Part shown: positions 1 to 39,949 of the stretch, in pieces
How the letters are laid out: every line of letters starts with the position of its first letter
How positions within the stretch are numbered: position 1 is the first letter of the stretch
From: Conexibacter sp.
Lineage (GTDB): Bacteria; Actinomycetota; Thermoleophilia; Solirubrobacterales; Solirubrobacteraceae
Assembly (NCBI GenBank): GCA_025964325.1
Contig: JAOPZA010000237.1
Span: 1-39,949, forward strand
DNA: 39,949 bases
Direction: 5' to 3'
Program-made: the position numbers and the translations under genes
Notes under the pieces: generated by a model
Seen by the model: the letters and a program-made list of their open reading frames with translations, nothing else
The model's database searches: none
What the model was told of the DNA's origin: nothing

Positions 1-1
1 G

Positions 2-2038
2 GCGGCCGTCGCGCGGTCGGTCGCGGCGCGGCTGGCGGCGCTCGGCGAGCAGCCGGCCGCGCTCGCCTGCGCGGTCGCCGTGCTCGGCCACCCGGCCGAG
101 GTGCGGGCGGCCGCCGCGGTCGCCGCCGTCGACGCGGCGGCCGCCACGCTCTACGCCGATGCGCTCGCGGACGCCGGCTTGCTCGGGCCCGGCCGGCCGC
201 TCGACTTCGTCCATCCGCTCGTCGCGACCGCCGTGCGCGACGGGATCCCGACCGGCCGCCGTGCGCTGCTGCACGCGCGCGCGTTCGAGCTGCTGGCGAG
301 CGAGGGCGCCGACGTCCTACGGGCCGCCACGCATCTGCTGCACACGGAGCCCGACGGCCGTGCGCAGACGATCGACGTGCTGCGCCGCGCCGCCCGCGCG
401 GCGAGCCTCGGCGGCGATCCGGCGACCGCCGTCGCGCTGCAGCAGCGCGCGCTGCGCGAGGGACCGACGGGCGTGCTCGAGGCCGACCTGCTCGAGGAGC
501 TGGGCCGCGCGCAGCTCGCCAGCGGCGACGCCGCCGGGATCGCGACGCTCGAGCGCGCCCGCCCGCGCCACGAGGACCCGCGGCGGCGCGCCGCGATCGA
601 CCTGACGCTCGGGATCTCCAACTACGAGCGCGGCGAGATCGGCGCCGCGCGGGCGAACCTCACGCGCGGCCTGACGGAGCCGCTCGACGCCGAGGACGAG
701 CTGCGGATATCGCTGCAGGCGGCGGACATGACGGTCGCCCGGTCGCTGGCGGGCGGTCCCAGCGTCGACGCCGAGGCGCTCGCGCCGCTGCTCGAACGGC
801 GCGAGCGCGGCCGCACCCCGGTCGAGCGCCTGGTGCTCGCGCAGATCGCCTTCCACGCGCTGCAGGCGGCCGAGCTGCCGCACGCCGGCACGGTCGCGAT
901 CGCGCGCCGCGCGCTGCCGCCGCGCGGGCAGGAGCGACTCGACGCCTACGATGCGCTGGCGCTGCCGCTGGCGGGCATGGCGCTCTACTTCTCCGACGCC
1001 TACGAGCTGGCGGAGGAGGCGTTCGGCGCCGAGATCGAACGGGCCCGCGTGCAGGGCGCACGGCTCGCCTTCGCCACCGCCTCGTTCTTCCGCGGCGTGC
1101 CGCGCTTCCTGCGCGGCCGCTTCCTGGCGGCGATCGACGACTGGCAGGGCGCGCTCGACGCGATCGAGGACGGCTGGGCCTTCGCCCTGCCCTCGGCGCG
1201 CGCGCTGCGCGCGCTCGTCGCGCTCGAGCGTGACGATCCGGACACGGCGGCCGCGATGCTCGAGCTGCCCGGCGGCGACGACCAGTGGGCCGAGCACCCG
1301 ACCTTCCCGTACGTGATCGCCGTGCGGGGCTTCCAGGCCTCGCTCGGCGAGCGGCCGCAGGAGGCGCTCGCGTTGCTGCTGCGCGCCGGCGACGCGCTCG
1401 ACGCCCAGGGCGCCCGCAACCCGGCGATCATGCACTGGCAGACGGAGGCCGCGTTGGTGAGCCTCGCGCTCGGCGAGCAGGACCAGGCACGGCGGCTCAG
1501 CCGGGACCTGCAGCGCCGCGCGCAGCGCTTCGGCGCCGCCCGGACGCTCGGAATCGCCCAGCGCACGATCGGGCAGACCCACGGCGGCGCCTTCGGGCGC
1601 GAGCAGCTGACGCGGAGCGTCCGCACGCTCGAGGGCTCGGGAGCCGACTTCGAGCTGGCCCTCTCGCTCGTCGAGCTGGGTGCCGAGCGCCGCCGTCAGG
1701 GACAGCGCACGGAGGCCCGCGACCTCCTCCGCCGCGCGCTCGACCTCGCGGACCGCTGCGGCGCGCTGCGGCTGCGGCGGCGCGCGGCCGAGGAGCTGCA
1801 CGTCGCCGGCGGGCGCCCGCGCCGCACGCGCACGACGGGCGTCGAGGGGCTCACGTCGAGCGAGCGGCGGGTCGCCCAGCTGGCGGCCGAGGGGTCGACC
1901 AACCGCCAGATCGCCCAGCGCCTGTTCGTGACGCTGCGGACGGTCGAGACCCACCTCACGCACACGTACGCGAAGCTCGGGATCGGCTCGCGCGCCGAGC
2001 TGGCGCAGGCGCTCGAACGCGCCGCCGACCGCTCCTGA
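2..2038 (+). CDS. LuxR-family transcriptional regulator, large ATPase type (5' end outside window)
   Basis: The reading frame is open from the first bases of the window, so the N-terminal part, where a P-loop ATPase domain would lie, is missing; about 678 residues are visible. The visible part opens with an Ala-rich helical segment of the kind that follows the ATPase domain in this family (AVLGHPAEVRAAAAVAAVD, later FVHPLVATAV), then a long helical, TPR-like middle. The last 65 residues form a LuxR/GerE helix-turn-helix: LTSSERRVAQLAAEGSTNRQIA followed by the recognition-helix signature LRTVETHLTHTYAKLGI. Such proteins (LAL/MalT-like) bind DNA through the C-terminal HTH and sense an inducer through the helical repeats; the target here is unknown. 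A GTG at position 80 is internal to the family-like sequence and is not taken as the start. Confidence 0.9.
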   Translation, partial: AAVARSVAARLAALGEQPAALACAVAVLGHPAEVRAAAAVAAVDAAAATLYADALADAGLLGPGRPLDFVHPLVATAVRDGIPTGRRALLHARAFELLASEGADVLRAATHLLHTEPDGRAQTIDVLRRAARAASLGGDPATAVALQQRALREGPTGVLEADLLEELGRAQLASGDAAGIATLERARPRHEDPRRRAAIDLTLGISNYERGEIGAARANLTRGLTEPLDAEDELRISLQAADMTVARSLAGGPSVDAEALAPLLERRERGRTPVERLVLAQIAFHALQAAELPHAGTVAIARRALPPRGQERLDAYDALALPLAGMALYFSDAYELAEEAFGAEIERARVQGARLAFATASFFRGVPRFLRGRFLAAIDDWQGALDAIEDGWAFALPSARALRALVALERDDPDTAAAMLELPGGDDQWAEHPTFPYVIAVRGFQASLGERPQEALALLLRAGDALDAQGARNPAIMHWQTEAALVSLALGEQDQARRLSRDLQRRAQRFGAARTLGIAQRTIGQTHGGAFGREQLTRSVRTLEGSGADFELALSLVELGAERRRQGQRTEARDLLRRALDLADRCGALRLRRRAAEELHVAGGRPRRTRTTGVEGLTSSERRVAQLAAEGSTNRQIAQRLFVTLRTVETHLTHTYAKLGIGSRAELAQALERAADRS

Positions 2039-2069
2039 GCGGGGACCCAGGAGCCCGCGACGCCAAAGT

Positions 2070-2087
2070 TCGTGGGGGGTGCCACGA
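2070..2087 (+). other. Short hairpin after the LuxR gene
   Basis: TCGTGG at 2070-2075 pairs with CCACGA at 2082-2087 around a 6-nt loop, about 30 nt after the LuxR stop codon. No T tract follows, so it may be a minor RNA fold rather than a terminator. Confidence 0.35.
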
Positions 2088-2203
2088 CGCGATCCCAGCG
2101 ATCGTGGGCAAGACTGCGCGTACGCCCGACGGCCGGGCGGTAGGGACACCGAAACGGCTGAGGCGCGCCGGCGCGGGGACGATCGCCGGGACCAGACGAA
2201 GGC

Positions 2204-2252
2204 GGTGGGGGCCGGGGCGAAGGATCGCCGAACCCCCACCGTCTTCTCTTCG
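2204..2252 (+). terminator. Probable terminator downstream of the LuxR gene
   Basis: GGTGGGGG at 2204-2211 pairs with CCCCCACC at 2233-2240, and inside it GGCGA (2216-2220) pairs with TCGCC (2225-2229) around AGGA, giving one long interrupted hairpin. It is followed by the pyrimidine-rich GTCTTCTCTTCG. I read it as a rho-independent-like terminator for the upstream gene. The remaining 2039-2359 intergenic DNA shows no gene. Confidence 0.55.
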
Positions 2253-2347
2253 TGTCAGGACCACGTCCCGGCGGCGTGCCGCGATCGCTGCGCCGCTCCT
2301 CCGCGGAGACGGCACGATCCGCGGGTCCTCTGCGCCGCGCCGTCGCC

Positions 2348-2353
2348 TAGGCT
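2348..2353 (+). promoter_or_regulatory. -10 box, leaderless start
   Basis: TAGGCT lies 6 nt before the ATG at 2360, so the predicted transcription start coincides with the start codon; no ribosome binding site or clear -35 box is seen. Confidence 0.5.
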
Positions 2354-2359
2354 GAGCGC

Positions 2360-2674
2360 ATGGACGAACTGCTGAAGATCGCCGCCGACGCGGGCGTCGA
2401 GGTCTCGAGCGCAGAGGGATCGCTCGAAGAGGGCGCGCACGAGGCGGCGCGCGACGCGCTCGACCGCGCCGCGGACGGGCTCGCGGAGCTGCGCACGCGC
2501 TGGCCGGAGATGTCCCCGCCTCAGCGCGTCGTCGTCGGCAAGGTCGCCGCGGCGGTCCGCGCCCGGCTCGACGCGACCGCCGCGCAGGTTCCCGCGCGCA
2601 GAGTCATGACCGACGTCGCGCCGGTGCTCGACCGCGAGCAGGACGAGGCCCCGGAGGACGGCGCCGCCGGCTGA
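2360..2674 (+). CDS. Small hypothetical protein, helical
   Basis: This 104-residue protein is not one I recognise. It is rich in Ala, Glu, Asp and Arg, looks mostly helical, and has an acidic C-terminus (EQDEAPEDGAAG). It has no signal peptide, membrane segment or cysteine, so it is probably cytoplasmic. The ATG at 2360 is preferred because TAGGCT sits 6 nt upstream, the pattern seen before several other genes in the window. It converges with the Ku operon, 38 nt from the Ku stop codon. Codon usage looks native. The function is unknown. Confidence 0.7.
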   Translation: MDELLKIAADAGVEVSSAEGSLEEGAHEAARDALDRAADGLAELRTRWPEMSPPQRVVVGKVAAAVRARLDATAAQVPARRVMTDVAPVLDREQDEAPEDGAAG

Positions 2675-2712
2675 GCCGAGACCGGGCTGGTGCGGGCGCG
2701 CCGAGCGGCGCC

Positions 2713-3507
2713 TCAGGCGGGGCTCTTGACGTCGGCGATGCTGGCCTCGAGGGCGGCCATCAGGTCCGGGGTCGCGGCCGGCGAGCGCTGGCGCTTGGGG
2801 CGCTCGATCCGCTCGCCGTCGGCCTTGCGTCTGATGAGCTTGCGCAGGCGCTCGCGGTGGCGGTCCTTGTAGCGGCCGGGATCGAACTCCCGTGCCATCG
2901 AGTCGATCAGCCGGACGGCGCCGTCGAGCTCCCGTCTCGCCGGCTTGTGCGCTCTGCCCGTCGGCGCGCCCGCGATCGTGCCGGGCCGCACCTCGTCGTG
3001 GAAGCGCATCGTCGAGAGCGACAGCACCGGGCCGTCGGCGCGGATCGCCGTCAGGTACTCCTTCGAGCGCAGGACGAAGCGGCCGATCGCGACCTTCCCG
3101 CTGTCGCCCATCACCTCGTGCAGCAGGCGGTAGGCGCGCAGCGGACCGTCGCTCTCGCCGGTCGGCAGGAGGACGTAGGGATGGTCGAAGAGGATCGGAT
3201 CGACCTCGGCCAGCTCGGCGAACTGCTCGATGTCGATCGTCTTCGTCCTGCGCGGCGCCGCCGCGGCCAGCTCGTCGTCGCTCAGCACGACCTGGCGGCC
3301 GTCCTCGAGCTCGTAGCCGTGCGCGATCTCCTCGAGCTCGACCTCGACGTCCTCCTTCGTGCAGAAGCGGTGGACCTCGATCGGCGCGAGCGTTCTGTCG
3401 TGGAGCTGGTGGAAGTGGAGCTGGCGGTCGCGGACGGCGCTGTGCAGCTCGACCGGCACGTTGACCAGGCCGAACGAGAGCGATCCGCTCCAGAGCGCGC
3501 GCGGCAT
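2713..3507 (-). CDS. ku: Ku DNA-end-binding protein, second copy of a coupled pair
   Basis: This is a 264-residue bacterial Ku, which encircles broken DNA ends and recruits ligase D in non-homologous end joining. The family N-terminus is clear (MPRALWSGSLSFGLVNVPV), followed by LHFHQLH, YELEDGRQVVLSDDEL, the HPYVLLP segment and RFVLRSKEYLTAI, all typical of the Ku core beta-barrel. The C-terminus is short, with a basic stretch (RPKRQR) before a helical tail. Its ATG shares one base with the TGA of the upstream Ku gene (TGATG on the minus strand), so translation is almost certainly coupled. No ligD lies in the window. The family call is secure; whether it forms homodimers or a heterodimer with its neighbour is unknown. 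Confidence 0.95.
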   Translation of the reverse strand: MPRALWSGSLSFGLVNVPVELHSAVRDRQLHFHQLHDRTLAPIEVHRFCTKEDVEVELEEIAHGYELEDGRQVVLSDDELAAAAPRRTKTIDIEQFAELAEVDPILFDHPYVLLPTGESDGPLRAYRLLHEVMGDSGKVAIGRFVLRSKEYLTAIRADGPVLSLSTMRFHDEVRPGTIAGAPTGRAHKPARRELDGAVRLIDSMAREFDPGRYKDRHRERLRKLIRRKADGERIERPKRQRSPAATPDLMAALEASIADVKSPA

Positions 3508-4340
3508 CAGCGGCTCGCCGCCTTCGCCCGCGGCCGCCGCCGGCGGCTCGACGGCTTCGCTCTGCGCTTCCTGGCGTCCTCGAGCATCGCCTGCAGCGCG
3601 GCCTCGAGGTCGTCGGGGGCCTCGGCCGGCTCTTCCTCCGGCGCCTCGATCGCCCGGCCCGCCGCCTTGCGCTCGATCAGCGCGAGGACCGCGGCGCGGT
3701 ATTCGTCTTCGAAGGCGGTCGCGTCGAACGGCTGGGCGAGCGTGTCGACGAGCGCGCGCGCCATCTCGCGCTCGCGCTTCGCCGGCGCCTTCTTCGGCCG
3801 CGGCACCTCGAACGACGCCGGGTCGACGAGCTCGTCGTCGAAGTGCATCGTCACGAGGCCGAGGACGCCGTCGCCGAGCGCCCGCAGCGCGACCAGCCGC
3901 TCCCGCGTGCGCAGCACGATCCGACCGATGCCGACGCGACCGCTCCTCGCGAGCGCGTCGTGCAGCAGCCGGTAGCCGTCGTCGCCGTCGTTGCGGGGGC
4001 CGAGGTAGTAGGGATGGTCGTAGCGGACCGGGTCGATCTGCTCGGCCGGCACGAACTCCTCGATCGTGGCGAGCTTCGCCTGGGGGCCGTCGGCAGCCTT
4101 CAGCTCGTCGTCGCTCAGCACGACCCAGCTGCCGTCGGAGGTCTGGAAGCCTCTGACGATGTGCGCGTAGTCGACCGTCTCGCCCGTCTCCGGGTCGATC
4201 CGGCGGTGCTCGATGCGCGCGCCGTCGCGCGCATGGACCTCGTGGAAGTGCACGGTCTTCGACTCGACCGCGCCGTAGAGCTTGACCGGGACCCTCAGCT
4301 CCCCGACGCCGAGGCAGCCGTTCCAGATCGAGCGCGCCAT
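3507..4340 (-). CDS. ku: Ku DNA-end-binding protein, first copy of a coupled pair
   Basis: This 277-residue Ku paralogue has the core signature MARSIWNGCLGVGELRVPVKLYGAV, VHFHEVHARDGARIEHRRI, VVLSDDELKAA, HPYYLGP and RIVLRTRERLVALRAL. Unlike its neighbour it ends in a strongly basic tail (KRRAKPSSRRRRPRAKAASR); lysine/arginine-rich extensions of this kind help bacterial Ku hold or thread DNA. It is the promoter-proximal gene of a two-gene unit, with a one-base overlap into the second Ku. The two copies diverge clearly in sequence, so this is not a recent duplication. No good ribosome binding site precedes the ATG, and its promoter is not obvious. The small membrane-protein gene at 4399-4695 lies 58 nt upstream on the same strand and could be co-transcribed. 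Confidence 0.95.
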   Translation of the reverse strand: MARSIWNGCLGVGELRVPVKLYGAVESKTVHFHEVHARDGARIEHRRIDPETGETVDYAHIVRGFQTSDGSWVVLSDDELKAADGPQAKLATIEEFVPAEQIDPVRYDHPYYLGPRNDGDDGYRLLHDALARSGRVGIGRIVLRTRERLVALRALGDGVLGLVTMHFDDELVDPASFEVPRPKKAPAKREREMARALVDTLAQPFDATAFEDEYRAAVLALIERKAAGRAIEAPEEEPAEAPDDLEAALQAMLEDARKRRAKPSSRRRRPRAKAASR

Positions 4341-4398
4341 GCGGGGAGCGGTACCCGCGTTGCGGGTGCGCGACGCGCGGGGCGGACCGCGGTGTCGC

Positions 4399-4695
4399 TC
4401 ACTCGTCTCTCGGCGGGTTGCCGGTCCGCGAGCCGATCCTCGTCGCGAGGCGCGTCGGGTCGTAGGCGGCGTCGCGGTCGCTCGGCAGGCCGGGTCTCGG
4501 CGGCAGGACGCCTTCGACCACGTGCTCGTGCTCCTCGCGCTCGAACCATCTGATCGCGGCGATGATCGTCAAGCCGCCGGCGGCGATGAAGAACGCGATC
4601 GAGACGAACGCGAGCACGGGCGCGACGTCGGCGACGCCCAGTCCGAGCAGCAGGACGGCGAAGAGGAAGAGGCCGATGATCCAGAAGTTGCGCAT
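4399..4695 (-). CDS. Small two-helix membrane protein
   Basis: This 98-residue protein starts MRNFWIIGLFLFAVLLLG and has two hydrophobic stretches at roughly residues 5-20 and 25-47, then a hydrophilic C-terminal half (FEREEHEHVVEGVLPPRPG and a tail rich in Arg and Asp). It is probably anchored in the cytoplasmic membrane with a soluble tail. I do not recognise the family. The ATG at 4695 places the first membrane helix at the N-terminus, as expected; longer upstream frames would add unlikely Arg/Pro-rich sequence. It lies upstream of the Ku pair on the same strand, but nothing in the sequence ties it to DNA repair. Confidence 0.65.
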   Translation of the reverse strand: MRNFWIIGLFLFAVLLLGLGVADVAPVLAFVSIAFFIAAGGLTIIAAIRWFEREEHEHVVEGVLPPRPGLPSDRDAAYDPTRLATRIGSRTGNPPRDE

Positions 4696-4778
4696 GGATC
4701 CGGGCTGCCCACCGCGTCCGCGGCGAAACGCCGATTTGGGGCCGTTGCGGGGCGCGAGCAGCGACCGCCGGGCGACGA

Positions 4779-4784
4779 TAGATT
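4779..4784 (+). promoter_or_regulatory. -10 box, leaderless start
   Basis: TAGATT lies 7 nt before the ATG at 4792, with no ribosome binding site between, consistent with a leaderless mRNA. Confidence 0.5.
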
Positions 4785-4791
4785 GCCACCC

Positions 4792-5571
4792 ATGTTCAGT
4801 CGCTTCGTCGCCCTCGGCGACAGCATGACCGAGGGACTCGACGACGCCGACGGCAGCGGCGGCTACCGCGGCTGGGCGGACCGGCTGGCGGAGCGGCTCG
4901 CGACGATCAACCCCTCGCTCGGCTACGCGAACCTGGCCGTCCGCGGGCGGCTCTCCGCTCAGGTCCGCGACGGGCAGCTCGCCTCCGCGCTGGAGCTCGA
5001 TCCCGACCTCGCGTCCGTCGTCGTCGGGATCAACGACGTGCTGCGCCCCGGCTTCGACGCCGCGCTCGTCGCCGGCCACGTCGAGGCGATGCAGGCGGCG
5101 CTCGTCCGGATCGGCGCGACGGTGCTGACCTGCACGCTGCCCGAGCCCGGCCCGATCATGCCGATCGCGCGCCCGCTGGGGCCGCGCGTGCTCGCGCTGA
5201 ACGCCGAGCTGCGAGCCGCCTGCAAGCGCAGCGGCGCGCTGCTCGTCGACCTCGGCCGCGCCCCCGTCGCCTCCGACCCGCGCCTCTGGAGCGAGGATCG
5301 GCTGCACGCGAACAGCGCCGGCCACGCGCGCATCGCCGCCGCGATGGCGTCGGCGCTGAACCTCCCGGGCGCCGACCTCGCGTGGGCGCAGCCGCTGCCG
5401 CCGGCGCTGCCGCGCCGCCGCCACGAGCTGGTCGCCGCCGAGCTGGCATGGTCGCGCCGGCACCTCGTGCCGTGGATCGGGCGACGCCTGCGCGGCCGCT
5501 CCTCGGGCGACGGCGTCGTGGCGAAGCGGCCCCAGCTGACGCCGGTCGCGGCGCGCACGCGGGCCGGGTAG
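4792..5571 (+). CDS. SGNH/GDSL-family hydrolase
   Basis: This is a 259-residue esterase/lipase-like enzyme of the SGNH fold. Block I is FVALGDSMTEG with the nucleophilic Ser, block II is the Gly region near NLAVRGRLSAQV, block III is VVVGINDVLRPG with the Asn of the oxyanion hole, and block V is SEDRLHANSAGHARIA, giving the catalytic Asp and His. There is no signal peptide, so it is cytoplasmic by prediction; the substrate is unknown. After the catalytic domain, about 60 residues form a basic tail (LPRRRHELVAAELAWSRRHL). The ATG at 4792 is chosen because GDSM follows within 12 residues, the usual position. It converges with the thioesterase gene, only 6 nt away. Confidence 0.9.
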   Translation: MFSRFVALGDSMTEGLDDADGSGGYRGWADRLAERLATINPSLGYANLAVRGRLSAQVRDGQLASALELDPDLASVVVGINDVLRPGFDAALVAGHVEAMQAALVRIGATVLTCTLPEPGPIMPIARPLGPRVLALNAELRAACKRSGALLVDLGRAPVASDPRLWSEDRLHANSAGHARIAAAMASALNLPGADLAWAQPLPPALPRRRHELVAAELAWSRRHLVPWIGRRLRGRSSGDGVVAKRPQLTPVAARTRAG

Positions 5572-5577
5572 CGCGCG

Positions 5578-6471
5578 TCAGTCGACCGGCATGAAGATCG
5601 CCAGCTGGCGCGAGTGCGCCAGCAGCGTGCCGTCGCCGAGGAACAGCAGGCCGTCCTCCTCCACCAGACCGTCGCGCGCGGTCGTGCTGCGAAACCAGCC
5701 GAGGACCGGCTGGTCGGGCAGGCCGGCGGGCGGGATGTCGGCGCGAAAGTGGATCGTGAGGTCGATCGTCGGCGCGACGGCGGGCCGGTCGAGCGGCTCG
5801 AAGCCGGGCGGCCACCAGACGTCGGTGCAGAGGGCGACGTAGGCGGCGTCGACCGGGTGCGGCTCGGGCAGCGTGATCCAACCGCCGGCCTCGGGCCCCT
5901 CGCCCGGCGGCAGCTCGCGACCGCTGAAGGGGACCCCGCCGAAGCGCGGCGCGAGCTGCACGCGGTGGGAGATCGCGGGTGCGCCGTCGAACAGCGCGAG
6001 CCAGTGCGCGTCGTCGTCGCGGCGCCAGCGGTCGGCCGTGATGCGCGGCGCCCTGCGCGGCGGGGCGGCGGCGACCACCGGCGGGGGCAGCAGCCACGTC
6101 CCGGCGGCCGGCAGGTCGGGGACCGCCAGCGCGGCGAGCGCCGAGAGCACCTCGCGGCCGTCCTGCGTCGCACGCACGCGCACGTTCGAGATGCGCCGCC
6201 CCTCGCGTACCAGCTCGACCTGCAGCTCGAGCGGTCCGGCGCCGGCGGGGCGCAGGTAGTGGAGCGTCAGCGAGCGCAGCCGCCGCAGTCCCAAGGGATC
6301 GGCGTGCAGCTCGATCGCGCGCACGACGATCGCGGCCAGGTAGCCGCCGTTGGCGGCGGTCGGCGCGGACCAGCCGGCGTCGATGTCGGCGAGGAAGCGT
6401 CCGTCGCCGAGCGGCTCCACGGCGCTGGCGTCGTCGAAGCTGCGGGCGCGGGAGTCGGTCGACTGGCTCAT
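5578..6471 (-). CDS. Acyl-CoA thioesterase-like protein, double hotdog
   Basis: The 297-residue product resembles the TesB-like thioesterase family with two hotdog domains. The N-terminal hotdog carries WSAPTAANGGYLAAIVVRA, LRSLTLHYLRPA and the strand EGRRISNVRVRATQDGREV, all typical of acyl-CoA thioesterases. The C-terminal hotdog includes TDVWWPPGF, TIDLTIHFRADIP and EEDGLLFLGDGTLLAHSRQLAIF. It would hydrolyse acyl-CoA to free acid and CoA in the cytoplasm. It diverges from the enoyl-CoA hydratase/acyl-CoA dehydrogenase genes across an 18-bp near-palindrome, which suggests shared control of one acyl-CoA pathway. The ATG at 6471 is preceded by TAGCGT with a 7-nt gap, so it is probably leaderless. 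Chain-length specificity cannot be read. Confidence 0.85.
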   Translation of the reverse strand: MSQSTDSRARSFDDASAVEPLGDGRFLADIDAGWSAPTAANGGYLAAIVVRAIELHADPLGLRRLRSLTLHYLRPAGAGPLELQVELVREGRRISNVRVRATQDGREVLSALAALAVPDLPAAGTWLLPPPVVAAAPPRRAPRITADRWRRDDDAHWLALFDGAPAISHRVQLAPRFGGVPFSGRELPPGEGPEAGGWITLPEPHPVDAAYVALCTDVWWPPGFEPLDRPAVAPTIDLTIHFRADIPPAGLPDQPVLGWFRSTTARDGLVEEDGLLFLGDGTLLAHSRQLAIFMPVD

Positions 6472-6478
6472 CCACCCA

Positions 6479-6484
6479 ACGCTA
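6479..6484 (-). promoter_or_regulatory. -10 box for thioesterase gene
   Basis: Read on the minus strand, TAGCGT is followed by 7 nt and then the ATG at 6471. It matches the leaderless -10 pattern seen before several plus-strand genes and abuts the palindrome at 6488-6505. Confidence 0.45.
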
Positions 6485-6487
6485 GCA

Positions 6488-6505
6488 CTATGATGGCCGT
6501 CATAG
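6488..6505. promoter_or_regulatory. Palindromic operator-like site between divergent acyl-CoA genes
   Basis: CTATGATGGCCGTCATAG is an 18-bp inverted repeat with one mismatched base pair per half (CTATGAYGG/CCRTCATAG). It contains TATGAT on the plus strand (6489-6494) and TATGAC on the minus strand, so it could hold -10 boxes for both directions while serving as a repressor site. Its size and symmetry are typical of TetR- or GntR-type regulators of fatty-acid genes; the regulator is not next to it. Confidence 0.6.
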
Positions 6506-6579
6506 ACTCCCGGCGCGGCGCCCGAGCGGCGACGCTGGGACTGGCTCACATCGGCGATCGACGGAGGGCGGATCCGGCC

Positions 6580-7392
6580 ATGAGCGACGGCGGCGACGCA
6601 AGCGCGAGCGCAAGCACGATCACGACGGAGCGACGCGGTCACGTGCTGCTGATCGGCCTCGACCGCCCTCAGAAGCGCAACGCCTTCACGCTCGCGATGC
6701 TGAACGAGCTGGCGCTCGCCTACGGCGAGCTGGAGCGCGTTCCGGAGCTGCGCTGCGGCGTCCTCTTCGCCCACGGCGACCACTTCACCGGCGGGCTCGA
6801 CCTCGCCGACATCGCGCCCGCGATCCAGTCCGACGGCACGCTCGCGGTTCCCGACGGCGGCCTGCAGCCGTGGCGCCTCGACGGCGTGCCGTACACGACG
6901 CCGATCGTCGCGGCCGCGCACGGCTGGTGCATCACGCTCGGGATCGAGCTGCTGCTGGCTGCCGACATCCGCATCGCCAGCTCCGACACGCGCTTCACGC
7001 AGCTCGAGGTCCAGCGCGGGATCTATCCCTTCGGCGGCGCGACGATCCGCTTCCCGCGCGAGGCCGGCTGGGGCAACGCGATGCGCTGGCTGCTGACGGG
7101 CGACGAGTTCGACGCGCCCGAGGCGCTGCGGATCGGGCTCGTGCAGGAGGTCGTCGAGCCGGGCACCCAGGTCGAGCGCGCGATCGAGCTGGCCGAGCGG
7201 ATCGCCGAGCGCTCCGCGCCGCTCGGCGTGCAGGCGACGCTGCGCTCGGCGCAGCGCGCGGTCCAGGAGGGCGAGGCGGCTGCCGCCGCGTCCCTGCAGC
7301 CCGACGTCGTGCCGCTGATGCGCAGCGAGGACGGCGCCGAGGGGCTGCGCTCGTTCCTCGACCGCCGCGCCGCGCGGTTCACCGGGCGATAG
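6580..7392 (+). CDS. Enoyl-CoA hydratase/isomerase family protein (crotonase)
   Basis: This 270-residue crotonase-fold protein probably hydrates a 2-enoyl-CoA in beta-oxidation. The N-terminal RGHVLLIGLDRPQKRNAF is the family signature, FTGGLDLADI supplies the oxyanion-hole region, and both glutamates used by true hydratases appear to be present: GIELLLAADIRIA and FTQLEVQRGIYPFGG. The C-terminal helices end RSFLDRRAARF. It is the first gene of a plus-strand set with two acyl-CoA dehydrogenases (42 nt to the next). The ATG at 6580 is preferred because GGAGGG lies about 12 nt upstream; a start at 6490 would sit inside the palindrome and add a non-conserved leader. Dehydratase or isomerase activity cannot be excluded. 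Confidence 0.9.
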   Translation: MSDGGDASASASTITTERRGHVLLIGLDRPQKRNAFTLAMLNELALAYGELERVPELRCGVLFAHGDHFTGGLDLADIAPAIQSDGTLAVPDGGLQPWRLDGVPYTTPIVAAAHGWCITLGIELLLAADIRIASSDTRFTQLEVQRGIYPFGGATIRFPREAGWGNAMRWLLTGDEFDAPEALRIGLVQEVVEPGTQVERAIELAERIAERSAPLGVQATLRSAQRAVQEGEAAAAASLQPDVVPLMRSEDGAEGLRSFLDRRAARFTGR

Positions 7393-7434
7393 CACGGGTA
7401 GCCGGAGGTTCGTGCACCGACGCGGAGGCCGAGA

Positions 7435-8571
7435 ATGGACCTGACCTTCTCCGACAGCGAGCTGGCGTTCCGCGACGAGCTGCGCGGCTGGCTCGCCGCG
7501 CACCACCCCGGCCCGGAGCCGGCGGGCGAGGCGGCGGGGCTCGAGCACCGGATCGAGTGGCAGCGCGAGCTGGCGGCGGCCGGCTGGGCGGCGGTCTACT
7601 GGCCGCGCGAGTACGGCGGCCGCGGCGCGACGCTGGTCGAGTCGGCGATCTTCAACGAGGAGCTGGCGCGCGCCCGCGCGCCCTACCCGGCGAACGTGCT
7701 CGGCCTCGTGCTCGGCGGCCCGACGCTGATGGTCCACGGCACGCAGGAGCAGAGAGACCGCTACCTGCCGCCGATCGTGACGGCCGAGGAGATCTGGTGC
7801 CAGGGCTTCTCGGAGCCCGGCGCCGGCTCCGACCTTGCGGCGCTCAAGACACGCGCGGCGAAGGTCGACGGCGGCTGGCGGGTGACCGGGCAGAAGGTCT
7901 GGACCAGCTTCGCCCAGCGCGCGAAGTGGTGCATGCTCGTCGCCCGCAGCGACGCCGAGGCGCCGAAGCACAAGGGTCTCACCTACTTCCTGATGGACAT
8001 GGAGCAGGACGGCGTGCTGGTCCGGCCGCTGCGGCAGATCACCGGCGCGGCCGAGTTCAACGAGCTGTTCCTGGAGGACGTCTGGATTCCCGACGAGAAC
8101 GTCGTCGGCGGCGTCGGCAACGGCTGGGCGGTCGCGCTGACGACGTTGATGAACGAGCGTGCGGGGCTCGCCTTCGGGCTGCAGGTCGCGCTCAAGGTGC
8201 TGCTCGACGAGCTGACCGAGCAGGCCGACCAGCGCGGCCTGCTCGACGACGAGTCGGTCGCCGAGCGGCTCGGCGACCTGCACGTGCGCGCCGAGATCCT
8301 GCGGCTGACCGCCTACCGCGGGCTGACGGCGCAGATGAAGTACGGCCAGCCCGGGCCGGAGGGGTCGTTGACGAAGTGGATGTGGTCGGAGACGAACCAG
8401 CGCGCGACCGAGCTGGCCGTCGAGCTGCTGGGGCCGGAGGCGCTGGCGACCGACTCGCCGTGGGCGTTCGAGCTGCTGCGGGCACGCGGCAACACGATCG
8501 AGGGCGGCACGACCGAGATCCTCAAGAACATCGTCGCCGAGCGCGTCCTCGGCCTGCCGCGCAGCCGATGA
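7435..8571 (+). CDS. Acyl-CoA dehydrogenase, first subunit of a pair
   Basis: A 378-residue flavoenzyme that oxidises acyl-CoA to 2-enoyl-CoA using FAD. The sequence shows the N-terminal helical domain (YWPREYGGRGATLVE), the FAD/substrate loop WCQGFSEPGAGSDLAALKT, the beta-domain (VTGQKVWTSFA) and the C-terminal segment NTIEGGTTEILKNIVAERVLG. It is followed after 37 nt by a second, shorter acyl-CoA dehydrogenase. That arrangement is typical of actinobacterial heteromeric enzymes, such as the ChsE4-ChsE5 and ChsE1-ChsE2 complexes of mycobacterial steroid side-chain degradation, where each subunit lacks part of the active site. GGAGG lies 6-7 nt before the ATG. The substrate is unknown; branched or bulky acyl-CoA is plausible by analogy. 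Confidence 0.93.
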   Translation: MDLTFSDSELAFRDELRGWLAAHHPGPEPAGEAAGLEHRIEWQRELAAAGWAAVYWPREYGGRGATLVESAIFNEELARARAPYPANVLGLVLGGPTLMVHGTQEQRDRYLPPIVTAEEIWCQGFSEPGAGSDLAALKTRAAKVDGGWRVTGQKVWTSFAQRAKWCMLVARSDAEAPKHKGLTYFLMDMEQDGVLVRPLRQITGAAEFNELFLEDVWIPDENVVGGVGNGWAVALTTLMNERAGLAFGLQVALKVLLDELTEQADQRGLLDDESVAERLGDLHVRAEILRLTAYRGLTAQMKYGQPGPEGSLTKWMWSETNQRATELAVELLGPEALATDSPWAFELLRARGNTIEGGTTEILKNIVAERVLGLPRSR

Positions 8572-8608
8572 CGATCCCGCCCACCCATCCCCAGCCGCCG
8601 GGAGCTCC

Positions 8609-9658
8609 GTGAACTTCGACTTCACCGACGACCAGCGCGAGATCAAGCGGACCGCGCGCGAGCTGCTGACCGCGCGTTCGAGCATGGGGCGCGTCCGCGC
8701 GGCGGCCGAGGGCGGCGGCTACGACGACGCGCTGTGGCACGAGCTGGTGGGGCTCGGCTGGTCGGGCATCGCGATCGACGAGCAGTACGGCGGGCAGGGC
8801 CTCGGGGTGCTCGAGCTGGCGATCCTGCTGGAGGAGCTGGGCTATGCGGTGACGCCGTCGAGGTTCCTCTCGAACGCCGCGGCCGGGCTGCTGATCGAGG
8901 CGTCCGGATCGGACGAGCAGCGTGCGCGGCTGCTGCCGGGGATCGCGGACGGCAGCGCGACCGCCACGCTCGCCTTCGCGCGCGACGGCGTCGCGGAGCT
9001 GGTCGGCGACGCCGACAGCGCCGCGCACGTCGTGCTGATCGAGGACGGTCTCACGGACGCGACCGCGACGATCCACGCGACCGCCGAGCTCGAGATCGAG
9101 CCGCGCGAGACGGTCGATCCGACGCGCTGCTTCGCGCGCGTTCGCGCGGCCAGCCCCGAGCTCGGGGAGCCGCTGGTCGGGACGCTCGCGCCGGGGCTCG
9201 ACCGTGCCGAGATCGCGCTCGCCGCGGAGCTGACCGGCCTGGCGCAGCGCGCGCTCGACATGACGGTCGCCTACGTCAAGGAGCGCAGGCAGTTCGGGAC
9301 GCCGGTCGGCGCCTTCCAGGCGGTCGCGCACCACTGCGCGCAGATGCTGATGGAGACCGAGGGGGCGCGCTCGGCGACCTACTTCGCCGCATGGGCCGCC
9401 GACGCCGACCCGGAGGCGCTGCCGCGCGGCGCCTCGCTCGCGAAGACGGCGGCGAGCGACGCCGGCCTGCACGCGACCGCCGCCGCGATCCAGCTCCACG
9501 GCGGGATCGGCTTCACCTGGGAGGCCGACGTGCACTGGCTCTACAAGCGCGCCCACGTCGACGCCGCCCAGCTCGCGCCGGCGCGCGTGCACCGCGCCCG
9601 CGTCGCCCGGCTGGCGGCGGCCGGCATCGCGCGCTCCTCCCCGGCGGCCGCGGCGTAG
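8609..9658 (+). CDS. Acyl-CoA dehydrogenase, second subunit of a pair
   Basis: This 349-residue protein belongs to the same fold but to the shorter, divergent branch. It starts MNFDFTDDQREIKRTARELL, has GIAIDEQYGGQGLGVLELAI, then a middle domain lacking the usual EPxxGSD loop (ATLAFARDGVAELVGD instead), and keeps RRQFGTPVGAFQAVAHHCA and the C-terminal QLHGGIGFTWEADVHWLYKRA, whose Glu is in the position expected for the catalytic base. Loss of one site and retention of the other is what is seen in alpha2beta2 dehydrogenases, so I infer it works with the preceding gene product. The GTG start at 8609 is supported by GGGAG 5 nt upstream. The C-terminus is Ala-rich. Confidence 0.92.
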   Translation: MNFDFTDDQREIKRTARELLTARSSMGRVRAAAEGGGYDDALWHELVGLGWSGIAIDEQYGGQGLGVLELAILLEELGYAVTPSRFLSNAAAGLLIEASGSDEQRARLLPGIADGSATATLAFARDGVAELVGDADSAAHVVLIEDGLTDATATIHATAELEIEPRETVDPTRCFARVRAASPELGEPLVGTLAPGLDRAEIALAAELTGLAQRALDMTVAYVKERRQFGTPVGAFQAVAHHCAQMLMETEGARSATYFAAWAADADPEALPRGASLAKTAASDAGLHATAAAIQLHGGIGFTWEADVHWLYKRAHVDAAQLAPARVHRARVARLAAAGIARSSPAAAA

Positions 9659-9663
9659 TGGTT

Positions 9664-9703
9664 CGTCTCGTGATCGCCGTTTCCGGCCGATGGTTGCGAG
9701 ACG
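9664..9703 (+). terminator. Hairpin after acyl-CoA dehydrogenase pair
   Basis: CGTCTCG at 9664-9670 pairs with CGAGACG at 9697-9703 around a 26-nt loop, and CCG/CGG inside the loop can pair. It lies just after the dehydrogenase stop codon. No T tract follows, so termination is uncertain. It would overlap the upstream alternative start of the GNAT gene. Confidence 0.35.
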
Positions 9704-9722
9704 GGCCACGAGCGAGGATGCC

Positions 9723-10283
9723 GTGACCGTCGACGTGGTCCACGGCGATGGCCCCGCGGCGGGCGACGGCCACGGCGACGTGCGCCACGGGCAGATCGCG
9801 CTCGTCCCCGTCGACCTGCGGCTGCGCGCGCGCGTGCTGGCGCTCGGACCGCACCCGCGCCAGCGCAGATACTCGGGAGTGCCGAGCGACACGCTCCCGC
9901 CGGCCGAGCGCGACCCGGCGCAGTACCCGGTCGCGATCGTCGAGGACGGGAACCCCGTCGGCTTCTTCGCCCTGCAGGGCGGTCCCGGCGCCGGGCGCCT
10001 CATACGCGGCCGCCAGGAGATGCTGCTGCGCGCCTTCTTCGTCGACGCGACGCGGCAGGGGCGGGGCATCGCGCCGCGCGCGCTGCTCGAGCTGCCGCGC
10101 TACATCCGCGCGCTCGACCCGGCGATCCGCCGCGTCGTGCTGACGGTCAACGTCGACAACGGACCGGCGATCCGGACCTACCTGCGCAGCGGCTTCGTCG
10201 ACACCGGCGAGCTCTTCCACGGCGGCATCTACGGGCCGCAGCACGTGTTCGCGTTGAGCGTGCCGCGAGCGCCCGCCGCCTGA
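9723..10283 (+). CDS. GNAT-family N-acetyltransferase
   Basis: A protein of about 186 residues with the acetyl-CoA-binding motif A of GNAT enzymes: LLRAFFVDATRQGRGIAPRAL, where RQGRGIA is the pyrophosphate loop, followed by VVLTVNVDNGPAIRTYLRSGFV, the usual motif B with Asn and Gly-Phe. It would transfer an acetyl group from acetyl-CoA to an amine; the substrate cannot be told. The start is uncertain: GTG at 9723 has GCGAGG a few nt upstream and is preferred, while an ATG at 9690 in the same frame would overlap the hairpin. The DNA between it and the following export operon contains a regulatory repeat, so it is probably not part of that operon. Confidence 0.85.
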   Translation: MTVDVVHGDGPAAGDGHGDVRHGQIALVPVDLRLRARVLALGPHPRQRRYSGVPSDTLPPAERDPAQYPVAIVEDGNPVGFFALQGGPGAGRLIRGRQEMLLRAFFVDATRQGRGIAPRALLELPRYIRALDPAIRRVVLTVNVDNGPAIRTYLRSGFVDTGELFHGGIYGPQHVFALSVPRAPAA

Positions 10284-10303
10284 GCCGCCCGCTCGCTCGC
10301 CGG

Positions 10304-10344
10304 GAACGGGTTCTTAGCCCGTTCTTGGGTTGCCGTCCCATCAT
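10304..10344 (+). promoter_or_regulatory. Regulatory region: 11-bp-period direct repeat and inverted repeat before export operon
   Basis: GTTCTT occurs at 10310-10315 and again at 10321-10326, exactly 11 bp apart (GTTCTTAGCCCGTTCTTGG), the geometry bound by OmpR/PhoB-type response regulators. CATCAT at 10339-10344 lies 10 bp after the second repeat, where a -10 box would be expected for such a promoter. The same DNA can also form GAACGGG/CCCGTTC (10304-10310 with 10318-10324). These are sequence observations; no response regulator gene is adjacent. Confidence 0.45.
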
Positions 10345-10414
10345 GAGGCCCGCGGGGTGGGCGTCTGCCCGCCCCGCGCCGTCGAGACAGGCTCCCAGGA
10401 GGCCGCGCCCCACG

Positions 10415-12238
10415 ATGCAGCAGCGAACGCCCGCCAGCAGGTCATGGACCACGTACGCGTTGGGCGCGGGGTGCGTCGGGGCGGTCATCGCCGCGATCCT
10501 GCTCGTCGGCCCCTCGAGCGCCTCGACGAGCGGAGTGATCGAGCGCACGGTGACCGTCGCCCGCGGCGTCGTGCAGTCGACGGTCTCGGGCAGCGGCACG
10601 GTCTCGCCGGCGAAGCAGATGAGCGTCGACTTCGAGAACAGCGGGAAGCTGACGCACGTCTACGCGAAGACCGGCGAGCACGTCGTCAAGGGCGAGCTGC
10701 TGGCGAAGATCGACGCGACCGCCGCGAACGCCGCGCTGACGCAGGCGCAGGACAACCTGACGGCCGCGCAGAACGGCCAGGCGACGGCGTCATCGTCGGG
10801 GTCCTCGGGCTCCTCGGGCGGATCGTCCTCCGGCAGCTCCTCGTCGTCCTCCGGCGCGAGCGCGTCGACCGCGTCGACCGCCGCGCTGGCCTCCGGCACG
10901 ACGGCGCCGGGCAGCGACACGGCGGCGACGACGATCCCGTCGAACACGAGCGTCGCGACCACGGCCGCCGTCGCCGCGAGACCGAAGCGAACCGCGGCGC
11001 CGAAGACGACGACGACCCCGGCGACGACGAAGACGACCGGCACCACGATCCCGCAGCAGACCACGACGCAGGTCACCACGACGCCGGGCACGGCCGAGAC
11101 GACGCCGAAGACGACGACGCAGGTGACGACGACGCCGCAGCACACGAGCACGACGACGACCACGACGCCGTCGAGCGCCGGCGGGTCGAGCGGGACCGGG
11201 TCGGGCGGCACGAGGTCGAATGGGACCGGGTCGAGCGGCGCGACCGGCCCGACGACCACGACGGGCTCCTCCGGCGCGCGGGGGTCGAGCGGCAGCACGA
11301 CCGCGCCCGGCGGCACGAGCACGAGCGGCAAGAGCAGCTCGGGCGGGTCGAGCGGGTCGAGCGGCGGCTCGACCACGACGACCCCGAGCGCCGCCGAGTT
11401 GACGCAGCTCGAGCAGGCCGTGACCGACGCGCAGGCGACCGTCGACGCGACGGTCCTGCGCGCGCCGATGGACGGCACGATCGCCTCCGTCGGCGCGACC
11501 GTCGGCGAGACCGTCAGCGGCGGCGGCTCGACCACGTCGAGCGCGACCGCCGCGAGCTCGTCCTCGTCCTCCTCCGGCGGCGGCGCGGGCGGCGCCGGCA
11601 GCGGGTCGTCCTCCGGCAGCGCGTCCTCGAGCGCGGGCTTCATCTCGCTCGTGAACCTCCGTGCGATGGACCTCGTCGTGCCGTTCAGCGAGTCCGACAT
11701 CGGCCAGCTGCGGGTCGGGCAGTCGGCGACGGTGACGGTCAGCGCGCTGTCGGACAAGCAGCTCGCCGCGCACGTCGTGGCGATCGCGACGCTCTCGACG
11801 ACGAGCAACAGCGTCGTCTCCTACGACGTCACGTTCCGCCTCGACCAGCTCGCGAGCGGCCTCAAGGCGGGGATGACGGCGACCGCGAGAGTGGTCGTCA
11901 AGCAGGTCGGCAACGCCGTCAACGTGACGAGCGCGGCGGTCAGCGGCAGCACCGTCACGCTGCTGAAGAACGGCAAGCACGTGAGCACGCCGGTCACGAC
12001 CGGCGTCGTCGGCGACAGCACCACGCAACTGCTGAGCGGCGTGAAGGCCGGCGACCAGGTGGTCGTGACGATCGCGCCGACCGCCAGTTCGACCAACTCC
12101 GGCTCGAGATCCGGCGCCGCCGGCGGGTTCGGCGGCGCGGCCGGCGGCGGCCTCGGCGGTGGTGCCCGCGCCTTCGGTGGTGGTGGCGGCGGGTTCGGCG
12201 GCGGCTTCCCCCGCGCAGCCGCGAAGGGCGGCCCATGA
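10415..12238 (+). CDS. MacA/HlyD-like membrane-fusion adaptor with long low-complexity inserts
   Basis: A 607-residue adaptor for an ABC exporter. After a short cytoplasmic start, one membrane helix (about residues 13-30) anchors it. The first lipoyl half is seen in GKLTHVYAKTGEHVVKGELL, the second in VLRAPMDGTIASVGATVGET, then a beta-barrel (FISLVNLRAMDLVVPFSESD, RVGQSATVTVSA) and a membrane-proximal domain. Where Gram-negative MacA carries a coiled-coil hairpin, this protein has about 200 Ser/Gly then Thr/Pro-rich residues (roughly 125-327), with a second Ser/Gly insert near 370-408 and a Gly-rich tail. ATG 10415 is preceded by AGGAGG 12-13 nt upstream. Its TGA overlaps the ATG of the ATPase gene (ATGA). 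Confidence 0.88.
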   Translation: MQQRTPASRSWTTYALGAGCVGAVIAAILLVGPSSASTSGVIERTVTVARGVVQSTVSGSGTVSPAKQMSVDFENSGKLTHVYAKTGEHVVKGELLAKIDATAANAALTQAQDNLTAAQNGQATASSSGSSGSSGGSSSGSSSSSSGASASTASTAALASGTTAPGSDTAATTIPSNTSVATTAAVAARPKRTAAPKTTTTPATTKTTGTTIPQQTTTQVTTTPGTAETTPKTTTQVTTTPQHTSTTTTTTPSSAGGSSGTGSGGTRSNGTGSSGATGPTTTTGSSGARGSSGSTTAPGGTSTSGKSSSGGSSGSSGGSTTTTPSAAELTQLEQAVTDAQATVDATVLRAPMDGTIASVGATVGETVSGGGSTTSSATAASSSSSSSGGGAGGAGSGSSSGSASSSAGFISLVNLRAMDLVVPFSESDIGQLRVGQSATVTVSALSDKQLAAHVVAIATLSTTSNSVVSYDVTFRLDQLASGLKAGMTATARVVVKQVGNAVNVTSAAVSGSTVTLLKNGKHVSTPVTTGVVGDSTTQLLSGVKAGDQVVVTIAPTASSTNSGSRSGAAGGFGGAAGGGLGGGARAFGGGGGGFGGGFPRAAAKGGP

Positions 12239-13080
12239 GCCGGTGGCGAGGGTCGACGCGCGGTGCGCCGGTGCCCCGGCGCAACCTCCATCCGCGTGCG
12301 GCTCTCGTCGCCGCCGATGCCGCGCCCGTCGCCGGGCCGCCGCGCGGCGCCGGAGCACCGCGAAGCGGCCCACGGCGTCCGGTGCTGTCGGTCGAGGGGG
12401 TGACGAAGACCTATCGGATGGGCGACGTCACGGTCCGGGCGCTGCGCGGTGTCACGTTGCAGGTGCAGCGGGGCGACTTCGTCGCGGTGATGGGCAGCTC
12501 GGGCAGCGGCAAGAGCACGCTGATGAACATCCTCGGCTGCCTCGACGTGCCGACCAGCGGCCGCTACCTGCTCGACGGGATCGACGTCAGCTCCTACGGC
12601 GACGACGACCTCGCCGACATCCGCAACCGCAAGATCGGTTTCATCTTCCAGAGCTTCAACCTCGTTCCGCGGACGCGCACGATCGCGAACGTCGAGCTGC
12701 CGCTCGCCTATGCCGGGATGGGGCGTGTCCAGCGGCGCAAGCGCGCGGTCGCCGCGCTCGAGTCGGTCGGCATGGGCAACCGCATCGAGCACCTGCCTTC
12801 CGAGCTGTCCGGCGGCCAGCAGCAGCGTGTCGCGGTGGCGCGGGCGATCGTGACGAATCCACCGTTGATCCTCGCCGACGAGCCGACCGGCAACCTCGAC
12901 TCGCGCTCGACCGACGACGTGCTGCGGATCTTCTCCGACCTCAACGCGGAGGGGCGCACGATCGTGATGATCACGCACGAGCCCGACGTGGCCGAGCGCG
13001 CCAAGCGCGTGATCCGACTGACGGACGGCCGCGTCGTCGAGGACCGACGCGTCGCCGCCGTACGAGACGTGCGGGCATGA
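12235..13080 (+). CDS. ABC transporter ATP-binding protein, MacB/LolD type
   Basis: This 281-residue ATPase powers the exporter formed with the adjacent permease. Walker A is GSSGSGKST, the Q-loop is IGFIFQSFNLVP, the signature is LSGGQQQRVAVARA, Walker B is LILADEPTGNLDS and the switch His is in VMITHEPDVAE. The family region begins at VLSVEGVTKTYRMG, so about 48 N-terminal residues (Arg/Pro/Ala-rich) are an unusual extension; a shorter protein from a later start is possible, but the ATG at 12235 overlaps the adaptor stop as ATGA and argues for the long form. The stop overlaps the permease start in the same way, indicating translational coupling through all three genes. Confidence 0.95.
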   Translation: MSRWRGSTRGAPVPRRNLHPRAALVAADAAPVAGPPRGAGAPRSGPRRPVLSVEGVTKTYRMGDVTVRALRGVTLQVQRGDFVAVMGSSGSGKSTLMNILGCLDVPTSGRYLLDGIDVSSYGDDDLADIRNRKIGFIFQSFNLVPRTRTIANVELPLAYAGMGRVQRRKRAVAALESVGMGNRIEHLPSELSGGQQQRVAVARAIVTNPPLILADEPTGNLDSRSTDDVLRIFSDLNAEGRTIVMITHEPDVAERAKRVIRLTDGRVVEDRRVAAVRDVRA

Positions 13081-14282
13081 TCGGGCTCGAGACGTTGCGG
13101 ATCGCGGTCGGCGGGATCCTCGCGAACAAGCTGCGCTCCGGTCTGACGATCCTCGGCCTGATGATCGGCGTCGCCTCGGTGATCGTCCTGATCGCGGTCG
13201 GCAACGGCTCCTCGAAGTCGGTCTCGACCGCGATCGAGAGCCTCGGCTCGAACGTCCTGCTGGTCATCAGCGGGACGAGCCCGAACAGCACGAGCGCGGC
13301 GCCGCCGGAGACCAAGCCGCTGACGATCGCCGACGCCCACGCGCTCGAGCACAACGTGCTGGGGCCGGACATCAAGGGCGCGGCCCCGACCGTCTCGGCG
13401 ACCGCGACGATCGTGAACGGCAACACGAGCTATCAGCCGTCGTCGCTCGTCGGGACGACGACCGCCTATCAGAGCGCGCAGGACTACAAGCTCGCCGACG
13501 GCTCCTTCTTCACCGCCGCGGAGGTGACGAGACGCGAGCGGGTGATCGTGCTCGGCTCGACCGTCGTGCAGAACCTCGGCGCGAGCGTCGGGCAGACGGT
13601 GCAGGTCGGCGGCGTCAACTTCCAGGTCGTCGGGATCCTCGCGTCGAGAGGCTCGAACGGCACGACCAACCAGGACGACGTCGCGCTCGCGCCGATCACC
13701 GCCGTGCAGGACACGCTGTCGGGCTACGGCGACGTCAACTCGATCACCGTGCAGGCGACCTCGCGCGCGAAGCTCGACGACGCCTCCGCCGAGGTGACGG
13801 CGATCCTGAACCAGCGCCACAAGCTCGCGAACGGCGGCGCCTCCGACTTCCAGGTCATCAACCAGGGCTCGCTGCTCGCCGCCTCGGCGTCGACGAGCAG
13901 CGTCTTCACGACGCTGCTGGCCGAGGTCGCGGCGATCTCGCTGCTGGTCGGCGGGATCGGCGTGATGAACATCATGCTCGTGTCCGTCACCGAGCGGACG
14001 CGGGAGATCGGGATCCGCAAGGCGATCGGCGCACGGCGCAGCGACGTGCTGGCGCAGTTCCTGTTCGAGGCGGTGCTCGTCTCGATGCTCGGCGGCGTCT
14101 TCGGTGTCGTGCTCGGGATCGTCGGCAGCCAGTTCAAGATCGCCGGCGTCCAGCCGCTGATCGCGACCTACTCGATCTTCCTGGCCTTCGGCGCGGCGCT
14201 CGCTACCGGCCTGTTCTTCGGCACCTACCCGGCGAGTCGCGCCGCTCGCCTGCGACCGATCGAAGCGCTCCGCTTCGAGTGA
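13077..14282 (+). CDS. ABC transporter permease, MacB/FtsX type
   Basis: A 401-residue permease with the MacB layout: one N-terminal membrane helix (SGLTILGLMIGVASVIVLIAV), a large extracytoplasmic domain of about 220 residues (MacB_PCD-like, including VIVLGSTVVQNLGASVGQTV), then three C-terminal helices carrying the FtsX domain with VTERTREIGIRKAIGARRSD. The protein ends in the typical PASRAARLRPIEALRFE. It overlaps the ATPase stop by ATGA. With one ATPase and one permease per unit, the complex would be a homodimer of each. The family exports peptides, macrolides or lipoproteins; the cargo here is not evident, although a lipoprotein is encoded two genes downstream. Confidence 0.95.
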   Translation: MIGLETLRIAVGGILANKLRSGLTILGLMIGVASVIVLIAVGNGSSKSVSTAIESLGSNVLLVISGTSPNSTSAAPPETKPLTIADAHALEHNVLGPDIKGAAPTVSATATIVNGNTSYQPSSLVGTTTAYQSAQDYKLADGSFFTAAEVTRRERVIVLGSTVVQNLGASVGQTVQVGGVNFQVVGILASRGSNGTTNQDDVALAPITAVQDTLSGYGDVNSITVQATSRAKLDDASAEVTAILNQRHKLANGGASDFQVINQGSLLAASASTSSVFTTLLAEVAAISLLVGGIGVMNIMLVSVTERTREIGIRKAIGARRSDVLAQFLFEAVLVSMLGGVFGVVLGIVGSQFKIAGVQPLIATYSIFLAFGAALATGLFFGTYPASRAARLRPIEALRFE

Positions 14283-14292
14283 GGAGTTCCCG

Positions 14293-14964
14293 ATGAGCGA
14301 CGACCAGCCGACCGACACGATGCTCGAGGACGAGCGCTACGACGACTGGCCCGACGAGGACGCGCCGGACGAGCTGCCGCAGCGCAGGCGGCGCGCCGGC
14401 CTCACGCGCGTCACCGGCGGCCTGCTCGCGCTGCTGCTCGTCGCCGCCGGCTTCGTCGGCGGCGTGCTGGTCCAGAAGCAGGCCGCTGGAAGCAGCAGCG
14501 GTGGTGGTGGTGGCGGCGGCGGTGGCGGTCTGAGCGCCGGCAGTGGCCCGGCGGGCGCCGGCAGGAAGCCCGCGAGCGGCGCAGCCGGCGGCCGCGGCGG
14601 CCAGGCCGGCGGCCTCGGCGGGGCGAACGCCACCATCGGCACGGTCTCCTCGGTCGACGGCAAGACGCTCTACGTCGCCGACCCGAGCGGCAACACGCTG
14701 AAGGTCAAGGCGGCCCAGAGCGCGACCGTCCGTCGCACGATCGACAGCAAGATCAGTGCGATCAACCCCGGCGAGACCGTCGTGATCCAGGGAACGAAGA
14801 AGAACGGCGCGATCACGGCGACCTCGATCAGCGCCAGTCCGGCGGCGAGCGGCAGATCGAGCGGCGGTGCCGGCGCCCTCAGCCAGCTCTTCGGCGGCGC
14901 CGGCGCCGGCGCGGCCGGCGCGGCTCGCGGCGCTGCCGGCGGCGGCTCGCGTCGCGGCGGCTGA
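14293..14964 (+). CDS. Membrane-anchored protein with Gly-rich linker and small beta domain
   Basis: This 223-residue protein has an acidic cytoplasmic start (about 40 residues, DDQPTDTMLEDERYDDWPDED), a basic patch (QRRRRAG), one membrane helix (GGLLALLLVAAGFVGGVLV), a poly-Gly linker and an extracytoplasmic domain of about 65 residues: IGTVSSVDGKTLYVADPSG, LKVKAAQSATVRRTI, INPGETVVIQGTKKNG. That pattern of short strands resembles DUF5666-like, OB-type domains; this match is from memory and tentative. The tail is Gly/Ala-rich. AGGAG overlaps the permease stop and sits 6 nt before the ATG, so it belongs to the export operon. Its role, perhaps as an accessory factor on the outer face, is inferred from position only. 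Confidence 0.75.
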   Translation: MSDDQPTDTMLEDERYDDWPDEDAPDELPQRRRRAGLTRVTGGLLALLLVAAGFVGGVLVQKQAAGSSSGGGGGGGGGGLSAGSGPAGAGRKPASGAAGGRGGQAGGLGGANATIGTVSSVDGKTLYVADPSGNTLKVKAAQSATVRRTIDSKISAINPGETVVIQGTKKNGAITATSISASPAASGRSSGGAGALSQLFGGAGAGAAGAARGAAGGGSRRGG

Positions 14965-15006
14965 GCCGCCCCGCCCTCCAACGACATGCAACAGAACGAG
15001 GATCAC

Positions 15007-15696
15007 ATGAACCTTCCGACCGATCGCCGCGCACGCCTGATCGCCGTCGCGCTGGCCGCCCTGGTCGTCGCGCTCGTCGTCGCGGCCTGCGGCTCGTCGT
15101 CCTCCGGCGGCTCCGGCGCGGCGGCGTCGAGCACGACCGGTACGAACGGCACGACGACGACCGGCGCCGGCGGCCGCACCAACACGAAGCTCGCCGCCTG
15201 CCTCCAGCAGCAGGGCGTGACGCTGCCCTCCCGGCCGGGCCGCGCCGACGGCGGGCCGCCGGCCGCTCGCACCGGCACGAACCCCGCCCCGCCGGCGGGC
15301 ACCGGGACCGGGACGAACGCGAGGCGGGCGCCCGGCGGCGGCCTCTTCGGCGGCAGCGGGATGTCGGCCGCGCAGCGCACGAAGCTGCAGGCGGCCCTGA
15401 GAAGATGCGGCGCCAGCTTCGGCGGCGGCCGCTTCAAGGGCGGCAACAGCGCCGCCTATCGCACCGCGATCGCGAAGTTCGTCGCGTGCGTCAGAGGAGA
15501 CGGCTACGACCTGCCGGCGCCGAACACGTCCGGCAAGGGTCCGGTGTTCGACCCGAGCAAGGTGAACCAGAGAGATCCGAAGTGGATCAAGGCCAGCAAG
15601 GCCTGCCAGTCGCTGCTGCCGCAGGGCCGACCCGGCGGCCAGGGCGGCGCCGGAGCGGGCGGCGGCCAGCCGCCGGCCGCGGGCGGCGCGAGCTAG
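15007..15696 (+). CDS. Lipoprotein with duplicated Cys motif, last gene of export operon
   Basis: A 229-residue predicted lipoprotein: positive start, hydrophobic helix and lipobox VVAAC with the modified Cys at residue 28, then a Ser/Thr/Gly linker. The mature part has two similar units: KLAACLQQQGVTLPSRPG followed by LQAALRRCGASFGG, and KFVACVRGDGYDLPAPN followed by KASKACQSLLPQG. Each unit has one Cys before a Gly-x-x-Leu-Pro turn and a second Cys in a later helix, so two disulphides are likely. The motif resembles the ACMRxxGvpNFPDP motif that I recall in many actinobacterial lipoproteins. The ATG at 15007 with GAGGA 6 nt upstream is preferred over the ATG at 14986. A partner of the exporter is inferred from context. 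Confidence 0.8.
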   Translation: MNLPTDRRARLIAVALAALVVALVVAACGSSSSGGSGAAASSTTGTNGTTTTGAGGRTNTKLAACLQQQGVTLPSRPGRADGGPPAARTGTNPAPPAGTGTGTNARRAPGGGLFGGSGMSAAQRTKLQAALRRCGASFGGGRFKGGNSAAYRTAIAKFVACVRGDGYDLPAPNTSGKGPVFDPSKVNQRDPKWIKASKACQSLLPQGRPGGQGGAGAGGGQPPAAGGAS

Positions 15697-15917
15697 CGGC
15701 GCGCCGGTGTCGCGAGGGCAGGGGCGTGCTCGTGCTGGCGGAGCTTTGCGGCGCATAGCAGGCGAAGCTGCCGCGCGCCGCGGCGCCGTCGGTGGCGCGG
15801 TCGGAGGCGACGTGCACGATCACGCCCACCGGCATGCGTCCGCAGGAGCTCCGCAACTCGCGGCCAACTCCGCGGTTGGAACCCTCACACGCCAACGACC
15901 ACTCTCGGAGGTCCTTC
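15697..15917. other. Intergenic region without a recognised gene
   Basis: These 221 bases separate the export operon from the secreted-protein gene. Reading frames here look like GC-rich noise. The only structure I see is CCAAC/GTTGG around TCCGCG about 15863-15880, and CGGAGG just before the next start codon. No convincing -10/-35 pair or terminator was found. Confidence 0.4.
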
Positions 15918-16928
15918 ATGCAGCGATTCGCTGCACGTGGCGTCGCAACCCTTGCCGTCCTGGCGAGCGCTCTCATGCTCGTCTCGGGCTCGGCACTGGC
16001 AGCCGGAGCGCCCACCGTGGCGACCGGAGCGGCGTCCAGCGTCACCAACACCACGGCGACCATCGCCGGAACCGTCAACCCGCAAGGGGCGGCGACCAGC
16101 TACAGCTTCCAGTACGGGGTGACGACCAACTACGGCCAGAACACGGCCAACCAGTCCGCCGGCGCGGGCACGGCGAACTCGGCCGTGAACGCCAACCTGA
16201 CCGGCCTCTCGACCGGCTCGACGTACCACTACCGCGTGATCGCGACGAACGCGAGCGGCACGCAGGTGGGCGCGGACCAGACGCTCACGACCACCGGCCC
16301 GCCGCCGCCCCCGTCGGCTGCGCCCTCGGCGACGACCGGGAGCGCTTCGACGACGGCCAACGCGGCCACGCTGAACGGCTCGGTCAACCCGAACGGCGTC
16401 GCCTCGTCGTACTACTTCGAGTACGGCCCGACCGCCAACTACGGCTCCCAGACGCCGCCGCACAGCGCCGGCTCGGGCGCGGGCAGCGTCGCCGTCTCGG
16501 CCAGCGTCAGCGGCCTGACGCAGGGCACGACCTACCACTACCGGCTCGTCGCGGCCGGTCCCGGCAGCGCCGTCAACACCGGCAACGACGCGACCTTCAC
16601 GTTCGGTCAGACGAGCCTGTCGTTCTTCGGGCAGGACGCGTTCGCCGACCAGCACGGCGTCGGCGCCGTCTTCCTCGGCTGCTTCGGCTCGGTTCCGTGC
16701 ACCGGCACGAGCGTGACGCTGTCGCGCAGCGGCAAGACGCTCGGCACGCGCGGGGGCTTCACGATCCAGCCGAACAGCGGCGGCTTCGTGCACTTCAGCC
16801 TGAACACGCTCGGCCTGTCGCTGCTGAAGGCCCGCGGCTCGGTGCGCCTCAACGTGGTCGCGGACCCGACGACCGGCCCGAACGTCGCGTCGATCGTGAC
16901 GCTGCAGCAGTTCACGGCGGCGGGCTAG
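15918..16928 (+). CDS. Secreted protein with two fibronectin-III-like repeats
   Basis: The 336-residue product has a signal peptide (MQRFAARGVATLAVLASALM, cleavage near SALAAG) and two repeats of about 90 residues. Each opens with a strand such as TATIAGTVNPQGAATSYSFQYG or TLNGSVNPNGVASSYYFEYG and ends TGLSTGSTYHYRVIATN or SGLTQGTTYHYRLVAA, typical of fibronectin-III-like domains in actinobacterial surface proteins. A Pro-rich linker separates them. The last 130 residues (TSLSFFGQDAFADQHG, GSVPCTGTSVTLSRSGK) form a different beta-rich domain with a Cys pair. CGGAGG is 6 nt before the ATG at 15918. The protein is probably exported to the cell surface or medium; its binding partner is unknown. 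The stop codon lies inside the outer stem of the first hairpin element. Confidence 0.82.
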   Translation: MQRFAARGVATLAVLASALMLVSGSALAAGAPTVATGAASSVTNTTATIAGTVNPQGAATSYSFQYGVTTNYGQNTANQSAGAGTANSAVNANLTGLSTGSTYHYRVIATNASGTQVGADQTLTTTGPPPPPSAAPSATTGSASTTANAATLNGSVNPNGVASSYYFEYGPTANYGSQTPPHSAGSGAGSVAVSASVSGLTQGTTYHYRLVAAGPGSAVNTGNDATFTFGQTSLSFFGQDAFADQHGVGAVFLGCFGSVPCTGTSVTLSRSGKTLGTRGGFTIQPNSGGFVHFSLNTLGLSLLKARGSVRLNVVADPTTGPNVASIVTLQQFTAAG

Positions 16929-16953
16929 TCTCGCGCAGAGCGCTCGCCTAGCC
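16923..16953 (+). repeat. Hairpin element, copy 1
   Basis: Outer stem GGCTAG/CTAGCC (16923-16928 with 16948-16953), internal loop with CTC and TCG, inner stem GCGC/GCGC and loop AGA. The 18-mer at 16929-16946 recurs exactly at 16962-16979. The stem includes the stop codon of the secreted-protein gene. Confidence 0.65.
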
Positions 16954-16955
16954 TG

Positions 16956-16986
16956 GCGAAATCTCGCGCAGAGCGCTCGTTTTCGC
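16956..16986 (+). repeat. Hairpin element, copy 2
   Basis: Same core as copy 1 (CTC, GCGC, AGA, GCGC, TCG) but a different outer stem, GCGAAA/TTTCGC (16956-16961 with 16981-16986). It lies 33 bp after copy 1, measured core to core. Confidence 0.65.
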
Positions 16987-17011
16987 GGTGAGGCTGGCAT
17001 GCCTCGCCGCG
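16984..17011 (+). other. Hairpin between repeat element and terminator
   Basis: CGCGGTGAGGC (16984-16994) pairs with GCCTCGCCGCG (17001-17011) around TGGCAT; 10 of 11 pairs are Watson-Crick and one is G-T. It shares three bases with the outer stem of copy 2, so the two folds compete. Confidence 0.5.
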
Positions 17012-17023
17012 GGCGCTGGCTAC

Positions 17024-17056
17024 GGGCGGGCGCACCAGTCGGTGCGCCCGCCCTTT
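17024..17056 (+). terminator. Rho-independent terminator
   Basis: GGGCGGGCGCACC (17024-17036) pairs perfectly with GGTGCGCCCGCCC (17041-17053) around AGTC and is followed by TTT. This 13-bp stem is the strongest terminator candidate in the window and insulates the TetR promoter, which begins 6 nt later. Confidence 0.85.
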
Positions 17057-17061
17057 CGCCA

Positions 17062-17095
17062 TTGACAAACCATGTGAGTGAGTGCATACTCACAC
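17062..17095 (+). promoter_or_regulatory. tetR promoter with embedded operator
   Basis: The -35 box TTGACA (17062-17067) and the -10 box CATACT (17085-17090) are separated by exactly 17 bp. The operator TGTGAGT-N8-ACTCACA (17073-17094) covers the spacer and -10, so a bound repressor would block polymerase. Within it, TGAGTG-N4-CTCACAC (17079-17095) recurs before the exporter gene. The predicted transcription start is at or next to the ATG at 17099. Confidence 0.8.
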
Positions 17096-17098
17096 CTA

Positions 17099-17695
17099 AT
17101 GTCGCCGCCGACCTCGAACCCCGCCCGTCAGCTCTCGACCGCCGCCGAGCGGCGCGAGGCGCTGATCGAGGCGGCCGTCGTCGTCTTCGCCGAGCACGGC
17201 TACCACGGGACGCCGACGACGGAGATCGCCCGCGCGGCCGGCATCTCGCAGGCCTACCTGTTCCGTCTCTTCCCGACCAAGGCCGAGCTCTACGTCGCGA
17301 CGATCGAGCGCTGCTATGAGCGCATCTCCGCCGCGATGCGCGGCGCCGCACAGGACGCCCGCGCGAGCGGGGAGGAGGACCTGCTCGGGCAGATGGGCCT
17401 CGCCTACACGGCGCTGCTGCGCGACCCCGCCGTGCTGCGCGGGACGCTGCACTCGTTCGCCGCCGCGTCCGGCGGCGATCCGGCGGTCGTCGCCGCGGTG
17501 CGCGGCGGCTATGCCGGCCTCGTGACCCTCGTCAAGCAGCTGACCGGCGCCGACCAGGACCGCATCCGCGACTTCTTCGCGACCGGGATGCTGTTGACGG
17601 TGCTTGCCTCGATGGACGCGCGCTCGATCGACGCCGACTGGGTCGCGACGCTGCTCGGCGGCGACATCGCCGACTGCTTCGGACCCGACGTCTGA
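17099..17695 (+). CDS. TetR-family transcriptional repressor
   Basis: This 198-residue TetR regulator has the N-terminal helix-turn-helix RREALIEAAVVVFAEHGYHG, TTEIARAAGISQAYLFRLFPTKAELYVA, followed by an all-helical ligand-binding domain with no recognisable inducer signature. The ATG at 17099 is preferred over the GTG at 17078 because the latter lies inside the promoter spacer; the mRNA would be leaderless. It is followed, after 70 nt, by a drug-exporter gene, and both are preceded by TGAGTG-N4-CTCACAC. I infer autorepression and repression of the exporter, released by the exporter's substrate, as with QacR/QacA-like pairs. Confidence 0.92.
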   Translation: MSPPTSNPARQLSTAAERREALIEAAVVVFAEHGYHGTPTTEIARAAGISQAYLFRLFPTKAELYVATIERCYERISAAMRGAAQDARASGEEDLLGQMGLAYTALLRDPAVLRGTLHSFAAASGGDPAVVAAVRGGYAGLVTLVKQLTGADQDRIRDFFATGMLLTVLASMDARSIDADWVATLLGGDIADCFGPDV

Positions 17696-17724
17696 GAACG
17701 GCGTCCTTTTTTTGGCCTGTGAAA

Positions 17725-17741
17725 TGAGTGACCGCTCACAC
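17725..17741 (+). promoter_or_regulatory. Second TetR operator, before MFS exporter
   Basis: TGAGTG-ACCG-CTCACAC repeats the motif found in the tetR promoter (TGAGTG-CATA-CTCACAC), with a TGTGA half-site just upstream in both (17718-17722 here). Only the four central bases differ. No strong -35/-10 pair is evident, so the exporter may be read from the tetR promoter, from a weak promoter here, or both. Confidence 0.7.
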
Positions 17742-17765
17742 ACTAACGAGGAAGGATCGCCCTCC

Positions 17766-19199
17766 ATGCTGCGCTCACGTCGCTTCTGGACGTCGATCGT
17801 GACGAGCTTCGCGCTCTTCATGGTCACGCTCGACAACCTCGTCGTCACGACGGCGCTGCCGTCGATCCGCGTCGACCTCGGCGCCTCGATCTCCTCGCTC
17901 GAGTGGACCGTCAACGCGTACACGCTCGCGTTCGCGGTGCTGCTGCTGCCGGCCTCCGCGCTCGGCGACCGGCTCGGGCGCCGCCGTGTCTTCAGCGCCG
18001 GCCTCGCGCTCTTCACGCTCGCCTCCGCGGCTGCCGCCCTGTCGCCGAGCACGAGCGCGCTGATCGTCGCGCGCGCCGTCCAGGGCGCCGGCGCGGCGGC
18101 CGTGATGCCGCTGTCGCTGACGCTCCTGTCGGAGGCCTTCCCGGCCGGCAGACGCGGGCTCGCGCTCGGCATCTGGTCCGGCGTCAGCGGCCTCGGCGTC
18201 GCGCTCGGACCGCTCGCCGGCGGCGCGGTCGTGCAGGGAATCTCGTGGCACTGGATCTTCTGGCTCAACGTCCCCGTCGGGATCGTCCTCGTGCCGTTGG
18301 CGGCGACCCGCCTGACCGAGTCGCGCGGCGCCGGGCGCCGCTTCGACGCGACCGGCGTCGCGCTCGCGGCCGCCGGCCTGCTCGGCCTCACGTTCGGGAT
18401 CGTGAAGGCGCAGGACCTCGGCTGGACGAGCGCGACCGTGCTCGTCGCGCTGCTCGGCGGCATCGCGCTGCTGGCCGCGTTCGTCGCCTGGGAGCGGCAC
18501 ACGCCCGAGCCGATCCTGCCGCTGCGCTTCTTCCGCAGCCGCGCCTTCAGCGCCACCAGCGGCGTCTCGATCGCGATGTACTTCGGCGTCTTCGGCGCGA
18601 TCTTCCTGCTGGCCCAGTTCTTCCAGACGGCCCAGCACTACACGCCGCTCGAGGCCGGCCTGCGGACGCTGCCGTGGACCGGCACGACGATGCTCGTCGC
18701 CCCGATCGCCGGGATCCTCTCCGACCGGATCGGCTCGCGGCCGCTGATGGCGCTCGGGCTTGCGCTGCAGTCCGGCGCGCTCGCCTGGCTCGCGCTCGTC
18801 TCCGAGCCGACGACGCCGTATGGCCAGCTGCTCGTCCCGTTCGTGATGGCCGGCGCCGGGATGGCGCTCGTCTTCGCGCCCTCGGCCAACGTCGTGCTGT
18901 CCTCCGTGCGGGCGGACGAGGCCGGGCAGGCGTCGGGCGCGACCAGCACGATGCGCGAGGTCGGCGGCGTGCTGGGCGTCTCGGTCCTCGCGACCGTCTT
19001 CTCCGGCGCGGGCTCCTACGCCTCGCCGCAGGCCTTCGCCGACGGGGTCACGCACGCCCTGTGGGTCGGCGCGGCGGTGCTGGCGGCCGGCGTCGTCTGC
19101 GCCCTGCTCGTCCCGGGCCGCGCGCGGCAGGCCGAGCTGGCCGAGGCGTCGCGCACGGCGGACGAGCCGTCGCTGGGGAAGGTCGAAGCGCTCGCCTGA
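17766..19199 (+). CDS. MFS drug exporter, DHA2 (EmrB/QacA) family
   Basis: A 477-residue proton-coupled multidrug exporter with about 14 hydrophobic helices, the DHA2 layout. Helix 1 has MVTLDNLVVTTALPSI, matching the family D1 motif (LDxxVVNVALP). The loop motif A is seen as GDRLGRRRVF, and motif C as GVALGPLAGGAVVQG followed by WHWIFWLNVPVG. The C-terminal tail is short and acidic. The ATG at 17766 is preferred, with GAGGAAGGA about 8-15 nt upstream; the in-frame ATG at 17724 would overlap the operator. The TetR gene directly upstream is its likely regulator. The substrate is unknown; quaternary ammonium compounds, dyes and antibiotics are typical of the family. Confidence 0.93.
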   Translation: MLRSRRFWTSIVTSFALFMVTLDNLVVTTALPSIRVDLGASISSLEWTVNAYTLAFAVLLLPASALGDRLGRRRVFSAGLALFTLASAAAALSPSTSALIVARAVQGAGAAAVMPLSLTLLSEAFPAGRRGLALGIWSGVSGLGVALGPLAGGAVVQGISWHWIFWLNVPVGIVLVPLAATRLTESRGAGRRFDATGVALAAAGLLGLTFGIVKAQDLGWTSATVLVALLGGIALLAAFVAWERHTPEPILPLRFFRSRAFSATSGVSIAMYFGVFGAIFLLAQFFQTAQHYTPLEAGLRTLPWTGTTMLVAPIAGILSDRIGSRPLMALGLALQSGALAWLALVSEPTTPYGQLLVPFVMAGAGMALVFAPSANVVLSSVRADEAGQASGATSTMREVGGVLGVSVLATVFSGAGSYASPQAFADGVTHALWVGAAVLAAGVVCALLVPGRARQAELAEASRTADEPSLGKVEALA

Positions 19200-19340
19200 G
19201 CGCTTCCCCGGGCGGCGTGACCGTCGCTCGGCGGATGGCGTGACGGTTCGGTGAAGAACCCTTCCCGGTGCAGGGACTTCGTTCCATAGTCGGGCTGACG
19301 GGAGACCCGCCCGGCCCGACCCATGGAGCAGGAGGAACTC

Positions 19341-19523
19341 GTGGAGGATCGACGTCAGCAGCAGTGCGCGGCCGTCGGCGGCGTCGTCAGCGTCGGCGCG
19401 ATGATGACCGTGCTCGCCCGCTGCCCGGACTGGCCGATGCTGCCCAGCATCGTCGCCGGCGCCGCCTTCGGCAGCGCCGTCGCGCTCAGCCTCAGTGCAC
19501 TCGGGCAGCGCGCCGCCGTGTAG
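19341..19523 (+). CDS. Small membrane protein
   Basis: A 60-residue protein with two hydrophobic stretches (GGVVSVGAMMTVLA and SIVAGAAFGSAVALSLSAL) linked by RCPDWPMLP; it contains two Cys, one at the N-terminal side and one in the linker. I do not recognise a family. The start is decided by AGGAGG at 19330-19335 with a 5-nt gap to the GTG at 19341; an ATG at 19323 in the same frame has no ribosome binding site. A possible -10 box CATAGT lies at 19285-19290, followed by a hairpin-forming stretch (19290-19319). It converges with the Ppx gene, 38 nt away. Confidence 0.6.
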   Translation: MEDRRQQQCAAVGGVVSVGAMMTVLARCPDWPMLPSIVAGAAFGSAVALSLSALGQRAAV

Positions 19524-19561
19524 CGCGCGCCGGCTACGAGCGCCGCCGGGCGACGCCGCCG

Positions 19562-21100
19562 TCAGGCGACCGTCAGCGGGAAGCCGAAGGCGCGGGCGAA
19601 CAGCTCGCCCTGGCGCTCGGCGCCCCAGCGGGCGACCTGCGTGTCGCCGGTCGCGTCGAGCTCGAGCACGACGCTACCGTTCGCGCGCCGCAGGTGGGCG
19701 CTGCGCACGACCTGGTCGCGGTTGCGCTCGAGCTGCTCGGCGATCCGCAGGAGGGCGGCGCCGCGCAGCAGCAGCTCCTCGTCGCCGGGCCGGCAGAGGG
19801 CGGCGAACGGGCCCAGCTGCGGCGTCCCCTTGCGGTGGTAGCGCGCCATCAGGGCGATCAGCGCGACCTCGCGCGGCGTATAGCCGGGCAGTCCGGAGCC
19901 GATGATCAGGTAGCTCGAGTGCTTGTGGTGGTCGTCGTAGTCGACCGCCAGCCCGACGTCGTGCAGCAGCGCGGCGGCTTCGACCAGCTCCGGCTCGCCC
20001 GGCTCGGGCAGGCCGGCGTCGGGAAGCGCGCCGAGCAGCTGGTGCGCGAGCTCGGCGATGTGCTCGGCGTGCACGAGGTCGACGTTGTGCTGCATCGCGA
20101 GGTTGCGGACGCTCGCGGCGCGCACGTCGGGCACCAGCGGGGGATCGGCCGGCGCCAGCTGGGAGGCGAGGAAGACGCCCTCGCGCAGGCCCGCCTCGGT
20201 CACCTCGATCCCGGGCGCGCCGGTCAGCTCCAGCACCGTCTGCAGCACGATCGCGGCGCCGAGGATGACCTCGCCGCGGCCGCGCTTGATGCCGGGGACG
20301 CCCTCGCGCTCGCATGGCGTGCGCGCGGCCAGGCTCTCGACCAGCGCGTCGAGCGCGTCGGCCCCCAGCACGAAGCCCTGGACGCTGTCGATCGGCAGCT
20401 CGGCGGCTCTGGCGGCCGCCTGGGCGAGGTTGCGGACCGAGCCGCCCAGCCCGACCAGTCGCTCGTGCCCGCCGGCGACCCATGGCGCGCTCGCCAGCTC
20501 GCGGCGCGTGTGCTTGCGCAGCGCCGCGATCTCGCCCCGCTTCGCAGGGCCCTGGCCGCGCAGGAAGCGCTCGCTCGTGCGCACGGCGCCGAGCGGCCAG
20601 GAGGCGAGCTCGCCGGCCTGGCGATCGGCGACGTCGACGAGCTCGAGGCTGCCGCCGCCGAGGTCGAGCACGACGCCGTCGCGGAGCGACGTCGAGTTGA
20701 CGGCGGCGACGTAGGAGTACCACGCCTCCTCGGTCTGCGAGAGGATCCGGATCGGCAGCCCCGTCGCGCGCCGCGCGCGCCGCACGAGCTCCTCGCCGTT
20801 GGGGGCGTCGCGGATCGCGCTCGTGGCGACGGGCTGGATGTCGTCGGCGCGGATGCCGCTCGTCGCGCAGAAGGCGGCGAAGACGCGCAGCGTCTCGAGC
20901 GCGTGCGCCATCCGCTGCGGCGACAGCTCGCCGCCCGCTCCGAGGTCGCCGCCGAGCCGCACCATCTCCTGCAGCTCGTCGGTCCGCCGCCAGCAGCCGT
21001 TCTCCCCGCTGCTGAAGACGACGAGGCGGAAGCTGTTGGAGCCGAGGTCGATGACGGCCGTGCGCTGCCCGATGCTCACCGGAAGCACCCCGGCAGGCAC
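19562..21100 (-). CDS. ppx: Ppx/GppA-family exopolyphosphatase with C-terminal HD domain
   Basis: This 512-residue protein of the actin/ASKHA fold cleaves terminal phosphate from polyphosphate and, in some members, converts pppGpp to ppGpp. The N-terminal VIDLGSNSFRLVVF is the first phosphate loop; VVLDLGGGSLELVDV is the second; RILSQTEEAWYSY matches the family segment containing the catalytic Glu. From about residue 330 an HD-type domain follows (LVHAEHIAELAHQLL, AAALLHDVGLAVDY, HHKHSSYLII, RYHRKG), as in long Ppx proteins. It lies 58 nt after the polyphosphate kinase stop on the same strand, making a synthesis-degradation pair. The start is either GTG 21100 or GTG 21079; neither has a strong ribosome binding site. 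Ppx and GppA activity cannot be separated by sequence here. Confidence 0.92.
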   Translation of the reverse strand: MPAGVLPVSIGQRTAVIDLGSNSFRLVVFSSGENGCWRRTDELQEMVRLGGDLGAGGELSPQRMAHALETLRVFAAFCATSGIRADDIQPVATSAIRDAPNGEELVRRARRATGLPIRILSQTEEAWYSYVAAVNSTSLRDGVVLDLGGGSLELVDVADRQAGELASWPLGAVRTSERFLRGQGPAKRGEIAALRKHTRRELASAPWVAGGHERLVGLGGSVRNLAQAAARAAELPIDSVQGFVLGADALDALVESLAARTPCEREGVPGIKRGRGEVILGAAIVLQTVLELTGAPGIEVTEAGLREGVFLASQLAPADPPLVPDVRAASVRNLAMQHNVDLVHAEHIAELAHQLLGALPDAGLPEPGEPELVEAAALLHDVGLAVDYDDHHKHSSYLIIGSGLPGYTPREVALIALMARYHRKGTPQLGPFAALCRPGDEELLLRGAALLRIAEQLERNRDQVVRSAHLRRANGSVVLELDATGDTQVARWGAERQGELFARAFGFPLTVA

Positions 21101-21158
21101 GAACGAGCCGCTGGCGAGCTCGTGCCGATGACGCGAGCCCCGTGGGCGAGCATCACCA

Positions 21159-23801
<2,643 letters not shown>

Positions 23802-23818
23802 GACTTCGATTGTGGCAT

Positions 23819-23841
23819 GGTCGCGGGCGCCCGCCCCGACC
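23819..23841 (-). terminator. Hairpin between CsbD-like gene and ppk1
   Basis: GGTCG (23819-23823) pairs with CGACC (23837-23841), with GGGC/GCCC inside and one bulged base. It lies between the CsbD-like stop and the ppk1 start on the minus strand. There is no T tract, so it may be a terminator or a 5' leader fold for ppk1. Confidence 0.4.
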
Positions 23842-23874
23842 TGTGCCGCGCGGTGAAACGCGGCGTCCCCGCGG

Positions 23875-24057
23875 TCAGTGCCTGTCGCGGTGCATCGCGT
23901 CCTTGACCTTGTCGGCCGCGTCGCCGATCTTGTCCTTGAGCGACCCGCTCGCTCTGTCCACACGACCCTCGTTCTTGAGCGATTCGTCGCCGGTCAGCTC
24001 GCCGGCGGCGGTCTTGACTCTGCCCTTGGCAGTATCGATGGATCCGTCATCGGCCAT
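23875..24057 (-). CDS. CsbD-like stress protein
   Basis: A 60-residue, highly charged, Lys/Asp/Ala-rich protein with the CsbD-family pattern: DTAKGRVKTAAGELTGDESL, then NEGRVDRASGSLKDKIGDAA and a helical tail DKVKDAMHRDRH. Family members are small, soluble and often abundant under general stress; their biochemical role is unsettled. The start at 24057 is well supported by AGGAG 8 nt upstream. It sits between ppk1 and a divergently transcribed sigma factor; a stress link among the three is plausible from context only. A 22-bp inverted repeat lies just upstream of its start. Confidence 0.9.
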   Translation of the reverse strand: MADDGSIDTAKGRVKTAAGELTGDESLKNEGRVDRASGSLKDKIGDAADKVKDAMHRDRH

Positions 24058-24071
24058 GGTGCGTACTCCTT

Positions 24072-24093
24072 TGTGGGGAAACCGTCTCCCACA
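24072..24093. promoter_or_regulatory. Inverted repeat upstream of CsbD-like gene
   Basis: TGTGGG-N10-CCCACA, 22 bp in all, begins 14 bp upstream of the CsbD-like start codon. It could be an operator or a 5' leader hairpin close to the ribosome binding site. No regulator can be named. Confidence 0.4.
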
Positions 24094-24153
24094 GGACTTC
24101 CCGATGGCCGGAAGGGTTACTCGCGCGCCCGACCGCCTCGCGCGCGCGAGTGG

Positions 24154-24182
24154 TTGACGAAGCAATGATTTCGTCGTACAAT
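24154..24182 (+). promoter_or_regulatory. Near-consensus sigma-70 promoter of the sigma-factor gene
   Basis: TTGACG (24154-24159) and TACAAT (24177-24182) are separated by 17 bp; each hexamer differs from consensus at one position. The predicted transcription start falls at or next to the GTG at 24190, so the mRNA should be leaderless. Confidence 0.85.
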
Positions 24183-24189
24183 ACCCACT

Positions 24190-25092
24190 GTGACACTAGG
24201 GATTGCGAACAAAGGAAGCACCACGAGAACTAGACCCAAGAGCACGACGCCCGCTACGGACGCCGTCGATACGACATTTGACCCGCTGCAGCTGCTGATG
24301 CGCGAAGCGCGCCGGTGGCCTCTGCTGACGCCAGCCGAGGAGATCGAGCTCGCCAAGCGGATCGAGCGTGGAGACCTCGCCGCGAAGGAGCGGATGGTCA
24401 ACTCCAACCTGCGCCTCGTCATGTCGATCGCCCGCCACTACCAAGGGCAGGGCCTCGGCATGGGGGACCTCGTGCAGGAGGGGACGTTGGGACTCATCCG
24501 CGCAGTCGAGAAGTTCGACTGGCGCAAGGGATTCCGCTTCTCGACGTACGCGACGCTGTGGATCCGCCAGTCGATCCAGCGCGGGCTGGAGAACACCGGC
24601 CGGACGATCCGTCTCCCGGTCCACGTCGGGCAGCGCGCCCGCAAGGTCGCGCGCATCAAGCGCGAGCTGACGGCCAGATTCGGCCGCGACGCGACCGATG
24701 AGGAGATCGCCGAGGCCGCCAACCTCCCGCTCGAGCAGGTGATCGAGGCGCAGAGAGCCGACCGCGAGCCGACCAGCCTCGACCAGCCGGTCGGCGAAGA
24801 GGGCGACACGTCGCTCGGCGCGCTGATCACCGCTGAGGGCCCACAGCCCGACGAGGAGGTCGCCGACACCGTCCGTCACGAGACCGTGAAGCGGGCGATC
24901 GAGGACCTGCCGGAGAACGAGCGCACGGTGATCCACCTGCGTTTCGGAACCGCCGGCGAGCCGCCGCAGACGCTCACGCAGATCGGCAAGCGCCTCGGCG
25001 TCAGCTCGAGCCGCGCGCGCGAGCTGGAGGAGCAGGCCCTGCGCCGGCTCTCCCGCGAGGGCTCGCTCGCGGCGCTGCGCGAAGCTGCCTAA
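24190..25092 (+). CDS. RNA polymerase sigma-70 family factor (primary-like, lacking region 1.1)
   Basis: This 300-residue factor has region 1.2 (DPLQLLMREARRWPLLTPAEEI), region 2 with the -10 recognition and core-binding segments (NLRLVMSIARHYQGQGLGMG, VEKFDWRKGFRFSTYATLWI, RQSIQRGLENTGRTIRLPVH), region 3 (RKVARIKRELTARFGRDATD) and region 4 with the -35 helix-turn-helix (TLTQIGKRLGVSSSRARELE). The short N-terminus without region 1.1 fits group 2 or a compact group 1 factor. The GTG at 24190 coincides with the predicted transcription start of a near-consensus promoter, so a leaderless start is favoured; there is no ATG until 24297, which would cut into region 1.2. Strong promoter boxes suggest housekeeping-level expression. 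Which regulon it reads is not visible. Confidence 0.93.
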   Translation: MTLGIANKGSTTRTRPKSTTPATDAVDTTFDPLQLLMREARRWPLLTPAEEIELAKRIERGDLAAKERMVNSNLRLVMSIARHYQGQGLGMGDLVQEGTLGLIRAVEKFDWRKGFRFSTYATLWIRQSIQRGLENTGRTIRLPVHVGQRARKVARIKRELTARFGRDATDEEIAEAANLPLEQVIEAQRADREPTSLDQPVGEEGDTSLGALITAEGPQPDEEVADTVRHETVKRAIEDLPENERTVIHLRFGTAGEPPQTLTQIGKRLGVSSSRARELEEQALRRLSREGSLAALREAA

Positions 25093-25119
25093 CCCTGCGG
25101 CCTGCGGCCTTGGGTTAGG
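25088..25119 (+). other. Hairpin overlapping the sigma-factor stop codon
   Basis: CCTAACCC (25088-25095) pairs with GGGTTAGG (25112-25119) around a 16-nt loop containing two tandem TGCGGCC units. It includes the TAA stop codon and precedes hairpin element copy 3. Confidence 0.5.
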
Positions 25120-25121
25120 TC

Positions 25122-25152
25122 GGAAGAACTCGCCCAGAGGGCTCGTTCTTCC
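25122..25152 (+). repeat. Hairpin element, copy 3
   Basis: Outer stem GGAAGAA/TTCTTCC (25122-25128 with 25146-25152), internal loop CTC/TCG, inner stem GCCC/GGGC and loop AGA. Compared with copies 1 and 2, the core changes one G-C pair to C-G on both sides, preserving the stem. Confidence 0.65.
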
Positions 25153-25180
25153 GGCCGAGCCGGCACAACATGACTCACCT

Positions 25181-25209
25181 CCGCGGCCGCGCCACCAGCG
25201 CGGCCGCGG
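25181..25209. terminator. Hairpin between convergent genes
   Basis: CCGCGGCCGCGC (25181-25192) pairs perfectly with GCGCGGCCGCGG (25198-25209) around CACCA. This 12-bp stem lies between the sigma-factor gene and the convergent membrane-protein gene, so it may act in both directions. T tracts are absent. Confidence 0.6.
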
Positions 25210-25221
25210 TGCGTTGTGGCC

Positions 25222-25590
25222 TCAGCTTGCTCGGTCGCGCTCGAGGCGCGCGCGGACGGCTTCCAGCAGCGCGTTGACGGCCCAGACGATCAGCGTCGCC
25301 GCGACGCCGGCCCAGAACCCGTCGATCTGGAACGGTCCGACGACCCAGGCGGTCAGGAACAGCATCAGCAGGTTCACGAAGAACAGCGCGACGCCGAGCG
25401 TGACGACGATCAGCGGAATCGACAGCAGCGTGACGACCGGTTTCACGAGACGGTTGACGATGCTGAAGACGAGGCCGGCGACGATCAGCGTCACCGCCTC
25501 GTCCCTGGTGGCGTACACCCCGTGGACGAGCGCGGTCGCCGCCCACAGAGCGAGTACGTTGAAGGCCCACGTGATCAGGAACCGGGACAT
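25222..25590 (-). CDS. Phage-holin-like (4-TMS) integral membrane protein
   Basis: A 122-residue protein with four hydrophobic helices: FLITWAFNVLALWAATALV, EAVTLIVAGLVFSIVNRLV, TLLSIPLIVVTLGVALFFVN and WAGVAATLIVWAVNALLEAV. The linker NRLVKPVVTLLSIPL is the hallmark of the YvlD/4-TMS phage-holin-like family (PF04020), common in non-phage chromosomes; despite the name there is no evidence of lysis function or of a prophage here. The start at 25590 gives the usual family length. It diverges from the PHP phosphatase gene with 60 nt between the start codons. Role unknown; membrane stress has been suggested for relatives. Confidence 0.85.
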   Translation of the reverse strand: MSRFLITWAFNVLALWAATALVHGVYATRDEAVTLIVAGLVFSIVNRLVKPVVTLLSIPLIVVTLGVALFFVNLLMLFLTAWVVGPFQIDGFWAGVAATLIVWAVNALLEAVRARLERDRAS

Positions 25591-25650
25591 CGCAGAACAT
25601 CGTCGCACCGACCGCAACATCTGGCCGGCGGCATCGTTTCTGTTGAGAAC

Positions 25651-26571
25651 GTGGGGGTAGCGCCTGAAGATACGATCGCCCGCCCATCCGGCTACCAGGC
25701 CGGATTCGTCGACTTGCACGTGCACCTGCTCCCGGGCGTCGACGACGGGCCGGGGAACCTCGACGCGACGCTCGCGCTGGCGCGACTGGCCGCCGCCGAC
25801 GGCATCGTCTGCGCGACGGCGACCCCGCATGTCGCCTCGGTCGTGGTGGAGGAGATCCCGGAGCGCGTCGGCGAGGTGCGCGCCGCGCTGGCGGAGGCGG
25901 CGATCCCGATCGAGGTCCACGCGGGCGGTGAGCTCGGCGCGCGCGGCGTCGGGCGGCTGTCCGCCGACGAGCTGCGCACGATCGCCCATGGGCCGCCCGG
26001 CGCGCGCTGGATCCTGCTCGAGGCGCCGCTCGACGGCGCGGTCGGCCGGCTCCACCGCGCGGCCGACGAGCTGCGCTGTTGCGGCTACGGCGTCGTGCTC
26101 GCCCACCCGGAGCGCTGCGGCCCGCTCTTCGAGGACGACATGCGCGAGCTGCGCAAGGAGCTGGAGCGCGGCGCAGTCACGCAGGTCAGCTCCTCGTCGC
26201 TCGTCGGCATGCACGGCACCCGCGCGCGCCGCAACGCCGCGCGGCTCGTCGCCGAGCGCCACGCGGGCCTGATCGCGACCGACGCGCACGGGCCACGCCG
26301 GCCGCCGTCGCTGACCGCGGCCGTCGCCGCCGCCTTCCGCCTCGGCCTGACGGTGGCGGAGGCACGCTCGCTCGTGGCCGAGCGGCCGCGCGCCCTGCTC
26401 GAGCGGGGCCTCGGCCCGCAGCCGCTGCCGGCGGACGCCATACCGCAGACGCCGACCGAGCCGCCGGCGCCCTCCTCCGGCCCGGAGGCTCCGCCCTCCT
26501 ACGCGGCCGGCAGTCCCGACGTCTCGCGCGCCGCCAGGCGAGCGCGCGCCCGCTCCGCCGCCGGCGGCTGA
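25651..26571 (+). CDS. PHP-type phosphatase, CpsB/YwqE-like, with Pro-rich tail
   Basis: This 306-residue protein has the manganese-dependent PHP fold used by CpsB/CapC tyrosine phosphatases that tune polysaccharide synthesis. Metal-ligand motifs are in order: FVDLHVHLLPGVDDGP, ATATPHVAS, the Glu in HAGGELG, GVVLAHPERC and LIATDAHGPRRP. The next 50 residues after the domain are Pro/Ala-rich. The GTG at 25651 gives about 20 residues before the first motif; no ribosome binding site is evident, so the start is uncertain, and a later TTG or GTG near the first motif is unlikely because the strand would be lost. Neighbouring O-antigen-ligase-like and glycosyltransferase genes support a role in envelope glycans. 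Its last 73 bases overlap the convergent ligase gene. Confidence 0.83.
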   Translation: MGVAPEDTIARPSGYQAGFVDLHVHLLPGVDDGPGNLDATLALARLAAADGIVCATATPHVASVVVEEIPERVGEVRAALAEAAIPIEVHAGGELGARGVGRLSADELRTIAHGPPGARWILLEAPLDGAVGRLHRAADELRCCGYGVVLAHPERCGPLFEDDMRELRKELERGAVTQVSSSSLVGMHGTRARRNAARLVAERHAGLIATDAHGPRRPPSLTAAVAAAFRLGLTVAEARSLVAERPRALLERGLGPQPLPADAIPQTPTEPPAPSSGPEAPPSYAAGSPDVSRAARRARARSAAGG

Positions 26572-28028
26572 GGCGTCGCCGCCAGCGCCACGCCGACGCC
26601 GAGCAGCGTCCACGTGAGCGGATCCTCGAGGAAGGCGGCGTAGAAGAAGGTGTGGACGACGAGCGCCGCGAACGCGGCCGCGACGGCGCTGCGCGCCGCG
26701 CGCTCGCGCGCGCCTCGCAGCAGCACGACCAACGCGGCGAGGAGCAGCGCGAGGTAGGCGATCAGGCCGACGACGCCCTGCTCGGCGGCGATCGTGATCG
26801 GGATCGTGTGCGAGGCGCTCGTGCCGTCCGCCGCCTCTCGGCGGTGGCGCGCTCTGTACTCCGCCTCGAATGAGCCGGAGCCGTGGCCGAAGACCGGCGC
26901 GGAGGTGAACAGCTCGCCGCCGCCCTGCACGAGCCCGACCCGCCCGCTGGAGGAGTTGTTGAGGTTGTGCAGGTCGATCCCGACCGTGCCGGGAGCGATC
27001 AGCACGATCGCGCCCGCGACCAGGACGACGACCGCGATCGGGGCGAGGATCCGTCTGCCGCCCCACTGCAGCGCCGCCAGCGTCGCCAGCCCGACGAGCA
27101 GCGCGACGAGGCTCGACTGCGAAAGCGTCAGCACGAGTCCCGCCCACAGCGCGACGAGCACGAGCGCGCCGGCGCCGACGATCCGATCCCGTCGCACGTG
27201 GAGCATCACGGCCGCGACCGTCAGCATCACGATCACGAGGAAGCGGCCGTAGATGTTCGGGTCGAAGAAGACCGAGTTGGTGCGGAAGTAGGCGTGCAGG
27301 TCGTTGGACGCGAGCAGCTTCGGGTTGATGAAGAGGTGTCTCGTCGCGTACTCGACGTAGCCGATCAGGCAGAAGAGGAGCGCGAGGCCGACCAGCAGCA
27401 GCAGCGAGGCGCGCAGCAGCTTCGGCGTCCACGCGGTCTGCGCCAGCAGCACGAACAGCAGCGCGAAGGGGACGTAGAAGAAGACGATCTGCTGGAGCGC
27501 CTTGTCGAAGTCGCTCGAGTACGTCGTCTGGATCGCGTAGAGGACGATGAAGAGCGCCAGCAGCCGCTCGAGCAGCGCCGGCACCCACGGCGAGGCCGGC
27601 GGCGGCTCCTCGCGCAGCGTCGCGATGATCGTCGCGAGCGTGCCGGCGGCGACGACGAGGTAGAGCGGCACCAGCAGGTTCGAGGTCGAGCCGCTGACGG
27701 CGATCGGGATCCGGAACGGCAGCGCCGCGATCGCCAGCAGCGGCAGCAGCAGCGGCTGGCGCAGCATCAGCAGGGCGAGCGCGACGAGCGCGCCGAGTCC
27801 GACGAGCGCGGCGACCGCGGCCGGCAGCGGGTGGTTGCGCACGACGTTCAGCTGCGGCGAGTTCCAGATGTCGGCGACCAGCAGGATCGGGGTCAGCACG
27901 AGGGCGGCGCCCATCGCCGCGGCGCGCAGCCGCGGCACGTGCGTGACGAGCGCGACCGCCGCGAGCAGGACGGCGACGATCACGCCCAGCTTCGGGATGG
28001 GCCCCGCGAGCGCGAGGACGGTCGTCAT
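26499..28028 (-). CDS. O-antigen-ligase-like polytopic membrane protein
   Basis: A 509-residue protein with about 12 or more hydrophobic helices. The signature of the Wzy_C/O-antigen-ligase family lies in the C-terminal half: a long outer loop (LNNSSSGRVGLVQGGGELF, SAPVFGHGSGSFEAEYRARH) followed by SHTIPITIAAEQGVVGLIAY with the conserved His and Glu-x-Gly. Such enzymes transfer or polymerise lipid-linked glycans on the outer face of the membrane. FFDPNIYGRFLVI in the middle is also typical. The ATG at 28028 overlaps the stop of a seven-codon upstream frame. The acceptor in a monoderm-like actinobacterium is unknown. The 3' end overlaps the PHP phosphatase gene tail to tail. Confidence 0.85.
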   Translation of the reverse strand: MTTVLALAGPIPKLGVIVAVLLAAVALVTHVPRLRAAAMGAALVLTPILLVADIWNSPQLNVVRNHPLPAAVAALVGLGALVALALLMLRQPLLLPLLAIAALPFRIPIAVSGSTSNLLVPLYLVVAAGTLATIIATLREEPPPASPWVPALLERLLALFIVLYAIQTTYSSDFDKALQQIVFFYVPFALLFVLLAQTAWTPKLLRASLLLLVGLALLFCLIGYVEYATRHLFINPKLLASNDLHAYFRTNSVFFDPNIYGRFLVIVMLTVAAVMLHVRRDRIVGAGALVLVALWAGLVLTLSQSSLVALLVGLATLAALQWGGRRILAPIAVVVLVAGAIVLIAPGTVGIDLHNLNNSSSGRVGLVQGGGELFTSAPVFGHGSGSFEAEYRARHRREAADGTSASHTIPITIAAEQGVVGLIAYLALLLAALVVLLRGARERAARSAVAAAFAALVVHTFFYAAFLEDPLTWTLLGVGVALAATPQPPAAERARARLAARETSGLPAA

Positions 28029-28062
28029 CGGAGCGTGGCGGTCATCGACGCGCGGGAGTCTA
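28025..28062 (-). promoter_or_regulatory. -10 box and mini-ORF before the ligase-like gene
   Basis: On the minus strand TAGACT (28062-28057) lies 11 nt before an ATG at 28045 that opens a six-residue frame (MTATLR) whose TGA overlaps the ligase ATG as ATGA. This looks like translational coupling from a near-leaderless leader peptide. TAGACT is part of the palindrome GAGTC-TAA-GACTC at 28056-28068. Confidence 0.4.
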
Positions 28063-28157
28063 AGACTCGGCGCAGACCCGCCGCGGAGCCGCCGCCGGAT
28101 GACAGGCCTCTCATGCGCGGACCGGCGTTCACGGGGCGTTTCCGGAGGGGGATCCTC

Positions 28158-28163
28158 TAGCCT
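28158..28163 (+). promoter_or_regulatory. -10 box, leaderless start
   Basis: TAGCCT lies 7 nt before the ATG at 28171 with no ribosome binding site between. Confidence 0.5.
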
Positions 28164-28170
28164 ACGTCCG

Positions 28171-28578
28171 ATGCGCCGTCGTCTCCTCCTGGCCCTTGCG
28201 CTTCTCCCTGCGCTCGTGCTGGCCGCGTGTGGAGGCGGCAATCAGACCGGCGGCGGCTACGACACGAGCGCCGGCGGCAAGGCCCCCGTCGCCTTCGACC
28301 CGCGCACCGAGCCGCTCCAGTGCCTCGCGAAGAAGCACCTCGAGGCCGCCAAGTCGACGAAGCCGACCGAGCCGAACGTGCTGCTGATCATGCCGGTCAC
28401 CAGCGGCGCGCGGATCACCTGGCTGAAGACGCCGACCGAGACCGAGAGCGCTCAGCTCGACAACCAGTACCCGGGCGCCGAGATGATCGGGCCCGCCGCC
28501 TTCCAGGTCGGGACGCTGTCCGACGCGGACGCGAAGAAGGTCGAGAAGTGCCTCGAGGCCCAGGGCTCGCGGTTCTGA
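28171..28578 (+). CDS. Small lipoprotein
   Basis: A 135-residue predicted lipoprotein: MRRRLLLALALLPALVLAAC puts the lipobox Cys at residue 20, followed by a Gly-rich linker (GGGNQTGGGYDTSAGG). The mature domain of about 95 residues has two Cys (PLQCLAKKH and KKVEKCLEAQG) that may form a disulphide, and a central stretch NVLLIMPVTSGARITWLKTP. I do not recognise the family. It is probably the first gene of a unit with the flippase-like protein, which starts 4 nt after its stop codon. Its role on the outer face of the membrane is unknown. Confidence 0.78.
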   Translation: MRRRLLLALALLPALVLAACGGGNQTGGGYDTSAGGKAPVAFDPRTEPLQCLAKKHLEAAKSTKPTEPNVLLIMPVTSGARITWLKTPTETESAQLDNQYPGAEMIGPAAFQVGTLSDADAKKVEKCLEAQGSRF

Positions 28579-28582
28579 CCCC

Positions 28583-29599
28583 ATGCCGAAGCTGACGAAG
28601 CGCAACGTCCTGCTGCTCCTGCTGTGGCTCCTGCCGATCGCCGGCGTCGTCTGGTGGGCGACCAAGCAGCAGGCGCCGAAGCTGCCGCACTCGGCCGCGG
28701 GGATCCTCGCGCTGGTGCTCGGGCTCGCCCTCTACGCGGTCGCGACCCTGATGCGCGCCGAGCGCTGGGACCGCATCCTGCGGCGCGCCGGCATCCGCGC
28801 CGCGCGCGCCGACGTCTACGCGCTGACGCCGATCGGCTACATGGGCAACAACGTGCTGCCGGCGCGCGGCGGCGAGGTGCTGCGCACGTTCCTGCTCGAC
28901 TCGCGCACCCACGAGGGCGAGGCGACGAAGCGCACGATCCTCGGCACGATCCTGGCCGAGCGCGTGCTCGACGCGATCGCGCTCGGGCTGATCCTCGTCG
29001 TGCTCGCCGCCGACCTGCTGCACCACCTCTCGCCGCCGAGCAACGGCGTGATGCTGCTGATCGGCGGGATCGTGCTCCTGCTGCTGGTGGTGCTCGTCGT
29101 CGCGGCGCTGCGCTTCCGCGAGCGGCTGCTGTTCGTGCTGCAGGCGCTCGTGCCGCTGCTGCGTCCCTGCCGCGCGCTGCTGAGCTGGCATGGCCTCGCG
29201 CTGCTCGCCGTCTCGCTCGTCATCTGGCTCGTCGAGGGCACCGTCTACCTCGTCGTCGCCCACTCGCTCAGCATCCACCTCGGGCTGCAGGACGCGCTCG
29301 CGGTCGTCGCGTTCACGAACGTCGCCTCGCTGATCCCCGCCGCGCCCGGCTACATCGGCACCTACGACGCGGCCGTCATCTTCGCCGTGCGCGCCGTCAG
29401 CACGACTGCCAAGGGCGTCGTGCTGTCCTATCTGATCCTGCTGCGCTTCGTGCTCTTCGTCCCGATCACCCTCGTCGGCTTCGGCCTGCTCGTGACGCGC
29501 TACGGCGGGCTCTCGCGCGTCCGCGCCGCGCGTGACGCGGCGCGGTCCGAGAAGCGCGAGTCGCACACCGGCGAGACGCCCGCTGTGACGCCAGCGTGA
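28583..29599 (+). CDS. Flippase-like membrane protein (LPG-synthase TM domain family)
   Basis: A 338-residue protein with about eight membrane helices of the UPF0104/lysylphosphatidylglycerol-synthase transmembrane family (PF03706), also seen in AglD. Family markers are RAERWDRILRRAG, the loop GYMGNNVLPARGGEVLRTFLL, LAERVLDAIALGLIL, and SLIPAAPGYIGTYDAAVIF. It lacks the aminoacyl-transferase domain of MprF, so it would be a stand-alone lipid or glycolipid flippase-like protein. It starts 4 nt after the lipoprotein stop and overlaps the next gene by GTGA, suggesting a three-gene unit. In this context transport of a polyprenyl-linked sugar is plausible but inferred. Confidence 0.88.
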   Translation: MPKLTKRNVLLLLLWLLPIAGVVWWATKQQAPKLPHSAAGILALVLGLALYAVATLMRAERWDRILRRAGIRAARADVYALTPIGYMGNNVLPARGGEVLRTFLLDSRTHEGEATKRTILGTILAERVLDAIALGLILVVLAADLLHHLSPPSNGVMLLIGGIVLLLLVVLVVAALRFRERLLFVLQALVPLLRPCRALLSWHGLALLAVSLVIWLVEGTVYLVVAHSLSIHLGLQDALAVVAFTNVASLIPAAPGYIGTYDAAVIFAVRAVSTTAKGVVLSYLILLRFVLFVPITLVGFGLLVTRYGGLSRVRAARDAARSEKRESHTGETPAVTPA

Positions 29600-31173
29600 G
29601 ATCGCCGACCGCGATGGCCGCCTCGACGGCGCCGATCGGCGCGCGCGGGTGGCTCGACGGGATCGCCGAGCGGGTGCGGCCCGGCGCCGTGCGCGAGACG
29701 GCGACGAACGGGCGCATCTATGCGCTGCTGGCGGCGGTCGCGCTGGCGCTCGGCGCGCTCTCGCTGCTGTTCCCCTCGACGCCGACCTACGACCCGTGGG
29801 CTTGGATCATCTGGGGCCGCGAGATCGCGCACCTCGACCTGCAGACGACGGGCGGCCCGTCGTGGAAGCCGTTCCCGATCATCTTCACGACGGTCTTCTC
29901 GATCTTCGGCGGCGCTGCGCCCGACCTGTGGCTGATCGTCGCGCGCGCCGGCGCCGTGCTCGCGATCGTGCTGGCGTTCCGGCTCGCCTTCCGGCTCACG
30001 ACCGGCGAGGGCGTGCACCTGCGCAGCCGCGCGGTGGTGCCCGGCGTCGCCGCCGGCGTCGTCGCCGCGATGGCGCTGATCATCTCCTCGCAGTTCGTGC
30101 GCACGATGACGCTCGGCAACTCGGAGGGCCTGCTCGTCGCGTTCACGCTGTGGGGGATCGAGCGCCACCTCGACGGCCGCTACCGGCAGGCGTTCGTGCT
30201 GGGCGTCCTGGCCGGCCTGATGCGGCCCGAGGTGTGGCCGTTCCTCGGGCTCTACGCGATCTGGCTGTTCCTCGTCGACCGCGCCGCGCTGAAGCTGATC
30301 GTGATCGGCTTCGTCGCGATGCTGGCGCTCTGGTTCCTGCCGGAGTGGTGGGGCTCGGGCAACATCTGGCGGGCCGCCGACCGCGCGCAGAGACCGAACC
30401 CGAACAGCCCCGCGTTCGCGAAGCACCCGTTCTTCAGAGTGCTGCAGAGCACGTGGCCGCTCGTGATCACGCCGGTCAAGGCGGCGGCCGCATTCGCGCT
30501 GCTCGTCGCCGCCTGGGAATGGCTGCGGCATCGGCGCCAGGGCGCGATCCTCGTGGTCATGATCCTCGGCCTTGCCTGGATCGTCCTGATCGCGCTGATG
30601 ACGCAGGCCGGCTTCTCCGGCAATCCCCGCTACATCATCCTCGGCACGACGATCGTCTCGATCGTCGGCGGGGTCGGCTTCGGCCGCGTCGTGCAGTTCG
30701 TCGGCGACTTCTTCGGCTCGCGCTTCCCGACGCCCGTCGTCGCGGCTGCCGGCGTGATCGCGTTCGCCGCGCTGTTCGTCGGCACGCTCCACTGGTCGCT
30801 GCCGAGATTCCGCGGCTTCGGCAACATCGAGCGCGCGCTGCGCTTCCAGGCGCAGCTGCGGTTCGACATGCGCGACGTGCTCGCGCAGGCCGGCGGCGCC
30901 AAGCGCGTCGCGTCCTGCGGGCCGGCAGCGACCGGCATGTACCAGGTGCCGATGCTCGCCTGGTACCTGGACGAGCACACGCTGCAGGTGCGCCTCGACC
31001 CGGCGCCGACCGGCAACGGCGTGATCCTCCGCTCGCGCGCGACCCGCGGCGAGCGGCTCGCGCCGTTCCAGAGCCCGACGCCGTATCCGGCGGCCTACAA
31101 GCAGGTCGCGCAACTGCGCGACACCACCCTCTTCACGACCTGCCCCGGAGCAGGCTCCTCGCCGGGCGCCTAG
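29596..31173 (+). CDS. Polytopic membrane protein, probable GT-C glycosyltransferase
   Basis: This 525-residue protein has about 10-12 hydrophobic helices after a short N-terminal tail. The first outer loop contains STPTYDPWAWIIWGREIAHL, with an acidic residue and Trp in the place where GT-C enzymes bind the polyprenyl donor, followed by GPSWKPFPIIFTTVFSI. Later segments include LAGLMRPEVWPFLGLYAIWL and FSGNPRYIILGTTIVSI. The C-terminal 100 residues form a soluble domain (ASCGPAATGMYQVPMLAWYL). I infer a polyprenyl-phosphate-sugar transferase; the donor is unknown. GTG 29596 overlaps the previous stop as GTGA, so translation is coupled. The stop codon sits in a GC-rich hairpin. Confidence 0.75.
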   Translation: MRSPTAMAASTAPIGARGWLDGIAERVRPGAVRETATNGRIYALLAAVALALGALSLLFPSTPTYDPWAWIIWGREIAHLDLQTTGGPSWKPFPIIFTTVFSIFGGAAPDLWLIVARAGAVLAIVLAFRLAFRLTTGEGVHLRSRAVVPGVAAGVVAAMALIISSQFVRTMTLGNSEGLLVAFTLWGIERHLDGRYRQAFVLGVLAGLMRPEVWPFLGLYAIWLFLVDRAALKLIVIGFVAMLALWFLPEWWGSGNIWRAADRAQRPNPNSPAFAKHPFFRVLQSTWPLVITPVKAAAAFALLVAAWEWLRHRRQGAILVVMILGLAWIVLIALMTQAGFSGNPRYIILGTTIVSIVGGVGFGRVVQFVGDFFGSRFPTPVVAAAGVIAFAALFVGTLHWSLPRFRGFGNIERALRFQAQLRFDMRDVLAQAGGAKRVASCGPAATGMYQVPMLAWYLDEHTLQVRLDPAPTGNGVILRSRATRGERLAPFQSPTPYPAAYKQVAQLRDTTLFTTCPGAGSSPGA

Positions 31174-31180
31174 CGCCCGG
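31162..31180 (+). terminator. Hairpin over the stop codon of the GT-C gene
   Basis: CCGGGCGC (31162-31169) pairs with GCGCCCGG (31173-31180) around CTA. The stem includes the TAG stop codon. No T tract follows, so attenuation rather than full termination is possible; a new -10 box follows at once. Confidence 0.45.
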
Positions 31181-31181
31181 G

Positions 31182-31187
31182 TATCCT
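31182..31187 (+). promoter_or_regulatory. -10 box, near-leaderless start
   Basis: TATCCT lies 10 nt before the ATG at 31198; the intervening CCTGCCGCCG holds no ribosome binding site. Confidence 0.4.
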
Positions 31188-31197
31188 CCTGCCGCCG

Positions 31198-32784
31198 ATG
31201 GCCACCGTCGCCGTACCCCGCTCGTCCCGCCGCCTCGAGCTGCACGCCCCGGACGCCGTGCTCGCCGGCGCCGCGCTCGTCGTCCTGACCGTCTTCTCGA
31301 TCTACGTCCGGACCCGCTCGATCGGCGGCTCCTTCTGGATGGACGAGGGGCTCTCGGTCGGGATCGCCTCGCATCCGCTGACGGACATCCCCGGCGTCCT
31401 GCACCACGACGGCTCGCCGCCGTTCTACTACATGCTGCTCCACGTCTGGATGGACGTCGCGGGGCGCAGCGAGACGGCCGTCCACTGGCTCTCGCTGATC
31501 TTCTCGCTGTTGACGATCCCGGCCGGGATGTGGGCTGCCTGGAGCCTCTGGGGCCGCCGCGCGGGCTACATCGTCGCGGTCCTCTGCGCCGCCAACCCCT
31601 TCCTCACCGCCTACGGCGAGGAAGGGCGGATGTACTCGCTGATGACGTTCCTGGGCCTGATCGCGACGGCCTGCTTCATCCACGCGTTCGTCTACGGCCG
31701 CCGCCGCTACATCGTCCCGTTCGTGATCGCGCTGACCGGCGTGATCTACACGCACAACTGGGGCCTCTTCTACGGGATCGCGGCGTTCGTCGCCCTCGTC
31801 CCGATCTACCGCCGGACGGAGGACAAGCGGCGCTTGCTGATCGACGTCGCGCTCGGCTTCGGCATCCCGGCGCTGCTGTACCTGCCGTGGCTGCCGACGC
31901 TGCTCTACCAGTCGGCCCACACGGCGGCCCCGTGGGGGACCGCGCCGCGCCTCGGCGCGGCCGTGCAGATCTCGCGCCAGGTGATGGGCGGCGATCGCGC
32001 GGGGATCGTGGTGCTGCTGATCGGCGGCTTCGGGCTCGTGACGGTCTTCGCCAGAGGCACCGTCGAGCGGGTCCGCGAGCGCGAGCGCCGCTCGATCGTC
32101 GCGATGCTGATCATGGTCGTCGTCACGCTGCTGATCGGCTGGGTCCTGTCGCAGATTACGCCCGCCTGGGTGGCGCGCTACTTCGCTCCGATCGTCGGCG
32201 CGCTGCTGCTGCTGGCGGCGCTCGGCCTCGCCCGCGCCGGCTGGCTCGGCGTCGCCGGCACCCTCGCCCTCTTCGTCTTCTGGCTCAACCCGTCGACGTT
32301 CGTCGACGGCTACAAGAGCGACATGCGCGACATCGGCGCCGGGGTCGGCGCGCTGATGAAGCCGGGGGACCTCGTGATCGTCGGCCAGCCGGAGCAGACG
32401 CCGCTGGCCTGGTACTACCTTCCGGGTGGCCTGACGTACGCGAACACGATCGGGCCGGTGGGCGACCCGCGCTACATGGACTGGGTCGACGCCGAGAAGC
32501 GCTGGAAGGCGGAGGTTCCCTCGCAGGTGGTGCCGCCGATGCTTGCTAAGCTGCGGCCCGGTCAGAAGGTCTTGTTCATCCGGCCGCTGACGGATGGCAT
32601 CGGCGGATGGAAGGCGCCATGGACGTCGCTGGCGCGGCGCCGCTCCGCGCAGTACGGCGCGATCCTCGCGAACGACCCGCAACTGAAGCCCGTCAAGACC
32701 GCGCCGCTCTACTACCGCGGCGCCTCCACCGTCGGCAACAGCGCCGTCGTGTACGAGAAGACCGCCGCATCGACGCAACCTTGA
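31198..32784 (+). CDS. GT-C family glycosyltransferase (GT39/ArnT-like)
   Basis: A 528-residue membrane enzyme with about 11 hydrophobic helices. The first outer loop has GGSFWMDEGLSVGIASHPL, with D49-E50 matching the catalytic acidic motif (WxDExxS) of dolichyl/polyprenyl-phosphate-sugar transferases, and PPFYYMLLHVWM right after, as in PMT/ArnT proteins. Further markers are NPFLTAYGEEGRMYSLMTFL and YTHNWGLFYGIAAF. The C-terminal about 130 residues (from FVDGYKSDMRDIGAGVG) form an outer soluble domain. It would move a sugar from a lipid carrier to a protein or lipid on the outer face. It follows another GT-C-like protein and precedes a UGM-like flavoenzyme with 26 nt between. The exact substrate is unknown. 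Confidence 0.87.
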   Translation: MATVAVPRSSRRLELHAPDAVLAGAALVVLTVFSIYVRTRSIGGSFWMDEGLSVGIASHPLTDIPGVLHHDGSPPFYYMLLHVWMDVAGRSETAVHWLSLIFSLLTIPAGMWAAWSLWGRRAGYIVAVLCAANPFLTAYGEEGRMYSLMTFLGLIATACFIHAFVYGRRRYIVPFVIALTGVIYTHNWGLFYGIAAFVALVPIYRRTEDKRRLLIDVALGFGIPALLYLPWLPTLLYQSAHTAAPWGTAPRLGAAVQISRQVMGGDRAGIVVLLIGGFGLVTVFARGTVERVRERERRSIVAMLIMVVVTLLIGWVLSQITPAWVARYFAPIVGALLLLAALGLARAGWLGVAGTLALFVFWLNPSTFVDGYKSDMRDIGAGVGALMKPGDLVIVGQPEQTPLAWYYLPGGLTYANTIGPVGDPRYMDWVDAEKRWKAEVPSQVVPPMLAKLRPGQKVLFIRPLTDGIGGWKAPWTSLARRRSAQYGAILANDPQLKPVKTAPLYYRGASTVGNSAVVYEKTAASTQP

Positions 32785-32810
32785 CCGTAGCCCCGAGCAC
32801 ACGAACGGAT

Positions 32811-34355
32811 ATGACTGAGAACGAGACCTCACCCGCTCCCAAGGACAGCCGCCCCTACGTCGTGCTCGGCGGCGGCCCCGCAGGACTGACGGCCGGCTAC
32901 CTGCTGGCCAAGCGCGGCGAGAAGGTCATCGTGCTCGAGGCCAGCGACCAGGTCGGCGGCATCGCCCGCACCGAGACCCGCGAGGGCCCGGACGGCACCT
33001 ACCGCTTCGACCTCGGCGGCCACCGCTTCTTCACGAAGGTCAGAGAGGTCGACGACCTCTGGCACGAGATCATGCGCGAGGAGTTCCTGCTGCGGCCGCG
33101 CATGTCGCGCATCTACTGGAACCGCAAGTTCCTCAATTATCCGCTCGAGGGCATGGACGTGGTCAGAAAGCTCGGCCCCGTCGACCTGACGAAGGCCGGC
33201 CTGTCCTACCTCTGGGCGGTCATCAAGACGAAGGTCCGCCCGCAGCGCGAGGACACGTTCGAGCAGTGGGTCTCGAACCGCTTCGGCAGATACCTCTTCA
33301 ACCAGTTCTTCAAGACCTACACCGAGAAGGTCTGGGGCGTCTCGACCTCGGAGCTGCGCGCCGACTGGGCGGCGCAGCGGATCAAGGGCCTGTCCTTCTT
33401 CGCCGCCGCCAAGTCGGCCTTCTTCGGCAACAAGGGCGACGAGATCAGAAGCCTGATCGGCGAGTTCCACTACCCGCGCTTCGGCCCCGGGCAGATGTGG
33501 GAGCAGATGCAGTCCGACATCAACGAGAACGGCGGCGAGGTGCGGATGAACGCGCCCGTCACGAAGATCGAGCTCGAGGACGGCAAGGTCGCGCGCGTGA
33601 TCGCCGCCGGCGAGACGATCGAGGCGAAGGCCGTGATCTCGTCCCTGCCGCTCTCCGCGACGACGAAGATGGCCTCGCCGGAGGCGCCGGTCGAGGTGCG
33701 CGACGCCGGTCGCGGCCTGCGCTACCGCGACTTCCTCACCGTCTCGCTCGTGATCGACGGCGAGGACCTCTTCCCCGACAACTGGATCTACATCCACGAG
33801 CCGGGCGTCCGTGTCGGCCGGATCCAGAACTTCCGCTCCTGGAGCCCGTGGATGGTCCCCAACGACCACGAGGCGAGCATCGGGCTCGAGTACTTCTGCT
33901 TCGCCGGCGACGACCTCTGGAACATGGCCGACGACGACCTCGTCGAGCTCGCGAAGCGGGAGCTGGGGCAGATGGGCCTCGGGGACCCCTCGAAGGTCAA
34001 GCGCGGCTTCGCCGTGCGCGTCGACAAGGCCTATCCGGTCTACGACGCCGACTACGCGCAGAACCTCGAGGTGATCCGCGACTGGCTCGGCGGCATCCCG
34101 AACCTCGTGCAGGTCGGCCGCAACGGCCTGCATCGCTACAACAACTCCGATCACTCGATGCTGACCGCGATGCGCGCGGTCGAGAACCTCGTCGACGGCG
34201 CCGGTCATGACATCTGGGCCGTCAACGCCGAGAGCGAGTACCACGAAGAGGACGGGAGCGCCAACGGCGATCGCAACGCCGCGAACCCGTACCCGTACAA
34301 GGACGCGCCCCCGGAGACGGCGGCGGAGAGAGCGGCCGCGGCGACCAAGCCGTAG
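32811..34355 (+). CDS. FAD-dependent oxidoreductase, UDP-galactopyranose-mutase/amine-oxidase-like
   Basis: This 514-residue flavoprotein begins with a dinucleotide-binding fold, YVVLGGGPAGLTAGYLLAKR, and the ribose-binding Glu in VIVLEASDQVGG. FDLGGHRFFTKVREVDDLWH is close to the GGHRFF/GAHIFH motif of UDP-galactopyranose mutase and protoporphyrinogen-oxidase-like proteins of polysaccharide loci. The C-terminal FAD segment is VQVGRNGLHRYNNSDHSMLT. It most likely catalyses a redox or mutase step on a nucleotide sugar or lipid-linked sugar; a true mutase cannot be claimed without the active-site Arg pair being aligned. The acidic, hydrophilic tail of about 50 residues looks disordered. It starts 26 nt after the GT-C gene. 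The ribosome binding site is weak (GGAT). Confidence 0.85.
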   Translation: MTENETSPAPKDSRPYVVLGGGPAGLTAGYLLAKRGEKVIVLEASDQVGGIARTETREGPDGTYRFDLGGHRFFTKVREVDDLWHEIMREEFLLRPRMSRIYWNRKFLNYPLEGMDVVRKLGPVDLTKAGLSYLWAVIKTKVRPQREDTFEQWVSNRFGRYLFNQFFKTYTEKVWGVSTSELRADWAAQRIKGLSFFAAAKSAFFGNKGDEIRSLIGEFHYPRFGPGQMWEQMQSDINENGGEVRMNAPVTKIELEDGKVARVIAAGETIEAKAVISSLPLSATTKMASPEAPVEVRDAGRGLRYRDFLTVSLVIDGEDLFPDNWIYIHEPGVRVGRIQNFRSWSPWMVPNDHEASIGLEYFCFAGDDLWNMADDDLVELAKRELGQMGLGDPSKVKRGFAVRVDKAYPVYDADYAQNLEVIRDWLGGIPNLVQVGRNGLHRYNNSDHSMLTAMRAVENLVDGAGHDIWAVNAESEYHEEDGSANGDRNAANPYPYKDAPPETAAERAAAATKP

Positions 34356-34375
34356 CACCGAGGGCGCGGGTCCAC

Positions 34376-34381
34376 TAGGCT
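34376..34381 (+). promoter_or_regulatory. -10 box, leaderless start
   Basis: TAGGCT lies 6 nt before the ATG at 34388, the same sequence and spacing as at 2348-2353. Confidence 0.5.
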
Positions 34382-34387
34382 CGCGCC

Positions 34388-34810
34388 ATGAGCCGCCTCG
34401 CAGCGTTGATCGTCGTCTTGGCGCTCGCCGCGACACCCGCGGCGGCGCTCGCCCTGGACAGCAATCCGTTCCTCCCGCAGGGAACGCCGCAGCAGCAGCC
34501 GGCACCGGCGCAGCCGGCCCCGGCGCCGCCGCCGTCCAGCAACGGCAACGGCGGCGGCCTCGGCAACAGCGGCGCGGCCCTCCTCGGCATCGCCGGCGCG
34601 CTCGTCGTCGTCGGCATCGGCCTCCTGATCGCCCGCGACGCGCGCAAGAGCACGCCGAAGCGCAGACGCGTCCACAGCGCGATCACGAACCCGGACGCCG
34701 ACGCCCGCCGCACGCCCGGCGCACGTGGTCGCGCGACACGCGCTCCGGCGAAGCGGCGCAAGCCGAGTCCGGCGGAGCGGCGGCGGCGCAAGCGCGGCCG
34801 CGCGCGCTGA
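34388..34810 (+). CDS. Small anchored protein with signal peptide and basic tail
   Basis: A 140-residue protein: signal peptide (MSRLAALIVVLALAATPAAA), a Pro/Gln-rich segment (PQGTPQQQPAPAQPAPAPPP), a Gly/Asn linker, one membrane helix (AALLGIAGALVVVGIGLLIA) and a strongly basic cytoplasmic tail (KRRKPSPAERRRRKRGRAR). The layout resembles many small actinobacterial surface proteins with the N-terminus outside. No family is recognised. Leaderless start at 34388, supported by TAGGCT. The last base of its stop codon is the first base of the reading frame that encodes a chemoreceptor-like tail, so the two may meet at a rearrangement junction. Confidence 0.75.
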   Translation: MSRLAALIVVLALAATPAAALALDSNPFLPQGTPQQQPAPAQPAPAPPPSSNGNGGGLGNSGAALLGIAGALVVVGIGLLIARDARKSTPKRRRVHSAITNPDADARRTPGARGRATRAPAKRRKPSPAERRRRKRGRAR

Positions 34811-35100
34811 GCGACGCTGCCGCCGCGTCGAGGGTCCGCGAGGCCGTCGAGGACGTCCACGGCCGGATGGCCGAGATCACCGACGCGTTCGACGCGATCG
34901 AGCGCGACGGCGTGCGCGTGCGCGAGGACAGCGGGTCGGTCGCCTCGATCGCCGAGGAGAGGTCGGCCGCGACCGAGCAGGTCTCCGCCTCCACGCAGCA
35001 GACGAGCGCCTCGGCGCAGCAGATCGCGGCGTCCGCTCAGGGGCTCGCACGCACCGCCGAGGAGCTCGAGCGGCTCGCGGCGCGCTTCACGCTCGCCTAG
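34810..35100 (+). pseudogene. Remnant of a methyl-accepting chemotaxis protein C-terminus
   Basis: The frame encodes about 96 residues that match only the very C-terminal helix of a chemoreceptor signalling domain: VHGRMAEITDAFDAIERDG, SVASIAEERSAATEQVSAST, QQTSASAQQIAASAQGLART and AEELERLAARFTLA, with the heptad Ser/Ala/Gln pattern typical of that helix. The sensor, HAMP domain, membrane helices and the conserved hairpin tip are all absent. No start codon with a ribosome binding site is evident (ATG 34867 and GTG 34912 are in frame). I read it as a decayed or truncated chemoreceptor. No other chemotaxis gene is present in the window. Confidence 0.7.
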
Positions 35101-35124
35101 CGCGACGACCTGCGCCGCACCTCG

Positions 35125-35160
35125 CGCCGGCCCCGTGGACGCATCGCCTCGGGGCCGGCG
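35125..35160 (+). terminator. Hairpin downstream of the chemoreceptor remnant
   Basis: CGCCGGCCCCG (35125-35135) pairs perfectly with CGGGGCCGGCG (35150-35160) around a 14-nt loop. No T tract follows. It separates the remnant from the aconitase leader. Confidence 0.5.
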
Positions 35161-35167
35161 TGACACA

Positions 35168-35224
35168 CTCTCCTGTGCATTTCTTGACCGAGACACATTG
35201 ATATTTCGCACTGACACAGGAGAG
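35168..35224 (+). promoter_or_regulatory. Leader of acnA with inverted repeat covering the ribosome binding site
   Basis: CTCTCCTGTG (35168-35177) is the exact reverse complement of CACAGGAGAG (35215-35224), which contains the aconitase ribosome binding site AGGAG. If the transcript starts upstream of 35168, the hairpin would hide that site. TTGACC at 35184-35189 lies in the loop and could be a -35 box, but no matching -10 is clear. TGACACA occurs at 35161-35167 and 35212-35218. Confidence 0.5.
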
Positions 35225-35226
35225 CC

Positions 35227-38049
<2,823 letters not shown>

Positions 38050-38075
38050 CAGCGAGGTGACGCAGGGGCGGTCGT

Positions 38076-38110
38076 GCCCGGTCGCAGCTCGCGATGCGTC
38101 GAGACCGGGC
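38076..38110 (+). terminator. Hairpin after acnA
   Basis: GCCCGGT (38076-38082) pairs with ACCGGGC (38104-38110) around a 21-nt loop, 27 nt after the acnA stop. No T tract is present, so this is a weak call. Confidence 0.35.
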
Positions 38111-38125
38111 GCGCCGCTCGCGCGC

Positions 38126-38131
38126 TAGTGT
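38126..38131 (+). promoter_or_regulatory. -10 box, leaderless start
   Basis: TAGTGT lies 8 nt before the GTG at 38140; no ribosome binding site lies between. Confidence 0.4.
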
Positions 38132-38139
38132 TGGCGGCC

Positions 38140-39198
38140 GTGCCGACGCCCGACCTCCTGCGCAAGCTGCTGACCGCTCCGGGCCCCTCCGGCTACGAGA
38201 CGGCCCCGGCCGCGATCTGGCGCGAGGCCGCGGCGGCCTTCGCCGACGTCGGGGTCGACGAGATCGGCAGTTCGGTCGCGCGCGTCAAGGGCACCGCCGG
38301 CGGCCCGCTGCTCAGCATCGTCAGCCACATCGACGAGATCGGTGTGATCGTCACGCACATCGACGACGACGGCTTCCTGCGCTTCGGCAGCGTCGGCGGC
38401 TGGGACCCGATCATCCTCGTCGGGCAGCGCGTCACGCTGCTCACGCGCGGGGGCGAGATCGACGGCGTCGTCGGCAAGAAGCCGATCCACCTGATGAAGG
38501 AAGACGATCGCAAGCGGGTGCCGGAGCTCAAGGAGCTCCACATCGACATCGGCGCGAAGGACGGCGACGACGCTCGCGCGCGCGCCCGTATCGGCGACGT
38601 CGCCGTGATCGCCGGCGAGCCGCTCGAGCTGCCGAACGACCGCCTCGTCTCGCGCGCGCTCGACAACCGCGTCTCCTGCTACGTCGCGCTCGAGGCGGCG
38701 CGCCGGGTGGCGGAGGCCGGAGGGGCGCCCGGCGACGTCGCCGCGGTCGCCGTCGTGCAGGAGGAGACGACCTTCGCAGGCTCGCGCACCAGCACCTTCT
38801 CGCTCGATCCCGATCTCTCGATCGCGGTCGACGTGACGTTCGCGACCGACCAGCCGAGCGTCGAGCTCGGCGAGCTGACGAAGCACGGCTTCGGCGCCGG
38901 CGTCGTGATCGCGCGGGGGCCGACGCTCAACCCCCGCCTCGTCGACCTGCTGCAGGAGACGGCCGAGGCGGAGGAGATCCCGTTCGTCGTCGCAGCCTCC
39001 TCCGGGCGCGGCACCGGCACCGACGCGGACGCCATCCACCTGACTCGCGGGGGCGTGCCGACCGGCGTCGTCTCGATCCCGCTTCGCTACATGCACTCAC
39101 CGGTCGAGATGGTCCAGCTCGGCGACGTCGAAGCGGCGATCCGCCTGCTGGCCGCGTTCGCGCAGCGGCTCGGCGCCGAGACGTCGTTCGCCCGCTAG
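38140..39198 (+). CDS. M42-family metallopeptidase (glutamyl aminopeptidase/endoglucanase-M-like)
   Basis: This 352-residue enzyme is a di-metal aminopeptidase of the M42 family, which form large cytoplasmic tetrahedral complexes that trim peptides. Metal and catalytic residues are found in order: His/Asp in IVSHIDEIGVIV, Asp in LVSRALDNRVSCYVAL, the Glu pair in AVVQEETTFAGS, Asp in IAVDVTFATDQ and His in LRYMHSPVEMVQL. The N-terminal LLRKLLTAPGPSGYE is the family start. The GTG at 38140 is chosen because it begins three residues before this motif and is preceded by TAGTGT; an upstream GTG at 38074 would run through the acnA terminator-like hairpin. Substrate specificity is unknown. Confidence 0.92.
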   Translation: MPTPDLLRKLLTAPGPSGYETAPAAIWREAAAAFADVGVDEIGSSVARVKGTAGGPLLSIVSHIDEIGVIVTHIDDDGFLRFGSVGGWDPIILVGQRVTLLTRGGEIDGVVGKKPIHLMKEDDRKRVPELKELHIDIGAKDGDDARARARIGDVAVIAGEPLELPNDRLVSRALDNRVSCYVALEAARRVAEAGGAPGDVAAVAVVQEETTFAGSRTSTFSLDPDLSIAVDVTFATDQPSVELGELTKHGFGAGVVIARGPTLNPRLVDLLQETAEAEEIPFVVAASSGRGTGTDADAIHLTRGGVPTGVVSIPLRYMHSPVEMVQLGDVEAAIRLLAAFAQRLGAETSFAR

Positions 39199-39236
39199 CG
39201 CTGAGGATCCCGACGCCGCGACGCGCCCGGTTGGCG

Positions 39237-39242
39237 TAGGCT
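39237..39242 (+). promoter_or_regulatory. -10 box, near-leaderless start
   Basis: TAGGCT lies 11 nt before the ATG at 39254, leaving a leader of only about 4-5 nt. It also ends 2 nt before an in-frame TTG at 39245. Confidence 0.4.
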
Positions 39243-39253
39243 CGTTGGCAGCG

Positions 39254-39937
39254 ATGCTGCTGCTCCTGTTCGACATCGACGGCACCCTCGTGCGGGGCGC
39301 GACGGCGACGCACGCGAGCGCGTTGCGCGCGGCGCTGCGCGAGGTGCATCGGATCGAGCCCGACGACACGCACGTCGACGCCCCCGGCCGCACCGACGGC
39401 GAGATCGCGCGCCTGATCCTGCTCGCGCACGGCGTCGACGCGAAGCGCATCGACGAGCGCGCCGCCGACGTGCGGATCGCCTGCTGCGAGACGTTCGGCC
39501 ACAACTGCCCGCCGGACCTCTCCGACACCGTGATCGAGGGGATCCCCGACCTGCTCGCGGAGCTGGCCACGCGCGAGGAGCTGCGGCTGGCGCTGCTGAC
39601 CGGCAACTACGAGCCGGTCGCGCGGGTCAAGCTGCGGGCTGCGGGCATCGGCCACTTCTTCGCGTCACACGAGGGCGCGTTCGGCTCCGACAGCGAGGAC
39701 CGCGCCGAGCTGCCGGAGATAGCCCGCGCTCGCGCCGGCCGCGACGGCGTGCCGCACCCGCGCGGGCGCACCGTCGTGATCGGCGACACGCCCCGCGACA
39801 TCGCCTGCGCCCGCGCCGACGGCGTCCACTGCCTCGCGATCGCGACCGGCAGCTACGACCCCGAGCAGCTCGCCGGCGCCGACGGCGTCGCGACGACACC
39901 CGCCGAGCTCGTCGTGCTCATCGACCAGCTCCGCTGA
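39254..39937 (+). CDS. HAD-superfamily hydrolase (phosphatase-like)
   Basis: A 227-residue haloacid-dehalogenase-type hydrolase. Motif I is LLLLFDIDGTLVRG with the nucleophilic Asp and the acid/base Asp two residues later; motif II is the Thr in LALLTGNYEP; motif III is near VARVKLRAAGIG; motif IV is VVIGDTPRDIACARADG with the magnesium-binding Asp. A helical cap domain (about residues 16-90, GRTDGEIARLILLAHGVD) places it in subfamily I, as in phosphoglycolate-phosphatase-like enzymes. The ATG at 39254 is preferred over TTG 39245 because motif I then starts within six residues. The substrate cannot be deduced. Only 12 bases of the window remain after its stop. Confidence 0.9.
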   Translation: MLLLLFDIDGTLVRGATATHASALRAALREVHRIEPDDTHVDAPGRTDGEIARLILLAHGVDAKRIDERAADVRIACCETFGHNCPPDLSDTVIEGIPDLLAELATREELRLALLTGNYEPVARVKLRAAGIGHFFASHEGAFGSDSEDRAELPEIARARAGRDGVPHPRGRTVVIGDTPRDIACARADGVHCLAIATGSYDPEQLAGADGVATTPAELVVLIDQLR

Positions 39938-39949
39938 GGTCCCCAGACA

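What the first reader, a model, noticed from the sequence alone, without database searches (positions are those of the whole stretch)
17062..17741. Matched TetR operators in the tetR promoter and before the drug exporter
TGAGTG-N4-CTCACAC occurs at 17079-17095, over the -10 of a clean TTGACA-17-CATACT promoter, and at 17725-17741 just before the DHA2 exporter; a TGTGA half-site precedes both. Two non-coding sites identical at 13 of 17 positions flanking a TetR gene strongly indicate autoregulation plus exporter control by an inducer.
Basis: partly seen in the sequence, partly recalled or inferred. Interest (0 to 1): 0.55.

Follow-up and report, generated by a model that had tools for sequence, protein, structure and literature searches.

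The report
Twin operators of a TetR-regulated exporter
A bacterial TetR-type repressor gene and the drug-exporter gene beside it each carry the same kind of probable repressor-binding site over their promoter region, an ordinary self-limiting export switch that is well conserved across its bacterial family.

Summary
Confirmed. TGAGTG-N4-CTCACAC lies at 17079-17095, over the -10 of TTGACA-17-CATACT before tetR, and at 17725-17741 before a DHA2 exporter, and nowhere else in the 4.34 Mb assembly. Within the window the 13/17 match is marginal (17 of 300 shuffles reach it); comparison decides. A degenerate form has 12 hits in 7 genomes of the genus, all at this locus, no control hits. A matrix trained on the genus finds site 1 in 32 of 33 and site 2 in 29 of 33 tetR-exporter pairs of other genera.

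Correction: TGTGA before site 2 is found in 1 of 33 loci; at site 1 a TGAG/TGTG repeat is conserved in 29 of 46. Additions: tetR mRNA is probably leaderless; a T-run stands before site 2 where TTGACA stands before site 1, so the exporter probably has its own promoter; where the exporter precedes tetR, TTAG-type palindromes lie before the exporter (12 of 12 loci read).

Best reading: TetR represses itself and the exporter until an unknown inducer releases it. New member of a known kind; binding and inducer untested.

The parts
17062..17067 (+). -35 element TTGACA of the tetR promoter
   Evidence: 1 found, shuffle mean 0.0. TTGAC ends 11-13 nt before site 1 in 39 of 46 loci.
17085..17090 (+). 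-10 element CATACT of the tetR promoter, inside operator 1
   Evidence: The site-1 centre is CATA in 26 of the 31 loci whose TetR has Gln at the first position of helix 3.
17079..17095 (+). Operator 1 (core TGAGTG-N2-TACTCA, then CAC)
17073..17078 (+). Extra TGTGAG just before operator 1; with the core it makes TGTGAGT-N8-ACTCACA, possibly a second dimer register
   Evidence: inverted repeat 17073-17079/17088-17094. TGAG or TGTG directly before the core in 29 of 46 loci; strict TGTGA within 12 nt in 12 of 46.
17099..17695 (+). tetR, 198 aa, probably translated from a leaderless mRNA
   Evidence: Pfam TetR_N 53.5 bits, cut-off 24; start position and lack of SD.
17707..17713 (+). T-run (7 T) at the -35 place of the probable exporter promoter; a weak hairpin before it also allows a terminator
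17725..17741 (+). Operator 2 (TGAGTG-N2-CGCTCA, then CAC)
17766..19199 (+). DHA2-family drug exporter (MFS), 477 aa, with an SD-like GAGGAAGG ahead of the ATG
   Evidence: TIGR00711 294.6 bits, cut-off 230.2; SD.

Best explanation
The two sites are operators of the TetR-family repressor encoded between them. A dimer on operator 1 covers the spacer and -10 of the tetR promoter and limits tetR's own transcription; a dimer on operator 2 covers the exporter's own, weaker promoter region. A small molecule, probably an export substrate, binds the repressor's C-terminal domain and releases both. The tetR transcript starts at or within a few bases of its start codon and lacks a ribosome-binding site, so little repressor is made, while the exporter has a Shine-Dalgarno sequence. 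Shown here: the sites, their conservation, overlap of site 1 with a promoter, confinement to this locus. Inferred: binding, repression, inducer, the exporter's own promoter, the transcript start.
For: Exact pattern only at this locus in the assembly. Degenerate pattern in 7 of 7 genus genomes, 12 hits, all beside this tetR, 0 control hits. Matrix built from the 14 genus sites, tested on 33 non-genus tetR->exporter loci: site 1 in 32 of 33 (scores 9.3 or more), site 2 in 29 of 33 (14.5 or more), none of these reached by 100 shuffles of the same stretch; best score in one tetR coding window from each of the 40 loci 1.6. TTGAC ends 11-13 nt before site 1 in 39 of 46 loci. A run of 5 or more T ends 9-12 nt before site 2 in 25 of 33 (sd 0.59), against sd 5.9 for its distance from the tetR stop. 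Where the exporter precedes tetR, a TTAG-type palindrome lies before the exporter in 12 of 12 loci read. First in-frame start codon 19-26 nt after the start of site 1 in 45 of 46, SD-like string in 0 of 45. Helix 3 and half-site go together in the 62 labelled loci: Ala with T[GA]AG in 45 of 45, Pro with TTAG in 16 of 17.
Against: No binding or expression data. The match between the two sites alone is marginal (17 of 300 shuffles). Four of 33 non-genus loci lack a recognisable site 2 (L014, L072, L075, L081) and one lacks site 1 (L075). The helix/operator association rests on 2-3 changes on the tree and is not significant by independent pairs; one unlabelled locus with Gln-Pro (L023) has a mixed TGAG/CTAA site. 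The consensus scan finds no exporter promoter, and 8 of 33 loci lack the T-run. Some tetR homologues keep site 1 with no close exporter found next door (L010, L015, L060).
Confidence: 0.9

Rival explanations
1. One operon: the exporter is transcribed only from the tetR promoter, and site 2 acts as an internal roadblock or is a spare copy; the T-run is a weak terminator of tetR.
For: tetR and exporter are on the same strand 70 bp apart. The scan finds a 6-pair hairpin before the T-run at the end of tetR (1 found, shuffle mean 0.8) and no consensus exporter promoter.
Against: The T-run keeps a near-constant distance to site 2, not to the tetR stop, at the place where TTGACA stands before site 1. 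A fold better than 95% of shuffles precedes it in only 3 of 20 loci, the window's not among them.
Confidence: 0.2
2. The sites belong to another regulator encoded elsewhere, and the neighbouring TetR does not bind them.
For: No binding data; the helix/operator covariation has few independent events.
Against: The degenerate pattern is confined to this locus in 7 genomes, the sites follow the tetR-exporter pair across genera, and they appear in a changed form where gene order and helix 3 of the repressor differ.
Confidence: 0.04
3. The matched sites are a chance resemblance.
For: 13 or more of 17 matches occur in 17 of 300 shuffled spacer pairs.
Against: Conservation in place and sequence in tens of loci.
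Confidence: 0.01

Closest known systems
LfrR/lfrA of Mycobacterium smegmatis (TetR-type repressor upstream of an MFS exporter)
   Same: Repressor gene upstream of the exporter; the repressor is described as repressing the lfrRA operon by binding its promoter region (PMC3051877, passages seen). Our exporter matches the LfrA model, far below its cut-off (175.8 of 825 bits).
   Different: Described there as one operon; here the exporter has its own operator and probably its own promoter. LfrR itself was not compared with our repressor.
TetR/tetA with two palindromic operators
   Same: Two operators, autorepression plus exporter repression (PMC3511530, passages seen).
   Different: tetR and tetA are divergent with both operators in one spacer; here the genes are in tandem and the operators about 650 bp apart.
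AcuR of Rhodobacter sphaeroides
   Same: TetR-family repressor, first gene, leaderless mRNA, operator over the promoter, later genes with SD (PMC3017554, passages seen).
   Different: Different operator, a catabolic target, one operon promoter.
AmtR and TetR helix 3 contacts
   Same: Gln and Ala at the first two positions of helix 3 (Q51, A52 here) correspond to AmtR Gln53/Ala54 and TetR Gln38/Pro39, which contact the operator (PMC2723105, passages seen; the alignment to our protein is mine).
   Different: Other operator and regulon. That paper finds the Ala54 contact minor, so it does not by itself support A52 as a specificity residue.

Membership tests
TetR family of regulators | TetR_N DNA-binding domain | tested here: met
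   PF00440 53.5 bits, cut-off 24
TetR family of regulators | Binds a palindromic operator near its own gene | tested here: inconclusive
   Conserved imperfect palindromes present; binding is not testable here
TetR family of regulators | A ligand releases the repressor | not testable with these tools
   No ligand assay
DHA2 drug exporters, EmrB subfamily | TIGR00711 above its curated cut-off | tested here: met
   294.6 bits, cut-off 230.2
DHA2 drug exporters, EmrB subfamily | Exports a drug | not testable with these tools
   Models of named exporters (TcmA, EmrB, SmvA, LfrA, QacA/B) match only below their cut-offs (best 25 of 59 families shown)
Leaderless mRNA | Transcript starts at the start codon | tested here: inconclusive
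   Start codon 8 nt after the -10 in the window; no SD-like string in 45 of 45 loci. The transcript start is not measured
LfrR-type repressors | Sequence relation to LfrR | not tested
   No LfrR model among the hits; LfrR itself was not compared

The most novel reading that the evidence does not exclude
This family holds a natural series in which the first two residues of the repressor's recognition helix (QA, HA, QP) and the operator half-site (TGAGTG, T[GA]AGTG, TTAG-type) change together, in most TTAG loci with the gene order turned round, while the exporter promoter uses a T-run in place of TTGACA; the series would be a ready-made test of how TetR repressors and their operators co-evolve.
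Probability: 0.4. Interest if true: 0.5.

Novelty: new member of a known kind. Interest (0 to 1): 0.3.

Why it matters
It gives a well-defined, single-locus repressor-operator pair in a little-studied lineage (Conexibacter and relatives), with both operators, the promoter and a probable leaderless start mapped, and a set of natural variants for testing TetR specificity or for building sensors. The mechanism itself is standard.

Tried and rejected
Chance resemblance: marginal in the window, rejected by comparison. A wider regulon: with up to 2 mismatches 11 hits against 19 control hits; 4 of the 11 lie in this promoter or at site 2, and the 7 others were not examined for neighbouring genes. The T-run as an intrinsic terminator: a fold better than 95% of (single-base) shuffles in 3 of 20 loci. 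TGTGA before site 2 as a conserved half-site: 1 of 33 loci. Gln/His and Ala/Pro covariation as statistical proof of binding: too few independent changes. Sequence search of solved structures: 100 matches, best E 1.3e-10 over residues 15-81 (Mce3R); most of the 60 shown cover mainly the DNA-binding part, so they give no close relative with a known operator.

Literature: searches for operator strings with TetR, efflux regulators, Conexibacter with TetR, Gln38, TetR target prediction and operator contacts showed no title or abstract start on this system. Searches returned nothing; the longer lists were capped (20 of 975, 15 of 97, 10 of 182, 12 of 29). Absence from print is not claimed beyond that.

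Rows dropped. The family search gave 91 rows; 86 were analysed, with 2 hits from the same order (L018, L027) making 88 loci; five rows (in G079, G096, G102, G160, G161) were not fetched. Of the 16 loci, L031 and L032 are the same contigs as L005 and L004, L033 was used only, and L034-L046 were not used. The site-1 set of 46 is those of the 88 that fit a typed expression with T[GA]AG. The spacing count used 33 of 40 tetR->exporter loci: L014, L072 and L075 had no site-2 anchor; L077, L078, L081 and L114 had uncertain anchors and were dropped. None of those four shows a T-run in the 32 nt printed before the anchor, so the count is 25 of 37 with them. One search labelled 62 of the 88; the rest had no assigned site. 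Its 12 exporter-first loci and 4 others were given the TTAG label by me, from the printouts. Of 25 loci with the exporter upstream of tetR (my count), 12 were fetched further.

A fault found on the way: the tetR stop was taken too far downstream in loci where the alignment runs past a stop (L011, L069); one search recomputed the stops.

Full report
What is there. On the + strand the window holds a TTGACA-17-CATACT promoter (17062-17090), a tetR-family gene (17099-17695, 198 aa) and, 70 bp later, a DHA2-family exporter (17766-19199, 477 aa). TGAGTG-N4-CTCACAC occurs at 17079-17095 and 17725-17741 and nowhere else in the 4,336,881-base assembly, with no hit of the reversed control pattern. The core of each is an imperfect palindrome: TGAGTG-CA-TACTCA and TGAGTG-AC-CGCTCA. 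Site 1 also forms GTGAGT-N4-ACTCAC and, with the preceding TGTGAG, TGTGAGT-N8-ACTCACA.

Is it more than chance? Comparison settles it. TGAGTGNNNNMTYACAC has 12 hits in the 7 genomes of the genus, all beside the orthologous tetR, and no control hit. I take the genus as Conexibacter because contigs of two of the seven have the lengths of contigs of Conexibacter sp. CPCC 206217 and CPCC 205762. A weight matrix made from the 14 genus sites, applied to 33 tetR->exporter loci of other genera, finds site 1 in 32 (score 9.3 or more) and site 2 in 29 (14.5 or more); none of these scores was reached in 100 shuffles of the stretch, and the highest score in one coding control window from each of 40 loci is 1.6. 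The misses are L075 (both sites) and L014, L072 and L081 (site 2).

How the sites sit on the promoters. TTGAC ends 11-13 nt before site 1 in 39 of 46 loci, and the -10 lies inside the site. Before site 2 of the window there is no TTGACA. In its place a run of 5 or more T ends 9-12 nt before the site in 25 of 33 loci (sd 0.59), while its distance from the tetR stop varies (sd 5.9); such runs occur in 31 of 5337 windows of 45 nt over all the loci, these included. Four of the 8 loci without it have an interrupted T-rich stretch at that place (L005, L013, L057, L071). Of 20 loci tested, 3 have a fold better than 95% of shuffles before the T-run. I infer that the T-run is the -35 part of the exporter's own promoter rather than the terminator of tetR; the -10 match is poor and the consensus scan does not find this promoter. 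The centre of site 1, part of the -10, is CATA in 26 of the 31 loci whose TetR has Gln at helix 3, while the centre of site 2 varies, as expected if site 1 serves as both operator and -10.

Leaderless repressor. In 45 of 46 loci the first in-frame start codon after the core lies 19-26 nt after the start of site 1, which leaves 7-14 nt after the -10, and in none of those 45 is there an SD-like string; of 32 exporters with a start found, 26 have one. This resembles the leaderless acuR operon (PMC3017554, passages), where the repressor is translated less than the genes after it. The transcript start is inferred.

The extra half-site. The window has TGTGA before both sites, but only site 1 keeps it or a relative: TGAG or TGTG directly precedes the core in 29 of 46 loci (strict TGTGA within 12 nt in 12 of 46), while TGTGA lies before site 2 in 1 of 33, this locus. 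Site 1 may therefore hold a second dimer or a shifted register, and site 2 should not; this is untested.

Who binds? In the 46 loci with site 1, the first residue of helix 3 (Q51 here) is Gln in 31, of which 29 have the upstream repeat, and His in 15, none with it. On the tree the His label needs 3 changes, and independent pairs (2 on well-supported branches) give no significance. At the next residue (A52), Ala goes with T[GA]AG half-sites in 45 of 45 and Pro with TTAG in 16 of 17 of the 62 labelled loci, but with only 2 changes on the tree. For 12 of those 16 the sites were read upstream of the exporter, because there the exporter precedes tetR: at least one TTAG-type palindrome in 12 of 12, two in 11 of 12 by eye (one of the two imperfect in L129 and L131), with TTGAC close by in 9 of 12. 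The two residues correspond to TetR Gln38 and Pro39, which contact the operator (PMC2723105, passages; the correspondence to our protein is my alignment); the same paper rates the Ala contact of AmtR as minor. All this points to the local TetR as the binder without proving it.

Mechanism. Most likely the repressor holds down both promoters and an exported compound releases it, the standard TetR circuit with tandem genes. Shown: sites, conservation, overlap of site 1 with a promoter, confinement to the locus. Inferred: binding, repression, inducer, separate exporter promoter, leaderless start.

Known or new. Two-operator TetR control of an exporter is classical (PMC3511530, passages), and a tandem repressor-exporter pair is known in lfrRA (PMC3051877, passages; the paper was found). 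This is a new member of a known kind. The comparative details (T-run at the -35 place, leaderless tetR in the family, operator variants that go with helix 3 and gene order) are modest additions; I did not see them in the listings, several of them capped, which is weak evidence of absence. Predicting operators from conserved neighbourhoods is an established method (Snowprint, PMC10858194, abstract and outline).

Noticed in passing
window 17024-17053: A perfect 13-bp inverted repeat with 4 nt between the arms, followed by TTT, just upstream of the tetR promoter: possibly the terminator of the gene ending at 16928.
   Followed up: no
window 16930-16946 and 16963-16979: A perfect 17-bp direct repeat (33-nt spacing) between the upstream gene and tetR.
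   Followed up: no
L127-L138, upstream of the exporter: In other genera of the family the exporter precedes tetR and TTAG-type palindromes lie before the exporter: at least one in 12 of 12 loci, two in 11.
   Followed up: partly
L010, L015, L060: tetR homologues that keep site 1 with no close exporter found next door; in G024 (L010) the best exporter match (45% identity) lies on another contig, and in G013 (L015) and G068 (L060) none passed 1e-80.
   Followed up: partly
L025, about 150 nt before the exporter start near 2988: An exporter 866 bp after tetR has two further operator-like palindromes shortly before it (printout).
   Followed up: no
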